Positions 1-64,000 of a stretch of 64,000 nt of DNA are shown piece after piece. Source of the DNA: Opitutaceae bacterium. Its GTDB lineage: Bacteria; Verrucomicrobiota; Verrucomicrobiia; Opitutales; Opitutaceae. The translations under genes were made by a program, and so were the position numbers. The first letter of the stretch is position 1, and every line of letters starts with the position of its first letter. The stretch spans positions 62,001-126,000 of the forward strand of contig JAQUYL010000001.1 in the NCBI GenBank assembly GCA_028691845.1. Direction: 5' to 3'. A model generated the notes under the pieces. The model was not told the DNA's origin. It worked only from the letters and a program-made list of their open reading frames with translations, and made no database searches.

Positions 1-1399
<1,399 letters not shown>

Positions 1400-1652
1400 T
1401 TAGCGGTCCGGACGGGCCAAGGCTTCGCACCCCTTGCCCAAGGTCGCGCATTTCTTGCGGCCCGATAAGTAGTGCCGTAATTAAAGAGACCTATGAGAAG
1501 CCATTACGGGCCATCCCAATGGCCTTTGTCATAACCAAACTGACAGACAGCCCCGCCTCTGTGGTATTGTATCTGCACGACGCAATTTATACGCTCCAAT
1601 AGCTTCTCTCCTCCCGATCTGGACGCGGGAAAACCCTTCTCCTGCATATCTT

Positions 1653-1662
1653 TATTGCAATA
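1653..1662. promoter_or_regulatory. 10-bp perfect palindrome upstream of the metal importer
   Basis: TATTGCAATA is a perfect palindrome in an AT-rich patch about 110 bp before the importer's first gene. It could be an operator for a metal-responsive repressor, but it does not match a Zur or Fur consensus that I can confirm. The rest of 1391-1773, between the divergent nifJ and importer genes, shows no gene. Confidence 0.25.
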
Positions 1663-1773
1663 TACCACCACGGCTCGCCCTTACTTGGCTAACGTTTGGT
1701 ACAAAAACTGTTCTGCATCAAACCGATCATGGATCCTGCAGGCGCAACGCTCGCATATTGTCGCAATCCACCC

Positions 1774-2595
1774 ATGGTAAAGCGCATGAAATCGGCATTC
1801 GCCGCAGGCCTTCTCTCAATTTTCGCCCTGACCACAGTCGGACGCGCCGCCGAACGGCCGGTCGTGGTTGTGACCACCACCTTGTTGGCCACGGCCGTCA
1901 ACGAAATGGCTGGTGACTCAGTCAAGGTGCACACTCTTATGCCCGGCGGCACCTGCCCGGGCAGCTTCGACCTAACCCCCGCCGATGCCCGCCTGATGGC
2001 GCAGGCCGTGCTCTTCTTTCGGCACGAATTTCAGGGCGCGCTCGACCGGCCGGCCCGGGCGGCCGGTCTGCCCGCAGAGGCCGTGGTGGCGCCGCCCAGC
2101 GGGGGTGCCCTGACCATCCCTTCAGTCTATGCCGGCTTCTGCGCCCGCCTCGCCGAGCCTCTGGGAGCAAAACTGGATGCGGCTGCCCGCGCCAGGATCG
2201 AAGAACGCCTGCAGGCTATCGCCACCCGTGCTTCGGAGGCCAGCCAAGCCGCGCTCGCCCGCACCACCGCGCTGCAGGGCCGGCCGGTGCTGGTTGCGCA
2301 ATTTCAGGCCGATTTTGTCCGCTGGCTGGGTCTGGCCACTCCCGCAATTTATCCCCCGGGGGATGATCCATCGGCCCGGGTGCTGGCCCATGCCACCGAA
2401 CTGGCCCGGCGCTGCGGAGTGGTGGCGATTGTCGGCAATCTCCAGAACGGACGGCGCGCACCCGACGCACTGGGTGAACTGCTGCGCATGCCGGTGATCA
2501 TGCTCAGTAATTTTCCGCCCGACGGCCAAGCCGGCGCCTACTGGCGGATGCTGGACGCCAACGTGCAGGCGCTGCAGGAAGGGGTGAAATGGTGA
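1774..2595 (+). CDS. Metal ABC transporter substrate-binding protein (ZnuA/TroA family)
   Basis: This is a periplasmic receptor that captures a divalent metal for the permease and ATPase encoded just downstream. About 273 residues. A signal peptide starts at MKSAFAAGLLSIFALT and ends near GRAAERP. The family's first metal site is normally a histidine before a Y-E-P-T-P-type motif; here the segment reads GGTCPGSFDLTPADARL, with cysteine in that neighbourhood. The usual His-rich loop is absent. An upstream TTG at 1696 keeps the frame open, but ATG 1774 (or 1786) fits the signal peptide better. Its end overlaps the ATPase start (ATGGTGA), so the two are translationally coupled. Zinc, manganese or nickel are all possible cargo. 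Confidence 0.8.
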   Translation: MVKRMKSAFAAGLLSIFALTTVGRAAERPVVVVTTTLLATAVNEMAGDSVKVHTLMPGGTCPGSFDLTPADARLMAQAVLFFRHEFQGALDRPARAAGLPAEAVVAPPSGGALTIPSVYAGFCARLAEPLGAKLDAAARARIEERLQAIATRASEASQAALARTTALQGRPVLVAQFQADFVRWLGLATPAIYPPGDDPSARVLAHATELARRCGVVAIVGNLQNGRRAPDALGELLRMPVIMLSNFPPDGQAGAYWRMLDANVQALQEGVKW

Positions 2596-3404
2596 ACGAA
2601 GGAATTCCGGCGGTCGATTTGCAGGACGTGTCGCTGCATCGCCGGCACCGCACGGTTCTCGAAGCCGTGAGCTTCTCTCTGCCCCGCGGCGCCTTCCTGG
2701 CAGTGGTCGGCCCCAACGGCTCGGGCAAGACGTCGCTGCTGCACACCCTGAACGGCCGCCTGCGCGTCGAAGGCCGCCTGAGTGTGCTGGGCGTGGATCC
2801 GCGGAAACTGGGCTGGCATGAGGCGGCACGGTTCCGCACCCGCGTGGGCGTAATGCCGCAGACTTTTGCCGCCGCGGATAACGCCGAGCACGGAGTGCCG
2901 CTTTCCGCCCTTGAGGTGGTCGAACTCGGCCGCACCGGCCGGGCCGGCCTGGGCCGGGCGTTCCGGGAGAACGATCGCGAGATTTCCGCCCACTGGCTGG
3001 AGGCCGTAGGGCTGGCGCGCATGGCCCGGCGGCCTTTTTTTGCGCTTTCCGGCGGCGAACAGCGCCGGGTGCATCTGGCGCGGGTGCTTGCCCAGGAACC
3101 CGAGCTGGTGCTGCTCGACGAGCCGGCAAGCCAGCTCGATTTCGGCGCGCAGGAGGATCTGGTCGCGATGGTGGAAAGGGTCTGGCGCCAGACCGGCGCG
3201 ACCTTTGTCATGGTATCGCATGAACTGCACCATCTGCCGCCCGGCGTGACGCATGCCGGCCTGCTGGTCCATGGCCGACTGCAGGACTTTGGCGCGCCCG
3301 CGGACATTCTGTCCGCCAGGCGTCTCGCGGCCGCCTACGGCCGGCCGATCCTGGTCACGGTCCAGCATGGGCGCCGGGTCGCCACGGGAGGACGCGACGC
3401 ATGA
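2589..3404 (+). CDS. Metal ABC transporter ATP-binding protein (ZnuC-like)
   Basis: This cytoplasmic ATPase powers the metal importer. It has 271 residues, normal for the family. Walker A is GPNGSGKTSL, the ABC signature is LSGGEQRRVHLARVL, and Walker B is ELVLLDEPAS followed by a switch histidine in MVSHELHH. The start overlaps the upstream receptor gene, and the end overlaps the permease start as ATGA. The three genes therefore form one tightly coupled operon. The extended tail after the switch histidine (LLVHGRLQDFG and on) is as in ZnuC/MntB-type proteins. Confidence 0.9.
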   Translation: MVNEGIPAVDLQDVSLHRRHRTVLEAVSFSLPRGAFLAVVGPNGSGKTSLLHTLNGRLRVEGRLSVLGVDPRKLGWHEAARFRTRVGVMPQTFAAADNAEHGVPLSALEVVELGRTGRAGLGRAFRENDREISAHWLEAVGLARMARRPFFALSGGEQRRVHLARVLAQEPELVLLDEPASQLDFGAQEDLVAMVERVWRQTGATFVMVSHELHHLPPGVTHAGLLVHGRLQDFGAPADILSARRLAAAYGRPILVTVQHGRRVATGGRDA

Positions 3405-4213
3405 TAGTGCTCGAAATCAAGTGGTGGCTGGCGGCCCTGCTCGGCGGCGCGTGCTGCGGGCTGGCCGGATTCTATCTGGTGGCGCTGAACCTGCCGTTTC
3501 TCGGCATCTGCCTGGCTCATGCCGCAATGGCGGGAGGAGTCTTCGCCATCGCTCTCGGCCTGCCGCCCCTGCCCTGCGCCGTCGTGGCTGCACTGCTGGT
3601 CGCAGCCGTGCTGGGACCCGTGGCGGACCGCGCCCGGATGGCGGTCAACACGCTGAGCGGCATCCTCTTCTCCCTCACGTTGGGCCTGTCCTTTCTTGGC
3701 ATCGGCCTGATGGGCACGGCGCGCAGCGAGGTGCTGGCCCTGCTGTGGGGCAGCCTGCTGCTGCTGCGCTGGTGGGACATCGGGGCGCTGGTGGCCGTAC
3801 TGGCCGCCGGCCTCGTGCTCGCTGCAATCTTCTCCAAGGAGATCAAGGCCGTCTTGTTCGATCGCCGGCTGGCATGGATGAACGGCGTGCCAGCTAGCGC
3901 AATTTTCTACGGGCTGCTGATCTGGTGCGGCCTTGCCGTGACGGTGAATCTGCAGGCGGTGGGAGGATTGATGCTGTACAGCCTGGTGGTGAATCCGGCG
4001 GCCGCGGCACGCCAGCTCACGGAACGCTATGATGCCGCGCTGGGCTGGACGGTGGCGTTCGCCGTGGCGTCGGCCTGCGGGGGCCTCGGCCTGTCCCTGG
4101 CCGCCGGCTGGCCGACGGGCGCAAGCATCGTCATCATCTCCAGTGCGCTGTTTGCCGTGGCCGCGGGGGCGCGCCTGCTGCGCCGCGAAATTCGGATTGG
4201 CGCCCAGCGCTGA
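3401..4213 (+). CDS. Metal ABC transporter permease (ZnuB/ABC-3 family)
   Basis: An inner-membrane permease of 270 residues forms the channel of the metal importer. Repeated hydrophobic stretches give seven to nine predicted membrane segments, starting with WWLAALLGGACCGLAG. The segment NTLSGILFSLTLGLSF and the late GGLMLYSLVVNPAAAA fit the ABC-3 family, where the latter lies near the ATPase coupling region. It overlaps the ATPase gene by four bases. Neighbouring hydrogenase maturation genes raise the possibility that the cargo is nickel, but the family more often moves zinc or manganese. Confidence 0.88.
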   Translation: MIVLEIKWWLAALLGGACCGLAGFYLVALNLPFLGICLAHAAMAGGVFAIALGLPPLPCAVVAALLVAAVLGPVADRARMAVNTLSGILFSLTLGLSFLGIGLMGTARSEVLALLWGSLLLLRWWDIGALVAVLAAGLVLAAIFSKEIKAVLFDRRLAWMNGVPASAIFYGLLIWCGLAVTVNLQAVGGLMLYSLVVNPAAAARQLTERYDAALGWTVAFAVASACGGLGLSLAAGWPTGASIVIISSALFAVAAGARLLRREIRIGAQR

Positions 4214-4232
4214 ATCCCCACAGTCCCCGACC

Positions 4233-4928
4233 ATGGAGAAGACTGGCCATAGCGACCGCCGAAAGGACGCCCGATCCAAGGTGTTCGTACCGGTCGTGCG
4301 CGGACGGGGCTGGTCGCCTCCGTCCGAGAAACAGGCAATGTTCGATCATATTGCCGGGCACGGTTGCTTCCACTTCAAGCCGGGCGACGAACCCAGGCTC
4401 GCGCTGCTCCAGCGGCGGCTCGGCGGCATCCGCGGGCTGCGGGTGCTCGAACCGGGCTGCGGTTCGGGTCCGCTGACCGAGTGGCTGGCGCGCTGGGTCG
4501 AGCCCGGGGGCCACGTGGAGGCGTTCGATCCGAGCGCCGGAATGCTGGCCCAGGCCGCCGCCAATTTGCGCGGCGTCACCAACGTGCGGCTGTCTCGCAG
4601 GCGCTGCGAGGAGGCGGACTGGCCTCCGGCTTCGTTCGACATCGTGCTGTGCTTCCGGGTGTTCCCCCACTTCGATGATGTCGAGGCGGTGCTGGCGCGC
4701 TTTCACCGCTGGCTCGCGCCGGAAGGCCGGCTGCTGATCGTGCACTGGGAGGGAAGGCAGGCGTTGAATGCGCTTCATGCACACCATGGCCCGGTGGACC
4801 AGGATGTCTTCCCCCAACGGAGCTATCTCGAATCGGCATTGCGACGCCGTCGCTTCAAAATCGAGCGGTGGATCGAGGACGAAAACGAAATCTACGTCGA
4901 GGCGACGAGGCAGGATACCAGCGCCTGA
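4233..4928 (+). CDS. Class I SAM-dependent methyltransferase
   Basis: A soluble methyltransferase of 231 residues with a Methyltransf_11-type fold. Motif I is VLEPGCGSGPLTEWLARW, an acidic residue follows in VEAFDPSAG, and motif IV is FDIVLCFRVFPHFDD. The substrate cannot be told from sequence. I start at ATG 4233, 19 bases after the permease stop, because the frame upstream of it is only read-through. It may be the last gene of the metal importer transcription unit; in related importer clusters a methyltransferase is sometimes present, but its role is unknown to me. Confidence 0.75.
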   Translation: MEKTGHSDRRKDARSKVFVPVVRGRGWSPPSEKQAMFDHIAGHGCFHFKPGDEPRLALLQRRLGGIRGLRVLEPGCGSGPLTEWLARWVEPGGHVEAFDPSAGMLAQAAANLRGVTNVRLSRRRCEEADWPPASFDIVLCFRVFPHFDDVEAVLARFHRWLAPEGRLLIVHWEGRQALNALHAHHGPVDQDVFPQRSYLESALRRRRFKIERWIEDENEIYVEATRQDTSA

Positions 4929-5236
4929 ACCCGACCGGCGATCTCCGGTGGAACCGTCGCGGTGGCCTCCACCGAGGGCTCCAAGCCGGCCCCGCCCCCC
5001 TGGACATGGCCGGGCGATCTGCCTTGAAGACAGCCCCTTGGGCGTGTGCGTCGATCCCAGGGCGCGGCATTTCGCCCTCGCCGTCTCCACCCGTGCCACG
5101 CCGGCAAACGGGACGGGGCTCGACTTCGGGATCGGGAGCGGTTTTGTCTTTCAATGTCCTCCTTGCGGCGATTTTTCTGGCGAGGGCCGCCAGGGCCGCG
5201 AACTCAAACTCAGCCGAATAGAAATGTCTTAAATTT
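4929..5236. other. Intergenic region before hypB
   Basis: No open frame here has recognisable protein features; the frames seen are low-complexity shadows. The last 20 bases before hypB are AT-rich (cttaaattt), without a clear Shine-Dalgarno sequence. I see no terminator hairpin followed by a T run. Confidence 0.4.
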
Positions 5237-6091
5237 ATGTGCCTCGAATGCGGATGCGGACAACCGGAACCTTTCGTGGTCAAACCGCTCGGCGCGGCCG
5301 GCCCCCTCCCCCGGGGCGGCCTTCCCGTCCCTCCTGCGGGCAGCGCCGCCGATCCTCACTTTCACACCCACGCCGGCGGCACCCCTCACCGTCACACGGG
5401 CGGCGAATTCGCGCACTCCCATGGCGGCGCCACGCGCACCCTGGATCTGCACATCCCCCTGCTTGAGAAAAATGACCGGCTGGCGGAGCGCAACCGCGGC
5501 TTCTTCCTCGGGCGCGGACTGGTCGCCCTGAACCTCGTCTCCTCCCCGGGCGCCGGCAAGACGACGTTGCTCGAACGCACGCTCGACGAGTTTGGCCGCC
5601 AGGTCAGGTGCGCGGTGGTGGTGGGCGATCTCGAAACCGACCGTGACGCCCAGCGGTTGTACCGCGATCACGCTCCCGTCGCGCAGATTACCACCGGCAC
5701 GGCCTGCCACCTCGACGCTGAAATGGTGGCGCGCGGGATCGAGGCAATCGATCTCGAAGGCGTGCGCGTCCTCTTCATCGAGAACGTCGGCAACCTGGTC
5801 TGCCCGGCCTCGTTTGACCTCGGCGAAACGGTGCGCGTCGTGCTGCTTTCCACCACTGAGGGTGAGGATAAACCGCTGAAATACCCGCCTATCTTCAATT
5901 CCGCCCACGTTGTCCTTCTCACCAAGGTCGACGTGGCTGATGTGCTGGGCTTCAACCGCGCTGCCGCGATCGAAAACGTCAAGCGTATCGCCCCGCAGGC
6001 CCGGCTTATCCAGCTGTCCGCGCGCAGCGGCGAAGGCATGGCCGAATGGTATGAACTGCTCCGCTCGCTGTTGCCGAATCTCACGGTCTAG
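5237..6091 (+). CDS. hypB: Hydrogenase nickel incorporation GTPase HypB
   Basis: HypB hydrolyses GTP to help load nickel into [NiFe]-hydrogenase in the cytoplasm. It has 284 residues. The N-terminus MCLECGCG carries the high-affinity metal-binding cysteine motif. A histidine-rich stretch follows at about 36-62 (HFHTHAGGTPHRH, then HSHGG) and may store nickel. The GTPase core has the P-loop SSPGAGKTTLLE at about 102-113, GDLETDRDA for switch regions, ENVGNLVCPA with the dimer-site cysteine, and TKVDVADVLG as the guanine-specificity motif. It is followed at 75 bases by hypF. No hypA gene, its usual partner, is seen in this window. Confidence 0.96.
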   Translation: MCLECGCGQPEPFVVKPLGAAGPLPRGGLPVPPAGSAADPHFHTHAGGTPHRHTGGEFAHSHGGATRTLDLHIPLLEKNDRLAERNRGFFLGRGLVALNLVSSPGAGKTTLLERTLDEFGRQVRCAVVVGDLETDRDAQRLYRDHAPVAQITTGTACHLDAEMVARGIEAIDLEGVRVLFIENVGNLVCPASFDLGETVRVVLLSTTEGEDKPLKYPPIFNSAHVVLLTKVDVADVLGFNRAAAIENVKRIAPQARLIQLSARSGEGMAEWYELLRSLLPNLTV

Positions 6092-6165
6092 CCACGCCCT
6101 CCCCACCTGCCTGGTTGGGCCTCGGGCTGGATGCCAGCGCGGCGACTCTCGTCCGGCGTGACGCC

Positions 6166-8478
6166 ATGACGTCCGATCCCGCCACAATCGACCTCCTGCT
6201 CCGTGTCCGCGGCACCGTGCAGGGCGTTGGCTTCAGGCCCTTCGTCCACCGCATCGCCACGCGTCTCGGCCTGCGCGGCTGGGTGTGCAACGACGGCCAG
6301 GGCGTCCTTATCCGCGTCGTTGGCCGCGTCCCGACAATCGAAGATTTTGCCCGCGCGATCCGCACGGAAAGGCCGCCGGCGGCGCGCGTCACCTCAATCG
6401 AACGCCGCGTGCCCGGCGCTGACGCCCCTCCCGCCGGCTCCGGCTTTGTCATCGCCGCTAGCGATCTGGTCGGAGCTGAAATCGCCACCGCCGTCCCCGG
6501 CGATCTGGCCATTTGCCCGGACTGCCGACGCGAACTGCTCGATGCGCGCGACCGCCGGCACCGCTACCCTTTCATCAATTGCACCCAATGCGGCCCGCGC
6601 TACTCAATCATTGAACAGCTCCCCTATGATCGGCCGCGGACCACCATGCGTGTTTTTGCCATGTGCCCGGCCTGCCGGCATGAATACGAGGCCCCCGCCA
6701 ACCGCCGCTTCCACGCCGAACCCAATGCCTGCCCGGTTTGCGGCCCCAGGCTCGCCCTGACCGATCTTAACGGCACTGTGCTGGCTGAAAATGACGGCGC
6801 GCTGGCCCAGACCGCCGCCGCACTGCGGGACGGCCGCATCGTCGCCGTGAAGGGGCTCGGCGGCTTCCACCTGATGTGCGACGCCACGAACGACCAGGTG
6901 GTCGCCAAGCTTCGCCGCCGCAAGCACCGCGAGGAAAAGCCGCTCGCCGTCATGTTCCGCGATCTCGACGCCCTCCGCTCCGCCGCCGACGTTCCGGCCG
7001 CCGCCGCCGCGCTGCTCCTCTCCCCGGCTGCGCCCGTCGTGCTCGTGCCGCGCCGCGCCGGCACATCGCTCTCGCCGTCCCTGGCCCCCGGCAATCCCTG
7101 GATCGGCGCTCTCCTGCCCTACACCCCGTTGCATGTGCTGCTGCTCGCCTCATTCGACCGGCCGGTCGTCGCCACCAGCGCCAACCTTTCCGAAGAACCG
7201 CTCTGTATCGACGAGGACGAGGCCGGGCAGCGCCTCGCCGGCATCGCCGATCTGTTGCTCGGTCACAACCGCCCGATCGCCCGACCGGTGGACGATTCCG
7301 TCGTGCGCCTGACGACCGCCTCGCAGCCCCTCCTGCTCCGCCGGGCACGCGGCTACGCCCCGGCTCCGCTCACGCTGCCGGCCCTGCTGCCGGCCCCGCT
7401 CCTCTGCGTTGGCGCGCAGATGAAAAACACCGTGGCCGTGGCGGCGGGCGACCGGCTCGTCCTCAGCCCCCATCTCGGCGACCTCGAAAACGCCGCCACG
7501 CAACGCCTTTTCGAGCGCACCATCGGGACGCTCGGCGCGCTCCACGGTTCACGCTTTGCCGCCGTCGCTTGCGACAAGCACCCCGATTATTCCTCAACAC
7601 ACTACGCCGCAAGGACCGGCCTGCCGTGCATCGCCGTTCAGCATCACCTCGCCCATGTGCTCGCCTGCCTGCTCGAGCACGGTCACCCGGCCGACGGCGT
7701 CCTCGGCATCGCGTGGGATGGCACCGGGTACGGCGAAGACGGAACGATCTGGGGCGGCGAATTCATCCTGCTGGAGAAAAACCGCGCCACACGATTCGCG
7801 CGCCTGCGCCGGTTCCGCCTGCCCGGCGGCGAGGCCGCAGTGCGCGACTCCCGCCGCGTCGCGCTCGGCCTGGCCCATGAGATCGGCCCCGACGCCTTTG
7901 CCGACGTCGCCGCCCGCAGCGGTTTCACCGACACCGAGACCGCGACGTTTGCGACCATGCTGGAGCGCGGGATCAACTCCCCGGTTTGCTCCAGTGCCGG
8001 CCGCCTGTTCGACGCCGTGGGCGCGCTGCTCGGCCTCGGCCACCGCAATTCCTTCGAAGGCCAGACCCCGATGGCCGTCGAGGCCGCCGCCACTCCGGTC
8101 TTGCCGGCCACGACCGAGTCTCTGCCGTTCCTGGTACGGTCCGCCGGGGGCGGCGTCCGCCTCGAGATTGACTGGGCGCCGATGTTCGCCCGGTTGGATT
8201 CCTCCGGTTGCGCGCGCACGCCGGCGGAACTGGCGGCGGCATTTCACCGCGGCCTCGCGGCCGCGATGACCGAGGTCGCACGCCAGGCAGGAGTCGGCAC
8301 CGTCGTGCTCACGGGCGGCTGTTTTCAAAACGCCCTGCTGCACGATCTTGCGTCGGCGCAGCTCACCGCTGCCGGTTTCCGTGTGCTCACCCACTGCGAA
8401 CTCCCGCCCAACGACGGCTCGATTGCCGCCGGCCAGGCGCTGGGCGCCCTCTGGGGCCTGACCACGGTCGAATCATAA
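6166..8478 (+). CDS. hypF: Carbamoyltransferase HypF
   Basis: HypF makes the thiocarbamoyl group on HypE that becomes the cyanide ligands of the hydrogenase iron. It has about 770 residues, the normal length. Domains in order: acylphosphatase-like (RGTVQGVGFRPFVHRIA at about 13-29); a zinc-finger pair (CPDCRREL, CTQCGPRY, CPACRHEYEAP, CPVCGP between about 110 and 200); a YrdC-like ATP-binding domain (VKGLGGFHLMCDA, KHREEKPLAVM); and a Kae1-like C-terminal domain with the metal-site HHLAHVLAC. ATG 6166 fits the acylphosphatase start better than the upstream frame extension from 6115. Confidence 0.96.
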   Translation: MTSDPATIDLLLRVRGTVQGVGFRPFVHRIATRLGLRGWVCNDGQGVLIRVVGRVPTIEDFARAIRTERPPAARVTSIERRVPGADAPPAGSGFVIAASDLVGAEIATAVPGDLAICPDCRRELLDARDRRHRYPFINCTQCGPRYSIIEQLPYDRPRTTMRVFAMCPACRHEYEAPANRRFHAEPNACPVCGPRLALTDLNGTVLAENDGALAQTAAALRDGRIVAVKGLGGFHLMCDATNDQVVAKLRRRKHREEKPLAVMFRDLDALRSAADVPAAAAALLLSPAAPVVLVPRRAGTSLSPSLAPGNPWIGALLPYTPLHVLLLASFDRPVVATSANLSEEPLCIDEDEAGQRLAGIADLLLGHNRPIARPVDDSVVRLTTASQPLLLRRARGYAPAPLTLPALLPAPLLCVGAQMKNTVAVAAGDRLVLSPHLGDLENAATQRLFERTIGTLGALHGSRFAAVACDKHPDYSSTHYAARTGLPCIAVQHHLAHVLACLLEHGHPADGVLGIAWDGTGYGEDGTIWGGEFILLEKNRATRFARLRRFRLPGGEAAVRDSRRVALGLAHEIGPDAFADVAARSGFTDTETATFATMLERGINSPVCSSAGRLFDAVGALLGLGHRNSFEGQTPMAVEAAATPVLPATTESLPFLVRSAGGGVRLEIDWAPMFARLDSSGCARTPAELAAAFHRGLAAAMTEVARQAGVGTVVLTGGCFQNALLHDLASAQLTAAGFRVLTHCELPPNDGSIAAGQALGALWGLTTVES

Positions 8479-8952
8479 GTTATGCAGGCAGGGTTTTTAC
8501 CCACGCTTGGGTGGGCGAAGGACGCCCCTGTCATCCGGCCGGCCGGCCGGCGGAACTCAATCCGCCACAAATCGGCGCCACATCCCCTTTCCGGTTATCC
8601 GGAAACTTGTCATCTATTAAATGACAAACATCTTCGAGTGTCCATGCCTATTTGTCATTTAATAGATGACATTGGCTTGGGCGTCACAAACGTGCGGACG
8701 CGGCGTCGCCGATGATTTCTCCATTCAATGGATACCTGCGGGGAGCCTCCCGCCAGCGGGCCATGCCGTCGTGGGGCATCGCATGCGGCTGACCAGTCCC
8801 GACGGGGCTTTCCGCCGAAGTCTTTCCCAGCGGCAGTGTTGCATGGTCTTCGGCTTTGGCGCCGGACAAAGCGGTTACCGGAGTTCCACTGTTTTCGTTT
8901 GCGGCCCCCGGCGCACGGCATACAGAAGGCTTTTCTTCCACCCTCTCCGCCC
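8479..8952. other. Non-coding gap between hypF and hypC
   Basis: This 474-base gap interrupts an otherwise compact hyp cluster. It holds a small GC hairpin near 8511-8526 (GGGCG and CGCCC around a five-base loop), a run of CCGG repeats near 8538-8550, and the paired 21-bp hairpin repeat at 8607-8671. Frames crossing 8684-8941 show no known protein features. Inserted repeat sequence is the simplest reason for the gap. Confidence 0.45.
8607..8671. repeat. Paired 21-bp hairpin repeat, copy pair 1
   Basis: Two inverted copies of a 21-bp unit lie at 8607-8627 and 8652-8671, 24 bases apart. Each unit has arms TTGTCAT and ATGACAA around an AT-rich centre (CTATTAA in the left copy, its complement in the right). 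The right copy departs at its final base. The same pair layout recurs at 21918-21984 and 25925-25990, with a lone copy at 25476-25496. It is therefore a dispersed element; whether it is an operator, an RNA hairpin or a mobile-repeat end is not shown by sequence alone. Confidence 0.85.
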
Positions 8953-9213
8953 ATGTGCCTCGCTGTTCCCGGTAAAATACTCGAAATCCAAGGTGACGAT
9001 CCCTTGCTCCGCTCCGCGCGCGTCAGCTTTGCCGGCGTGGTGAAGCAGATCAGCCTCACCTGCACGCCGGAGGCCAAGGTCGGGGACTATGTGCTCGTGC
9101 ATGTCGGCATCGCCCTCAGCGTGGTCGACCAGAAGGAGGCGGAGGAAACCTACCGCTATTTGCAGGAGATGGGTGAACTCGAAGGCCTCGAACCCGTCGC
9201 GCCGGCGCCATGA
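8953..9213 (+). CDS. hypC: Hydrogenase assembly chaperone HypC/HupF
   Basis: HypC is a small chaperone that works with HypD to carry the iron with its CN and CO ligands to the hydrogenase large subunit. It has 86 residues, beginning MCLAVPGKI with the essential Cys2. The beta-barrel features GVVKQISL and [11 protein letters not shown] are present. The true start is ATG 8953; the frame upstream is unrelated. It overlaps hypD by four bases (ATGA at 9210-9213), so HypC and HypD are translated together, as expected for partners. Confidence 0.96.
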
Positions 9214-10322
9214 AGTTCGTGGACGAATACCGGGATGCGGTCCTGGTGCGGAAACTCGCCGATTCCATCGCGAAGATCACCACCAGGCCGTGGACCATCA
9301 TGGAAATCTGCGGCGGGCAGACCCACGCGATCGTAAAGTTCGGCCTCGATGAATTACTGCCGCGCGTCATCTCGCTCGTGCACGGCCCAGGCTGCCCGGT
9401 GTGCGTGACCCCGGCGGAATTGATCGATCACGCGGTCGAGCTGGCCCTGCGTCCGGGCCTTATCCTGTGCTCGTTTGGCGACATGCTGCGCGTGCCGGGT
9501 CGCACCATCGATTTGCTGACGGCCAAGGCGCGCGGCGGCGACGTGCGCACCGTGTATTCGCCACTCGATGCGGTCGCTATCGCGCAGGCCAATCCGACGC
9601 GCGAGGTAGTCTTCTTTGCCGTCGGCTTTGAAACCACGGCCCCGGCCAACGCGATGGCGGTGCTGCGCGCCCACCACGACGGGGTGAGGAATTTTGCCCT
9701 GCTCACCTCCCACGTGCTGGTGCCGCCGGCCATGCGCGCCATTCTCGGCGCGCCCGACAACCGGGTGCAGGGCTTCCTTGCCGCCGGCCATGTATGCACC
9801 GTGATGGGCCTCGGCGAATACGCGCCGATCGCCCGCGAGTTTCATGTGCCCATCGTCGTCACCGGCTTCGAGCCCGTGGATATTCTCGAGGGCCTGCACC
9901 GCTGCATCCTCCAGCTCGAGGCGGGCCGGGCGGAGGTCGAGAACGCCTATGCCCGCGCCGTCCGCGACGACGGCAATCCCCACGCCCGCCGGGTCGTGGA
10001 GAAGGTCTTCGAGGTGGCCGACCGCAACTGGCGCGGCATAGGCGTGATCCCGCGCAGCGGATTCGAAGTGCGGGCAACATACGGGCACTATGATGCCGCC
10101 AAGCGCTTCCAGCTCTCGCCCGCCCCGGAGGCGGTGGCGAACGAATGCATCAGCGGCGCGATCCTGCGCGGCGTGAAGAAACCTCATGACTGCCCGGCCT
10201 TTGGCACGCTTTGCACCCCCGAGCATCCGCTCGGCGCGCCCATGGTTTCGAGCGAAGGCGCCTGCGCAGCGTATTATCGCTACCGGAATCGCATGGCGTC
10301 CGCTCCAACGGCCACGCCCTGA
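9210..10322 (+). CDS. hypD: Hydrogenase iron-sulfur assembly protein HypD
   Basis: HypD is a cytoplasmic [4Fe-4S] protein that forms the scaffold on which the Fe(CN)2CO unit is built with HypC. It has 370 residues, a normal length. Visible motifs are [11 protein letters not shown] near residue 31, [10 protein letters not shown] near 66 with the paired catalytic cysteines, [10 protein letters not shown], and the C-terminal cluster ligands in [20 protein letters not shown] with a further cysteine in [18 protein letters not shown]. It lies directly after hypC and runs towards hypE, which is on the other strand 45 bases away. Confidence 0.96.
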
Positions 10323-10367
10323 AAAACCCGACGAGCTGGTTTGCCGCGCCCAGAAAGAGCGTGATTA

Positions 10368-11432
10368 TCAGCAGATGCGCGGCAGCTGCTCGCCGCTCAA
10401 CCGATCGAGGATGCGTTCGGCCCCGATGACGCTGCGCAACGTGACCTCGCCGACGGGTGCGGCGCGTACTGTGCCGATCGCCACCGGTGGACCACCCGGA
10501 GCGGTTCTGCGCAGAATTTCCAGCGCCTGGTCGGCCTGTGCGGCCGGCAACATGCAGATGAACCGGCCTTCGTTGGCGACGTAGAGAGGATCCAGGCCAA
10601 GAATCTCGCAGGCTCCTCGCACGACCTCGATGACCGGAACCTTGTTTTCATCGATGGCAATCGAGAGCCGGGAGGCCCCGGCGATTTCAACCAGTGCGGT
10701 GGCGAGTCCGCCGCGCGTGAGGTCGCGCAGGCAGTGGATTTCCAGCCCGGCCTGCAACAAGGCCTGCACGGAACCGGCCAGCGACGCGCAGTCACTCTCA
10801 ATGGGACTTTCGAATGCGAGCCCTTCGCGTGTGGCCATGATCGCCATGCCGTGGCGGCCAACGTCACCGCTCAATAAGACCGCATCGCCCGGCCGTACGC
10901 TGGCGGGCGAGACGGTCAGCGCCTGTTCGATCACCCCCACGCCGGCTGTCGTCACGTAAAGTCCGTCGCCCTTGCCGCGTTCCACCACCTTCGTGTCGCC
11001 GGTGACGATCGCCACGCCGGCTGCGGCCGCCGCCGCCTGCATCGACGCGACCACGCGTTCGAGCGTTGCGATGGGCAGGCCCTCCTCGAGGATGAAGCCG
11101 GCGCTGAGCCACAGTGGCCGCGCGCCGCACATCGCGAGATCATTGACGGTGCCGCAAACGGCGATCCTGCCGATGTCGCCGCCCGGGAAAAACAGTGGGC
11201 TCACCACATGGGCGTCCGTCGTGAAGGCCAGCCGCGCGCCGGGAGCCGGAAGAATCGCCCCATCGTGCTGAGTCTCCAGCGCCGGATGCGCAAATGCCGG
11301 CCGGAAAATGCGATCGATCAAATCCTGCGTGAGCCGGCCGCCGCCCCCATGACCGACCGTAATCTCGGTGCGATGGGGCAACGGCACCGGACAGGAGGAA
11401 AAGAGCGAGGAGCCGTCGGGAGGATTTTGCAC
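10368..11432 (-). CDS. hypE: Carbamoyl dehydratase HypE
   Basis: HypE uses ATP to dehydrate the carbamoyl group placed on its C-terminal cysteine by HypF, giving the thiocyanate that donates cyanide. It has 354 residues and ends in PRIC, the required terminal cysteine. PurM-like features include [13 protein letters not shown] near 28, [18 protein letters not shown] and [13 protein letters not shown], then [15 protein letters not shown]. Its start is a GTG at 11430-11432. Unusually, it is convergent with hypC-hypD instead of following them. A separate promoter must lie in 11433-11559, shared in reverse with tryptophanase; no consensus is obvious. Confidence 0.96.
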
Positions 11433-11559
11433 GGTTTTGTTTTAGGATTATGTTTCGCCGAATCAACTCCCGTCCTCCGCCGCCACTCTGAATGATGTCA
11501 TTGATTGCGCCGGCCGGATTCGATGTCATGCTGGCGGCCAGCCTAACTGCCTCCACCCC

Positions 11560-12963
11560 ATGCCCTCTCGATTTCATACCATCATCGAGCCGTTCCGCAT
11601 CAAAACGGTCGAGCCCATCCGCCACACGACTCGCGCCGAGAGGGAAACCGCCCTCCGGGCCGCCGGCTACAACCTCTTTCTGCTCAAGGCCGAGGACGTG
11701 TTGATCGACCTTCTCACCGATTCCGGCACGGGCGCCATGTCGTCTAACCAATGGTCCGGCATGATGCAGGGCGACGAATCCTATGCCGGCGCCCGTTCGT
11801 TCTACCGCTTCGAGGCGACGGCGCGTGAAATCACCGGCTATGCCCAGATCATTCCCACCCATCAGGGCCGCGCCGCCGAACGCATCCTGTTCGCCAACAC
11901 ATGCCGAAAGGGCGATGTCGTGCCCAACAACACCCATTTCGACACCACGCGGGCCAACCTCGAGGCCCTTGGCGTCACCGCGGTCGACCTGCGCTGCCCG
12001 GAGGGCATGCAGCCGCAGCTCGTCGCCCCGTTCAAGGGCAACATCGATCTCGCCGCCCTCGAAAAAACGCTCACGGAGAACCGGGACCGTGTGCCGTTCG
12101 CAATGATCACGGTCACGAACAACTCCGGAGGAGGACAACCGGTCAGTCTCGCCAACATCCGCGGCGCCCGCAACCTCTGCCATCGGCATGGGATTCCGCT
12201 TTTCCTCGACGCGTGCCGCTTCGCCGAGAACGCCTGGTTCATCAAGCAGCGCGAAACCGGCTGCGCCGACCGCACTCCCGCCGCCATCGCCCGGGAGATG
12301 TTCGGCTACGCCGACGGCTGCACCATGAGCGCCAAAAAGGACGGCATGGCCAACATCGGCGGCTTCCTCGCGCTCAACGACGCCACCCTCGCGGCAAAGT
12401 GCAAGAACACGCTCGTTCTGACGGAAGGGTTTCCCACCTACGGCGGACTCGCCGGCTATGATCTCGAGGCCATTGCCGTCGGGCTGCGCGAAGCGCTCGA
12501 CGAGGACTACCTCCGGTACCGGATCCGGTCCGTTGCCTACCTGGGCGACAAACTCACGGCGGGCGGGGTGCCGATCATCCAGCCGCCGGGCGGCCACGCC
12601 ATTTATATCGATGCCCGAGCCATGCTGCCGCATATTCCGCCGGAGGAATTCCCCGCGTGGGCCCTCTCGCTGGTGCTCTATCTGGAGGGCGGCGTACGCT
12701 CAGTGGAAATCGGCTCGGTGATGTTCGGCCACCAGCCGGACGGCACCGAGAAACCCGCCGCCATGGAGCTGGTCCGGCTCGCCTTCCCCCGCCGGGTTTA
12801 CACCCAAAGCCATGTCGATTACCTGGCCGAAGTCATTCTCCATGTGCACAGCCTGCGCCGGCGCATTCGCGGCCTGCGCCTTGTCGACGCCCCGCCCCTT
12901 CTCCGCCATTTCACCGCCAGGCTCGCGCCAGTCCACAACGCACTGCTGGCCCTCCAGGATTGA
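11560..12963 (+). CDS. tnaA: Tryptophanase (L-tryptophan indole-lyase)
   Basis: This PLP enzyme splits L-tryptophan into indole, pyruvate and ammonia. It has 467 residues. It aligns along its length with both tryptophanase and tyrosine phenol-lyase, but three substrate-site positions favour tryptophanase: Asp in HFDTTR (Thr in tyrosine phenol-lyase), Ile in RSVEIGS (Arg there), and His in LRHFTARL (Phe there). The PLP lysine is in CTMSAKKDGM, and LTDSGTGAMS and PTHQGRAAER are family hallmarks. No TnaC-like leader peptide with a conserved tryptophan is visible upstream. The next gene, a histidine phosphatase, starts 11 bases later. Confidence 0.92.
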   Translation: MPSRFHTIIEPFRIKTVEPIRHTTRAERETALRAAGYNLFLLKAEDVLIDLLTDSGTGAMSSNQWSGMMQGDESYAGARSFYRFEATAREITGYAQIIPTHQGRAAERILFANTCRKGDVVPNNTHFDTTRANLEALGVTAVDLRCPEGMQPQLVAPFKGNIDLAALEKTLTENRDRVPFAMITVTNNSGGGQPVSLANIRGARNLCHRHGIPLFLDACRFAENAWFIKQRETGCADRTPAAIAREMFGYADGCTMSAKKDGMANIGGFLALNDATLAAKCKNTLVLTEGFPTYGGLAGYDLEAIAVGLREALDEDYLRYRIRSVAYLGDKLTAGGVPIIQPPGGHAIYIDARAMLPHIPPEEFPAWALSLVLYLEGGVRSVEIGSVMFGHQPDGTEKPAAMELVRLAFPRRVYTQSHVDYLAEVILHVHSLRRRIRGLRLVDAPPLLRHFTARLAPVHNALLALQD

Positions 12964-12974
12964 TCCCGCCAGTT

Positions 12975-13589
12975 TTGACGACGATCTACCTCATCCGTCA
13001 CGCGCAAAGCCGGCCCGACCCCGGACAGGCGGAAGCTGACTGGCCGCTGTCCGACGTCGGCACCGGGCAGGCTCGCGGGCTGGTTCCGATTCTGCACTCT
13101 CTCCGCCTCCAGCGCCTCTACAGCAGTCCCTTCCGGCGGTGCCGCGATACCCTGGACCCTTTTGCGGACGAGTCCGGCCTGGCCCTGCAGTTCGACGACG
13201 GCCTGCGCGAGCGCCGGATCGCCGGAGCCTGGATGCAGAATTTTCGCGACGTCTGGCAGCGCTCGTGGGAGGATTTTTCCTTCGCCCTCGACGGCGGAGA
13301 ATCTTCGTGGACCTGCCGCACACGCATGGCCGGCGCCGTGGAGTCGATCGCGCGGCGTCATGCCGGAGAAACGATCGGCCTCGGCTCACACGGCAACGCC
13401 ATCGCCCTCTTCCTGCACTACGCTGATGCCTCGGTCGGAATCAAGGAGGCCCGCGCCCTGCGCACGCCGGAAATCGTTAAGGTCGTGCATGCCGAGGGAA
13501 GATTCACCTGGGACCGTTCGTTTACCGCGGGCGAAGCCCTGACGAGACTGGCCACGGATTTTCGCGAGACGCCCGGCATCGTGGCGTGA
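12975..13589 (+). CDS. Histidine phosphatase family protein
   Basis: A small cytoplasmic phosphatase of the phosphoglycerate-mutase-like superfamily, about 204 residues. The catalytic histidine lies in IYLIRHAQS at the N-terminus, and the second histidine in GLGSHGNAI. YSSPFRRCRDT is the usual arginine-containing segment. The start is most likely TTG 12975, because no ATG or GTG lies between the tryptophanase stop and the RHA motif; this makes the start uncertain. The substrate is not predictable: family members act on sugar phosphates, cobalamin intermediates or phosphoproteins. Confidence 0.82.
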   Translation: MTTIYLIRHAQSRPDPGQAEADWPLSDVGTGQARGLVPILHSLRLQRLYSSPFRRCRDTLDPFADESGLALQFDDGLRERRIAGAWMQNFRDVWQRSWEDFSFALDGGESSWTCRTRMAGAVESIARRHAGETIGLGSHGNAIALFLHYADASVGIKEARALRTPEIVKVVHAEGRFTWDRSFTAGEALTRLATDFRETPGIVA

Positions 13590-13803
13590 CCGGCTTTCCG
13601 GCAGCCGAGGGGAATCGCCCGCGCGAATCGATGCCGGAGCTGGCCAGCCGAACAATGCCGCGGCCGGGCCCCCGGCCATGCCAAGGCAACCGCGGGCTGG
13701 AACCGGTGAAAAACCAATGCGGGCAGCAACCCGCATCCGCGCATTGCAAATTGCCGCCCGGGAGTCACACTCGGCCCCAACAGCGACGACACCCCAGCGC
13801 CCG

Positions 13804-16050
13804 ATGACGCCAACCGCAGTCAGTCCAGAGTCGGGACGACTAAATCATTTGACCGGTGATTTGTGGGGCGGATTCGCGGCCATGCTGGTGGCCCTGCCGT
13901 CTTCGATCGCCTTTGGCGTGGCAATCTATGCCGTGCTCGGCGCCGCCTTCGTGCCGGTTGGCGTGATGGCGGGAATTCTGGGGGCCATTGCCATCGGCCT
14001 GATCGCGCCCGCCCTGGGGGGCTCAAAGCGGCTCATCTCCGCACCCTGCGCGCCGGCGGCGGCCGTGATGGCAGCCTTGGCCGCCGATCTAGCCGCCGGC
14101 CAGCACGGCAGCATCGGCCCCATTCCTCCCGAGCGGGTCGTCGTGCTCCTGACGCTGGTGGGGCTCCTCTCCGGCGGGCTGCAGCTGCTTTATGGCGCGA
14201 TTCGCGGCGGCCGGCTGATCAAATATATTCCCTACCCTGTTGTCTCGGGTTACCTCAGCGGCGTCGGCACGCTGATTTTTCTCAGCCAGCTTCCCAAATT
14301 CCTCGGCCTGCCCAAGGGGACAAACCTCTGGACGGGACTCGTCTCACCACTGGTCTGGAGCTGGCCGGCCATCCTGGTCGGCCTCGTGACCATAACCGGG
14401 ACGCTGCTGGCGCCGAAAATCACCAAGGCCATTCCGGCGGCCATCCTGGGCCTGATCGGAGGCATGGCCGCATATTTCGCGCTGGGTTTTGCCCAGCCCG
14501 AGTTATGGCGGCTGGATCACAATGCCCTGGTGATCGGCAAAATCGGAGGTGGCGCCGGCTCGGTGATGGCGGCGGTACTGGACCGCTGGCAGGCATTCGG
14601 CGCCCTCCATCTCGCTGAACTGCGCGATCTGTTGATGCCGGCATTGACCCTATCGGTGCTGCTCTCGATCGACACCCTCAAGACCTGCGTCGTGGTGGAT
14701 GCCATGACGCGCAGCCGCCACAATTCCAACCGGGAGCTGATCGGCCAGGGCGTGGCCAATGTCGCCTCGGCGCTCCTGGGCGGCATGCCCGGCTCGGCGA
14801 CGATGGGGGCGACGCTCGTCAACATAAACAGCGGCGGGCAGACCCGCCTCTCGGGAGTGCTGGAGGGTATCTTCGTGCTGGCCGCCTTCCTGGTGCTGGG
14901 CAGCCTGATTGCGTGGGTGCCGATCGCGGCACTGGCCGGCATCCTCCTCGTCATCGCCTGCCGAATGTTCGACTGGCGCAGTTTCGCGCTGCTCCGGCAG
15001 CGCTCCACGGTGCTTGATTTTAGCGTGATCGGCGCCGTGGTGATCGTGGCGGTGATGTTCAACCTCATTGCCGCCGCCGGAGCCGGCCTGGCTCTCGCCA
15101 TCCTCCTGTTCATCCGGGAGCAGATTCGCGGCTCTGTCATCCGGCGCAAGGTTTCCGGCAGCCAGATCTCGTCGAAGAAGCACCGGCTGCCCGCTGAACA
15201 GACGGTGCTGGAGAAGCAGGGCGCGCTCACTACCGTGTGCGAACTGCAGGGCAGTCTGTTCTTTGGCACCACCGACCAGCTGTTCACGGAGCTGGAACCG
15301 GACCTGAAACGCTGCCGCTACCTTGTCCTTGATCTGCGCCGCATCCAATCGGTGGATTTCACGGCAGTGCACATGCTGGAACAAATGGAGGCGATGCTCA
15401 AGGAGCGCCAGGGCCTCCTCGTTTTCTGCCAGCTCCCCGCCAGTCTGCCGTCCGGCCAGGATTTGAAAGCTTACTTTGATCAAGTCGGGATCATGAAATC
15501 CGAACGGCAGGTGAAAATCTTCGACACCCGGGACGACGCCTTGGAGTGGGTCGAGGACCGGATCCTCGAGGAGCAGCATCTGCTGGCGCAGGGCCACGAA
15601 CCGCCGCTGGCGCTTGGGGCAATCGAGCTCCTCCGCGAGTTCGAAGCGGACAACACCCTCTCCCTCCTCCAGTCGTGTGTGACCGAGCGCTCGTTTGCTT
15701 CCGACCAGCCGATCTTCCGGCAGGGCGCCACTGCGGACGAATTGTTTCTCATCCGCCGCGGCGTGGTGCGGATTGTCCTGCCGCTCGAGCACGGCGGCCA
15801 CCACAACCTGGCTTCGTTCGGCCGCGGCGATTTCTTCGGGGAAATGGCCTTCCTGGACCGGGGTCTGCGCTCGGCCGACGCCGTAGCCACGACGGATACC
15901 GATTTGTTCGTCATTTCCCGCGCCCGTTTTGACGAGGCCGCACGGGCCCAGCCGGTGCTCGGGGTGAAAATTTTTGCCCGGCTGGCCCGGGCGCTGGCTC
16001 TCCGACTGCGTCGGGCCGATGGCGAACTGCGCACCCTGAACGAGGTCTGA
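13804..16050 (+). CDS. SulP-family anion transporter fused to STAS and cyclic-nucleotide-binding domains
   Basis: A membrane transporter of 748 residues. SulP membrane domain covers about 15-450, starting GDLWGGFAAMLVALPSSIAFG, then KYIPYPVVSGYLSGVG. A STAS domain follows at about 475-590 (LVLDLRRIQSVDFTAVHML). A cNMP-binding-like domain fills about 620-745, with IFRQGATADELFLIRRG and FGRGDFFGEMAFLD, the latter being the phosphate-binding cassette region. Sulfate, bicarbonate and other anions are all possible cargo. The fusion suggests that anion flux is set by a nucleotide ligand. ATG 13804 is chosen because the frame from 13678 adds only low-complexity residues. Confidence 0.87.
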   Translation: MTPTAVSPESGRLNHLTGDLWGGFAAMLVALPSSIAFGVAIYAVLGAAFVPVGVMAGILGAIAIGLIAPALGGSKRLISAPCAPAAAVMAALAADLAAGQHGSIGPIPPERVVVLLTLVGLLSGGLQLLYGAIRGGRLIKYIPYPVVSGYLSGVGTLIFLSQLPKFLGLPKGTNLWTGLVSPLVWSWPAILVGLVTITGTLLAPKITKAIPAAILGLIGGMAAYFALGFAQPELWRLDHNALVIGKIGGGAGSVMAAVLDRWQAFGALHLAELRDLLMPALTLSVLLSIDTLKTCVVVDAMTRSRHNSNRELIGQGVANVASALLGGMPGSATMGATLVNINSGGQTRLSGVLEGIFVLAAFLVLGSLIAWVPIAALAGILLVIACRMFDWRSFALLRQRSTVLDFSVIGAVVIVAVMFNLIAAAGAGLALAILLFIREQIRGSVIRRKVSGSQISSKKHRLPAEQTVLEKQGALTTVCELQGSLFFGTTDQLFTELEPDLKRCRYLVLDLRRIQSVDFTAVHMLEQMEAMLKERQGLLVFCQLPASLPSGQDLKAYFDQVGIMKSERQVKIFDTRDDALEWVEDRILEEQHLLAQGHEPPLALGAIELLREFEADNTLSLLQSCVTERSFASDQPIFRQGATADELFLIRRGVVRIVLPLEHGGHHNLASFGRGDFFGEMAFLDRGLRSADAVATTDTDLFVISRARFDEAARAQPVLGVKIFARLARALALRLRRADGELRTLNEV

Positions 16051-16070
16051 TCCGGCAAGGGCCCCGACCT

Positions 16071-17036
16071 CTAGGTCTGCACGGCCAACTCGTCATACGC
16101 CGCACCCAGATTGATATCGAGACGGTTGGGCCGCGGGGCGTGAAAATCGGGGAAGCCAGGCAGATTTTCCATCTGGATGATTTCGGCGCGCGACTTGCCG
16201 GCCTTGATCTCGCGCTCCACATGGGCGAGCAGGGCCCCCAGATAATCGCGCATGACCAGCAGGTCACCCCGCGGGCCCGTGATGCCGTGTGCCTGCTTCC
16301 CGTGACCGTAAAGGTAGATGGCGTCCGCGGGATATTCCCGGATCACCGCCTCCAATACCTTGATCCAGCCGCGAACGCTGCAGCCACTGGGCCGGTCGGT
16401 GAATGGATATAGGCGGTTGAACACAAGATCTCCCATATGCACGATGTTCGCGCGCTCGAAAAAAATGACGGCGTCGCCGCCGGTGTGGGCCGGGCCGAAA
16501 TGCCTGGCGGACACCACCTCGTCGCCCACCTCGCACCGCCAGGCGTCGGTAAAGAGCCTGTCCGCGTAGACCTGCCGTGCCACGTCGCCCGTGCGTTCCG
16601 CCGCCGAACGCTGCAGTTTCGGCACGTTCCGGTGCGCCACGATCATCCTCGTCACGGGTTGGAATACCCCGTTGCCTCCGGTGTGGTCCGCATGATGGTG
16701 CGTGTTGAGAACCGCGTCCAGGATCCGGCCGTTGCGGCCCGGCAAACCGCCGAGGCAGAGGGCGGCCGTATCGGGAAACTGCGTGTCCACCACAACCAGC
16801 GCTCCGGGCGACGCCAGGCAACCGATCGTGCCGCCGCGACCGGTGAACACACCGACATTGCGCCGCAACGCCTTGAATGCAGTGGCCGGGGCGGGCATCT
16901 GAGATGGCGGGGGGGGCGCAGTTTTCGAAACCGAGGGGCGGATCGATGCGCCCTGCCCGAACAGCGTGCTTCTCCCCGCCAGCAACCCCAGCGAGAAGGC
17001 CGCGGTGGAACTGCACAGGAATTCGCGGCGATCCAT
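16071..17036 (-). CDS. Tat-exported MBL-fold metallohydrolase
   Basis: A 321-residue metallo-beta-lactamase-fold hydrolase. The start MDRREFLCSSTAAFSLGLL is a twin-arginine-like signal (RR at 3-4), so it is probably folded before export. The zinc motif is LNTHHHADHTGG; further ligands lie in FGPAHTGGDAVI and YLYGHGKQAH. The short proline-rich stretch TAPPPPSQMPAP links signal and domain. I reject a longer frame from 17297 since ATG 17036 starts the Tat signal exactly. It is convergent with the SulP gene and divergent from the sigma factor gene. Substrate unknown. Confidence 0.85.
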   Translation of the reverse strand: MDRREFLCSSTAAFSLGLLAGRSTLFGQGASIRPSVSKTAPPPPSQMPAPATAFKALRRNVGVFTGRGGTIGCLASPGALVVVDTQFPDTAALCLGGLPGRNGRILDAVLNTHHHADHTGGNGVFQPVTRMIVAHRNVPKLQRSAAERTGDVARQVYADRLFTDAWRCEVGDEVVSARHFGPAHTGGDAVIFFERANIVHMGDLVFNRLYPFTDRPSGCSVRGWIKVLEAVIREYPADAIYLYGHGKQAHGITGPRGDLLVMRDYLGALLAHVEREIKAGKSRAEIIQMENLPGFPDFHAPRPNRLDINLGAAYDELAVQT

Positions 17037-17144
17037 GGATCCAGGATAGCCCCGAATCCCCGGAAATAAACTCTGATTTTCCCGTAACCTTTCCCGACCG
17101 GTCCGGTTTCCCTTCATGTCCACCCTCCATGATCCCGCCCGCCC

Positions 17145-17780
17145 ATGACCGTCGCCGTCCCGCAATTCCGAGTTTATCCCTGCGCCAAAGCGGTTAACCT
17201 GCCCCCTGCCCCAGTGGATACCCCGTCCGATCACGAACTCATGATTGCCGTGCGCGCCGGCGAAATCAACCGGCTCGGCGAGCTTTTCGAGCGCCACAAC
17301 CGGCCGCTCTACGGATTCTTCGTACGCTTAACCAACCAGCCCGCGGCCAGCGAGGACTTGGTGCAGATGGTTTTCTACCGCATCCTTAAATACCGCCACA
17401 CCTATCGCGACGAGGGCCTCTTCTCCGCCTGGATCTACCATCTGGCCCGCAAGGTGGCAGCGGACTATTTCCGCAAAAACTCCGCCGTCCCAGCCGCCAC
17501 CGACCCCGCGGAACTGACCGCCCAGCCCGATCCTGCGCCGGCACCCGCCGATCGCGCCGCAAAGGACGACGACCTCGAGTTCTTGCGCATCGCCCTCGCC
17601 CGCCTGCCGCTCGACCAGCGGGAGGTGCTTGTTCTTTCCCGACTGCAAAACGTCGAGCACCGGGAGATCGCCCGCCTGCTCGATTGCTCCGTCGGCGCCG
17701 TGAAGGTGCGTGTCCACCGCGCCCTCAAGGAGCTGCGCGAAGTCTACTTCAAACTCCGCCATGAACGTCACGCCACGTGA
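17145..17780 (+). CDS. RNA polymerase sigma factor, ECF (sigma-70 family)
   Basis: An alternative sigma factor of up to 211 residues. Region 2 spans about 30-95 (LYGFFVRLTNQPAASEDLVQ, then YRILKYRHTY), and region 4 spans about 140-200 (LPLDQREVLVLSRLQNVEHR, then IARLLDCSVGAVKVRVHRAL). The first 30 residues are outside the conserved fold, so the real start could be further in. It is followed 27 bases later by a zinc-finger anti-sigma gene and then by an exported DUF4097-type protein, so the three make an envelope-sensing unit. Confidence 0.9.
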   Translation: MTVAVPQFRVYPCAKAVNLPPAPVDTPSDHELMIAVRAGEINRLGELFERHNRPLYGFFVRLTNQPAASEDLVQMVFYRILKYRHTYRDEGLFSAWIYHLARKVAADYFRKNSAVPAATDPAELTAQPDPAPAPADRAAKDDDLEFLRIALARLPLDQREVLVLSRLQNVEHREIARLLDCSVGAVKVRVHRALKELREVYFKLRHERHAT

Positions 17781-17807
17781 TCGCCACCCCCTCCCTCCTA
17801 TCTCCCC

Positions 17808-18707
17808 ATGAACTGCCAGCGCGTCCAGGAAGGTTTTATTGATTACCAGACCGGCTCGCTCCCCGCCGCCGAAGCCACAGAGCTGCGTGCGCACCTCGCT
17901 TCGTGCCCCGTCTGCCAGAAGGAATGGGCCGCGCTCCAGGAAATATCCCGCAAGCTCGACCAACTGCCGTCCGAAACCCCCAGTCCCCGCCTGAGCGAGC
18001 AATTCTACGCCATGCTTGAAACACACCGGCGCGAAGCCGACTCGCTGAGCCCGTTCGCCTTCGCCCGCAGCCGCCTGGATCGTTTCTTCGAAACGTTGCT
18101 GCCTTCCCGGCCCGCGACCCAGTTCGCCTTCGCTTTCATCCTCCTCGTGGCCGGTCTCCTCGCCGGCGCGCGCTTTCTTCGCCCTCCCGTCAATCCGCCG
18201 ATCAACTCCCTTGATCAGGCCGAATTGGCGGCCCTCCGCGCCAAGGTCGACTCCATGGGCCGGCTCGTCACCTACTCGCTCCTCCAGCAACGGTCCACCA
18301 GCGAACGCATCCAGGACGTCTTGGCTACCATGAACCTTGCCCGGCCCGACCGCAAGGTGCTCACTGATCTCGTCGGCGCCCTGGCATTTGATCCATCCGT
18401 CAACGTGCGCCTTTCCGCGGTCGAAGCGCTGTCGGCCCACGCCAACGACCAGCTGGTGCGCGCCGGCGTGCTCTCCGCACTCCCGCGCGAGACCGCACCT
18501 CTCGTCCAGGTCGCGATGATCGAACTCCTAGCCACCGTTCGCGATCCGTCCTGCGCCCCCGTCCTCATCCGGTTGTCCCGCGAGGAAACCGCTGACCGCG
18601 ACGTCCGCGATGCCGCCCGCCGCGCCCTCGCGGTGCTGCGCACCCCGTCCCCCTCAGGGATCAGTCCCAACGCCCAATTGAATCAACCCAAACCCACTCT
18701 CACATGA
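17808..18707 (+). CDS. Zinc-finger anti-sigma factor with HEAT-like C-terminal half
   Basis: A single-pass membrane protein of 299 residues that should hold the neighbouring ECF sigma factor inactive. The zf-HC2 anti-sigma domain has Cys3, His29, Cys33 and Cys36 (LRAHLASCPVC). One membrane helix lies at about 103-122 (FAFAFILLVAGLLAGARFL). Beyond it, about 165-285 reads as helical HEAT-like repeats (LAFDPSVNVRLSAVEALSAH, VQVAMIELLATVRDPSCAPV), a likely protein-binding or signal-receiving surface outside the membrane. It overlaps the next gene by four bases (ATGA). Confidence 0.85.
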   Translation: MNCQRVQEGFIDYQTGSLPAAEATELRAHLASCPVCQKEWAALQEISRKLDQLPSETPSPRLSEQFYAMLETHRREADSLSPFAFARSRLDRFFETLLPSRPATQFAFAFILLVAGLLAGARFLRPPVNPPINSLDQAELAALRAKVDSMGRLVTYSLLQQRSTSERIQDVLATMNLARPDRKVLTDLVGALAFDPSVNVRLSAVEALSAHANDQLVRAGVLSALPRETAPLVQVAMIELLATVRDPSCAPVLIRLSREETADRDVRDAARRALAVLRTPSPSGISPNAQLNQPKPTLT

Positions 18708-19726
18708 ACTCGCCCATCAGGTTTTTCAGCCTCTTCGCCCTCGCCCTTGGCGTGCTGGCCGGCAGCGCCCGCGCCACGGAGAGCGGCACCCCGTTCATCG
18801 TTGGATTCAGCGACCCTGCCAAATCCGGGACCCTAAAGGTCGATTTGCTGTGGGCCGATCTCCACATTCGCGGCTCTGACTCCGCTGAGGTCCGCATCCT
18901 CACGACCATGCCGAGCCGGGGCGCCGCAACGCCTCAACCCGACGGTCTGCGGCGTCTCGACAAGGACGTCTCATTCGACGTCGTCGAGAAAAACAACGTC
19001 ATCACGCTCACGATCGGCGACGGCGGCATCCCGAGCACCGTCCATGACGCCCAGTTTGAAATCGAGGTGCCGAAAAGCACCGCGCTCGTGCTGCGCACGG
19101 AAGCCGGCGGTGACATCCGCATCGACAACGTTGAAGGGGACATCGACATCAACAGCATGAACGGCGAAGTCATTCTCAACGGCGTCGCCGGCTCCACCGT
19201 CGTCAACACGATGAATGGAGGGATCAAGACCACTTACAAATCCACCCCGCAGAAGCCCGTTTCGCTCAGCTCCATGAACGGCGAAATCGCCCTCCAGCTT
19301 CCCGCCGACACCAAGGCCAACGTTCGCCTTCGGACCCACAACGGCGCAATTTATACCGATTTTCCCGAGAGCGCCATGCCCACCAGGTCCGAGGGCCGTG
19401 GCGGCGAGATCGACCCTGCCACCGCCAAGGCAGTTGCCCAAGCCACCCACGAAGCCGCCCGGGCCGCCGCAGAAGCCGCCCGGGCCGCCGTCGAGATTGC
19501 ACGCGAGGTCGCCCACGAAGTGCGGCAAAGCCTCGAGGAGAACCGGGCGGCACCCGTCCCCCGGCCGACCGATCGCATCGCCCCTCCAAAGCCCCCTCGC
19601 CCGCCATGGTTCACGGGACATAATATCCTTGGCGGCAAGACCGTGAGCGGCACCCTCAACGGCGGAGGCGTCGATATCCATCTCTCCTCAATGAACGGCA
19701 CCATCATCGTCCGCGAGGCGAAGTAA
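18704..19726 (+). CDS. Exported DUF4097-type beta-repeat protein
   Basis: A 340-residue secreted protein with a signal peptide (about 1-25, ending GSARA). The body is a repeated beta structure in which an SMNG-type turn recurs: INSMNGEVI, VNTMNGGIK, LSSMNGEIA and, at the very end, LSSMNGTII. An Ala/Glu-rich helical insertion at about 230-275 (HEAARAAAEAARAAVEIARE) and a proline-rich stretch separate the last beta unit. The family is common in sigma/anti-sigma operons, and the likely role is envelope sensing or structure; the exact function is unknown. A broken copy of its 3' end lies at 20552-20619. Confidence 0.8.
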   Translation: MNSPIRFFSLFALALGVLAGSARATESGTPFIVGFSDPAKSGTLKVDLLWADLHIRGSDSAEVRILTTMPSRGAATPQPDGLRRLDKDVSFDVVEKNNVITLTIGDGGIPSTVHDAQFEIEVPKSTALVLRTEAGGDIRIDNVEGDIDINSMNGEVILNGVAGSTVVNTMNGGIKTTYKSTPQKPVSLSSMNGEIALQLPADTKANVRLRTHNGAIYTDFPESAMPTRSEGRGGEIDPATAKAVAQATHEAARAAAEAARAAVEIAREVAHEVRQSLEENRAAPVPRPTDRIAPPKPPRPPWFTGHNILGGKTVSGTLNGGGVDIHLSSMNGTIIVREAK

Positions 19727-19865
19727 ACTGCAACCATCATCACGGTCCGGCCCCCAGTTTGTGGAACCGGACGGGTTCGGGTTTGCTATGCCGCGCGGTC
19801 AATTTATGGTGGATGGCGTCGGTCCGCCGCCGTCCTACAGAATTCGCCCCAGCCGTTTGCGCCAC

Positions 19866-20513
19866 ATGAATCCCCCTTCTGAAAGGAAAATCCGCCGTGG
19901 ATTGAGAGGATTGCTGGCTCTGCTGGTGGTGATGGTCGGGGCATCCGTGTGGAGCGCTGGCCGGATCTCCGCCAAGTTGCACGGGATCGAGCATGCCAAT
20001 GAAACCCTGCTCACCCTGGAATCGACCCTCGTTCTGGCGCTTAACATCCAGTCGGGTTCGCGCGGCTACGCTCTGACGGGCGACGCTCAATACCTCAATC
20101 CCTACGAAACCAGCATCCTGCGGATCCCCCGGCTGCTGAATCAGCTGCGGCAACTCACCGCCGACAATCCCCGGCAACAGCAACGGCTCGCCTATCTCGA
20201 GCGCGCGGTGGCGGAGGAACTTTCGGTCATGCGTCTTCGGATCGCGGTGCGGCGGGAACAGGGCCTCGCCGGGGCGGCGACGGCGGTGGTCGACGGCCGC
20301 GGCAAAAAGACCGTCGACGCCATCCGCCAGACGATCGCCATCATGGAGGACGAGGAGCGCCGCTTGCTGGCCGGGGATTCGGCGGCAGCGTATTCCATGA
20401 TCCGACGGTCGCTGGCCGTCTCTCTTATGAGCGGCCTTCTCGCGCTGGGCCTCGTCGCCGGCCTGCTGCGTTTGGAGTGGCTGGAGCGGCGTCAACCCCT
20501 GGCTGCCTCTTGA
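19866..20513 (+). CDS. CHASE3-type sensor protein without an output domain
   Basis: A 215-residue membrane protein. Membrane helices at about 15-31 (GLLALLVVMVGASVWSA) and about 178-199 flank an external helical CHASE3-type domain with LNIQSGSRGYALTGDAQYL, the family hallmark. No kinase, cyclase or methyl-accepting domain follows; the protein stops about 15 residues after the second helix. It may be a truncated sensor kinase or a stand-alone receptor. A 68-bp remnant of the upstream gene lies just downstream, so a rearrangement at this spot could have removed an output domain. ATG 19866 is preferred to a longer frame from 19761. Confidence 0.72.
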   Translation: MNPPSERKIRRGLRGLLALLVVMVGASVWSAGRISAKLHGIEHANETLLTLESTLVLALNIQSGSRGYALTGDAQYLNPYETSILRIPRLLNQLRQLTADNPRQQQRLAYLERAVAEELSVMRLRIAVRREQGLAGAATAVVDGRGKKTVDAIRQTIAIMEDEERRLLAGDSAAAYSMIRRSLAVSLMSGLLALGLVAGLLRLEWLERRQPLAAS

Positions 20514-20551
20514 GGTCCGGCCCGGTGCCGGTCGATTTCCGCGCACGCCGC

Positions 20552-20619
20552 GGTTCACGGGACATAACATCCTCGACGGCAAGACCGTGAGCGGCACCCC
20601 TATCGTCCGCCAGGCGAAG
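20552..20619 (+). pseudogene. Duplicated 3'-end fragment of the DUF4097-type gene
   Basis: These 68 bases match 19608-19723 at the end of the DUF4097-type gene (shared GGTTCACGGGACATAA and AAGACCGTGAGCGGCACC). The copy lacks exactly 48 bases, and the break falls between two GGCACC direct repeats, which suggests slippage or recombination. The rest of 20514-20817 has no gene. Confidence 0.85.
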
Positions 20620-20817
20620 CGGATCGTTTCAGCCTGTATTCCGCAGTTGATATGAAGATTTCCAACTGCGCCGCAGTTGAGGACATAGTGATTGAATCGC
20701 TGAACCACAAAAGTTGTGCCATTTTTTGTACCCTCATTTTCAACCCGGTTTCGAGGTTCGCACTGCCCGCCTCTCAGGTGAACGTGATGCGTGCCGACTG
20801 CACCCCGAGAATGCGTT

Positions 20818-21066
20818 TCAACTGCGGAATTCAGGTTTAGACTGGGGGTTCTTTTTCCAGCGCACATACATGTCTTCAACTTCCTTCCGGGCCCAAGGGG
20901 TCCTGCGTAGGAACGCGAGGCTCGACTTGAGGCTCGGGCCGAAGCGGAAGCAGCGGATGGCGACCCGCCGGCCCATTTCCTCCCACCCGTATTGAGTCAC
21001 CAGCTCGGTGAGCATTCGTTCCAAGGTAACGCCGTGCAGGGGATCCTTGGATTTCAACTGGGTCAT
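20818..21066 (-). CDS. VF530-family (DUF2132) DNA-binding protein
   Basis: A small protein of 82 residues. The segment [20 protein letters not shown], followed by [15 protein letters not shown] and [20 protein letters not shown], matches the VF530 family closely along its length; members are small, basic and thought to bind DNA. I start at ATG 21066, since the frame continuing upstream to 21387 is only read-through across the neighbouring gene. It lies 31 bases after the DTW gene and may be transcribed with it. Confidence 0.85.
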
Positions 21067-21097
21067 GCCCGTAAACTGCGGCACTCGCCGCGCCGTT

Positions 21098-21826
21098 TCA
21101 ATCCTCGCCGTCGCGCGGCGCTTGGAAAACCCGGGTGCGGCGCGAGCCGCTTTCTCCCCGGAACGGCCGGCGGGTGGCCGGCGGACGGTATGAGTGGAGG
21201 CGGTAGCCCGTGCGGGCCGGATCAGTGGCGCAGCGCAGCTGGAAATCCTGCATGCGCTGGAAGAGACCGAGCAGCTGCTCCGGCTGCGGATAGCGGTCGA
21301 GTCCCGCCCGTTCGAGCGCGACAAGCAGCTCGTGCGTGGCCTCGATCGTGGAGAGGCAGCCCGCATGCGGCTGTTGCTTGATGACATACCGGCTCGGAGC
21401 CGCCGGTGTAAACATCAGTCGCGGCAGCCGCTGCAGGCTCGGGCTTAGTCGCAGCATTTTCCGTCCGAGGCTCCAAGTCGCATCGAGCAGCAGCACCACG
21501 AGTCTCCGATCACCGAGGTCGGCGGCATGCAACTGGCCACGTGAGAGATCCAGCGCGTTGCGGGATGGGTAAAGGAGGACGGGGTAATTCGCGGGATCTC
21601 GGATCACGGCCTGCACCTCATCGTGCCCGTCGAAACCGACGCCCATGTGGATCACGCTGTTGGCGAGACAGAGGTGGGTAAGGCGTCCGGTCGCCGCCTT
21701 CTCTTCCTTAAACTCCTTCGGATGCATTAGAAACACGAACCTGGTCCGCGTGTCCATCGGCATGATCGACGCACACCAGCAAAGCGCCTTCGGCCAGAAA
21801 CAACGGTAGCACATCTCACGACTCAT
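21098..21826 (-). CDS. DTW-domain tRNA-uridine aminocarboxypropyltransferase (TapT-like)
   Basis: A 242-residue enzyme of the family that adds a 3-amino-3-carboxypropyl group from SAM to uridine in tRNA. N-terminal cysteines [13 protein letters not shown] form the zinc site. The name-giving motif appears as DATW within [16 protein letters not shown], so one residue is inserted relative to DTW, a variant known in the family. [20 protein letters not shown] is the conserved C-terminal block. The final 30 residues are basic and low-complexity. It is divergent from the RNA-binding gene at 22175, with a hairpin-repeat pair between them. Confidence 0.85.
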
Positions 21827-21917
21827 GTGGCCAACAATGATGGGGCCGGCTCAGTTCCACTGGCGAGCGGCAATGTGAGGGTACCCGGGCCGGCTTCACC
21901 CCCGTCTTCCGGACAAC

Positions 21918-21984
21918 TTGTCATCTATTAAATGACAATTAGAGACCTGGCATTCTCGTGAATTTGTCATTTAATAGATGACAA
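21918..21984. repeat. Paired 21-bp hairpin repeat, copy pair 2
   Basis: Inverted copies at 21918-21938 and 21964-21984 are 25 bases apart, and here the match extends outward by CAAC on the left and GTTG on the right, giving 25-base inverted arms. Each unit again has TTGTCAT and ATGACAA arms. It lies between divergent genes, 92 bases from the DTW-gene start. Confidence 0.88.
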
Positions 21985-22174
21985 GTTGTGCAGGCTTGAA
22001 TGGAGTCGCGCACAAGGAGAGAGATGAGATCAGCACCCTGAATTCATGGAGTCGGGATCATGTGCGATCTGGCGGCAGAGTTGGACGCGGGTCCCTTTTC
22101 CATCCTGCGGCAAAAGGCCCGGATGTGCGAATTATCTCCCCAAATTCGGTGGTTGCGTCCACCGTGCGCCCAGC

Positions 22175-23071
22175 ATGGCCCTCCTCGGCAAACGCAACCA
22201 GCTTACCGTCGTCCGCACCGCACCACCCGGGTTTTATCTGGATGGTGGCACGCACGGGGAGATCCTGCTGCCAGGACGCTACATCCCGAGCGGGGCGGTA
22301 CCCGGCGACACGCTGGACGTGTTCGTTTACCGTGATTCCGAGGACCGGCTGGTCGCGACGAAGGAGACGCCCTGCGCTGTCGTGGGCGAGTTCGCCTTCC
22401 TGCAGGTCGTCAGTGTGAATCCGCGCATCGGCGTGTTCCTCGATCGGGGATTGGACAAGGATCTGCTCCTGCCCCGCCGCGAGCAGGGCCGGCCGCTTCG
22501 GCCGGGCGACCGGGTGGTCGTGCGCATTGCAGTCGATGAAAAATCGGACCGCATCATCGCCAGCGCGCGGCTCAACCGCTGGTTGAATCTGACGCCACCC
22601 GGCTATGTCGAGGACCAGCCGGTCAGACTCCTGATCACGGGAGAGACCCCCCTTGGATATAATGCGATCGTGGAGCACGCCCACCGCGGTCTGCTTTATC
22701 ACTCGGACCTCACGTGCCGTCTTTTGGTGGGCCAGCAGTTGAATGGCTACGTCCGCGCAGTCCGGGCCGACGGCAAGATCGACCTGACTCTCAACCGCGC
22801 CGGGTACCGCCGGATTGCGCCGCTAAAGGAACAAATCTTCGCAACCCTGAAAGCCAGCGGCGGACGCATGCCCTATCATGATAACAGCCCTCCGGAGGAG
22901 ATCCGGGCAACGTTTGGCGTGAGCAAGAAAGCGTTCAAACAGGCCATTGGCGCGTTGTATCGTGACCACCGCATCCTGATTGAACCCAGCGGAATCCGGA
23001 CTGCCCCCGCCGGCGGGGAGGGAAAACCGATTAGAGAAAAGGGGACGGGTTGGGGGCGCGCCCGGAAATGA
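22175..23071 (+). CDS. S1-domain RNA-binding protein, CvfB/YitL family
   Basis: A 298-residue cytoplasmic protein. It has tandem S1-like OB folds in the N-terminal two thirds (PGFYLDGGTHGEILLPGRYI; VVSVNPRIGVFLDRGLDKDL; VEHAHRGLLYHSDL) and a winged-helix-like C-terminal domain (NSPPEEIRATFGVSKKAFKQ, AIGALYRDHRILI), the layout of CvfB. The family binds RNA and in Gram-positives affects virulence gene expression; the role here is unknown. ATG 22175 is taken as start because homology begins at LGKRNQLTVVR. Confidence 0.86.
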   Translation: MALLGKRNQLTVVRTAPPGFYLDGGTHGEILLPGRYIPSGAVPGDTLDVFVYRDSEDRLVATKETPCAVVGEFAFLQVVSVNPRIGVFLDRGLDKDLLLPRREQGRPLRPGDRVVVRIAVDEKSDRIIASARLNRWLNLTPPGYVEDQPVRLLITGETPLGYNAIVEHAHRGLLYHSDLTCRLLVGQQLNGYVRAVRADGKIDLTLNRAGYRRIAPLKEQIFATLKASGGRMPYHDNSPPEEIRATFGVSKKAFKQAIGALYRDHRILIEPSGIRTAPAGGEGKPIREKGTGWGRARK

Positions 23072-23164
23072 CCGGCATGAATCCCGCTAGCGCCGCCGCC
23101 CGCGTCCAGCGGTAACGGCCCGGCTTGTCTGCCAAAGACGAATCTGCCCGCGCGCCGTGCTGGT

Positions 23165-23449
23165 TCAGAGACTACCGGCCAGCTTCTGAGCCCCGACAAC
23201 AAATGCCGCCCAGACGAAAAAGGCGGTGGCAAATTTGAGTCCGAAGGAAGGCTTCGCCGACTTGTGCCGGAAAATGGCCATACCCAGCATCCCGCCGGGC
23301 CAGCCACCCAGCGCGCTGGCCAGCAAGAGGGATGATTCCGAAATGCGACGCCCGTTTCTCCGCTGTGCCAGCCTCTTGTCGAAACCGAACAATAAGAAGG
23401 CCCAGACACTGGCAACACCCAGCCAAACAGGCACGAGTAGATCGATCAT
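23165..23449 (-). CDS. DUF1294 membrane protein
   Basis: A 94-residue inner-membrane protein. The DUF1294 signature is clear: FGFDKRLAQRRNGRRISESS, then LLLASALGGWPGGMLGMAIF and RHKSAKPSFGLKF, with three hydrophobic segments. Function is unknown. In many bacteria this domain follows a cold-shock domain; here it stands alone. ATG 23449 is the start, and the longer frame to 23908 is antisense read-through of the ggt gene. Confidence 0.85.
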   Translation of the reverse strand: MIDLLVPVWLGVASVWAFLLFGFDKRLAQRRNGRRISESSLLLASALGGWPGGMLGMAIFRHKSAKPSFGLKFATAFFVWAAFVVGAQKLAGSL

Positions 23450-23596
23450 GCCTTGTCGATAGACGGTCAACGAAAGGCCGCAAGCTCGCCCGCAATCCTC
23501 CCATTCTACCACGATCCCGTGGCCCCTCCGCCAGCGGCATTCTGACACGACCGCAAGGCACGTTGACCGGACCACACTTCGCGCTACCTTGCAGGC

Positions 23597-25324
23597 ATGA
23601 AAGCCCCACGTACCCTTGTTCTGATTGCGCTGGGCTTTTCTCTCGGCAGTGACAGTTCCGCCCAGGTCGACCGCATCACCGGCCAGCCCTTTGCCACCCG
23701 CTCCGAAGTGCTGGCGCAGCACGGCATGGTTTGCACCAGCCAGCCGCTCGCGACCCAGATAGGCCTCGATATCCTCAAGGCCGGCGGTTCCGCCGTGGAC
23801 TCCGCCATCGCCGCCAATGCGGCGCTCGGTCTCATGGAGCCGGTGAGCTGCGGCGCCGGCGGCGACCTCTTTGCCATCGTCTACAGCGCGAAGGACAAAA
23901 GGCTCCACGGCCTCAACGCCTCCGGCCGCTCCCCGCTCGGCCTGAGCTACGAGCAGATGAAAGCCGAACTCGCCCGCCTCGGCCGTTCCACGATTCCGTC
24001 CCGCGGACTACTGCCCATCTCCGTGCCGGGCACGATCGATGGCTGGTTCGAGCTGCATCAGAAGTTCGGCAAATTGCCAATGAAGGACGTGCTCGCCCCT
24101 GCTATCCGCTATGCCCAGGAAGGTTTCCCGGTCACCGAGCTGATCGCCTTCTACTGGAACATCGGCGTGCGTCACGCACAGGCGGACAAATTTCCGGGCG
24201 CGTTTCTCGACACGTACGCCCCGGGCGGCCGGGCACCCGCCTGTGGCGAGGTTTTCAAAAACCCGAACCTGGCCCATACTTACGCATTGCTGGCCGAAAA
24301 AGGGCGTAGCGCCTTTTACCGTGGCGAGATTGCGAACCAAATCGATGCGTTCATGCGCGCCCACGGCGGCTGGCTCCGCCGGACCGATTTCGAGAAACAC
24401 ACCTCGACCTGGGTCGAACCCGTGTCAGTCAACTACCGCGGCTACGACGTTTACGAGCTTCCGCCCAACGGCCAGGGCATCGCCGCGCTGCAGATGCTCA
24501 ATATACTCGAAGGCTTCGATCTGCGCGCCATGGGCTTTCAAAGTGCCGCCGCGCTGCATGTGATGATCGAGGCAAAGAAACTGGCATTCGAGGATCGGGC
24601 AAAATTCTATGCCGACCCCGCCTTCGCAAAAATTCCCCTTCCCGGCCTGCTCTCCAAGGCCTACGCCACCGAACGCCGCCGGCTCATCGACCTGAATCAC
24701 GCCGGCCGCAGCTACGATGCCGGTCACCCCGCGGCCAACGGCGGCGACACGATTTACCTTACCACGGCCGATGCCGAGGGCAACATGGTGTCGCTCATCC
24801 AGAGCAACTATCGCGGCATGGGCAGCGGCATCGTCGTGCCTGGGCTCGGCTTCGGCTTCCAGGATCGCGGCGAGATGTTTGTTATCGAGCCCGGTCATGC
24901 CAACGTCTACGCGCCGGGCAAACGGCCTTTCCACACCATCATCCCGGCGTTCATCATGAAGGACGGCCAGCCGTTCATGAGCTTCGGCGTGATGGGCGGC
25001 GCGATGCAACCGCAGGGGCATGCGCAGATCGTGGTCAACATAGTCGACTTCGGACTCGGCCTGCAGGAAGCGGGCGACGCCGCGCGCTGGCAGCACGAAG
25101 GCTCGACCGACTACGATACGCCGAGAATGACAACCGGGGGCTGGGTTAATCTCGAAAGCGGCATTCCCTGGAGCGTCATCGCCGAGCTCAAGCGCCGCGG
25201 TCACGACCTCCGGACCGATCTCGGCGGCTATGGAGGTTACCAAGCAATCAGGTGGGACACCGAAAACAAGGTCTATCATGGCGCCAGCGAAAGCCGCAAG
25301 GACGGTTGCGCCATGGGGTATTAA
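23597..25324 (+). CDS. Gamma-glutamyltransferase family protein
   Basis: An exported N-terminal-nucleophile enzyme of 575 residues. A signal peptide covers about 1-22 (LVLIALGFSLGSDSSAQ). The large-subunit domain has GGSAVDSAIAANAALGLMEP and CGAGGDLFAIVY; the autoprocessing site with the nucleophilic threonine is NGGDTIYLTTADAEGNMVS near residue 390. The late GVMGGAMQPQGHAQI is typical of the GGT-like branch. It would cleave gamma-glutamyl bonds of glutathione or related peptides in the periplasm. The oxyanion-hole double serine of true GGT is not evident, so the exact substrate may differ. Confidence 0.87.
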   Translation: MKAPRTLVLIALGFSLGSDSSAQVDRITGQPFATRSEVLAQHGMVCTSQPLATQIGLDILKAGGSAVDSAIAANAALGLMEPVSCGAGGDLFAIVYSAKDKRLHGLNASGRSPLGLSYEQMKAELARLGRSTIPSRGLLPISVPGTIDGWFELHQKFGKLPMKDVLAPAIRYAQEGFPVTELIAFYWNIGVRHAQADKFPGAFLDTYAPGGRAPACGEVFKNPNLAHTYALLAEKGRSAFYRGEIANQIDAFMRAHGGWLRRTDFEKHTSTWVEPVSVNYRGYDVYELPPNGQGIAALQMLNILEGFDLRAMGFQSAAALHVMIEAKKLAFEDRAKFYADPAFAKIPLPGLLSKAYATERRRLIDLNHAGRSYDAGHPAANGGDTIYLTTADAEGNMVSLIQSNYRGMGSGIVVPGLGFGFQDRGEMFVIEPGHANVYAPGKRPFHTIIPAFIMKDGQPFMSFGVMGGAMQPQGHAQIVVNIVDFGLGLQEAGDAARWQHEGSTDYDTPRMTTGGWVNLESGIPWSVIAELKRRGHDLRTDLGGYGGYQAIRWDTENKVYHGASESRKDGCAMGY

Positions 25325-25475
25325 AACGCCACCCGCGCTGCCGGTTGCTCCGCCCACGAAGGGGCGAAGGCTTTCTGCCCCGCTTGCGCGAAAATTTTTC
25401 AGATCCGGGCGGGGCGACAAGCCATGGCAACAAACCCCGATGTCCGCCTGTATCTGACTCCGCTCAAAAGACCGT

Positions 25476-25496
25476 TTGTCATCTATTAAATGACAA
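25476..25496. repeat. Lone 21-bp hairpin repeat
   Basis: A single unit with TTGTCAT and ATGACAA arms around CTATTAA, extended by one T/A pair to 23 bases. It sits 37 bases beyond the stop of the small HTH gene, whose other side carries the paired copy at 25925-25990. The HTH gene is thus bracketed by the repeat. Confidence 0.88.
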
Positions 25497-25533
25497 ATGA
25501 TTGAAGCGCGCCCGAAGGAGGCGCAGGAACGAT

Positions 25534-25896
25534 TCAGGCGAGGTCGCGGCCGCGCTCCCGGGCCTGCAGCCAGGCCAGGAGCAGCAGTGCCCGCTCCGCG
25601 TCGGGATAGGCGCTCCGGGCAACAACAAGCAGGTGCAGTCGCTGCCGGCTGACGCCCAGAACCCGCGCGAGTTTCACCTTGTCGCCCCGCTTCGTCAAAT
25701 GGCGCGCCACCGCCTGGGCAAGTTCATTCCACAAAGGCGTATCGGAACCCGGCCGGGGCGTGGCCCCCCGCCGCTTCCTCCGGGACTCCTTGGTGTACTG
25801 ACGGGCGACTCTGGCTGACGCCTCCGCCGCTGCGACCAAGGGAGCGGTGAAGATCGAAAGCCGGCGCAACGCAGGATCGACAGCGGGATCAGTCAT
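25534..25896 (-). CDS. Small helix-turn-helix protein flanked by hairpin repeats
   Basis: A 120-residue cytoplasmic protein of no family I can name. Residues 33-45 are basic (QYTKESRRKRRG). Residues 53-110 look like a small helical DNA-binding domain: TPLWNELAQAVARHL, then KLARVLGVSRQRLHLLVVAR as a Cro/XRE-like helix-turn-helix, then PDAERALLLLAWLQ. The start is ATG 25896, just inside a TTG-started frame. The paired hairpin repeat begins 29 bases upstream of the start, a natural operator position, and a lone copy follows the stop. The gene may encode the protein that recognises the repeat; that is inference. Confidence 0.68.
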   Translation of the reverse strand: MTDPAVDPALRRLSIFTAPLVAAAEASARVARQYTKESRRKRRGATPRPGSDTPLWNELAQAVARHLTKRGDKVKLARVLGVSRQRLHLLVVARSAYPDAERALLLLAWLQARERGRDLA

Positions 25897-25924
25897 GACT
25901 TTCAACTAAGGCGTTTTTTGATCA

Positions 25925-25990
25925 TTGTCATCTATTAAATGACAAATATCCGGGGAGGATTCATGTCCGTTGTCATTTAATAGATGACAA
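25925..25990. repeat. Paired 21-bp hairpin repeat, copy pair 3
   Basis: Inverted copies at 25925-25945 and 25970-25990 are 24 bases apart, with the same arms as the pairs at 8607 and 21918. The element lies between the divergent HTH gene and malQ, immediately upstream of the HTH gene. A GGGGAGGAT stretch is in the spacer. Confidence 0.88.
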
Positions 25991-26208
25991 TCTGTCCGGT
26001 CTCAACCTGCACGCCACGCGTACGCGCGGGGAAGCGGCGCGACCATGGCCCCGGGGGGCCTCACGCGAAGCCCCTGGGGTCGGAAGCGCCCGTCCAAGCG
26101 TCTCCTGCCCGTATCTGCCACGCAGCCGTGGTCCCGTGCCGGTCTCTCATCCGCGGCGGGGTGATAAATCCAGTTCCCTCGGGCGATCTTTTCCCCCATA
26201 GGGTTCAT

Positions 26209-27768
26209 GTGCCTCTGCCCCACACCAAGCGCCAATCCTCCACGTCCGCGCCTATTTTCGACTGGCTCGATCATCGCGCCGCCGGCGTGCTCCTCCATCC
26301 GACTGCGCTGCCCGGCCCGCAGGGCATCGGTGTGCTCGATGGGAATCTGCTGAAATTCCTCGATCTGCTGCACGACGCCGGGTTCCAATACTGGCAACTC
26401 TGCCCGCTGGGCCCCACCGGATTCGGGGATTCGCCCTACCAGTGTTTTTCAGCCTTTGCCGGCAACCCGTACCTGGTGGACCTCGAGGCGCTCATTCCGT
26501 GGGGACTGCTGGACGCCGGAGACCTCGCACCGCTGCGCAGCCTGCCGGCTGAACGCGTCGACTTCGGCGAAATCTACCGGCGAAAATGGCCGCTGCTCGC
26601 GCAGGCCCATGCCCGCTTCAAGAAGCAGCGCCCCAGTTTGCCCTACGGCGATTTTGACACGTTTCGGCGCGAGCACGCCCACTGGCTGGAAGCCTATGCT
26701 TATTTCCGCGCGCTCAAGGAACATCACCAGAACGCCCCCTGGTGGGAGTGGCCCCATGATTTGCGCCACTACCGCACGGCCCTGCAATCACGCTTGCGAG
26801 GGCGGCTTGCCGACACCGCCGAGATGCACGCATTCACCCAATTCCTGTTTTTCGGGCAGTGGCAGGGCGCGCGCGAGGCCGCCCGGACCCGGGGCCTTTC
26901 GATCATCGGCGACATTCCCATCTTCGTCGCAGCCGACTCTGCCGATGCGTGGGCGCAACCGGAACTCTTCGAACTCAACGGAAAGACCGGCCGGCCGCTC
27001 GCGGTCGCCGGTGTGCCGCCCGATTACTTTTCCGCAGACGGCCAGCTCTGGGGCAATCCGCTTTACCGTTGGGACGTGCATCGCGCCGACGGTTTCGCCT
27101 GGTGGCAGGCGCGCTTGCGCGCCGCATTCGCGCTCTACGATGTGCTGCGCATCGATCACTTCCGCGGTTTCGACACCTACTGGCGCATACCTTGGCCGGC
27201 TGCCACCGCCCGAATCGGCGCGTGGACGCCGGGGCCCGGCTTGGAATTTTTCCGCACCATGCGCGCCGCCTTCCCCGCGGCCAGGATTATCGCCGAGGAT
27301 CTCGGGGAACTCATGGAGTCCGTCGTGCGATTGCGCGACGACACTGGGCTGCCAGGCATGACCGTCCTGCAATTCGCCTTTGGCGGCGGCAGTGCCAACA
27401 CCTATCTGCCGCACAATCACGTGCCGAACTCGGTCACCTACTCCGGCACCCACGACAACGACACGACGCTCGGCTGGTTTGCCTCGACCGACGAACGCAC
27501 CCGTGACCACGTGCGTCGCTATTTCCGTGTGAGCGGCGACGAAATACCGTGGGATCTGATCCGCGCGGCCTATCAGTCGGTCTCGCGCCTGGCTGTGGTA
27601 ACGTTGCCGGACATCCTTTCCCTCGGTTCAGTGGCGCGCTTCAATTCACCCGGCAAGTCCGAGGGCAACTGGCAATGGCGCTGCCACATGCGGCAGCTTG
27701 ATCAGCTACGGGCTGGCGGGACCGTTTCCTATCTGGCATCATTGGCTCAACTCTATGGACGCCATTAG
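26209..27768 (+). CDS. malQ: 4-alpha-glucanotransferase (amylomaltase)
   Basis: This cytoplasmic enzyme transfers alpha-1,4-glucan segments and serves maltose or glycogen metabolism. About 519 residues. GH77 features: RAAGVLLHPTALPGPQGIGV at the N-terminus, CPLGPTGFGDSPYQCFSAFA, the nucleophile region YDVLRIDHFRGFDTYWRIP, the acid/base region RIIAEDLGELMESV, and YSGTHDNDTTLGWF. A GTG at 26209 is chosen as start because the frame before it (from 25984) begins inside the hairpin repeat and has no domain content. No other maltose genes adjoin it. Confidence 0.93.
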   Translation: MPLPHTKRQSSTSAPIFDWLDHRAAGVLLHPTALPGPQGIGVLDGNLLKFLDLLHDAGFQYWQLCPLGPTGFGDSPYQCFSAFAGNPYLVDLEALIPWGLLDAGDLAPLRSLPAERVDFGEIYRRKWPLLAQAHARFKKQRPSLPYGDFDTFRREHAHWLEAYAYFRALKEHHQNAPWWEWPHDLRHYRTALQSRLRGRLADTAEMHAFTQFLFFGQWQGAREAARTRGLSIIGDIPIFVAADSADAWAQPELFELNGKTGRPLAVAGVPPDYFSADGQLWGNPLYRWDVHRADGFAWWQARLRAAFALYDVLRIDHFRGFDTYWRIPWPAATARIGAWTPGPGLEFFRTMRAAFPAARIIAEDLGELMESVVRLRDDTGLPGMTVLQFAFGGGSANTYLPHNHVPNSVTYSGTHDNDTTLGWFASTDERTRDHVRRYFRVSGDEIPWDLIRAAYQSVSRLAVVTLPDILSLGSVARFNSPGKSEGNWQWRCHMRQLDQLRAGGTVSYLASLAQLYGRH

Positions 27769-27873
27769 TTAATATAGATTCTGGCCGGGCTAAAGGCAGC
27801 CAGATAATCCACCCTTTCGCAGAACAGGTTCTACTTGTATTGTGAAGTTTAATTAATATGGTGCTCCCTGTTT

Positions 27874-28269
27874 ATGCTGAGAAACCTTGCTGTCTTTTCC
27901 CTCTCGATCGCGGTTGCGTTGTCAGCTTTTGCCAACTCCGCCAACTACCCGGCGATCTCCCGCGACGAACTCAAACAGGCCATCGCGGCGGGATCGGTCA
28001 CGCTGATCGATGTCAACGGCTCCGAGAGTTACGCCGAGGGCCACCTACCCGGGGCGATCGATTTCGCCGTCAGCGCCGACAAGCTGGCGACGCTGCTTCC
28101 CGCCGACAAAAATACACTGATCGTCGCCTATTGCGGCGGTCCGCGCTGCCAGGCCTACCGGCAGGGCGCAGATGCTGCGGCAAGACTTGGCTACCGCAAC
28201 ATCAGGCACTACGCCGACGGCATCTCGGGATGGAAGCAGGCCGGTGAACGCATCGATGTAAAAGGCTGA
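27874..28269 (+). CDS. Exported single-domain rhodanese-like protein
   Basis: A 131-residue protein with a signal peptide (LAVFSLSIAVALSAFANS) and one rhodanese domain. The active-site loop is AYCGGPRCQAY with cysteine first. DVNGSESYAEGHLPGAIDFA is the usual CH2A-type motif. It probably handles sulfane sulfur in the periplasm. The 100 bases upstream are markedly AT-rich (for example TTTAATTAATATGG at about 27846-27859), unlike surrounding DNA, and likely hold the promoter. A second exported rhodanese is encoded at 49633. Confidence 0.82.
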   Translation: MLRNLAVFSLSIAVALSAFANSANYPAISRDELKQAIAAGSVTLIDVNGSESYAEGHLPGAIDFAVSADKLATLLPADKNTLIVAYCGGPRCQAYRQGADAAARLGYRNIRHYADGISGWKQAGERIDVKG

Positions 28270-28612
28270 TTTTCACTGCAAGCCCCCGCATCCCGCTCCC
28301 GCCGCAAGATTGGGTCGGGAATGCCTCAGCTGCGCAGTCCCACGCATGCCCGGGCGGCCCAACCGCCCGTGCATGTCATTTTCAGACGGAAAAAGAATCC
28401 TCCGGTTTCGTCCGTGGCTGGGCGGGGCTGTCATCTGGTGGGCCCCGTCCACTCGAGCGTCCTGGTTCATCCACACAGGCTCGTCGGCCCCGGCCGCCGC
28501 CGGCAGGCCGTGTGCGAACACGGGCTCGCCAGAGACGCGGCGGATGCGGCAACCGGAATGCCCCGAGAAATGACTGGGAAGAGAATGTTGGCTTTGCTGC
28601 TGCCGCGATTTG
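28270..28612. other. Intergenic region before the acylase gene
   Basis: Open frames here on both strands have no recognisable features and differ in composition from true genes. I see no terminator, repeat or promoter that I could defend. Confidence 0.4.
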
Positions 28613-31090
28613 ATGTATCTATCCGTTGTGGCTTCCCCTCTTGTGAAACGATTCTCCCTGCTGTTCAGCTTCCTCAGTCTGCTGCTGCTGGTGGCTGCAG
28701 TTGCAGGAGGGATTTTTTATTATAAAATGCGGCAGAGCCTGCCGCCGCTTGATGGCGAGGGGGTCGTGGCCGGACTGGGTGCCCCCGTGCGCATCGAACG
28801 CGATTCCCTGGGCGTGCCCACTCTCACGGGGGGCACGCGGACCGACGTCGCCGGCGCGCTCGGTTACGTGCATGCGCAGGACAGGTTTTTTCAAATGGAC
28901 GTGCTCCGCCGCCGCGCCGCGGGCGAACTCGCAGAGTTGTTCGGTGAGGCCGCCGTTCCGCTCGACTCCGCAGCGCGCCTGCATGGCTTTCGCGCCATCG
29001 CGCGGGAAGTGCTGGCCCGCACGCCGCCGGCCGAGCGCGCCATCGTCGACGCCTACGTCGCCGGCGTAAACGCCGGCCTCAACGCGCTCCGCGGGAAGCC
29101 CTGGGAGTACCTGGCGCTGCGCGCGGAGCCGGTTCCGTGGCAGGCGGAGGACACGGTCCTCACGGCCCACGCGCTGTGGCTCGACCTCCAGAAGGGGGAC
29201 GGCAGCTATGAACAATGCCTGCGTGCTGTACAATTCTCCCTCGGCAGCAGCGCGCTCAAATTCTTCGCCCCGCTCGGCTCGTCGTGGGATGCCGCGCTGG
29301 ATGGCTCCACCCTCGCCGAGGCGCCGACACCCCCGATCAAGCTCACCACTCCTCCGGCAAAAACCTCCGCGACGGCTCCGGCGCCCGCGCCTGACGCGGA
29401 GCTCGTTCCCGGCTCCAACAGTTGCGCCATCGCCGGCAGCCATACCGAGAACGGTGCTGCGCTGCTCGCGAACGACATGCACCTTCACCTCGGCGTGCCC
29501 AATGTCTGGTACCGGGCTTCGCTGAAGTGGACCGACGCCAACGGCGGCAGTCATCGCGTCACCGGCGTTACGCTGCCCGGCTCCCCCAACTGCATCGCCG
29601 GCAGCAACGGCCGCCTTGCGTGGGGTTTCACCAACGCCCAGATCGACACCTCCGATGTGGTCGTTGTCGAATCGGACGGCCTCGCGCAGGTCAAATATCG
29701 CACCGTCCGCGGCTGGGTCGACATCGCCGAACGCACTGAAACCATCAAGGTCAAGGGCGACAAACCCGTGCAACTCGTCGTGCGTTCGACCGAGTGGGGG
29801 CCGATTGTCAACGGCCCCGACCAGGACTTCCGCTACTACGCAATCCGCTGGAATGCGCACAATCCCGACGCCACAAACTTCGGCCTGCTCGATCTCGAAA
29901 CCGCAACCACCCTCGCGGACGGTCTTGCGGTGGCACACCGCTGCGGCATGCCGAATCAGAACATTCTCCTGGCGGATTCCACCGGCGCCATCGCCTGGAC
30001 GGTGACGGGCCGTATTCCGCGCCGGATCGGCTTCGACGGCCGGCTGCCGGTCTCGTGGACCTACAGCGACCGCAAATGGGACGGTTGGGTGAAACCCGAA
30101 GATGTTCCCACCCTCCAATTTTCCGGTAAAGATCTGCCGGGCGATGCCGCCACCGCGGGGGAAGGGCTGCTCTGGACAGCCAACAACCGTCCGCTCGGGG
30201 GCGCCGCCCTGAGCGTGCTGGGTGACGGCGGCTATGACAACGGTGCCCGGGCCGGCCAGATCCGGGACGATCTGCGCGCCCTCGTCGCCGCGGGCCGCAA
30301 GATCTCCCCTCAAGACCTGCTCGGGGTGCAGCTCGACGATCGCGCCGTGTTTCTCGAGCGCTGGCAGAAGCTCCTCCTCTCCGTCCTGACCGACCAGGTT
30401 GTCGCGAGCAAAAAGCCCCTCGCCGAAATGCGCGACACGGTGCGTCAGTGGAACGGGCATGCCGGCGTCGATTCGGCCGCCTACCATCTGGTGCGGGCGT
30501 GGCGCAGCCATGTAGCCGAACGCGTCTTCGCGCCGATCTTTGACCAAGCCGGGGCTTATTATGCCGATTTCCGCTACACGCAGTTGCATTACGAGGATCC
30601 CTTGTGGCGCCTCGTCAACGAACGTCCGGCCCGCCTGCTCGACCCGCTATTCCTTTCGTGGGACGATCTGCTGCTCTCCGCTGCCCGCGATGTGGTAGCC
30701 GACGCTGATCAGGCCGGCACTGCTCCCGCCCACTTTACCTGGGGGGCGCGCAACACGCTGCACATGCAACACCCCTTCAGCCGATTTCTTCCCGGCCCGG
30801 CGGCACGACTCCTCGACATGCCCGCCGAGGCTCTCCCCGGCGATAACAACATGCCGCGCGTGCAGAGCCCCGATTTTGGCGCCTCGGAACGCATGGTGGT
30901 GGCACCCGGGCATGAAGACGAGGGCCTCTTCCACATGCCGGGTGGCCAGAGCGGACATGTGCTCTCCCCCTACTACCGCGCCGGCCACGCCGCCTGGGCG
31001 CGGGGCGAGCCCTCGCCGTTTTTGCCCGGGCCGACGCAACACACCTTCGTGTTGAAGCCGGCCTCCGGGGAGGCCGCCGGACCCCAATGA
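28613..31090 (+). CDS. Penicillin acylase family protein (N-terminal nucleophile hydrolase)
   Basis: A membrane-anchored or periplasmic amidohydrolase of about 825 residues. A hydrophobic helix at about 14-38 (LFSFLSLLLLVAAVAGGIF) anchors it. The A-chain carries VPTLTGGTRTDVAGALGYVH and AQDRFFQMDVLRRRAAGELA. The autoprocessing point and nucleophile serine are in VPGSNSCAIAGSHT near residue 270, followed by ANDMHLHLGVPNVWY. Late motifs are LWTANNRPLGG and the C-terminal MPGGQSGHVLSPYY. Substrates of this family range from beta-lactams to acyl-homoserine lactones; quorum-signal degradation is possible but not shown. A proline-rich linker precedes the nucleophile. Confidence 0.88.
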   Translation: MYLSVVASPLVKRFSLLFSFLSLLLLVAAVAGGIFYYKMRQSLPPLDGEGVVAGLGAPVRIERDSLGVPTLTGGTRTDVAGALGYVHAQDRFFQMDVLRRRAAGELAELFGEAAVPLDSAARLHGFRAIAREVLARTPPAERAIVDAYVAGVNAGLNALRGKPWEYLALRAEPVPWQAEDTVLTAHALWLDLQKGDGSYEQCLRAVQFSLGSSALKFFAPLGSSWDAALDGSTLAEAPTPPIKLTTPPAKTSATAPAPAPDAELVPGSNSCAIAGSHTENGAALLANDMHLHLGVPNVWYRASLKWTDANGGSHRVTGVTLPGSPNCIAGSNGRLAWGFTNAQIDTSDVVVVESDGLAQVKYRTVRGWVDIAERTETIKVKGDKPVQLVVRSTEWGPIVNGPDQDFRYYAIRWNAHNPDATNFGLLDLETATTLADGLAVAHRCGMPNQNILLADSTGAIAWTVTGRIPRRIGFDGRLPVSWTYSDRKWDGWVKPEDVPTLQFSGKDLPGDAATAGEGLLWTANNRPLGGAALSVLGDGGYDNGARAGQIRDDLRALVAAGRKISPQDLLGVQLDDRAVFLERWQKLLLSVLTDQVVASKKPLAEMRDTVRQWNGHAGVDSAAYHLVRAWRSHVAERVFAPIFDQAGAYYADFRYTQLHYEDPLWRLVNERPARLLDPLFLSWDDLLLSAARDVVADADQAGTAPAHFTWGARNTLHMQHPFSRFLPGPAARLLDMPAEALPGDNNMPRVQSPDFGASERMVVAPGHEDEGLFHMPGGQSGHVLSPYYRAGHAAWARGEPSPFLPGPTQHTFVLKPASGEAAGPQ

Positions 31091-31115
31091 CCTCCGGCGT
31101 CCCTTCGCTTTTCTG

Positions 31116-31733
31116 ATGCCCCTCCGCATCCTCCGCCATCCGCTCGCCGACCACATCCTCGCCCGCCTGCGCGACCGGAACACCAATCCGGCGCTATTCC
31201 GTTCGCTGAGTTACCAGCTCTCCCTGATGCTCGCGCTGGAGGCCACGCGGGAGCTTCCAGCCGCAGAGAAGGAAATCGAAACTCCGCTTGAGGCCACGAA
31301 GGTTCGCGTACTCGTCCAGCCGCTGGCCGTGATCCCCATCCTGCGTGCCGGACTCGGCATGGTGCAGCCATTTCTCGACCTGTTTCCAGACATCAGCGTG
31401 GGCTATGTCGGGCTTGAGCGCGATCATGCAACCGCCATTGCCCGCAGCTACTACTGCAAACTCCCGCCTCTCAGGGGCCGCCGCGTGATCGTGGTCGACC
31501 CGATGCTTGCCACCGGCGGTTCCGCGGTCCAGGCGCTCGACGTGATCAAGGCGGCCGGCGCGCTGGATCTCGCGCTCGTCTGCATCGTCGCGGCGCCCGA
31601 GGGGATAGCGGCTGTTGCCGCGAAACACCCGGAGGTGCCGGTTTTCGTCGCGGCGCTCGACCGGGAACTGAACAGCCGGAAGTACATCCTCCCCGGCCTG
31701 GGCGATTTCGGCGACCGGCTGTACGGGACGTGA
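31116..31733 (+). CDS. upp: Uracil phosphoribosyltransferase
   Basis: This cytoplasmic salvage enzyme makes UMP from uracil and PRPP. It has 205 residues, normal length. The PRPP-binding loop is VVDPMLATGGSAVQALD, preceded by VIPILRAGLGMVQPFLDLFP, and the uracil-binding end is YILPGLGDFGDRLYGT. It begins 25 bases after the acylase gene, but no functional link is known. Confidence 0.95.
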   Translation: MPLRILRHPLADHILARLRDRNTNPALFRSLSYQLSLMLALEATRELPAAEKEIETPLEATKVRVLVQPLAVIPILRAGLGMVQPFLDLFPDISVGYVGLERDHATAIARSYYCKLPPLRGRRVIVVDPMLATGGSAVQALDVIKAAGALDLALVCIVAAPEGIAAVAAKHPEVPVFVAALDRELNSRKYILPGLGDFGDRLYGT

Positions 31734-31867
31734 AACATTCGGGGGCGAGCGCGCCGCTCCGCAAGCGCCTCACCGGCCATGAAATCCGCTGCCCCGGCCC
31801 TCGCGGTCGAGGTTGACAGGACGTCGGCGCCATTGTTCTTAGAACCAATACTCCCACTGAAACCATC

Positions 31868-32320
31868 ATGACCAAGAAATCCATAGGACTCCTCGCACTC
31901 GTGGCCTCCCTGTTTGCTGCCGGCATCCTGCTGGCGCAATCCGGCGCGCCCAAATTCGACGTGACGACAGCGTCGGCCCCGAAGCAGCAGAAGCTCGTCC
32001 GCGTTTGCACGTTGAACACGATTGAAGCCAACCAGGAATTCCAGGCCAACGTGCAGCTGATGCAGGCACAGCGACAGCAGGCCATCGAACTGAACTCCGC
32101 GATGGAGAAGGAAACCGCCGCGGACAAGAAGAAGGAGATGAAGGCCAAGCTCGACGAATTGATGGCCAAGCTCAACGAGAACAACCAGAAGATGATCAAG
32201 GCCTACGGTTTCTCCCTGGACCGCAGCTACACCATGGTGATCGAGAAGGCGCACGTCTACATGGCTGTGACTGACGAGGAAGCCGCCAAGATCGAAAAGG
32301 AACAGGCCGACAAGAAATAA
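31868..32320 (+). CDS. Exported Skp/OmpH-like coiled-coil protein
   Basis: A 150-residue exported protein. The signal peptide is about 1-24 (GLLALVASLFAAGILLAQS). A charged alpha-helical middle at about 55-115 (QANVQLMQAQRQQAIELNSA, DKKKEMKAKLDELMAKLNEN) should form a coiled coil, as in the Skp/OmpH chaperones of outer-membrane proteins. The domain is shorter than true Skp and is not followed by lpxD, so the chaperone role is a guess. A TTGACA at 31813-31818 could be the -35 box, although the -10 is poor. Confidence 0.6.
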   Translation: MTKKSIGLLALVASLFAAGILLAQSGAPKFDVTTASAPKQQKLVRVCTLNTIEANQEFQANVQLMQAQRQQAIELNSAMEKETAADKKKEMKAKLDELMAKLNENNQKMIKAYGFSLDRSYTMVIEKAHVYMAVTDEEAAKIEKEQADKK

Positions 32321-32373
32321 GGCCCCGGCCTGTTTTCGTGCTGTTTCCCGGCGCACGTGGTCCATCCTTCGCC

Positions 32374-33255
32374 ATGACCATCGACCGCCCTGGCCTCATC
32401 GTCGCCGACCACTGGCGGGATTACCAGTTGCTCGACTGTGGTGACGGCCTGAAGCAGGAGCGCTGGGGGCCCTACGTGCTGGTGCGTCCCGATCCGCAGA
32501 TCATCTGGCCGCGGGCCGGAGGCGAAAAACGCTGGGAGGACTGGGATGGCTTCTACCACCGCAGCGAAAGCGGTGGAGGCAAGTGGGAGTTCCGCACCAA
32601 GCTGCCCGACGAATGGACGATCCGCTACGGGTCGCTGACCTTCCGCATTCACCCCACCGGCTTCAAACACACGGGCCTCTTCCCCGAGCAGGCCGTGAAT
32701 TGGGACTGGTTTACCGCCAAGCTCAAGGCCGCGAACCGGCCGGTGACGGTGCTCAATCTTTTCGGCTACACGGGGGCGGCCACGATCGCCGCGGCAGCGG
32801 CCGGCGCCAGCGTCTGTCACGTCGATGCCGCCGAGGGCATGGTCAAATGGTGCCGCGAAAACGCCGCGCGCTCCGGCCTCGCGGACGCGCCCATCCGCTA
32901 CATCGTCGACGACTGCCTGAAATTTGTGCGCCGCGAACAGCGTCGCGGGCGGCGCTACGACGCCGTCATCATGGACCCGCCCACCTACGGGCGCGGCGGC
33001 AGCGGAGAACTCTGGCGGCTGGAGGACCACCTGTGGGAACTGCTCGTTGAAACCCAAAAGCTCCTCAGCGACCGGCCGCTGTTTTTCCTCCTCAACGCCT
33101 ATACGGCGCGCCTCTCGCCGGTCGTTGGCACCAACCTGCTCGCGGCCCTCCTCGGCGATGCGGGCGGCCGCATCTCCGGCGGGGAGGTCGGCCTCCCGAT
33201 CCAGCGCGATGGCCGCATTCTCCCCTGCGGCATCTTCGCCCGCTGGGAGAGTTAA
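32374..33255 (+). CDS. Class I SAM-dependent methyltransferase, RlmI/RlmK-like
   Basis: A 293-residue methyltransferase related to the 23S rRNA cytosine-C5/guanine methyltransferases. Motif I is VLNLFGYTGAATIAAAAAGA, followed by HVDAAEGMVKWCRENA. The catalytic-loop motif is VIMDPPTYGRGGSGELW. Upstream, RIHPTGFKHTGLFPEQAVNW is typical of this branch, which often lacks the PUA domain, as here. ATG 32374 is used because the preceding frame is short and unrelated. Target most likely rRNA. Confidence 0.8.
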   Translation: MTIDRPGLIVADHWRDYQLLDCGDGLKQERWGPYVLVRPDPQIIWPRAGGEKRWEDWDGFYHRSESGGGKWEFRTKLPDEWTIRYGSLTFRIHPTGFKHTGLFPEQAVNWDWFTAKLKAANRPVTVLNLFGYTGAATIAAAAAGASVCHVDAAEGMVKWCRENAARSGLADAPIRYIVDDCLKFVRREQRRGRRYDAVIMDPPTYGRGGSGELWRLEDHLWELLVETQKLLSDRPLFFLLNAYTARLSPVVGTNLLAALLGDAGGRISGGEVGLPIQRDGRILPCGIFARWES

Positions 33256-33335
33256 TTTGACCGCGGACCGCCCGAGTGGCACTGATGGCTCCTTCCCGTT
33301 CCGGGTTCACCCGCAGCCTCCACGGTTTTCCTGCC

Positions 33336-34061
33336 ATGTCTCTGCCTGATTCCTATTTCAACCAAGTCCAGGTCCTGCTGGAAAAGGCGCGCGCCACCAA
33401 CGCCGCCACCCTGAAAAAGCTCGGCGCAAGCATCGGCGCCTCGGTGGCCAAAGGCGGCGTCATTCACACCTTCGGCAGCGGCCACAGCGAGGTCATCGGC
33501 CGCGAAATCATCGGCCGGGCCGGCGGCCTCGTCTGCGTCAGCGGCCTCTACGACACCACCGGCGGCTTCATCGAGAATCTGGTTGGTTACGGCACCAAGC
33601 TCGCCGAACGATATGACCGGCTGCACGGCCTCCGGGCCGGCGAGACGATCATCGTCATTTCCAATTCGGGAAAGAATTCGTCCCCGATCGAGGTGGCGCT
33701 CTATGCGAAAAAAAATGGCCTACAGGTTGTCGGCCTGACCTGCGTCGAGATGTCCCGGACCGCTCAGACTGTCCACCCCGATGGGAAGAAACTGCATGAA
33801 CTGGCCGACGACGTGCTCGACAACTGCGGCACGCGGGGCGACGCCATCGTCGCGGTCGCCGGCGATGTGCGGGCCGGCCCGACGTCGACCATCGTCGGGA
33901 CCCTATTGCTCAACCTGCTCTCGCTTGAGATCATCGACTGGCTGAAGGCCAACGGCCACCCGCTGCCGATCCTCCGCAGCCAGAATCTGCCCGGGGCCAT
34001 CGAATACAATCGTTCCCTGGCGGAGAAATACAAAGGCCGCCTGAGCCGCGCCCTAGCCTGA
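33336..34061 (+). CDS. SIS-domain sugar-phosphate isomerase/binding protein (UPF0309 type)
   Basis: A 241-residue cytoplasmic SIS-domain protein. GGVIHTFGSGHSEVIGREII is the first phosphosugar loop, ETIIVISNSGKNSSPIEVAL the second. The family (sugar isomerase domain-containing, UPF0309) resembles MurQ etherases and amino-sugar isomerases. The next gene is a BadF/GlcNAc-kinase-like ATPase, so the pair probably recycles amino sugars of the cell wall. ATG 33336 gives MSLPDSYFNQV, the usual N-terminus. Confidence 0.82.
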   Translation: MSLPDSYFNQVQVLLEKARATNAATLKKLGASIGASVAKGGVIHTFGSGHSEVIGREIIGRAGGLVCVSGLYDTTGGFIENLVGYGTKLAERYDRLHGLRAGETIIVISNSGKNSSPIEVALYAKKNGLQVVGLTCVEMSRTAQTVHPDGKKLHELADDVLDNCGTRGDAIVAVAGDVRAGPTSTIVGTLLLNLLSLEIIDWLKANGHPLPILRSQNLPGAIEYNRSLAEKYKGRLSRALA

Positions 34062-34118
34062 GGTCTTCCACCAGCCACCCCGTCGCCTCCAAATAGCACT
34101 TTGGTCTTCTGCGATTTC

Positions 34119-35069
34119 GTGTCCTTCCCGGGTTCCAATTCCTACAAGATCGGCGTCGACGGCGGGGGCACCAAGACCGAGTGCATCCTGGTCGATCCCC
34201 GCGGCGAGATCGTCGCCCGCCAGACATTCCCCGGGTGCAATCCCAGCCAGACCGGCCCGGAGCGGGCCCGTGCCATTTTGCTCGGCGCGCTCGGCGCCCT
34301 GACCGCCGCGCGCCCTTCGTCCGTCGTCGGCTCATGTCTTTTCTGCATGGCCGGCAGCCGGGCGTTCTGGAACGAGACCGCGGCTGGTCTGAAGGGATTC
34401 GGCATGGTGACCGCCACTGACGATTCCGTGCCGGTCCTTGAGCTTGCCACCGGTGGCGGTCCCGGACTCGTACTGCATGCGGGCACCGGTTCGTTTGTGG
34501 CCGCCCGATCCCCGGACGGCCGGGTTCACTATGCGGGCGGACTGGGATGGCGTTTCGGGGATCCGGGCAGCGCGCACGACCTCGGTCGACGCGCCATTGC
34601 CAGGGCACTGCTCGAACTTCAGGGCTGGAGAAAGCCAACGCGGCTGGGTGACGCCCTCAGGGCCCATACCGATCTGGCCGAGGCGGGCGCCGTCACGCGC
34701 CTTTTCTACCACGGGTCCGAGGCCAACGCCAAAATCAGTTCGTTCGCCCCACGGGTGATTGAACTCGCGGCCCAGGACGACGCGGCCGCCCGGGATATTG
34801 TCATCGAGTCGCTCGCCGGGCTGGGTGATCTTGTCGATGGCGTTCTGGCCCGTTTGTTTCCCGCTTCGCGCCTCCCGCCTTCCGTCTCGCCGCCCGCGCC
34901 CCTGGCCCCTCCACCTCCCCTCGGTGTCAGCGGCCCCATCCTCAACAGTCCTCCCGCGGTTGCGGCACTGCGCAAATTGGCCGGGGTTCGCGGGTGGCGC
35001 GTCGGCCTCCGTTTCATCACTGATCCACCCGTCGAAGGGATCCGGCGCCTGCTGATGAAGGGAGGTTGA
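34119..35069 (+). CDS. BadF/BcrA-type ATPase, N-acetylglucosamine-kinase-like
   Basis: A sugar-kinase-fold protein of about 316 residues. The phosphate-1 motif IGVDGGGTKTECILVD is followed by CNPSQTGPERARAILLG; phosphate-2 lies in LVLHAGTGSFVAARSPDG, and GGLGWRFGDPGSAHDLGRRA is the conserved block of GlcNAc-kinase-like members. Partnered with the SIS protein it suggests amino-sugar salvage. The start is uncertain: GTG 34119 or TTG 34101; no ATG precedes the fold. A proline-rich stretch near the C-terminus (SPPAPLAPPPPLG) is unusual. Confidence 0.78.
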   Translation: MSFPGSNSYKIGVDGGGTKTECILVDPRGEIVARQTFPGCNPSQTGPERARAILLGALGALTAARPSSVVGSCLFCMAGSRAFWNETAAGLKGFGMVTATDDSVPVLELATGGGPGLVLHAGTGSFVAARSPDGRVHYAGGLGWRFGDPGSAHDLGRRAIARALLELQGWRKPTRLGDALRAHTDLAEAGAVTRLFYHGSEANAKISSFAPRVIELAAQDDAAARDIVIESLAGLGDLVDGVLARLFPASRLPPSVSPPAPLAPPPPLGVSGPILNSPPAVAALRKLAGVRGWRVGLRFITDPPVEGIRRLLMKGG

Positions 35070-35218
35070 ACCGCAGCCCGGCGGGCAGCTGAAGGGCTTC
35101 CCGATCAGTCTTCCATTCCAGGCCTGCCTGCCGCGACCGGGTTTTCCAGGATCGACGGCAGCACTTCCCCGGCACCGGCGGGATTGCCTTGGCCCACCGC
35201 ATGCGTAGCTTTCCCCCC

Positions 35219-36310
35219 ATGACCAACGTCGTCACCCGGAATCCCAACCAGCGCACCGATCGCAAGCCCGGGGTGCCGGTGAGCGATGCGTTACGGGATT
35301 ATTTGCGGCATTATCGACGGGAGCGGGAGCTGTCCGTATCCTACGCCGCCCTGCGAAATTTTCACGAGACGGTGCCGCTGGTCGACGCGGAGGGGCACCC
35401 GACGCTCTGGGAAACAGTGGCTTATCGCGCCGAAGACATGCCGCAGCTCAACGACGGGTTGAAGCGCATCTATGCGTTGCTCCGGGTCGACGGCGATTTT
35501 TCGGTCATGCAGCACCTTTACATCGATCGCGTCGATTTCTGCAGCTTCGGCAACTCGATGCCGTTCCGCATCCGCATCGTCAATGCCTACAACGACAACC
35601 AGGACTATTTCTACATCAAGCAGGCCGACGCCTCGCGGATTTACGGCCTCGAACTCGAGCATTTGCTGTCGCCGAACCGTCTGAATTACTTCACCTCCGG
35701 CAGCACGCTGGTCGAGGAGCACATCGCCGGCATCCCGGGCGATGTGTTCATCCAACACTGGCTGCACCGGCCCGACGTCAGGCCGATCCGCATCGCCAAG
35801 GAACTTGTGAAGTTCAACGAGCGCTGTTTCGTCCGCCTGCTGGGCGACATGCGCTCCTATAATTTCGTCTTCATCATCACGCCCGATTTCGAAGACGTCC
35901 AGGTGCGCATCCGTCCGCTGGACTTCGACCAGCAGTCCTACAACGGTCGCAAAAACTATTACTTGCCGCAATTCTTCAAGGAGAACGCCCCTCTCGTGCT
36001 CTATTGCGCCCGCCATCTTCACATCCAGACTGCCCGCCAGTACCAGCGCGAGGAGCAGGCGCTCATGCTGCAGCGCGCTGATCTGGCCGCCCAGCGGCTG
36101 GACACGCTGCTCCATGCCATGGCTGGCGATCCCCTTGCGCCCCCGGAGAAAGTGCGGACCCTCCGCGAGGGCCTGGCCGAACATTTCCATACCTCCAGCT
36201 ACCTGCGTTGTGCGTCGATGGGAGCCCTCGTGCGCGAAAATCTCGAGACGATCCGGCACCAGCTCAACCAACCCCAGCCCATTGCGAAGGCGGAGGAGAT
36301 CACCCTCTGA
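35219..36310 (+). CDS. Uncharacterised protein, possibly kinase-like
   Basis: I do not recognise this 363-residue soluble protein. It has no signal peptide or membrane helix. Two segments, LGDMRSYNFVFIITPDFEDV and RIRPLDFDQQSYNGR, are spaced like the catalytic loop and metal-binding DFD of aminoglycoside-phosphotransferase-like kinases, though the first aspartate context is not canonical. VEEHIAGIPGDVFIQHWL could be a lid region. The C-terminal third is helical and rich in Arg, Gln and Leu. Gene neighbours do not help: amino-sugar genes upstream and a lipoprotein downstream. The start ATG 35219 follows a TCCCCCC tract without a Shine-Dalgarno sequence. Confidence 0.7.
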   Translation: MTNVVTRNPNQRTDRKPGVPVSDALRDYLRHYRRERELSVSYAALRNFHETVPLVDAEGHPTLWETVAYRAEDMPQLNDGLKRIYALLRVDGDFSVMQHLYIDRVDFCSFGNSMPFRIRIVNAYNDNQDYFYIKQADASRIYGLELEHLLSPNRLNYFTSGSTLVEEHIAGIPGDVFIQHWLHRPDVRPIRIAKELVKFNERCFVRLLGDMRSYNFVFIITPDFEDVQVRIRPLDFDQQSYNGRKNYYLPQFFKENAPLVLYCARHLHIQTARQYQREEQALMLQRADLAAQRLDTLLHAMAGDPLAPPEKVRTLREGLAEHFHTSSYLRCASMGALVRENLETIRHQLNQPQPIAKAEEITL

Positions 36311-36345
36311 CCGCCCGCGCGCAGCTGCAAGAAACCCAGCGCCCG

Positions 36346-36798
36346 ATGTCTGCCGCCATCCGAAAACTCCCGCTTCTCACCGCCGTCCTTGCCAGCCTCT
36401 GGCTGGGCTTCGGCTGCGCCCATGACCCGGAAAAACTCCCGCCCCCGCGGGCATATGGGGATATCGACCGTTCATTCGACAAGAGGACGATCACCGCCGA
36501 ACGGGGCGATGCCGTGCGCATCAACCTGCCCTCCACCGCCGGCAGCGGTTTCACCTGGCGGGTCGTCAGCAACAATTCCTACGTGCTCCGCCAGATCGCC
36601 GACCCCGCATTCCAGGCCGACCACCCGCAACTCGCCGGCTCGTCCGGCACCACCACGGTTGTTTTCCAGGCCATCAATGCCGGCTGGAGCGTCGTGCGGC
36701 TGGTCAACATGCGCGGAGACGAATCCACCGTGACCGCCGAAAACATCTTCGAGGTGGTTGTCCACGTCGTACCCCCGAAGGCCCCGCCAAAATCGTAA
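36346..36798 (+). CDS. Chagasin-like protease-inhibitor lipoprotein (I42 family)
   Basis: A 150-residue lipoprotein: a signal peptide ending LGFGC gives a lipobox cysteine at about 25. The body has the three loops of the I42/chagasin fold: NLPSTAGSGFTWRVVSNNS, then GSSGTTTVVFQAINAGWSVV, and a final beta strand. Chagasins block papain-like cysteine proteases; bacterial members are little studied. The ATG at 36346 starts the signal peptide. The frame upstream of it overlaps the previous gene. Confidence 0.75.
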   Translation: MSAAIRKLPLLTAVLASLWLGFGCAHDPEKLPPPRAYGDIDRSFDKRTITAERGDAVRINLPSTAGSGFTWRVVSNNSYVLRQIADPAFQADHPQLAGSSGTTTVVFQAINAGWSVVRLVNMRGDESTVTAENIFEVVVHVVPPKAPPKS

Positions 36799-37071
36799 CA
36801 GCATCGCTCCATCCCCAGGTGTTGGATCGGGCCATCCTTGTACCCGCCGGCACCACCTTCCGCGCGGCCGACGCGCTGGCCGGGAGCGCGAAGGATCCGG
36901 GGTTTCCCCTCCGTCGTGAGGCATTTCACCTTCATATTCAGATTCCTTTCTTTTAACCCTAAACGATTCATCACCAGGGGCCTGGGTCTTCGCTTTTCGC
37001 GCCGCCCCGTCATATGACGAGTTTCGGTTTTGCGAACGCCGCCCAGATGTGGTTTCCCTGTTCCTTCCGGC

Positions 37072-38271
37072 ATGACAGACGACGACAAATCTGCCCCTGA
37101 CTCCCCAGCCGGCCCCACCACCAGCCTCTTGGTCGCGCCGCGCGATTTCGTCTGCATGCAGCCGTTCATCTTCGAGAGCGGACAGACCCTGCCCGGCTTT
37201 ACGCTCCGTTATGAAACCTATGGCGCGCTCAACGCCGCGCGGGACAACAGCATCATCGTCTGCCACGCGCTCAGCGGCGACCACCACTGCGCAGGCCGGC
37301 ACGCCCCCGGAGACCGCAAGCCCGGCTGGTGGGACAATCTGATCGGTCCCGGCAAGGCGGTCGACACCAACCGCTTTTTCGTCGTCTGCGCCAACGTCCT
37401 CGGCGGTTGCCGCGGCTCCTCCGGCCCGTCTTCGATCAACCCGGCCACGGGCCGAAGTTTCGGCATCTCGTTCCCCTTTGTCACCATTCGCGATATGGTG
37501 CGCGCCCAGAAAATCCTGTGCGAACACCTCGGCCTCTCCTCGGTCTACGCCGTCCTTGGCGGCTCAATGGGAGGAATGCAGGCGCTGCAGTGGGCCATCG
37601 AGTATCCGTCCTTCGTGCGCAAGATCATTCCCATGGCCTGCACGGCCCGCGAAAGCGCCCAGGCCATTGCCTTCAATGAGGTGGGCCGCCAGGCGATCAT
37701 GCAGGATCCCGACTGGCATGGCGGCGGGTATCTGGCGGGCGCCGGACCGCGGGTCGGCCTCGCCGTGGCCCGCATGATGGCCCACATCACCTACCTTTCC
37801 GACACATCGATGGACCGCAAATTCGGCCGCCGGAAAAAGGAGACCGCCGCGGCCGACGCCTACAACTTCGACGTCCAGTTCGAGGTGGAGAGCTACCTGC
37901 GGCACCAGGGCCAGGCCTTCATCAACCGCTTCGACGCCAACAGCTATCTCTATATCACCCGCGCCCTCGATCACTTCGACCTGGCCGAAGCCTACGGTTC
38001 GCTGGAGGAGTCCTTCCGCTCCGTTGAGGCCGAAACCTTGGTGGTGGGGTTCACCTCCGACTGGCTCTTTCCCCCGGATCAAAACCGCACGATCGTGCAT
38101 GCGCTCCTCCGGGCGGGCAAACGCGCCAGCTACGCCGAACTCACGACCGATCTCGGCCACGACTCCTTCCTCCTCGAGTCGGAGGATCTCTACGACCTTG
38201 TGCACGGCTTCCTCGAATGCGCCCCGGTCGCCGCGCCCGCCCCCGCCCCGGCAACCGATTCCCGCCCATGA
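37072..38271 (+). CDS. metX: Homoserine O-acetyltransferase (or succinyltransferase)
   Basis: MetX activates homoserine for methionine synthesis. It has 399 residues. The alpha/beta-hydrolase nucleophile is Ser165 in VLGGSMGGMQALQW; the catalytic aspartate is in VGFTSDWLFPPDQN and the histidine in TDLGHDSFLLE. ALSGDHHCAGRH near 66 is a family motif. It overlaps metW by four bases, the usual metX-metW pair. The 273-base gap upstream (36799-37071) has no riboswitch that I can identify. Acetyl versus succinyl specificity cannot be settled by eye. Confidence 0.92.
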   Translation: MTDDDKSAPDSPAGPTTSLLVAPRDFVCMQPFIFESGQTLPGFTLRYETYGALNAARDNSIIVCHALSGDHHCAGRHAPGDRKPGWWDNLIGPGKAVDTNRFFVVCANVLGGCRGSSGPSSINPATGRSFGISFPFVTIRDMVRAQKILCEHLGLSSVYAVLGGSMGGMQALQWAIEYPSFVRKIIPMACTARESAQAIAFNEVGRQAIMQDPDWHGGGYLAGAGPRVGLAVARMMAHITYLSDTSMDRKFGRRKKETAAADAYNFDVQFEVESYLRHQGQAFINRFDANSYLYITRALDHFDLAEAYGSLEESFRSVEAETLVVGFTSDWLFPPDQNRTIVHALLRAGKRASYAELTTDLGHDSFLLESEDLYDLVHGFLECAPVAAPAPAPATDSRP

Positions 38272-38876
38272 GCACTCCCAACGGAAAGCGCACCATCGAT
38301 ATGGAGATCATCGGCGACTGGGTCGAACCCGGCAGCCGGGTGGTCGACCTCGGCTGCGGCAGCGGACAGCTCCTCGAATACCTCGTGCAGTCCAAAGGCG
38401 TGCAGGCTATCGGTGTCGATCTCAGCTTCCTGAATATCTCCGCCTGTGTCCGCAAGGGCCTCAACGCCTATCAGGGCGACATGACCGACTTCCTGCGCGA
38501 GTTTCCCGACCGGTTTTTCGACCGCATTATCTGCTCGCGCACCCTGCACGAACTGCAGCGCCCCTCCACCGTGGTCGACGAAGCCCTGCGGGCCAGCCGC
38601 GCGCTCACCGTCGGATTTGTCAACCAGGGATTCTGGAAAAATCGCCTCTCGGCGTTGCACGGCAAAAAAGTAGTCAACGAGGTCTTCCCCACGGCCTGGG
38701 CCGAGAGCCGGCCCGCAAACCATCTTTCGATCACAGATTTCGAGCAATTCTGCGCCGGACGCGGGATCACCATCCGCCGCCGGGTGTTGCTCAGCGGCAA
38801 CTGGCGCACCCCCTGCCGCGCCCTCCCGAACCTGCTCGCCGGCTACGCGCTCTACGACCTGTCGCAAGGCGGATAG
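38268..38876 (+). CDS. metW: Methionine biosynthesis protein MetW
   Basis: A 202-residue SAM-methyltransferase-fold protein that accompanies MetX and is needed for full methionine synthesis in several bacteria. RVVDLGCGSGQLLEYL is the SAM motif, GVDLSFLNISACVRKGLNAY follows, and the C-terminal WAESRPANHLSITDFEQFC matches the family. Its ATGA start overlap couples it to metX. The biochemical role is still debated; an activator or partner of MetX is the usual view. Confidence 0.92.
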   Translation: MSTPNGKRTIDMEIIGDWVEPGSRVVDLGCGSGQLLEYLVQSKGVQAIGVDLSFLNISACVRKGLNAYQGDMTDFLREFPDRFFDRIICSRTLHELQRPSTVVDEALRASRALTVGFVNQGFWKNRLSALHGKKVVNEVFPTAWAESRPANHLSITDFEQFCAGRGITIRRRVLLSGNWRTPCRALPNLLAGYALYDLSQGG

Positions 38877-38904
38877 CGCGGTCACGGCGAGGGAAGCGCC
38901 GGGA

Positions 38905-39252
38905 TCAGCCCGGCGAGTGCAGCGCCTCGGCCTGGCTGGCCAGTTGCTTCTCCAGACTCCCGCAAACCAGCTCGCACAACCTGCCGACCGTCGGGTCCGC
39001 AATCCGGTAAAATACCTGCAATCCTTCCTTCCGCCGCGCGAGGATGTGCGCGGCCGTCAGCGTTTGCAGGTGGCGCGACACGTTCGCCTGGGTGCCGCCG
39101 GTCAGCTCCACCAGCGCATTCACGTTCCGCTCGCCCCCGAATAGTTCCTGCAGCAGGCGCAGGCGCATGGGCTCAGCCAGCACGGCAAAGCGCCGCGCCA
39201 CCAGTTGCAGCGCTTCCTCGGAGAGCGGACGATGAGGCTTCACGGCTGCCAC
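38905..39252 (-). CDS. ArsR-family transcriptional regulator
   Basis: A 115-residue winged-helix repressor. LAEPMRLRLLQELFGGERNV and LVELTGGTQANVSRHLQTL form the helix-turn-helix, and the wing is LARRKEGLQVFYRIADPTV. No typical CVC metal site is present in the recognition helix; there is one cysteine in RLCELVCGS, so two cysteines near the C-terminus might sense metal or redox. It starts with GTG 39252 (or 39243). A palindrome 38 bases upstream is a likely self-operator. The target gene is not evident. Confidence 0.82.
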   Translation of the reverse strand: MAAVKPHRPLSEEALQLVARRFAVLAEPMRLRLLQELFGGERNVNALVELTGGTQANVSRHLQTLTAAHILARRKEGLQVFYRIADPTVGRLCELVCGSLEKQLASQAEALHSPG

Positions 39253-39289
39253 TAGACAAAAGGGGCGGCATTTTTCAAGCACATACATA

Positions 39290-39299
39290 TATGCGCATA
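39290..39299. promoter_or_regulatory. Palindrome upstream of the ArsR-type gene, probable operator
   Basis: TATGCGCATA is a perfect 10-bp palindrome set in ACATACATATATGCGCATAC, similar in style to the AT-rich imperfect repeats bound by ArsR/SmtB proteins. It lies 38 bases upstream of the regulator's GTG start. Confidence 0.4.
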
Positions 39300-40076
39300 C
39301 TAATCCAACCACATCAGACTGCTTCCCCTCGCCCGGCCCACCGTCCACGCCCCTTTTGCTGTTCGCCGCCCTCCTCGCCACCCGGCTCATGAACGATGAC
39401 CGGGCACGCCGCGTCTCGGTGCTTATGCCGTGCACGATCTCCGCCTGCGAAACGCGCCGACGGGTGGGGACGAAGAGTCGCGGCCTGATCGCACCCCTCT
39501 TTGGCGGCGCGGCCGCCGGGGTCATGGGCGGTCCCGCGGCCCGTGAACGGGTCCGGTTCCTCCTAGCCAGTGTCATGGTTCGCAGCCAATTCCCCCCCCC
39601 GCTGCAAACGCAACCATGGCCCGCGCCCCATGGGGGCAGGCGATGGTGGAGCAATGTTCGGAGGCTGTCCCGATCGAGGGGACTATCCCCGCCTGTGTCT
39701 CTTCCGGCCGGAGTGTGATCACGCCAGCCCTGGGAACGCTGCCGGCTCTTGCCTCGCGCCGTGCGCACCCGCCGGCCCGGCCTGCATGATTAATCTTCCT
39801 GGCAGACAGGGCGCTTCGACCGGAACAGGTTTAGCAATATGCCTTAAGGTCTACTATTCGAGATTTGCCAAAAATGCCTTTGGCGCTTGGTATTCTTTCA
39901 AAATCGCTGCTGTTCGTTTCGCCCTGCTTTCTTTCTCATGCCTGCGCGATAACCCTTGGAACACTGGTGGTTCGCAGGCAGCATTCCGTGCGTCGCCGTT
40001 GCTTGTTCTTATCCCTTCCTGAAATCCGGCCGCCGGCCCGGCCGACAACGTTCCCGAATCCTTTCCTGAGGAATCC
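39300..40076. other. Long intergenic region before the ALDH7 operon
   Basis: No gene can be supported in these 777 bases. The right half (about 39825-39930) is distinctly AT-richer and is the likely promoter area of the operon that starts at 40077, although I cannot fix -35 and -10 boxes. The last bases (CCTGAGGAATCC) hold the first gene's ribosome-binding site. An eight-C run at about 39591-39598 is notable but unexplained. Confidence 0.4.
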
Positions 40077-41666
40077 ATGACCACGGCCCTACCGCTGAAA
40101 CCCCTGTTCGCGCCGCTCGGGTTGAAAACGATCAACCCCGGAGCTTCGGACGGAATGCGCTGGTCCGGCAGCGGACCAGTCCTCGACTCCTTCAGCCCGA
40201 TCAACGGCCAGCGCCTGGCCGCCATCCGGCCTGCCGGCCCGGAGGATTACGATCGCGTGGTCCGATCGGCACTGGCCGCCTCTGCCATCTGGCGCGACGT
40301 GCCGGCGCCGAAACGGGGCGAGATTGTCCGCCGCTTCGGACAGGAGTTGAGAAAGTACAGGGACCCGCTCGGCCGGCTCGTGACGATTGAAATGGGCAAG
40401 TCAATCCAGGAGGGCTGGGGCGAAGTGCAGGAGATGATCGACATTTGCGACTATGCCTGCGGCCAGTCGCGCATGCTCTACGGCGTCCAGACGCACAGTG
40501 AACGGCCCGGACACCGCCTGTACGAGCAATGGCACCCCCTGGGGATCGTGGGCATTGTCACCGCCTTTAATTTCCCCGTGGCCGTCTGGAGCTGGAACAT
40601 CGCCCTCGCCCTCGTCTGCGGCGATGTCTGCGTCTGGAAACCCGCCAGCGCCACGCCGCTCACCGCCATCGCGTGCCAGAAAATCCTGGAGAGGGTTCTC
40701 CGCCAGAACGGCCTGCCGGCCGGCGTTTCCTCACTGGTGATCGGCCCGGGCGCGGAGACTGGCGAGCGCCTGATCCGGGACCGGCGGATACCGCTCATCA
40801 GTTACACCGGCTCCACGCGCACGGGCCGGCACATCGCAAGGACCGTTGCCGACCGGCTGGGCCGCACCATTCTGGAACTGGGAGGGAACAACGCCATCAT
40901 CGTCACCGCACGGGCCGATCTCTCCCTGGCCGCCCGCAACGTTTTTTTCGGGGCCGTGGGCACGGCCGGCCAGCGCTGCACGACCACCCGGCGGGTTCTC
41001 ATTGAGGAGCGCGTCTACTCTGCGTTCCTCCGGCGGTTGCGCAGTCACTACGACAACCTCACCATCGGCAACCCGCTGGATCCCCGGAACCTGATGGGGC
41101 CGCTGGTCAATCCCGCCGCTGTGAAGGTCATGGAGGAGGCCCTCGCGACCATCCGGGCGCAGGGGGGAAGAATCCTGTTGGGCGGGCGGAAACTCACCGG
41201 CCGGAAATATCCCGGCGGGTGCTATGTGACGCCCGCCATCGCCGAAGTCCCGTCCTCCCTGCCCCTGCTCCAGGAAGAGACCTTTGCGCCCATCCTCTAT
41301 GTGATGAGATACCGCGGCGGACTCGAGCAGGCGATTGCCTTGCAGAACGGCGTCCCGCAGGGCCTGAGTTCTGCGATCTTCACCAACGATCTCATTGAGG
41401 AGGAGACGTTCCTGAGCGCGCGGGGCTCGGATTGCGGCATTGCCAATGTCAACCTCGGCACGAGCGGGGCGGAGATCGGCCTGGCTTTTGGCGGGGAAAA
41501 GGAAACAGGAGGCGGCCGCGAGAGCGGTTCCGACGCCTGGAAAGGCTACATGCGGCGCCAGACCAGCACGATCAATTGGAGCCGGGAAACCACGCTGGCC
41601 CAAGGCATCAAGTTTGAACCAGGCCAACCCAGGCCGGGATTAACAAGAAAGAGGGGTGATCCATGA
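40077..41666 (+). CDS. ALDH7-type 2-aminoadipate-6-semialdehyde dehydrogenase
   Basis: An NAD(P)-dependent aldehyde dehydrogenase of 529 residues. It matches ALDH7A1/AmaB enzymes, which oxidise L-2-aminoadipate 6-semialdehyde (allysine, in equilibrium with piperideine-6-carboxylate) to 2-aminoadipate in lysine breakdown. Key features: TAFNFPVAVWSWN, the catalytic glutamate in ILELGGNNAI, the nucleophile in GTAGQRCTTTRR, and the ALDH7-specific GTSGAEIGLAFGGEKET followed by GRESGSDAWKGYMRRQT. A GAGGAA ribosome-binding site stands before the ATG. It overlaps the aminotransferase gene by four bases (ATGA at 41663-41666) and leads a six-gene operon. Substrate assignment rests on family membership. 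Confidence 0.88.
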   Translation: MTTALPLKPLFAPLGLKTINPGASDGMRWSGSGPVLDSFSPINGQRLAAIRPAGPEDYDRVVRSALAASAIWRDVPAPKRGEIVRRFGQELRKYRDPLGRLVTIEMGKSIQEGWGEVQEMIDICDYACGQSRMLYGVQTHSERPGHRLYEQWHPLGIVGIVTAFNFPVAVWSWNIALALVCGDVCVWKPASATPLTAIACQKILERVLRQNGLPAGVSSLVIGPGAETGERLIRDRRIPLISYTGSTRTGRHIARTVADRLGRTILELGGNNAIIVTARADLSLAARNVFFGAVGTAGQRCTTTRRVLIEERVYSAFLRRLRSHYDNLTIGNPLDPRNLMGPLVNPAAVKVMEEALATIRAQGGRILLGGRKLTGRKYPGGCYVTPAIAEVPSSLPLLQEETFAPILYVMRYRGGLEQAIALQNGVPQGLSSAIFTNDLIEEETFLSARGSDCGIANVNLGTSGAEIGLAFGGEKETGGGRESGSDAWKGYMRRQTSTINWSRETTLAQGIKFEPGQPRPGLTRKRGDP

Positions 41667-43000
41667 AGCACTATCCGTTCCCCCACCTCAGAACCAAGCT
41701 GCCGGGCCCCCAAGCCAGGCGCATCATTGCCACCGACGAGCGGTTCGTCTCGCCGTCCTACACCCGGGGCTATCCCTGCGTGGCCGAGAAGGGGCGGGAC
41801 GTCATCCTGACCGATATCGATGGAAACGAGTTCCTCGACTTTTGCGCCGGCATCGCGGTCTGCGCCACGGGTCATTGCCACCCGGAAATCGTGGCCGCCA
41901 TCAAGGCGCAGGCCGAAAAACTCATCCACATGTCCGGCACGGATTTTTATTATGAAGTGCAGGCCGTGCTGGCCAGGAAACTGAACCGTCTGGCGCCCGG
42001 CAGCCACCAGAACCACGTCTTCTTCACGAATTCGGGTGCCGAATCCATTGAGGCGGCCATCAAGCTCGCCCGGTACAAGACCGGCCGATCCCGGCTGGTG
42101 GCGTACATTGGCGCCTTCCATGGCCGCACCCTCGGCGCGCTGTCCCTGACGGGCAGCAAGGTCATCCAGAAGCAGGGGTTCGCCCCTCTCCTGCAGGGTG
42201 TGACGCATATTCCTTATCCCTACTGTTTCCGCTGCCAGTTCGGGCAAAAAAACGGTTCGTGCCGGATCGAATGCTTCAAATATCTGGAAAATATTCTCTT
42301 CCAGAAGACCGTGCCGCCCACGGAAGTGGCGGCAATCTTCATCGAGCCGATCCAAGGGGAGGGCGGCTATGTGGTGCCGCCGCGGGAATACCTGGTCGAG
42401 TTGCAGAAACTGGCGAGGAAGTTCGGCATCCTGCTCGTCGCCGACGAAGTCCAGTGCGGCATGGGGCGGACCGGGAGGATGTTTGCCAGTGAACATTTCG
42501 GATTCGTGCCCGACATCATCTGCACCGCCAAGGGCATCGCTTCGGGCATGCCGCTGGGGGCGATCATCGCCCGGGCTGACATCATGGACTGGCCTCCGGG
42601 TTCGCATGCCTCGACCTTCGGCGGCAATCCCATCGCCTGCGCCGCCGCGCTGAAGACCATCGAACTGCTGGAGCACGGGCTCATGGGAAACGCCACCCGC
42701 ATGGGCAATTACCTCATGCAACGGCTGCAGCGGATGATGAAAAAACATGCCATCATAGGCGACGTGCGGGGCATCGGCCTCATGGTGGGCATCGAAATAG
42801 TCAAAAACCGCCGCACCAACGAACCCGATCCGAAGACCCGGGACAAGATCCTCGACGAGGCTTTCTACCAGGGGCTCATCCTCCTCGGCTGCGGACCCAA
42901 TTCCATCCGCTTTGCCCCGGCGCTGACGGTCACGCGGGACCATATCGACTGCTGCCTCGGCATTCTCGAGCGCATCATCAGGAAAATCCGCAAACGTTAA
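41663..43000 (+). CDS. Class III PLP aminotransferase
   Basis: A 445-residue omega-aminotransferase of the acetylornithine/GABA/lysine group. IFIEPIQGEGGYVVPP and LVADEVQCGMGRTG are typical, the PLP lysine is in CTAKGIASGMPLG, and ASTFGGNPIACAAAL follows. A cysteine-rich insert, YPYCFRCQFGQKNGSCRIEC, between residues about 180 and 200 is found in only some members. Next to an ALDH7 gene the natural guess is lysine 6-aminotransferase, making allysine, or 2-aminoadipate aminotransferase; GABA-type activity is an alternative. A strong AGAGGGG ribosome-binding site lies eight bases before ATG 41663. Confidence 0.85.
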   Translation: MKHYPFPHLRTKLPGPQARRIIATDERFVSPSYTRGYPCVAEKGRDVILTDIDGNEFLDFCAGIAVCATGHCHPEIVAAIKAQAEKLIHMSGTDFYYEVQAVLARKLNRLAPGSHQNHVFFTNSGAESIEAAIKLARYKTGRSRLVAYIGAFHGRTLGALSLTGSKVIQKQGFAPLLQGVTHIPYPYCFRCQFGQKNGSCRIECFKYLENILFQKTVPPTEVAAIFIEPIQGEGGYVVPPREYLVELQKLARKFGILLVADEVQCGMGRTGRMFASEHFGFVPDIICTAKGIASGMPLGAIIARADIMDWPPGSHASTFGGNPIACAAALKTIELLEHGLMGNATRMGNYLMQRLQRMMKKHAIIGDVRGIGLMVGIEIVKNRRTNEPDPKTRDKILDEAFYQGLILLGCGPNSIRFAPALTVTRDHIDCCLGILERIIRKIRKR

Positions 43001-43023
43001 TCTCCTCACGGACAGGAAACCTT

Positions 43024-44142
43024 ATGGCCAGATACCAGATCGCCTGGCTGCCGGGAGACGGCATCGGCGTGGAAGTCATGGACGCCACCCGGATCGTCCT
43101 GAACCGGCTCCAATTTGACGCGGCCTATCTCCCGGGCGACATCGGCTGGGAATTCTGGTGCCGGGAGGGCGACGCCTTTCCGCAGCGGACGATTGATCTT
43201 TTGAAGCGGGTGGATGCCGCGCTGTTCGGGGCAATTACGTCCAAGCCGGTCAAGTCAGCCGAAAAGGAACTGGCTCCTGCACTCCAAGGACGGGGCCATG
43301 CCTACCGCTCACCCATTGTGCGGATGCGCCAGTTGTTCGACCTGTACGTCTGCCTCCGGCCGTGCAAGGCCTACGCGGGAAATCCCCTCAATTTCAGGGA
43401 GGGCCTCGATCTGGTGATTTTCCGGGAAAACACGGAGGACCTCTATGCGGGCGTCGAGTTCAACCCGGTGCCGCCGGAACTCAGCGACCTGCTGGGCCAG
43501 CTCTCCAAGCCATTCTCCGCCTTCAAGGATGTGCCCGCCGGGCAATACGCGATCTCCTGCAAGGTGAACACCCGGAAGGGCTCGGAACGGATCGTGCGGG
43601 CAGCCTTCGAGTTCGCCCAGAAAAACCGCCGCAGGAAGGTAACCGTCATCCATAAGGCCAACGTGGTGCGTGCCACCGACGGACTGTTCCTGGACACGGC
43701 CCGGGAGGTGGCCAAGGAATACCCGAACATCGCGATGGATGACGCCAACATCGACGCCATGTGCATGTGGCTGCTCAAAAACCCATTCAATTACGACGTG
43801 CTGGTGGCGCCCAATCTCTACGGTGACATCATCTCCGATCTCTGCGCCCAGATGGTGGGGGGGCTGGGTTTCGGCTGCTCTGGCAATATCGGTGAAAAAC
43901 TGGCGGTATTCGAACCCACTCACGGCTCGGCCCCCAAGCATGCCGGCCAGAACAAATGCAACCCTCTCGCCACCATTCTCGCGGCAAGGATGATGCTGGA
44001 CTGGCTGGGCGAAACCGAAAAGGCCGGACGCCTGGAATCGGCCGTGGCTGAAGTCATCCGGGAGGGCCGGGTCCGCACCTACGACATGGGGGGGCGGAAC
44101 ACCACAACCGAGATGGCTGCGGCCGTCGCCGCGAAACTATAG
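43024..44142 (+). CDS. Isocitrate/isopropylmalate-type 2-hydroxyacid decarboxylating dehydrogenase
   Basis: A 372-residue enzyme of the beta-decarboxylating dehydrogenase family, which oxidises (2R,3S)-malate-type substrates such as isocitrate, isopropylmalate or homoisocitrate. WLPGDGIGVEVMDATR starts it; the substrate loop is SPIVRMRQLFDLYVCLRPCK, IFRENTEDLYAGVEF is shared with isocitrate and homoisocitrate enzymes, VTVIHKANVVRATDGLF carries the catalytic lysine, and LVAPNLYGDIISDL the metal aspartates. The loop between the arginines does not settle the substrate. Position between an aminotransferase and an aconitase-type enzyme makes homoisocitrate the best guess. AGGAAA ribosome-binding site. 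Confidence 0.82.
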   Translation: MARYQIAWLPGDGIGVEVMDATRIVLNRLQFDAAYLPGDIGWEFWCREGDAFPQRTIDLLKRVDAALFGAITSKPVKSAEKELAPALQGRGHAYRSPIVRMRQLFDLYVCLRPCKAYAGNPLNFREGLDLVIFRENTEDLYAGVEFNPVPPELSDLLGQLSKPFSAFKDVPAGQYAISCKVNTRKGSERIVRAAFEFAQKNRRRKVTVIHKANVVRATDGLFLDTAREVAKEYPNIAMDDANIDAMCMWLLKNPFNYDVLVAPNLYGDIISDLCAQMVGGLGFGCSGNIGEKLAVFEPTHGSAPKHAGQNKCNPLATILAARMMLDWLGETEKAGRLESAVAEVIREGRVRTYDMGGRNTTTEMAAAVAAKL

Positions 44143-44175
44143 GATCAACCTCCCTTGTCCGGAAAGGAGCCTTTC

Positions 44176-45108
44176 ATGAAAAAGACCACGGTTCTGAGGA
44201 AAGCCATCATGGAACGGCGTGCGGTGGTCGTGCCCGGCTGCTACGACGCCCTGTCCGCCCGGGTGATTGAAACCTGCGGATTCGAGGCCACCCAGATTTC
44301 TGGCTTCGGTCTGGCCGCTTCCGTACTGGGGCAGCCCGACGTCGGCCTGGTGCAGATGAAGGACATCCTGGATATTTCGTACAACATCGCCCAAGCCGTC
44401 ACCATCCCGGTCATGGCCGATGTCGACACCGGCGGCGGCAATGCGGTGAATGCCGCATGGATCACCGAGCGGGTGATCATGGGCGGGCTGGCTGGAATGA
44501 ATATCGAGGATCAGGTGTTCCCCAAGCGCTGCGGCCACATGGCCGGCAAGGAAGTCATCCCCGCCGAGGAAATGGCGGGTAAAATCCGGGCCTGCGCGTC
44601 CGTCCGCGATCAGGCGGACAGGGATTTCATCATCAATGCCCGCACTGATGCGTTCGCCATCGCGGGCCTCGACGAGGCGATCCGCCGCTGCAACCTATAC
44701 CTGAAGGCCGGCGCCGACCTGGCTTTCATCGACGGAATCAAAACCCGGCAGGATGTGGAACAGGCGGTTCGCAAAATCAAAGGGCCTCTCTCGGTCAACC
44801 TGATGGACGCAATCTCCGGCATGAAGACCGAGCTGATCCCGATTCCCGAACTGGCCCGTCTGGGCGTGGGCCGGGTCTCGATCCCCGTGGCCTCGATCAT
44901 GGTGACGCACAAGGCGCTGATGAACTTCTTTGCTGCCTTGAAACAGGCCCCGCAGGGCATACTCCCCGGCCAGACCCAGTGGGTCTCCTCCTTCGAGCAA
45001 TTCACTGATTTCGTCGGGCTCAAGGAATACCGGAAAATGGAGGAGTCCTATCTTCCCCGAGAACAGATGGAGGAGAAATACCACGACGTCAGCAAAATCG
45101 TGGGCTAA
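44176..45108 (+). CDS. Isocitrate lyase/PEP mutase superfamily C-C lyase
   Basis: A 310-residue lyase related to 2-methylisocitrate lyase (PrpB) and 2,3-dimethylmalate lyase. VVPGCYDALSARVIETCGFE begins the barrel, PVMADVDTGGGNAVN holds the metal site, and QVFPKRCGHMAGKEVIP is the catalytic loop with its cysteine, as in true lyases instead of PEP mutase. FIINARTDAFAIAGLDEAI follows. These enzymes split a 2-hydroxy acid into a 2-oxo acid and a second acid. The AAAGGAG ribosome-binding site points to ATG 44176, not the upstream TTG 44155. In this operon the substrate may be a homologue of isocitrate. Confidence 0.85.
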   Translation: MKKTTVLRKAIMERRAVVVPGCYDALSARVIETCGFEATQISGFGLAASVLGQPDVGLVQMKDILDISYNIAQAVTIPVMADVDTGGGNAVNAAWITERVIMGGLAGMNIEDQVFPKRCGHMAGKEVIPAEEMAGKIRACASVRDQADRDFIINARTDAFAIAGLDEAIRRCNLYLKAGADLAFIDGIKTRQDVEQAVRKIKGPLSVNLMDAISGMKTELIPIPELARLGVGRVSIPVASIMVTHKALMNFFAALKQAPQGILPGQTQWVSSFEQFTDFVGLKEYRKMEESYLPREQMEEKYHDVSKIVG

Positions 45109-45132
45109 CCCACCGCCAAGAGGAGGAATACC

Positions 45133-46425
45133 ATGGGCATGACGATCGCAGAGAAAATCCTGGCCCGGGCCTCGGGCCGCGCCCGGGTGCAACCGGGCGA
45201 GATCGTCGAGCCGGCGGTGGATCTGGCGATGTCCCACGAGAACGCCGCCCTGGTCATCAACCAGTTCAACGAAATCCATCAAGGCACGGATCTATCCCCC
45301 AAGGTGTGGAATCCGGACCGGATCGCCCTCATCTTCGATCACCGGGTGCCGGCCGAAAGCTTCAAGACCGCGAACAACCAGAAGAAAATCCGGCAGTTCC
45401 TCGCCGCCCAGGGCATCAGGAAATTTCATGAAATCCGCGGCGACGAGGGCGGCATCTGCCACCAGATCCTGCCTGAGAACGGGTATGTGCGGCCGGGTTA
45501 TCTGGTGGTCGGCACGGATTCCCACACCACGAGCCACGGGGCGCTCGGAGCGTTCGCCATGGGCATCGGCGCCACCGAAATGGCAAGCATCTGGGCCCTG
45601 GGGGTCGTGCTGAATCTCGAGGTCCCGGCCACCATCAGGGTGCACATGCACGGCCGGCTGCCGCACCGGGTTTACGCAAAGGATCTCATCCTGCACCTCA
45701 TCGGCCGGGTCACGGCGAACGGCGCCACTTTCAAGGTGCTTGAGTTCCATGGCTCCACCATCGAACGCATGGCCCTGTCCGGGCGCCTGACCCTCTGCAA
45801 CATGTCAGTCGAGGCGGGTGCGACTGCCGGCATCGTACCGGCGGATCAGGAAACCCTGCGCTACCTGAAACAGGAAGCCGGGGTCAAGGAGCGGCTCGCC
45901 CCGCTGGATGCCGATGGGGATGCGGTGTACGACCAAACCGTGGATATCGACGTGGCCGGACTGGAACCACAGATCGCCTGTCCGCACGCCGTGGACAATG
46001 TGAAGCCGGTGAGCGAAGTCGCGGGCAAAAGGCTGGATCAGATCGTCATCGGTTCCTGCACCAACGGCCGGTTCGATGATCTCGAGATCGCGGCAAGGAT
46101 TCTTCGCGGAAAAAAAGTCGCGCCCGGCGTGCGCCTACTGGTTTTCCCGGCTTCGGGCCGAATCTACCGGCGCGCCATGGATGAAGGGGTCATTCAAGCC
46201 CTGGCCCGCAGCGGGGCCGTAATCATGAATTCAGGCTGCGGCTGCTGCCTGGGGGTGCATCAGGGCGCCCTGGCCGACGGCGATGTCGCCCTTGCCACGA
46301 CCAACCGGAACTTCAAGGGACGCATGGGCAATCCCAACGCAGAGGTCTATCTCTGCTCGCCGGCCACGGCCGCCATGTCGGCCATTTCCGGCCGGATTAC
46401 CGATCCGCGAAAAGGAGGAAGTTAA
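45133..46425 (+). CDS. Aconitase/homoaconitase-type hydro-lyase, large subunit
   Basis: A 430-residue [4Fe-4S] hydro-lyase subunit of the isopropylmalate isomerase/homoaconitase group. VGTDSHTTSHGALGAFAMGI, IGSCTNGRFDDLEIAARIL and the cluster ligands in MNSGCGCCLGVHQG are clear. It isomerises a hydroxy-tricarboxylate or hydrates its unsaturated form, together with the small subunit encoded next. Related two-subunit enzymes act on isopropylmalate, homoaconitate, dimethylmaleate or methylaconitate. No leu genes are adjacent, so leucine synthesis is unlikely. GAGGAGG ribosome-binding site before ATG 45133. Confidence 0.88.
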   Translation: MGMTIAEKILARASGRARVQPGEIVEPAVDLAMSHENAALVINQFNEIHQGTDLSPKVWNPDRIALIFDHRVPAESFKTANNQKKIRQFLAAQGIRKFHEIRGDEGGICHQILPENGYVRPGYLVVGTDSHTTSHGALGAFAMGIGATEMASIWALGVVLNLEVPATIRVHMHGRLPHRVYAKDLILHLIGRVTANGATFKVLEFHGSTIERMALSGRLTLCNMSVEAGATAGIVPADQETLRYLKQEAGVKERLAPLDADGDAVYDQTVDIDVAGLEPQIACPHAVDNVKPVSEVAGKRLDQIVIGSCTNGRFDDLEIAARILRGKKVAPGVRLLVFPASGRIYRRAMDEGVIQALARSGAVIMNSGCGCCLGVHQGALADGDVALATTNRNFKGRMGNPNAEVYLCSPATAAMSAISGRITDPRKGGS

Positions 46426-46426
46426 C

Positions 46427-46915
46427 ATGGCCCGAGTCGTGCTGATTCTTGGGGACGATGTTTCCACCGATGTCATTTATCCCGGGCGGTTCATGGCGAC
46501 CATGCTGCCGACGGAAACGCCCGCGCACGCCTTTGCGGACGAGAAGGAGTTCAACGCAAAACTGGCCAAAAAGGAGATCCCCCCCGGCAGCGTCATCGCC
46601 GCCGGCCGCAATTTCGGGTGCGGTTCCTCGCGGGAACAGGCCGCCTCCTGCCTCAAGGGGCCCGGGTTCATCGTCGTCGCCCGCAGCTTTGCGCGGATCT
46701 TCCGCCAGAATGCGGTAAACCTGGGCTTGCGGACCATCGCGGCGCCGGAGTTCGAGGCCTCGGTCGGCGACGAGTTGGAGTTCCATCCCGATGAGATTGT
46801 GAACCGAACCTCGGGACGGCGCTGCCGGATCGAGCCTTTGTCGGAGACACAGCAATCCATGATCGAGGCGGGCGGGCTGATCCCGTACACCCGCAAGCGT
46901 CTCCTCGCCAGATAG
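46427..46915 (+). CDS. Aconitase/homoaconitase-type hydro-lyase, small subunit
   Basis: A 162-residue swivel-domain partner of the preceding large subunit. LILGDDVSTDVIYPGRFM and AAGRNFGCGSSREQAASCL are the family hallmarks; the substrate loop between them is the part that sets substrate size, and reads AKKEIPPGSV just before. The start follows a strong AAGGAGGA ribosome-binding site at 46427; only one base separates it from the large-subunit stop. It is the last gene of the operon. No clear terminator follows within 46916-47156. Confidence 0.88.
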   Translation: MARVVLILGDDVSTDVIYPGRFMATMLPTETPAHAFADEKEFNAKLAKKEIPPGSVIAAGRNFGCGSSREQAASCLKGPGFIVVARSFARIFRQNAVNLGLRTIAAPEFEASVGDELEFHPDEIVNRTSGRRCRIEPLSETQQSMIEAGGLIPYTRKRLLAR

Positions 46916-47125
46916 GCTGGCGGCGGGTGTCGGCTCGGCGACGTTCCGCCGGTTCTCCCAGATTCGGCCGCGCGTCAGGAACCGCACACCAGCCTCCGTC
47001 GCCTGGCACCCGGGCGCGCCGGCGGCGCCCCTTCAAGCCCGCTCATTGCCGATGCTTTTTTCGGCATGCCCAATATACGAAACCTCCACTGCCGGAGACG
47101 GCATAGCCGACTTGCGAATCGGCCA

Positions 47126-47139
47126 TTGATAATCATCTT
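47126..47139 (+). promoter_or_regulatory. Weak FNR/CRP-like half site upstream of cydA
   Basis: TTGATAATCATCTT has a perfect left half (TTGAT) and a poor right half (ATCTT, against ATCAA). It lies 17 bases before the cydA start codon. Oxygen-responsive control of cydAB is common, but the position so near the start codon is more fitting for repression, and the match is weak. Confidence 0.25.
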
Positions 47140-47156
47140 CTTTCCGCACCGCCGCC

Positions 47157-48524
47157 ATGTCCGTCGAATTTCTCGCCCGCCTCCAGTTCGCGCTGACCAT
47201 TTCTTTTCATTACCTGTTCCCGCCACTGAGCATCGGGCTGGGGGTGCTGCTCGTAGTGATCGAAGGCCTCTGGCTCAAAACCAGGAATCCCCTGTACCAC
47301 CAGATGGCGCGCTTCTGGACCAGGGTCTTCGCCCTCACCTTCGCCATCGGGGTGGCCACCGGCATCGTGATGGAATTCGAGTTTGGCACCAACTGGGCCG
47401 CCTACTCCCGCTATGTCGGGGACGTTTTTGGCAGCGCCCTGGCCGCCGAGGGGATCTTTGCGTTTTTCCTCGAATCGGGTTTCCTCGCCGTGCTGCTGTT
47501 CGGGTGGGACAAGGTCGGCCCACGGATGCATTTCCTCGCCACGTGCATGGTCGCGCTCGGCGCCCACTTCAGCGCCATCTGGATCGTCGTGGCCAACTCG
47601 TGGATGCAGACACCAGCCGGTTACCACGTCGTCGGCACGGGCCTGAGCGCCCGGGCCGAGATCACCGACTTCTGGGCGATGGTGTTCAATCCCTCCTCGA
47701 TGCAGCGCCTCAGCCACACCCTCGCCAGCGCCTGGCAGACCGGCGCCTGGCTGATGGTGAGCGTCGGCGCCTGGTACCTGCTCCGGCGGAGGCACCGCGA
47801 CTTCGCGCTTGCCTCGGTGAAGATCGGGCTCGCCTTCGCCTGCGCCGCCGCGCTCTTCACCCTTGCCACCGGCCACGCCAGCGCCGGCGGCGTGGCGCGC
47901 CACCAGCCGGCCAAGCTGGCCGCGTTCGAAGGCCACTGGGAGACCGGACCGCAGTCCCCGCTCTATCTCTTCGGCTGGGTGGACCAGGAAACGGAAACCA
48001 CCCACGGCCCCTCGGTCCCCGGCCTCCTGAGCTGGCTCGCCTACGGCGATCCCGCCAGCACCGTGACCGGCCTGAATGACATCCCGCGGGACGAGCGGCC
48101 TCCCGTCAATTTCACCTTCCAGCTTTTCCATCTAATGGTGGCGGTTGGATTTGCTCTAATCGGGCTGGCCGCCTGGGCCGCCTGGGCGCTCTGGCGGGGG
48201 CGGCTGGAAGGGTCTCGGCTCTTGTTGTGGCTGCTGACCTTCTCGGTGCTGGGCCCGCAGATCGCCACCCAGGCCGGATGGTGGGCCGCCGAGGTGGGAC
48301 GGCAGCCGTGGATCGTCTACCAACTCCTGCGCACGTCGCAGGGCCTGTCCGCCGTCGTCACGGCGAACCAGATCATCGCCTCGATCGTGATGTTCACCGC
48401 CGTGTACCTGCTGCTGTTTGCGGTGTTCGTTTTCCTGCTGAACGACAAGATCCAGCACGGCCCCGACGACGCCGATCTGCAACCCACCGGCAAGCACGCC
48501 CTCGGCTTTGGAGGTTCCTCATGA
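47157..48524 (+). CDS. cydA: Cytochrome bd quinol oxidase subunit I
   Basis: The main haem-bearing subunit of cytochrome bd, an oxygen-scavenging terminal oxidase of the inner membrane. It has 455 residues, with nine predicted helices. [20 protein letters not shown] carries the haem b595/d-site histidine, [20 protein letters not shown] and [17 protein letters not shown] follow, and [13 protein letters not shown] is the conserved late motif. The quinol loop is short, as in the cyanide-insensitive (CioA-like) group. It overlaps cydB as ATGA. Confidence 0.95.
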
Positions 48525-49555
48525 ATTTCGGCAACATCGATCTCAACACCGTATGGTTCGTCCTCGTCGGCGCGCTGTTCACCGGTTACGTGATCCTGGA
48601 CGGCTTCGATCTGGGCGTGGGCGTGCTGCACCTGTTCGTCGTGCGCCGCGACGCGGAGCGCCGGGTGTTCATCAACGCCATCGGGCCGGTTTGGGATGGC
48701 AACGAAGTCTGGCTGGTCACCGGGGGCGGGGCGCTGTTCGCCGCGTTTCCCGATGTGTACGCGACCGTGTTCTCCGGATTCTACCTGGCGTTCATGGGCC
48801 TGCTATGCGCACTCATCTTCCGGGCGGTGGCCATCGAGTTTCGCAGCAAGCATCCTTCGCCGCGCTGGCGGGCCTTTTGGGATGCGGGCTTCGCGCTCGG
48901 CAGCCTCGGCTCGGCCCTCCTGATCGGCGTCGCGATGGGCAATATCGCCTGGGGTGTTCCGATCGACGCGCACGGCGAGTTCGCGGGCAGTTTCCCCGGC
49001 CTGCTCCATCCGTATGCGCTGCTCATGGGGGTCACCACCGTCGCGCTCTTCGCCATGCATGGCGCCATCTACCTCGTCCTCAAAACCGAGGGCGAACTGC
49101 AGGCGCACATCCGCACCTGGGTCAACCCGCTCATCATCACCTTCATTCTCAGCTACGTGATCCTGACCCTGGCCACGCTGCTCTACGTGCCGCATGTGAC
49201 GGAGGCGTTTCGCCGCGAACCCTGGTTCTTCGCCCTGGTCATTCCCGTCGTGCTCGCCATCGCCAACATTCCGCGCGAGGTCAACCGCGGGAAGGTATTT
49301 TATGCATTCCTTTCCTCCTGCGCGGCGATGGCGGGGCTGATGGCGATCTTCGGCGTGGGCAACTACCCGTACCTCGTCTACAGTTTTCCCTTCCCTGAAC
49401 ACAGCCTCACCGCATTCAATGCCGCCTCGTCGCCCAGGACCCTCGGGATCATGCTCACGATTGCCCTGATCGGCCTGCCCGTGGTGCTCGCCTACACGGT
49501 GAGCATCTACTGGATCTTCCGCGGCAAGGTGAAGCTCGACAAGATGAGCTACTGA
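48521..49555 (+). CDS. cydB: Cytochrome bd quinol oxidase subunit II
   Basis: The 344-residue partner subunit, a multi-pass membrane protein. YVILDGFDLGVGVLHLF near residue 25, AIGPVWDGNEVWLVTGGGAL, and FPDVYATVFSGFYLAFM are family motifs. The start ATG 48521 overlaps the cydA stop. No cydX or cydCD gene follows; the small subunit could be elsewhere or absent. Confidence 0.95.
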   Translation: MNFGNIDLNTVWFVLVGALFTGYVILDGFDLGVGVLHLFVVRRDAERRVFINAIGPVWDGNEVWLVTGGGALFAAFPDVYATVFSGFYLAFMGLLCALIFRAVAIEFRSKHPSPRWRAFWDAGFALGSLGSALLIGVAMGNIAWGVPIDAHGEFAGSFPGLLHPYALLMGVTTVALFAMHGAIYLVLKTEGELQAHIRTWVNPLIITFILSYVILTLATLLYVPHVTEAFRREPWFFALVIPVVLAIANIPREVNRGKVFYAFLSSCAAMAGLMAIFGVGNYPYLVYSFPFPEHSLTAFNAASSPRTLGIMLTIALIGLPVVLAYTVSIYWIFRGKVKLDKMSY

Positions 49556-49632
49556 GGCGGCCCCGACCGGCCTGGCGCATCGGGCCCCGACCGGGATTGA
49601 CTGCCGCAGCGAACCGCCTTCCTTACGTCGAA

Positions 49633-50049
49633 ATGACACTCCTGCGCCTGATCTTCCTGTCCGGACTCGCGACCGTGCTCAACCTGTCCGCCGATGCCGC
49701 CGAGACCTCCAAAATCACACCGAAGGACGCCGACCAGCTCGTGGCCGAAGGCAGGGCTGTGCTCGTCGACGTGCGCGAGCCCGACGAGTGGGCCGACACG
49801 GGGGTGGCCGCGCCTGCCGTGCTGCTCTCCATGAGTGATTTCAACGGCGCCCAGAAGGACTGGAGGCCTTTTCTCGAAAAAAGCCGCGACAAGCAGATTC
49901 TCGTCTATTGCCGCAGCGGACGCCGCTCGGGTCTGGTGGTAGCCGCGCTCGCCGCGAAGGGTTTCCGAGCCGCCAACGTAGGCGGCTTGAAGGACTGGAT
50001 TGCGGCCGGCCTGCCGCTGCGCAAGGCCGACTTGCCACCCGGGCCATAG
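49633..50049 (+). CDS. Exported single-domain rhodanese-like protein
   Basis: A 138-residue protein with a signal peptide (LLRLIFLSGLATVLNLSADA) and one rhodanese domain. The active loop is LVYCRSGRRSGLVV, a full CxxxxR-type loop, and LVDVREPDEWADTGVAAPAV precedes it. It starts 77 bases after cydB and could share its transcript. Its probable job is sulfane-sulfur transfer or signalling in the periplasm; it is not closely similar to the rhodanese at 27874. Confidence 0.84.
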   Translation: MTLLRLIFLSGLATVLNLSADAAETSKITPKDADQLVAEGRAVLVDVREPDEWADTGVAAPAVLLSMSDFNGAQKDWRPFLEKSRDKQILVYCRSGRRSGLVVAALAAKGFRAANVGGLKDWIAAGLPLRKADLPPGP

Positions 50050-50067
50050 CGCCGGCGGCGGCAGGAT

Positions 50068-50901
50068 TCAGCCCGCGAATTCCAGCCGCAGGCCGGCGTG
50101 GGCCTGCACACACTCCTCGGGAAACTCCCGCCACAGCCGCCGGATGGCGTGCAATCCCGTGCAGTGGCAAAAGCCCATCTGCGCGGGCCGGCAAGACCGC
50201 AGTGCGCGCACCGTCTCCTCCATGCGCCGGGCCGACGCATTTTCCAGGTGCAGGCCCCCGATGATCAACCGCAGCGGCGCGCCTTCGGCCAGCCGCGCGA
50301 TGTGGCCCAGGGTGTTGACGACGCCGGCATGAGCGCAGCCGAAGATCACGAGCAATCCCGACGGTGTGGATACATGGAGCGACTGATCGTCCAGCAGCGG
50401 ATCGGGCTGCGTCAGCGCCTTGTCGAGGAAGAACGGCCCGCCGGTGTCCTCAAAGTCGTTCGCGCGCGGCACCTCGCCTGTCATCCAGACGCCCGGCACG
50501 ACCTCGGCCGGCTCCCGCGTGATCACGACCCGGCGGCCCGGCTGGCGGAATGCCTCGCGTTCCATGAAATCGGTGCTGATGCGCCGCACCACTCCGGGGG
50601 CCACGCCGGAATACTTTGGTTCCTTGGCCCGCGGATGCAGGTAGAGCGCCGCACCCGGCGCGGCGGCCATGGCTGTTTCCAGTCCGCCGACGTGATCGTA
50701 ATGGCCGTGACTGAGCACGATGGCATCCGCGCGGGCGAGGTCGATTCCGAGGCGCGCGGCATTGTGCCGCAGCGCCAGGCCCTGGCCCGTGTCGAACAGC
50801 ACACGATGATCGCCGGTGTCGATCCACCACGCCAGACCGTGCTCGCCGAGAATACCCGGCCCGCGTGCGGTGTTTTCCGAGAGTACCGTGATTGTGATCA
50901 T
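50068..50901 (-). CDS. MBL-fold metallohydrolase (dihydropterin/methanopterin-phosphate-synthase-like)
   Basis: A 277-residue cytoplasmic metallohydrolase. The zinc motif is LSHGHYDHVGGLE near residue 65; FGCAHAGVVNTLGHI and LIIGGLHLENASARR carry further ligands, and FCHCTGLHAIRRL is near the end. This branch (often annotated as beta-RFAP-synthase-like) includes many enzymes of unknown substrate. A broken copy of its first 30 codons lies at 52009-52095. It is convergent with the rhodanese gene and followed in the same direction by none. Confidence 0.82.
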   Translation of the reverse strand: MITITVLSENTARGPGILGEHGLAWWIDTGDHRVLFDTGQGLALRHNAARLGIDLARADAIVLSHGHYDHVGGLETAMAAAPGAALYLHPRAKEPKYSGVAPGVVRRISTDFMEREAFRQPGRRVVITREPAEVVPGVWMTGEVPRANDFEDTGGPFFLDKALTQPDPLLDDQSLHVSTPSGLLVIFGCAHAGVVNTLGHIARLAEGAPLRLIIGGLHLENASARRMEETVRALRSCRPAQMGFCHCTGLHAIRRLWREFPEECVQAHAGLRLEFAG

Positions 50902-50917
50902 GGGGCGTGGGCCGCGG

Positions 50918-51889
50918 TCAGGCCGATCCGATGATGACGCCGGCGGCCAGGACCAGCGCCCCGCCGACGATGACCTGGATCACGGAGCGGAAGAACGGCG
51001 TTTCCATGTAGCGGGTGCGCACCCACGCGATGGCGACCAGCTCGATGGCGACCGTGATGCCGGCAAGGATGGTGGCGATCGCGAAGGCGTTGTCCCAGAT
51101 CCCCGGAATCAGGTACGGCACCGTGTGGCCAAGCCCGCCGATGGTCGTCATGAGGCCGCAGACTACCCCGCGCAGCCAGGGCGAACCCCGCCCGGAGATG
51201 ATCCCGTCGTCCGCCATTGCCTCCGATATCCCCATGCTGATGCCCGCGCCAAGCGAAGCGGCGAGTCCGACCAGGAAGGTGTCCTTGTTGCTGTGGGTGG
51301 CGAAGGCGGCGGCGAACAGCGGCGCAAGGGTCGAGACGGAACCGTCGATCAGGCCGGTGAGTCCGGGCTGGACATATTGCAGCACAAAAAGCCGGTGCTG
51401 CACCAGTGCCTCCTCGCTGCGCTGCTCTGCTCCGAGGTGGGTCTCCTCGATTTGAGCGGCCTTCTTCTCATGGCCGCGCTCGACTTCCGCCAGATGGACG
51501 AACAGCTCCCGCACCGAGACGTCGGTGGTCTGATCTGCGGCGCGCTCGTAGAAATTCGCCGCCTCCATTTCCATGATCGCCACCTCCTGGCGCATCCGCT
51601 CCAGCGGGAGATGTTTGGACAGCCAGACGGGCTTGCGGCGGAAGAAGCCCCGGACGTCGTCGCGGCGGATGGCGGGCAGGTGCTCGCCGAAGCGCTGCCG
51701 GTAGAGGGAGTAGAGATCCGCGCGGTGGCCGCGTTCCTCCTCGGCCATGGCCGCAAAGGCCCGGGCGGACGCCGGAAAATTCTCGCGGCACTGGTCGGCG
51801 AAGGTCTCGTATATGCGCGAGTCCTCCTCCTCGCTGGTGATGGCGAGCGCGAGCACCTCGCGCTCCGATAGTTCGTTCAGGGTTGGCAT
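50918..51889 (-). CDS. mbfA: Membrane-bound ferritin: ferritin-like plus VIT1/CCC1 domain
   Basis: A 323-residue protein that joins a ferritin-like di-iron domain to a VIT1-type membrane transporter. The ferritin part, about 1-150, has EEDSRIYETFADQCRENFP and MAEEERGHRADLYSLYRQRF, then AIMEMEAANFYERAADQT and LAEVERGHEKKAAQIEE, which give the paired glutamate and ExxH ligands. The membrane part, about 175-323, has LTGLIDGSVSTLAPLFAAAF and GAGISMGISEAMADD. Such MbfA proteins export iron and guard against peroxide stress. It lies upstream of the metallohydrolase gene, 16 bases away, in one probable transcript. Confidence 0.9.
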   Translation of the reverse strand: MPTLNELSEREVLALAITSEEEDSRIYETFADQCRENFPASARAFAAMAEEERGHRADLYSLYRQRFGEHLPAIRRDDVRGFFRRKPVWLSKHLPLERMRQEVAIMEMEAANFYERAADQTTDVSVRELFVHLAEVERGHEKKAAQIEETHLGAEQRSEEALVQHRLFVLQYVQPGLTGLIDGSVSTLAPLFAAAFATHSNKDTFLVGLAASLGAGISMGISEAMADDGIISGRGSPWLRGVVCGLMTTIGGLGHTVPYLIPGIWDNAFAIATILAGITVAIELVAIAWVRTRYMETPFFRSVIQVIVGGALVLAAGVIIGSA

Positions 51890-52008
51890 GACGGCGTGGA
51901 CTGATGGATCAAATGAAAATCATAGCTTGGGACGGCTGGCGAGGCGGCGCAATTCCCCGATGGGGACTGCCAGCATCCTTTCCGTCCAGGCGTGGCGGCT
52001 CGTTGCGC

Positions 52009-52095
52009 GCCGGTGCCGATCCGCCACGCCAAATCGCGCACGCCGAGGATGCCCGGCCTGCGGGAGGTTTTTTCCAAGAGAACAGTGACTGTGCC
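52009..52095 (-). pseudogene. Broken N-terminal fragment of an MBL-fold metallohydrolase gene
   Basis: The complement reads VTVLLEKTSRRPGILGVRDL then AWRIGTG, which matches the start of the intact metallohydrolase at 50068-50901 (ITVLSENTARGPGILGEHGL, AWWIDTG). The DNA also aligns by eye. After about 30 codons the frame departs and has no further domain. The fragment lies 1.1 kb from the intact gene with mbfA in between, so an old duplication or insertion is likely. Confidence 0.75.
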
Positions 52096-52135
52096 CCTAA
52101 GCGGTGAATCGACGGTTGTCCCCATCGTCCTGGAT

Positions 52136-52660
52136 CTAAGCGCCGGGATTCGCCCGGTGCCGTTGTCCGCGGCGTCGGGCCGCCGCCTCGCTAACCTCCT
52201 CAGTCCAGCCGCCTCGCACGTTCTCGACGGTATCGAAGCGGGGCGCGTAGGGTTTGACGTCCAGCAATGGCGTGCCGTCGAGCGCATCCACCCCGGCGAG
52301 GTGAAGCACATTGCCCTCGCGACGGACCAGCCGCACGAGGCTCAGCCCGATCGGATTGGGCCGGCAGGGTGCGCGCGTGGCAAAAATGCCATGCTTCACG
52401 TCCTGCATATACGGTCTTACCCGCAGCTGCGGCGGATCCGCCCGGTGCAGCCAATAGAGCAGATAGAGGTGCGAAAAACCCTCTATGTCCGCCAGACCGT
52501 CGGCGAATTCCGGGAAAATCTCCGCCCAGCCCGGACAATCCCGGGCGTAGATCGGCTGGATCGGCGTGGCGTCCGCCGAAGTGTGATCGCTATGGATCAC
52601 GCCGATGGGGTGTAAGGATATGGCAGCGCGATTCAGGGCAATGCTAGCAGCGTCATGCAT
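52136..52660 (-). CDS. tRNA (N6-threonylcarbamoyladenosine37-N6)-methyltransferase TrmO family
   Basis: A 174-residue enzyme of the TsaA/YaeB/TrmO family, which adds a methyl group to t6A37 of tRNA using SAM. HPIGVIHSDHTSADATPIQP is the N-terminal beta-barrel motif; FADGLADIEGFSHLYLLYW, then KHGIFATRAPCRPNPIGLSL are the signatures. Length and motifs are complete. A TTGACA/TATGCT promoter with an 18-base spacer stands directly upstream, within a motif shared with 58005-58048. A frameshifted fragment of a second TrmO-like gene lies at 63464-63597. Confidence 0.88.
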   Translation of the reverse strand: MHDAASIALNRAAISLHPIGVIHSDHTSADATPIQPIYARDCPGWAEIFPEFADGLADIEGFSHLYLLYWLHRADPPQLRVRPYMQDVKHGIFATRAPCRPNPIGLSLVRLVRREGNVLHLAGVDALDGTPLLDVKPYAPRFDTVENVRGGWTEEVSEAAARRRGQRHRANPGA

Positions 52661-52662
52661 AT

Positions 52663-52706
52663 GTTGACGTTTCGAGCATACGCCCTTTATCTACATGTTG
52701 TCAATG
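52663..52706. promoter_or_regulatory. Shared divergent-promoter motif, site 1
   Basis: A 44-bp element that recurs at 58005-58048. Shared blocks in order: GTTGACGTT, GAGCATA, GCCCTTTA, TGTCAATG. On the minus strand it supplies TTGACA (52699-52704), 18 bases, then TATGCT (52675-52680), a good promoter for the TrmO gene with only a few leader bases. The plus strand has TTGACG facing the oxidoreductase gene. Conservation goes beyond the promoter boxes (GCCCTTTA in the spacer), so a regulator site is likely. Confidence 0.65.
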
Positions 52707-52761
52707 TGCGCCCGAGCCCTCCCGGCACTACGGCGCTTCCCTTCCTGTTGAATTTCCCCCT

Positions 52762-54435
52762 ATGAGTGCTGCCCTCCCCCTCCGTTTCGTCATTGTCGGC
52801 GGCGTAGCCGCCGGCGCTTCCGCCGCCGCCCGCGCCCGCCGTCTCTCGGAGTCCGCTTCGATCACGCTGCTCGAACGCGGACCCGATGTATCGTTTGCCA
52901 ACTGCGGCCTGCCCTATTTCATTGGTGGCGAGATCAAACAACGCGGCGCCCTTGCGGTCCAGACCCCACAGACACTCGAGGCCCTGCTCAACCTCGATGT
53001 GCGCACCAGTGTCGAGGCCGTGGCCATCGACCGCATGCTCAAACGCGTGCAGATACGAGCACTCGGCAGTGGCACGACTGAATGGCTGCCCTATGACAAG
53101 CTCCTGCTTGCCCCTGGCGCAGTGCCAATGCGCCCTGCGCTGCCGGGTATCGATGATGCCCGGATTTTTACCCTGCGTTCGCTGCAGGACATGGACCGGA
53201 TCAAAAACGCCGCGACCGAGGCGAAGCGCGTCGCTGTGATCGGCGCTGGCTTCATAGGACTCGAGATGGCAGAACAATTCACCCGCCTTGGCAAGCAGGT
53301 GACTCTGGTCGAACTCCTTGACCAGGTGTTGCCGCCGTTCGACCGGCCCATGACGCTGTTCATCGAGGACGAGCTGCGCCGCCACGGCATCGAACTCGTA
53401 CTCGGTGACGGCATCGACGGCTTTGACGGTGCGGCCACGCTCATCTGCCGTCTCAAGTCGGCCCGTGTGATCGAGGCCGACCTCGTAGTGCTCTCGATCG
53501 GAGTGCGTCCCGAAACCGGACTCGCCCGCGCCGCGGGCCTGACCGTTGGTTCCCGCGGACATATCAATGTAAACGAGTCCATGCAGACATCGGACACCGA
53601 CATCTATGCCGCCGGAGATGCCGTTGAAGTTGCGGATTTCGTCATGGGCGAGCATACGATGGTGCCGCTCGGCGGCCCTGCCAATCGCCAAGGTCGAATT
53701 GTCGCCGATCACATCTTCCAGCCCGCCACCGCCAAACCTTATGCCGGTGCACTCGGTACCGCCATCGTCCGCGTCTTTGACGTCACCGCCGGACTGACCG
53801 GTTGGTCGGAAAAACGCCTGCGAGCCGGCGGCCGACCGTATCGCACAGTTACGGTCAACGATAATCATCACGCCGGTTATTTCCCCGGCGCCAAGCCGAT
53901 CATCCTGAAACTCTGCTGGGAGCCGGACACCGGCCGCGTGCTCGGTGCACAAGCGGCAGGGCTTGCCGGCGTGGATAAGCGCCTCGACGTGCTCGCCACC
54001 GCAATCGCTGGTAGCTTGACTATCGACGACCTCGCACAGCTTGAACTATCCTATGCCCCTCCGTTCGGTGCGGCCAAGGATATCATCAACCTCGCCGGTT
54101 TCGCCGCCTGCAACGCCCGCGACGGGCTTGCTACGCCGCTCGATACCATCCCGGACGATCCTGACGTGCAGGTGCTCGACGTCCGCCCACCTCCCTTGGT
54201 GCATTCACATCCGTTGCCGCGTGAAGGTTCCATCAACATCCCGCTCGCTACACTTCGCTCGCGCCTTGGAGAACTGGACCCGTCCAGGCCCGTCGTGACG
54301 GTCTGTGCTCTAGGCAAAACGGCGTATTTCGCCTCCCGTATTCTCGCGCAAAACGGTTTCCAGACCTCCTATCTGACCGGTGGGATCCGCGCACATTGGG
54401 ATCCCCGCTCGCCCGCCAAACTGCCCACGCCTTAA
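52762..54435 (+). CDS. CoA-disulfide/polysulfide reductase-like flavoprotein with C-terminal rhodanese domain
   Basis: A 557-residue FAD- and NAD(P)H-dependent oxidoreductase fused to a rhodanese domain. The FAD motif is VIVGGVAAGASAAARARR, the redox cysteine is in FANCGLPYFIGG near residue 48, and NAD binding is VAVIGAGFIGLEMAEQFTRL. Domain three ends with ELSYAPPFGAAKDIINLAGF. The rhodanese part (about 455-550) has LDVRPPPLVHSHPLP and the active loop VTVCALGKTAYFASRIL. Such fusions reduce CoA disulfide, persulfide or polysulfide. The following DsrE-type remnant fits sulfur chemistry. Confidence 0.88.
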   Translation: MSAALPLRFVIVGGVAAGASAAARARRLSESASITLLERGPDVSFANCGLPYFIGGEIKQRGALAVQTPQTLEALLNLDVRTSVEAVAIDRMLKRVQIRALGSGTTEWLPYDKLLLAPGAVPMRPALPGIDDARIFTLRSLQDMDRIKNAATEAKRVAVIGAGFIGLEMAEQFTRLGKQVTLVELLDQVLPPFDRPMTLFIEDELRRHGIELVLGDGIDGFDGAATLICRLKSARVIEADLVVLSIGVRPETGLARAAGLTVGSRGHINVNESMQTSDTDIYAAGDAVEVADFVMGEHTMVPLGGPANRQGRIVADHIFQPATAKPYAGALGTAIVRVFDVTAGLTGWSEKRLRAGGRPYRTVTVNDNHHAGYFPGAKPIILKLCWEPDTGRVLGAQAAGLAGVDKRLDVLATAIAGSLTIDDLAQLELSYAPPFGAAKDIINLAGFAACNARDGLATPLDTIPDDPDVQVLDVRPPPLVHSHPLPREGSINIPLATLRSRLGELDPSRPVVTVCALGKTAYFASRILAQNGFQTSYLTGGIRAHWDPRSPAKLPTP

Positions 54436-54482
54436 GCGTCCTGCCGGAACCCGGTTCAACAACGTCCCCGTTTTCCCGGCCG

Positions 54483-54743
54483 ACCCTCATTTTTATCCAT
54501 TCCGATGAAACTGGCATTGTCCTTTCACGCCCCGAACACGAAACGGTGTTCAACGCACTCCGTCTGGCCAACTACAGCCTCAAGCAGGGTGACACTGTAA
54601 AGATGTTTCTCGCCGGTCAGGGCGTCGAGATCGACCGGATTGCCGACCAGAAATTAGCCGGGCAGACCCAAGCGCAAGCCGTGCTCGCCACTGGCGGACA
54701 GTTCCTTGCCTGCGGCACATGCCTCAAGCTTCGCGACTCCGAC
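54483..54743 (+). pseudogene. DsrE-like sulfur-relay protein, truncated
   Basis: The frame reads LIFIHSDETGIVLSRPEHET, then NALRLANYSLKQGDTVKMFL and TGGQFLACGTCLKLRDSD, a DsrE-family protein with its paired cysteines. The family normally continues for about 35 residues with a C-P-type motif and a last helix; here the frame instead runs into unrelated residues to 54875, overlapping the tail of the opposite radical SAM gene. There is also no ATG, GTG or TTG near the expected start; the nearest is TTG 54396, inside the upstream gene. Probably a remnant of a gene that once followed the oxidoreductase. Confidence 0.65.
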
Positions 54744-55845
54744 CGACCGGGGGCGTTCTCAGTCCATGCAACTGCGCGAGAGCGGTATATCGGCTTGGTG
54801 CTAAAGCTTGCTTGCCGCGCCTTCTCGACTCCTTCGCGACCGGCACTGGGTAGCGCAAAGATGCGGCCACTATAAACGTCGCTCTCTGGCGCTGCTCCAG
54901 CTGAATACGCCCGGCGGCGAGCAAACGCTTAAGGAGCCGTTCGACGCGCGCCGCGGGCCAAGCCGGCAGCAGCCGGGCGAGGTCGGCGCGGCTCAACGGG
55001 TGCCTCGTGACAACGCTGACAAATTCTTCCGCGGCAGCTGCACCACGGAGCACTCTCGCTGAACACGGCGGCGGCAACGCCAGTTTCGCCTGGGCTCCCA
55101 AGATTTCCTCGGCGCGCCGGATACGTTCGATAGCGGGCGGGCGCACCCATTCCTCCACCGGGCACCGGGTCGGCAGCGTCAGGTGAATTTCGTCCGGACC
55201 GATCCGGGTCAGCACCTTCGCCAAACGGGACAGCGCCTCATCCGAGTCGTTAAGTCCGGCCAGCAACATGACCTCGATCCACAATTGGCCGCGCCGCTTC
55301 ATCCGGGCAAACGCCTCGATACCGGCCACTTGGCGCTCAAATGTGAGCCCCCGGTGCGGCCGGTTGATTTTGCAAAACGTTTCCGCATCGCCGGCATCAA
55401 GCGTAGGCAGCACCGCATCCGCAACCGCCAGCGCCGCGCGGACCGCGCTGAGGTGCAGCAGCGAACCGTTGGTGATGACGGCCACCGGGCGATCGCTCAG
55501 GCGTTTGACCTCACGAATGAGCCGGCCGATGCCGCGATGGAGAGTGCTCTCGCCCGAGGCCACGAACGTGATCCAATCGATGGCCTCGGGCGGAAGTGCC
55601 GCCAAGCGCGCCCGCACTTCGTCCAGAATCGCCCCCACTGGCTGGTAATCCTTGCGCTCGTTGGTCAGCGGATGAGTCCGCCCGAGCTGGCAGTAATCAC
55701 AGTTCCAGTTGCAAGTCTTGGGTGGCACGGTGTCGATCCCAAGCGAACGGCCCAGACGCCGGGTGGGCAATGGCCCGAAAACAAACCTGGGCAGGTTCGG
55801 GCTTGCGCGCACAGCGGGGGAAGAAGATGAAATATTGGGAATCAA
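54724..55845 (-). CDS. Radical SAM protein with C-terminal winged helix
   Basis: A 373-residue radical SAM enzyme of the COG0731-type group. KTCNWNCDYCQLGRTHPLTN holds the CxxxCxxC cluster site near residue 40, and FVASGESTLHRGIGRLIREV follows. After the barrel, about 280-330 is a winged-helix-like domain (VVTRHPLSRADLARLLPAWP). The last 46 residues look like read-through into the DsrE remnant. It starts with TTG 55845, overlapping the aminotransferase stop (TTGA), so it is the third gene of an mrp-aminotransferase-radical SAM operon. Function unknown; a peptide or cofactor modification is possible. Confidence 0.75.
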   Translation of the reverse strand: MIPNISSSSPAVRASPNLPRFVFGPLPTRRLGRSLGIDTVPPKTCNWNCDYCQLGRTHPLTNERKDYQPVGAILDEVRARLAALPPEAIDWITFVASGESTLHRGIGRLIREVKRLSDRPVAVITNGSLLHLSAVRAALAVADAVLPTLDAGDAETFCKINRPHRGLTFERQVAGIEAFARMKRRGQLWIEVMLLAGLNDSDEALSRLAKVLTRIGPDEIHLTLPTRCPVEEWVRPPAIERIRRAEEILGAQAKLALPPPCSARVLRGAAAAEEFVSVVTRHPLSRADLARLLPAWPAARVERLLKRLLAAGRIQLEQRQRATFIVAASLRYPVPVAKESRRRGKQALAPSRYTALAQLHGLRTPPVGRSREA

Positions 55846-57014
55846 CCCTTCGCCTTTCGGAAGGCATTCTCGAAGCCCGGCAGGGAGCGTTCGATGTCTT
55901 CCAAGGGGAGCGTGAGCGAAAGACGCATGTGGCCGGCGCGGCCGAAGCCTCGTCCCGGCACGGCGAGAATGCCCTCTTCCTGCAACATCTGAATGAAAGC
56001 CACGTCGTCGGCCATGGGCGTTTGCGGAAAGATGTAGAAGAAGCCCTTGGGTCTCGTAAAGACGTACCCGGTGCGGGCCAAGGCGCCGCAGAGGATCTCC
56101 TTCTTCTCCTGATAGAGCGCCACGTCCACGCTGGCATCCTCCACGCTGGCAGCAACCAGCTGCCAGATGGCCGGGGCGTTCACGAAGCCCAGCACGCGAT
56201 GCGCGAATGTACAGGCAGCGGCCAGTTCCCTGGCCTCTGGAAGATTTGGCGAGATGGCCAGGTAACCAATGCGTTCGCCGGGCACGGCCCACTGCTTGGA
56301 CCATGAATTGGCGATCACTGTGCGCGACAGGAGGGAGGCCACCTCAGGCTGCCTGTGGCCGTCATAGACGATGGCCTTGTAAGGCTCGTCGCTGATGACC
56401 AGAATCGTCGGTGCCTGCCGGGAAAGCAGCGCCTCCAATGCCCGCAGGGATTCCTCGGGATAGATGGCCCCCGTGGGATTATTTGGAGAGTTGAGCAGGA
56501 TCGCCTTGGTCCGCGGCGTCAGGGCGGCGGCAATGCGATCCAAGTCCAGGCTGAAGTCCTCCTTCGTCTCCACCGGCACCATGTTTCCGCCGTGGTTGCC
56601 GATGTAGAATCGGTATTCGGTAAAAAAGGGGGCAGCACGATTACTTCGTCCCCGGGATCGAGGATCGCCTTGAACAGCGTGTTGAGAGCACCGGCGGCGC
56701 CCACGGTCATGAGGATGTGCCCGGCGGTATAAGGCAGGCCCGTCGCCCGCAACATGCGTGCCGCCATGATCTCTCGCACCTCGGGGGAAGCCCGCATTGG
56801 GCATGTAGGCGTGACTGCACTTGCGGTTTTCCAAGACAACCTTTTGCAGGGCCTTTGTGACCGCCTCCGGCGGCTCGGGATCCGGATTGCCCAGGTTGAA
56901 ATCGAATACCTTGCCCGCCCCGCGTCCCGCCTTGAGGCGGATGCCCTCCTCGAACATTCGCCGGATCCAGGACGAGTCCTGAATCTGCCGGGCGATGGTG
57001 CAGGCAATGGTCAT
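55842..57014 (-). CDS. Class I/II PLP aminotransferase with two compensating indels
   Basis: A 390-residue aminotransferase. The fold is clear at the N-terminus (DFNLGNPDPEPPEAVTKAL) and after the middle (LLNSPNNPTGAIYPEESLRA; PLP lysine in VIANSWSKQWAVPGERIGYL). Between about residues 76 and 126 the frame gives nonsense, while another frame gives the expected REIMAARMLRATGLPYTAGH and LMTVGAAGALNTLFKAILDP. One extra base in the G run at 56783-56787 and one missing base in the A run at 56622-56627 explain this. The overall frame stays open. Either sequencing errors or true decay are possible. It overlaps the mrp-type gene as ATGA. Confidence 0.78.
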   Translation of the reverse strand: MTIACTIARQIQDSSWIRRMFEEGIRLKAGRGAGKVFDFNLGNPDPEPPEAVTKALQKVVLENRKCSHAYMPNAGFPRGARDHGGTHVAGDGPALYRRAHPHDRGRRRCSQHAVQGDPRSRGRSNRAAPFFTEYRFYIGNHGGNMVPVETKEDFSLDLDRIAAALTPRTKAILLNSPNNPTGAIYPEESLRALEALLSRQAPTILVISDEPYKAIVYDGHRQPEVASLLSRTVIANSWSKQWAVPGERIGYLAISPNLPEARELAAACTFAHRVLGFVNAPAIWQLVAASVEDASVDVALYQEKKEILCGALARTGYVFTRPKGFFYIFPQTPMADDVAFIQMLQEEGILAVPGRGFGRAGHMRLSLTLPLEDIERSLPGFENAFRKAKG

Positions 57015-57883
57015 GGGGTATTCGCGCCTGGCAGCAACTTATCCACAATGTCGTAAAACGCGCGGGTCGAGGCCGTATCCGTATCCTCCGCTACAAATGG
57101 CGCACCCGCATCGCCGCCACAGACAATGGCGGAGTCGAACGGAATTCGCCCGAGCAACGGCACGCCAGTTTCGCGGGAAAGCCCTTCTCCGCCGCCACAA
57201 CCATACAAATCGACCGTCTGCCCGCAATGTGGGCAGACGTAGCCGCTCATGTTTTCGATCAGACCGGCAATGGGCAGGCCGACCAGCCGGCAAAAGGTCA
57301 GGCACCGCCGCACGTCGGCTACCGCCACCTGCTGCGGCGTGGTGACGACCACAGCCGCAGCCGGGGTTCCGGCTTGCTGCACCACCGCCAACGGTTCGTC
57401 GCCCGTGCCCGGCGGGCAGTCCACGACCAGCTCATCCAGCTCGCCCCATTGGACATCGCGCAGCAACTGTCCGATCACGCTGAATTTTCTCGGCCCGCGC
57501 CATACAATCGCGTCGTTGCTGTTCGCGGCGAGAAATCCCAGCGACATCACCTTGAGGTGTTCTCCCGCCGGCACCGGGACTAGCAAACCATTCTCGTCGC
57601 TCAGCACCCGGGTATCAGGCACGCGCAACATCGTCGAGACGCTGGGCCCATGAACATCCACATCGAGCAGCCCCACGCGCCGTCCCCGCCGGGCCAGTGC
57701 GACGGCAAGATTGACGGCCACGGTGCTCTTTCCGACACCGCCCTTGCCGGAAAGCACGAAGAGCCGCCGCCGGATGCCGCGCATGCGCGCCTGCAAAACG
57801 GGGTCCCCGGCCATATGCTCGACAGGATTGGGCGGGGGCGAGGGGCGTTCCGGCATTGTTTTTGTTGGTGAGATTGAAGCCAT
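57011..57883 (-). CDS. Mrp/NBP35-family P-loop ATPase, iron-sulfur carrier
   Basis: A 290-residue ATPase that carries iron-sulfur clusters to target proteins. The deviant Walker A is VLSGKGGVGKSTVAVNLAV near residue 42, DVDVHGPSVSTML follows, LDELVVDCPPGTGDEPL is the switch region, and CPHCG in MSGYVCPHCGQTVDLYGCGG is the bridging-cluster CxxC. The N-terminal MIP18-like domain found in longer Mrp proteins is absent. ATG 57883 is preferred over a frame from 58021 that would begin inside a promoter box. It heads an operon with the aminotransferase and radical SAM genes. Confidence 0.87.
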   Translation of the reverse strand: MASISPTKTMPERPSPPPNPVEHMAGDPVLQARMRGIRRRLFVLSGKGGVGKSTVAVNLAVALARRGRRVGLLDVDVHGPSVSTMLRVPDTRVLSDENGLLVPVPAGEHLKVMSLGFLAANSNDAIVWRGPRKFSVIGQLLRDVQWGELDELVVDCPPGTGDEPLAVVQQAGTPAAAVVVTTPQQVAVADVRRCLTFCRLVGLPIAGLIENMSGYVCPHCGQTVDLYGCGGGEGLSRETGVPLLGRIPFDSAIVCGGDAGAPFVAEDTDTASTRAFYDIVDKLLPGANTP

Positions 57884-58004
57884 GTTGAAATTGGTCGATG
57901 GTGGAGATTCGAGTTTGCAGGTAGCCTCCGGCGGCATTTCCGAAGCCCCGCGCCTGATGGAACCGGGCCAGCCGGCCGCGCGCCGGGCCAGAGCAGGATC
58001 ATGA

Positions 58005-58048
58005 GTTGACGTTATGAGCATATGCCCTTTACTCGTCTCCTGTCAATG
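58005..58048. promoter_or_regulatory. Shared divergent-promoter motif, site 2
   Basis: The second copy of the 44-bp element described at 52663-52706, with the same blocks GTTGACGTT, GAGCATA, GCCCTTTA and TGTCAATG at the same spacing. On the minus strand it supplies TTGACA (58041-58046), 18 bases, then TATGCT (58017-58022) for the mrp operon, leaving a leader of about 125 bases. It lies directly before the COG0523 GTPase gene on the plus strand. Confidence 0.65.
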
Positions 58049-59047
58049 CTCTCCATCCCTGTCCGTCCCCTTCCCGTCACCCTTCTCTCCGGTTTCCTCG
58101 GAGCGGGTAAAACCACGCTGCTCAACCGCCTGCTCGCCGACACCGACTGCCAGCGCGTCGCCGTCATCGAAAACGAGTTGGGCGAGCTTGCCATCGACGA
58201 CGAGCTCGTGGCCGCGGCCGGCCCCGGGCGGCTCTCCACCGTCCTCGGACGCACTTGTTGCGAGGCGCGCGCTGAATTTGTCGAATTGCTGCACGAAATA
58301 ACGCGGGTGGCGGCTCAGTTCGACCGCCTGCTCATCGAGACGACCGGCGTGGCGCATCCAGGGATGCTCGCCCACACCTTTCTCTCCGACCCGGTGCTGC
58401 AACAGCATTTTCGCCTGGATGGGATCGTTACGGTCATCGATGCCGCGCATTTTGCCACGCATGCCGGAGGCGACGGACATGCAACCGAACAGGTCGCCTA
58501 TGCCGACGCGCTGGTCGTCAACAAACGCGACCTGGTAGAGCCGGCGGAGCTGGAGTCTTTGCTGGCCGGCCTGCGACGAATAAATGGTACGGCCCGGGTT
58601 TTTGTGACGCAGGAAGCGCAAGTGCCAAGCCAGGAGCTGCTCGATCTCGGAGGTTTCGACCTTGCGAGAGTGGAAAACGGTGTGAGCGGCTGCCGCGGGC
58701 AGGAGGCTCAGGGGAGACCGGCCGGAGATCGGCATAAACACGAGATCGAAACGGTCGCGCTGAGCCTGCCCGACCGTTACGACTTCGTCCGATTCCGGGC
58801 GTGGCTCGAGACATTCATCGCAAAGCATGCCAACGCGTTGTACCGGGCAAAAGGCGTCGTCGCGTTGCACGGGGAGGAGAATCGCCTGGTATTTCATGGC
58901 GTGCATGGGCGCTTCCAAGCCGCCTTCGGCCGGCCTTGGGGCGAAGAAAAAGCCGTATCCCGCCTGGTGTTCATTGGACGCGATCTCGATCGCGACGCCA
59001 TAGCGCATGGATTGGCAGGGTGCCGGGCAGAGGGGCCGTCCGCATGA
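58046..59047 (+). CDS. COG0523 (CobW/ZNG1-type) GTPase with altered metal motif
   Basis: A 333-residue GTP-binding metallochaperone. Walker A is LSGFLGAGKTTLLNRLL near residue 14, Walker B region is RLLIETTGVAHPG, and ALVVNKRDLVEP gives guanine specificity. The family's CxCC metal motif appears as GRTCCEARAEF near residue 68-78: arginine replaces the first cysteine. The His-rich linker is also reduced (DRHKHEIETVAL). The C-terminal CobW-C domain is present (YDFVRFRAWLETFIAKHANA). ATG 58046 is used because ATG 58022 falls inside the promoter motif. It overlaps sufB by four bases. Confidence 0.85.
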   Translation: MLSIPVRPLPVTLLSGFLGAGKTTLLNRLLADTDCQRVAVIENELGELAIDDELVAAAGPGRLSTVLGRTCCEARAEFVELLHEITRVAAQFDRLLIETTGVAHPGMLAHTFLSDPVLQQHFRLDGIVTVIDAAHFATHAGGDGHATEQVAYADALVVNKRDLVEPAELESLLAGLRRINGTARVFVTQEAQVPSQELLDLGGFDLARVENGVSGCRGQEAQGRPAGDRHKHEIETVALSLPDRYDFVRFRAWLETFIAKHANALYRAKGVVALHGEENRLVFHGVHGRFQAAFGRPWGEEKAVSRLVFIGRDLDRDAIAHGLAGCRAEGPSA

Positions 59048-60456
59048 GGCCAGCCGATGAAAAGGAGCTGCCCGGCCTTTCCAAGGCAACCATTGCCGGG
59101 GCTGCGAACCCCTTGCCGGCGGAGCGCGATGCCGGCATCGGACTGAGCCTGCACACCGTGGAATATCTTTCGGATTGCAAGGGAGAACCGGCGTGGTTGC
59201 GCACGCAGCGGCTGGACGCATTGCACGCGTTTGCCGTTATGGAGCGAACCGTGCGTTGGGCGCCGCCTGCGCTGGCAGAGCTGCCTTTTGCCACATTGTG
59301 CTACTACTCGGCCCCAGCCCGGGCGCAGGCCGGCGGGGAAGGAAGTGCGGCCACGCGCGGGGTTGTCGAAGCGCTCGGCGTAGCGCAGGAAGAAGCGGAG
59401 TTTCTGGGCGGAGTCCAGGCGCAGATCGACGGCGAGGTGGTATACCGCAACCTGCTGGAAACGTGGGCCCGCGCCGGTGTGGTCATGGCCGATTCCACGC
59501 AAGGGTTGACGAAATTCAGCGAGCTCTTCCGTCCGCATTTCGGAACCGTCGTGCAACGCGACGAGAATCCGTTCACCCGGTTGAATGCCGCGGTATTTTC
59601 AGGCGGTTCGTTCATTTTCGTGCCTCCGGGCGTAAAACTCACGACGCCGCTAAAGTGTTTCATGCACCTGCAGGCGCGGCACGGCACTCAGTTCGGTCGC
59701 ACCCTCGTCGTGCTCGGAACGGGGGCGGAGCTGACGTTCATCGAGGGCTGCACCTCGGCGGCACAGGCCGCGCCGGCACTGCACTGTGCCGTGGGCGAGT
59801 TCATCGTCGGGCCGGGTGCGCGGTTGAACTATGTCGCCTTGCAGAACTGGGCGCCCAATGTCTTCAATCTCGCCATCCTGCGGGCGCGCGTCGCGGCCGG
59901 AGCGGCCGTTCACTGGATCGACTGCAATCTCGGCGGCCGTCTGACGATGAAATATCCCTGCGCCCTGCTGGAGGGTCCGGATGCCTCGGCCGAGGCGGTC
60001 TCGATCAGCGTGGCCCGCACCGGGCAGCACCACGACTCGGGGGCAAAAATGCTCCACCGCGCCCCGTGCACTTCGAGCATGATCGCGTCAAAGAGCGTAA
60101 GCCTCGGCGCCGGCCGCGCCGATTATCGCGGGTGGGTGGACATGCCGGCAACGGTGCGCGGCTGTCACAACCACACCGAGTGCGACGCGCTGCTGGTCGA
60201 GACCGCCAGCCGGGCCGACACTTATCCCGCCATCCGGGTGGGCGGGAGAAACAACGTCGCCCAGCACGAGGCCAGTGTATCGCGCCTGAGCGCGGAGCAG
60301 ATCTTCTACATGCGGCAGCGCGGCTTGAACGAGGCCGCCGCGCGCAGCTTGAGCGTGAACGGCTTTGTCAACGCCCTGGTGCAGCGCTTCCCGCTCCAAT
60401 ACTCCTTTGAAATCAAACGCCTGATCGAGATGGAGATATCCGGCTCGGTCGGCTGA
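59044..60456 (+). CDS. sufB: SufB-family iron-sulfur cluster scaffold, orphan
   Basis: A 470-residue SufB protein. Features: GVAQEEAEFLGGVQAQIDGE, VVMADSTQGLTKFSELFRPH, FSGGSFIFVPPGVKLTTPLK, then FIEGCTSAAQAAPALHCAVG and the C-terminal GRNNVAQHEASVSRLSAEQI. In normal Suf systems SufB works with SufC and SufD; neither gene is present here, nor sufS. Instead it is coupled to a COG0523 GTPase (ATGA overlap) and divergent from an Mrp ATPase. ATG 59044 is the start; the frame upstream belongs to the neighbouring gene's DNA. Confidence 0.92.
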   Translation: MRPADEKELPGLSKATIAGAANPLPAERDAGIGLSLHTVEYLSDCKGEPAWLRTQRLDALHAFAVMERTVRWAPPALAELPFATLCYYSAPARAQAGGEGSAATRGVVEALGVAQEEAEFLGGVQAQIDGEVVYRNLLETWARAGVVMADSTQGLTKFSELFRPHFGTVVQRDENPFTRLNAAVFSGGSFIFVPPGVKLTTPLKCFMHLQARHGTQFGRTLVVLGTGAELTFIEGCTSAAQAAPALHCAVGEFIVGPGARLNYVALQNWAPNVFNLAILRARVAAGAAVHWIDCNLGGRLTMKYPCALLEGPDASAEAVSISVARTGQHHDSGAKMLHRAPCTSSMIASKSVSLGAGRADYRGWVDMPATVRGCHNHTECDALLVETASRADTYPAIRVGGRNNVAQHEASVSRLSAEQIFYMRQRGLNEAAARSLSVNGFVNALVQRFPLQYSFEIKRLIEMEISGSVG

Positions 60457-60492
60457 GCCCTGCGAACGACTACCCTCCAGCGCTTATTTCCG

Positions 60493-61245
60493 ATGACCCT
60501 GTTTCTCATTGTCCTGTTCAGCCTGCTGGGCAGCGTCGGTTCCGTCCTGGTAGCGGCCCTCCTATTCGGTGCGAAGAGTAATCCCTCCCCACCGCTGAAG
60601 ACTCTTGTGCTCAGTTATGCGACAGGGTCGTTGTTGGGTGCGGCATTTATCGGCATGATTCCTCACGTACTGGAGGCTTTGCCGGCACATCGGGCGCTTG
60701 CGATTGTCCTCGCGGGCATCGTCGGCTTCTTCGTCCTCGAAAAGCTGCTCATCTGGCGGCATTGTCATCAACCCGATTGTCGCGTTCATGCCCAGGCCGG
60801 CCCCTTGATTCTGATCGGCGACGGAGTCCATAACTTCATCGATGGCATCGCCCTGGCGCTGGCCTTCCAACATTCATGGACCTTGGGCGCGGCGACGGCG
60901 CTGGCGGTGATCGCCCACGAGATTCCACAGGAAGTCGGCGACATCATGATCCTGGTGCATCACGGCTGGAGCCGGGGCCGGGCAGTGGGATACAACGTCG
61001 TGTCCAGCCTCACCACCCTTCCCGGGGCGCTCCTGGCCTATTGGGCCGGCCAGCGCGTATCGGGTCTGGCGCCTTATGCCTTGGCCGTCTCTGCCGCGAG
61101 TTTCATCTATATCGCCTTGGCCGATCTCACTCCCGACCACCGGGAACAAACGCAACTGCGCACCACTCTGCTCCAATGTGTCGGCATCGCGGCAGGAATC
61201 GGAACCATCGCTTGGGTCCATCTGACCAGCCATGCGGGGCATTGA
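60493..61245 (+). CDS. ZIP-family metal transporter
   Basis: A 250-residue inner-membrane transporter with seven to eight helices. The metal-site motifs are LIGDGVHNFIDGIALALAF on helix IV and ALAVIAHEIPQEVGDIMILV on helix V. The helix III-IV loop is short and carries WRHCHQPDCRVHAQ, a cysteine/histidine cluster. Zinc or iron are the likely cargo. It starts 36 bases after the sufB stop and may be part of the same transcript, in keeping with metal handling. Confidence 0.88.
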   Translation: MTLFLIVLFSLLGSVGSVLVAALLFGAKSNPSPPLKTLVLSYATGSLLGAAFIGMIPHVLEALPAHRALAIVLAGIVGFFVLEKLLIWRHCHQPDCRVHAQAGPLILIGDGVHNFIDGIALALAFQHSWTLGAATALAVIAHEIPQEVGDIMILVHHGWSRGRAVGYNVVSSLTTLPGALLAYWAGQRVSGLAPYALAVSAASFIYIALADLTPDHREQTQLRTTLLQCVGIAAGIGTIAWVHLTSHAGH

Positions 61246-61550
61246 ATCTCCTGGTTACTGCCAACCCCATGTTCCCCCACCTGTCTTTACCCCCTGTTTT
61301 TTCCATGACCCCACTTGAAGAAATCCGTCACTCGTCCCCGACGCAAAGCTGCGATCTCGCGCAAGGCAGGCAGTCGAGATCATCAACCATATTGGCCCAA
61401 CGCGCCACTGGGACAAGCAAACGCATCCCCGTGAAGGATGATACACCAGTCTCCAGGGAACAACACCGCTGGTGCAGCCCTCATTGCAGGCATCGCTTAA
61501 TGACGGCCAGCAAGGGCCTCCGATCCCGGCCGTCACGTGCGCATGATTCT
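61246..61550. other. Intergenic region before citC
   Basis: No gene features are seen in these 305 bases. The DNA is less GC-rich towards its right end, where the FNR-like site begins. I see no terminator for the ZIP transporter gene. Confidence 0.4.
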
Positions 61551-61593
61551 TTGATTATTCTCAAGCGGGCAATCTCCAACTTTCTGCTATCAT
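61551..61593 (+). promoter_or_regulatory. FNR-like site and -10 box upstream of citC
   Basis: TTGATTATTCTCAA at 61551-61564 matches the FNR consensus TTGAT-N4-ATCAA at nine of ten fixed bases. A TATCAT -10 box lies at 61588-61593. With transcription starting about seven bases after it, the FNR-like centre falls near -42, the position for direct activation. Transcription would start almost at the first ATG (61598), so a leaderless message or a start at ATG 61610 is possible. Confidence 0.55.
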
Positions 61594-61597
61594 AGAA

Positions 61598-62617
61598 ATG
61601 GATTATGGCATGATTATATCTTTGCTCTGCGCCTCCGACATAGAGGAAGCACGGGGATTCATCCGCCGGAACGGACTGGCCTTTGAAGAGGGGGTCGATG
61701 ACCTGGTGGGCTCATACGAAAATGGCAGGCTTGTCGCGGTCGGCGCCCGCGCGGGCAATGTCCTGAAAATGATCGCCATCGATCCTTCCCACCAAGGCGG
61801 ACCGTTGCTCGGCAATATTATATCAGCCCTGATCGAACGCGGATCCGTCGCGGGTTTCGACTCCCTGTTTGTCTTCACGAAGCCCGAATATGCCACCAGT
61901 TTCGAGGCTTTGAATTTCTCCCTCCTGACCAGCTCAGGGCGCGTAGCGCTGCTGGAATATGGCAAGGGGCTGGAACGCTGGCTATCCTCCAAGCGCTCCC
62001 TGCTCAAACCCGGGAAGAACGGCGGGATCGTCGTCAATTGCAACCCGTTCACCTGGGGCCACCGCTACTTGATCGAGACCGCCGCCAGCCAGGTGGATAA
62101 TCTCTACCTCTTTGTCGTCCGCGAAGACCGATCGGTGTTCCCGTTCGATATACGTTACCGGTTGGTCCGCGAAGGGGTGAGCGATATTCCAAACGTGATT
62201 CTGCTTGATACTTCGAGCTATGCCGTGAGCAGCGCCACCTTCCCCACCTACTTTTTGAAGAAAGACGATTCCGTCGCGCGCATACAGATGGAATTGGATG
62301 TCACACTGTTTGCCTCCAGGATTGCTCCTTTTTTTGGCGTCGCGACGCGTTTTGTCGGGACCGAACCTTATTGTGCAATGACCGGCGGCTATAATGACGC
62401 CATGAAGCGGATCCTTCCGGTCTACGGCATCAATCTGGTCGAGATAGAAAGAAAACAAGCCGACCATGCTGCGATCAGCGCCTCGCGCGTCAGAGATTTG
62501 TTGGCAAACAATGACCTCTCGACACTGGAAAGACTCGTCCCCCCGGTAACCCTGGCCTTTCTACGCACGGCCGAAGCAGGCCTCATCCTAGGCCGGCTTC
62601 CCAAACCGCATGCGTAA
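61598..62617 (+). CDS. citC: [Citrate (pro-3S)-lyase] ligase CitC
   Basis: CitC acetylates the prosthetic group of citrate lyase, switching it on for anaerobic citrate use. It has up to 339 residues. An acetyltransferase-like N-terminal domain is followed by the nucleotidyltransferase core, with VVNCNPFTWGHRYLIETAAS, VVREDRSVFPFDIRYRLV, TRFVGTEPYCAMTGGYNDAM and ISASRVRDLLANNDLSTL. No citrate lyase subunit genes (citDEF) lie in the window; the genes downstream are on the other strand and unrelated. It stands alone behind an FNR-like site. Confidence 0.92.
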   Translation: MDYGMIISLLCASDIEEARGFIRRNGLAFEEGVDDLVGSYENGRLVAVGARAGNVLKMIAIDPSHQGGPLLGNIISALIERGSVAGFDSLFVFTKPEYATSFEALNFSLLTSSGRVALLEYGKGLERWLSSKRSLLKPGKNGGIVVNCNPFTWGHRYLIETAASQVDNLYLFVVREDRSVFPFDIRYRLVREGVSDIPNVILLDTSSYAVSSATFPTYFLKKDDSVARIQMELDVTLFASRIAPFFGVATRFVGTEPYCAMTGGYNDAMKRILPVYGINLVEIERKQADHAAISASRVRDLLANNDLSTLERLVPPVTLAFLRTAEAGLILGRLPKPHA

Positions 62618-62747
62618 GCCAGCTTGGAACGGCGTCCGCAGAATACAGACGTACGCGCGTTCGCGACACAGGCAGGGATGCCCCTCGAGCTCACCCCCGC
62701 GATCCAACAACAAGTGCCACCCCATAGAGAGGGCAACCGCGATGGAG

Positions 62748-63121
62748 CTAAAACAACTGCGCAGCGCCGCAGAAAACCTGCTCCACTCCCAATGCGGCGG
62801 CCGCATGACCGGGATGCTTGGCCGGATTCCATTGTTTCATCGCGGCGAAAATGGGCACGGATGTATGGTACTCGATCCGTTCCTTGAGCTGGTACGACTT
62901 CCGTCCGTGATGAACAACAACGTGCCGCGACTGCCGGCGTGAATGTTGGCGCGTGTCTTGTAAAAATTATTATCGGCCATCACGCCGATGTCGTCGCCGT
63001 ATTCGCCAATACAGCCGACGTAGATCGCATTGGGCATGCCGGCAGTATCGACCGTCGCAAACACTGCGGAGCCTTCACGGTTGACCCAGGCGGTACGGAC
63101 AATTTCAGGGAGGGCTTTCAT
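62748..63121 (-). pseudogene. Pyridoxamine-phosphate-oxidase-fold flavin protein, frameshifted
   Basis: From ATG 63121 the complement reads ALPEIVRTAWVNREGSAVFA, TVDTAGMPNAIYVGCIGEYG and RGTLLFITDG, the start of a PNPOx-like FMN-binding protein. At about 62903 the frame must change for it to go on as KSYQLKERIEYHTSVPIF and WNPAKHPGHAAAALGVEQVF, ending at TAG 62748-62750. A single missing base near GACGGAAG explains this. Total would be about 124 residues, normal for the family. The start overlaps the end of the next gene upstream as ATGA. Confidence 0.75.
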
Positions 63122-63467
63122 GAGGAGGGAGGGGAGGGAACACGCCGATGTAGGATCTCGGCAGCGAGAGCGACACACACTCCGTGCATGGGAAATGCAG
63201 ACGATGTTTCAGATCGTGGCAAAGCGTGGAGCCTGCCCTATCGGAAAACTCATCCCGGATTGCTTCAGCGAAGTCAGGCGAACCCTGGCAGGCGGCATAG
63301 AGAGCGCCGCACGCACCTCCAGGCGCACGGCCGCCACCAAATGCCTTGAAATCGGCGACTGCGGCAACGTGCCGCCCGGTAACGGTTTGGTAGGCGTCGA
63401 GAATCGCCTGCGCGCAGTTGAGCCGATCGGGAGGACAATGGAAAACGGAAAGTGCGTGTTGTTTCAT
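63118..63467 (-). pseudogene. C_GCAxxG_C_C-family redox protein, frameshifted near its end
   Basis: From ATG 63467 the complement reads PDRLNCAQAILDAYQTV, FKAFGGGRAPGGACGALYAA and STLCHDLKHRLHFPCTECVS, a small cysteine-rich protein of the C_GCAxxG_C_C family, thought to be redox-active. Soon after the last cysteine pair (about 63165) a frame change restores AAEILHRRVPSPPSS, which ends with a TGA overlapping the next start as ATGA. Without the change the frame runs on to 63105 with unrelated residues. About 115 residues if corrected. Confidence 0.65.
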
Positions 63468-63597
63468 AAGAAAGCAAGGACACGGCTGCCGGCGCATTCC
63501 ACAATGATTTCCGTACGGCCTGCATCGACAGGCTGGACGGAGTGGCCCCAGTCACAGTGTGCCCGCTGCGGATCGCCCCAATGGGCGTGAAAAACAC
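63464..63597 (-). pseudogene. TrmO-like fragment, frameshifted and truncated
   Basis: From GTG 63597 one frame gives FFTPIGAIRSGHTVTGATP, the TrmO/YaeB N-terminal strand motif. A second frame then gives VQPVDAGRTEIIVECAG and stops at 63464, overlapping the next ATG. Roughly 45 codons remain of a family that is normally at least 120 residues, and the SAM-binding RPNPIG signature is missing. The full-length TrmO gene lies at 52136-52660. Confidence 0.5.
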
Positions 63598-63621
63598 GGA
63601 AAACCTGAGATGGAAAAACTT

Positions 63622-64000
63622 TCATGTCATGAACTTGGCGCGGGCGGTGGCGCAGATCGCGTCCTGCTGACGGACCGCCGCCTCCAGGCAGTAGAGCGGT
63701 CCGTAATGCTCGCGCAACCGGGCGGCAACCGTCACCGGCTCGCCTAGGCGCACCGGGTGGCGGTAGCGCACCCGCAACTCGGCTGTCATCGCGACGATGC
63801 CTCGCGCAAACAACGCATGCACCATGGCGCTGTCCAGCAACGTCGCAATCAGCCCGCCATGAAGGATGCCCTCGTAGCTCCGGTAAGTCTCCGGACAACT
63901 CCAATCAGCCGTGACGCCGCCGTCGAATCCCACGCGGAAGAGCAGGCCGAGACCACTCCCGGCCTCCTCTCCGCACGCAAAACAATGCGAATGCGTCCGC
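63622..64000 (-). CDS. PaaI-type hotdog thioesterase, N-terminus beyond window
   Basis: A single-domain acyl-CoA thioesterase, of which 126 residues are inside the window. HCFACGEEAGSGLGLLF at the edge is the usual N-terminal CxxCG-type motif of this branch; YEGILHGGLIATLLDSAMVH holds the catalytic HGG and the aspartate, and VRYRHPVRLGEPVTVAARL follows. The start codon lies beyond 64000. It heads a string of three decayed genes on the same strand and is itself intact. Confidence 0.82.
   Translation of the reverse strand, partial: RTHSHCFACGEEAGSGLGLLFRVGFDGGVTADWSCPETYRSYEGILHGGLIATLLDSAMVHALFARGIVAMTAELRVRYRHPVRLGEPVTVAARLREHYGPLYCLEAAVRQQDAICATARAKFMT

Follow-up and report, generated by a model that had tools for sequence, protein, structure and literature searches.

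A small XRE-type HTH gene of Opitutaceae and its bracketing palindromes as a putative co-evolving, REPtron-like set

What links a small helix-turn-helix (HTH) gene to the short palindromic repeat that stands on both sides of it and recurs elsewhere in the same genome? The question is raised by a locus in the window, as the whole 64,000-nucleotide stretch of an Opitutaceae contig that was analysed is called here. The preliminary description of the locus had offered two readings, one in which the HTH protein regulates a regulon marked by the repeat and one in which gene and repeats form a mobile unit whose shorter copies are scattered. We followed the protein, its palindromes and their genomic positions through the family Opitutaceae.

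The locus in the window

The 21-bp unit TTGTCATCTATTAAATGACAA stands singly after the HTH stop codon and as an inverted pair ahead of the start, 28 bp from the ATG at 25896, and two further inverted pairs of it are found in the window, with members at 8607/8652 and 21918/21964 (Table 1). This is the arrangement first described, correctly, and the initial observation understated the case. Units of 19-21 bp number seven in the window, and the 21-mer was absent from all of 100 dinucleotide shuffles. Because every unit is quasi-palindromic in its own right, one or two central positions alone decide whether it counts as 'direct' or 'inverted'. The spacers of the pairs in the window's genome are alike in length and almost wholly different in sequence. 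Taken together, the members of the upstream pair make a 22-bp perfect inverted repeat with a single-strand DNA fold of -20.9 kcal/mol (z -8.9). A scan of the HTH locus for sigma-70 promoters and terminators found none, and a search of RNA families returned no match.

Table 1. Features of the HTH locus and of the scattered pairs, in window positions
Feature	Position	Strand	Basis
Single 21-bp palindromic unit, 3' of the HTH stop (38 bp past)	25476..25496	+	Sequence match
HTH gene, predicted XRE/lambda-repressor-like, recognition helix VSRQRLHLL	25534..25905	-	ORF, fold, XRE/Cro-type matches, family alignments
Palindromic unit, HTH-proximal member of upstream pair, starting 28 bp before the ATG	25925..25945	+	Sequence match
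24-bp spacer of upstream pair, sequence unrelated to the genome's other spacers	25946..25969	.	Spacer comparison
Palindromic unit, outer member of upstream pair	25970..25990	-	Sequence match
Scattered pair, centres 45 bp apart, between two tandem genes (locus L007)	8607..8672	.	Sequence match
Scattered pair, centres 46 bp apart, between two divergent genes (locus L009)	21918..21984	.	Sequence match

The HTH gene is flanked by genes for a gamma-glutamyltranspeptidase and a 4-alpha-glucanotransferase, and its reading frame encodes 123 amino acids from a TTG or 120 from the ATG. The longest reading frame of the glucanotransferase begins at an ATG within the outer palindrome (25984); a later start, for example at 26209, is more likely. 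At locus L158, a malQ homologue is found ~2 kb from a distant relative of the HTH gene, a window-like neighbourhood that may be coincidence.

In the AlphaFold2 model of the protein, a long N-terminal helix precedes a four-helix domain modelled with high confidence (helices 54-66, 72-80, 84-93 and 100-114), from which an XRE/lambda-repressor-like fold is predicted. Foldseek searches pointed to XRE/HipB/SinR/CapH-type folds (best E 0.25; VIA Z up to 8), with matches that are weak to middling and cover the HTH part of the protein, residues 47-117. A sequence search of solved structures gave no significant match, NCBIfam and PADLOC yielded none for the protein, and no catalytic or enzymatic domain was detected in it. 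Against the Pfam YdaS model the window protein scores 14 bits, below the curated cut-off of 30, and 46 of 61 family members match it weakly; membership in YdaS or HTH_3 was rejected, the scores being under the curated cut-offs.

A profile search recovered the HTH family from 130 of 252 Opitutaceae genomes, mostly fragmented metagenome-assembled genomes (MAGs) with assemblies that break at repeats, at up to 8 copies per genome. All but a few of 80 named loci belong to Opitutaceae or Opitutia MAGs, one being labelled Akkermansiaceae, and a phylum-wide sample contained just two weak matches outside Opitutaceae. Viral contigs, plasmids and phages held no relative of the protein. Searches of open-access papers yielded no description of this HTH/palindrome family, and we know of no system that matches the HTH gene together with its palindromes.

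Palindrome arms and recognition helices across the family

A palindrome of the form N8-AWT-N8, located within 500 bp of the gene and with 8 of 9 arm positions paired, accompanies 74 of 89 distinct family genes, 59 of which have it on both sides. The idea that the HTH gene is always flanked by the repeat holds for most of the 89, since relaxed criteria recovered the unit, asymmetric forms included, at most of the remaining genes; it fails for ~5, which still have no recognisable unit. Close to HTH genes, up to 500 bp away, palindromes centred on AWT reach a density of 1.60 per kb, ~70 times the 0.023 per kb measured at distances of more than 1.5 kb. Their arms vary from gene to gene (TGTCATCTA, TGTCACGTA, TGTCACCTA, TGTCAACTA, TGTAACGTA, TTTCACGTA, ATGTTCGTA, TGTAGTCTA and TGACACTTA); a later set of 15 loci, 13 of them with units, contributed TTTGCCGTA, TCTAGCGTA and TTTTGCGTA, and in several of these cases a new helix was accompanied by new arms. 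Around one HTH clade (L150, L151 and L170) the units are asymmetric, being composed of two different half-sites, AGTATACTA and TGTCAACTA, and at L096 and L097 the HTH gene is surrounded by arrays of at least four units spaced ~66-90 bp apart.

The variation of the arms is shared by the two sides of a gene. Upstream and downstream half-sites of the same gene differ on average at 0.14 of 9 positions, compared with 2.09 between genes, a result reached in 0 of 10,000 permutations. With the rest of the protein controlled for, unit distance is related to distance in the recognition helix (partial r 0.50; 0 of 2000 permutations); with the helix controlled for, the partial r for the rest of the protein is 0.06. 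The relation persists (r 0.54) in pairs whose identity outside the helix is <40%, kinship among the sequences being a factor that inflates tests of this kind. For example, the helix HRARIGEYF goes with ATGTTCGTA, PPQRVH with TTTCAC, SRQRLHLL with TGTCATCTA, and DRQ or HRQ combined with VN-YF goes with TGTCAACTA. Judged from these sequences, the palindrome arms follow the recognition helix and not the remainder of the protein.

Palindrome and gene are also associated at the level of genomes. Those with paired units have the HTH gene more often (29 of 34) than the others (72 of 166; P = 7e-6), and the proposition that the repeat never occurs without an HTH homologue was borne out only in part, the exceptions being a few genomes with units and no HTH match (G015, G108, G201, G071 and G127). 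In G015, which represents another genus, the exact unit type of the window occurs ~27 times (L033, L040 and L066) with no HTH gene detected; the gene may have been lost or may fall in an assembly gap. An HTH clade that adjoins a dus-like gene (L047, L110, L111, L115, L162 and L173) stays put in several genomes, across genera, while its palindrome arms change. Because some HTH genes are fixed in this way at one locus across genera, the gene itself need not be mobile.

Scattered units, insertion and concerted change

Counted over the whole genome of the window (2.95 Mb in 37 contigs), the window unit occurs at ~24 sites within two mismatches, against 0 for the reversed control, and the units are mostly paired, with centres 43-46 bp apart. 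Three HTH genes are present in this genome, and the units on both sides of each are of a separate type (TGTCAT in the window, TGTCACC on C15 and TGTCAAC on C13) with its own scattered copies. Where the HTH gene has a pair the scattered copies tend to be pairs, and the third type is mostly single in both respects. Another genome, G105, possesses eight HTH genes, seven of them with units, and the arms differ between most of these.

The positions of the scattered units bear on the regulon reading, under which the HTH protein would be a transcription factor whose targets are marked by the palindrome. In the window's genome, with gene calls near the sites made by a GC-position heuristic, the inspected clusters of scattered units fall into 26 tandem, 15 convergent and 4 divergent gaps, with a few possibly intragenic; convergent exceeds divergent (two-sided P = 0.019), and there is no promoter preference. 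Such avoidance of divergent promoters speaks against a regulon. Most HTH genes, moreover, have a unit downstream as well, one pair lies within a coding region, and pairs come and go among congeners. The reading draws on the XRE fold, which is typical of repressors, on the units that begin 28 bp before the HTH start codon, which suggest autorepression, and on the four type-1 clusters that stand between divergent genes. We regard a palindrome-marked regulon as quite improbable, and this part of the preliminary description was left unsupported.

Comparison of orthologous places, made among congeners of genera other than that of the window's genome, indicates how units and cassettes come to differ in occupancy. 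The loci L098 and L105, whose proteins are 81% identical, share DNA homology from outer unit to outer unit only, with unrelated flanks; the gene adjoining the L098 cassette on its downstream side is kept in the genus, and at none of 19 congener loci is there an HTH gene or unit nearby. In the genus g39, five genomes have a pair that is read through in frame within a gene for a DEAD_2/Helicase_C_2 protein, and three lack it at the orthologous place. The in-frame pair (L253 in G079, L257 in G172, L258 in G158 and L259 in G038) adds ~40 residues in a linker. Cassettes and pairs, being present or absent at orthologous sites, appear from these alignments to behave like insertions, a filled/empty comparison alone being unable to tell insertion from deletion. 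No target-site duplication was seen at the compared sites, where the filled/empty alignment is inexact. Furthermore, the orthologous helicase-gene pair and the HTH-flanking units of G172 both carry a CTT arm or mixed forms, while G079 has CGT, and in G172 a scattered site has kept step with its protein.

The pairs themselves carry further information. Their spacing is narrow in each genome (43-46, 42-46 or 47-48 bp between centres), and their number ranges from 0 to 21 per genome. Spacers are unrelated in G000, the window's genome, and in G172, and have a common sequence in G059 and G039, where the spacer likeness of scattered pairs in unrelated flanks amounts to 0.71 and 0.82, respectively, versus 0.53-0.55 after shuffling. 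Narrow spacing, with spacers that are free in some genomes and copied in others, suggests both selection on spacing and recent copying. The window's genome also contains heterotypic pairs with normal spacing (C22:101982/102025, C29:47881/47921 and C24:247276/247322) and one hybrid unit (C1:60763) made of half-sites of two types (locus labels for these pairs and the unit: L329, L330, L026 and L345). Spacers with hardly any kinship, together with the heterotypic pairs, are in this genome as compatible with selected binding sites as with old copies.

Such sites could belong to a chromosome-organising or nucleoid-associated protein that bridges or marks many fixed positions, with selection acting on binding rather than mobility and specificity drifting together with the sites. 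Fixed spacing around free spacer sequence, the heterotypic pairs and hybrid unit, the concerted change of an orthologous scattered site and the retention of HTH genes at one locus in some clades are all in its favour. However, the HTH family is missing from about half of the genomes, a genome may hold up to eight paralogues with different palindromes, pair numbers run from 0 to 21, and both the copied spacers in unrelated flanks and the cassette-bounded homology speak against it; we consider a role of this kind unlikely, while giving it some weight. The mobile-unit reading, with the gene and repeats as a unit, scattered shorter copies and the protein as recognition factor, fits the co-variation, the cassette-bounded homology and the filled and empty orthologous sites, so that the preliminary description was upheld in part.

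Proposed explanation and comparison with known systems

The best explanation, which we favour with moderate confidence, is that the small XRE-type HTH protein and its 19-bp palindrome form a co-evolving, REPtron-like set in which the protein acts in recognition. The protein would bind the palindrome as a dimer, and each pair of units would hold two dimers, set about four helical turns apart by the fixed spacing. Where the upstream units lie makes it likely that the HTH gene is autoregulated, and from that pair its protein may act as a repressor of the gene. Together with the units on its two sides, the gene would constitute a cassette of roughly 0.5-0.6 kb; gene-less pairs or single units would be shortened derivatives of it, dispersed between genes in the way that REPINs are under a RAYT. 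In this process the HTH protein would serve as a sequence-specific recognition factor, and the cutting and joining would fall to an enzyme from outside the cassette, presumably one of the host's own or a trans-acting transposase. No recombinase was found in or adjoining the HTH cassette, and no partner gene recurs beside unlinked HTH loci outside syntenic groups. An insertion sequence or MITE with its own transposase was discarded on two grounds, the lack of a recurring gene beside HTH loci and of an enzymatic domain in the HTH protein. Presence or absence at orthologous places is a trait that such elements and the present units have in common.

More tentatively, the set may represent a class of mobile or self-spreading elements whose one dedicated protein, a stand-alone HTH factor, defines the element through its palindrome and borrows host enzymes, with dozens of orthogonal specificities in one family. 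If this is right, REP-type repeats need no dedicated transposase and can originate and last around a simple DNA-binding protein. That would have a bearing on the open question of the spread of palindromic repeats lacking a transposase, and a large class of Opitutaceae hypothetical proteins and repeats would be explained. Mobility aside, the family amounts to a natural library in which XRE proteins come with their matching 8-bp half-sites, and a recognition code for this fold is readable from genomes.

The closest parallel is provided by REPtrons, in which RAYT (TnpA-REP) genes are flanked by REPs and REPINs are scattered (PMC3116915, PMC3733652, PMC8266576). Both have a single gene with a short palindrome on either side, a co-evolving protein and repeat, intergenic inverted doublets with spacers similar in length and varied in sequence, several orthogonal sets per genome and, now and then, copies that lie in frame inside genes, those for repair proteins or helicases among them. 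The flanked gene here, however, encodes an XRE HTH protein of ~120 amino acids with no Y1 domain, whereas the REPtron protein is an HUH tyrosine transposase, and the palindrome is of the duplex-operator type with an AWT centre, no GTAG tag and no linked RAYT. In the window's genome the flank consensus before TGTCAT is G-R-N-N-A-N-T, and the GTAG/GYRG tetranucleotide is absent. Filing the set under REPtrons was rejected, as the flanked gene is not a RAYT, the GTAG tag is missing and the RAYT genes of these genomes have no unit.

A further rival has RAYT (Y1) transposases mobilising ordinary REPs or REPINs in trans and makes the HTH gene a passenger or regulator; GTAG-type REPs and intragenic ones are on record for Opitutus terrae (PMC3733652), and most genomes tested have some Y1_Tnp. 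We hold this rival to be highly improbable: 30 Y1_Tnp loci were without a palindrome of the cognate type (2 unrelated matches in 84.8 kb), G059 and G100, both incomplete MAGs, have pairs and no Y1_Tnp match, and the arms track the HTH recognition helix, with no GTAG tag seen.

CGTC-type REPs and Rickettsia palindromic elements likewise have no linked transposase and insert in frame into coding genes (PMC3733652), features shared with the present palindromes; no dedicated protein is reported for them, whereas here the repeat brackets an HTH gene. A Rickettsia-type reading and that of a restriction controller were considered and dropped, and a CRISPR-like array was rejected, the pairs being mostly inverted and the units at most a few per site. 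XRE/Cro-type autorepressors and YdaS-like HTH proteins (PF15943, PF01381) resemble the family in fold, recognition helix and a palindromic operator near the start codon, but the units described here are also found downstream and at tens of other sites, and the proteins score below the Pfam cut-offs. Scattered palindromes bound by one protein are familiar from ParB/parS, Noc, MatP and similar site-marking proteins; the Opitutaceae family differs from these in its many paralogues with different palindromes, its patchy distribution, its variable site number and its fold.
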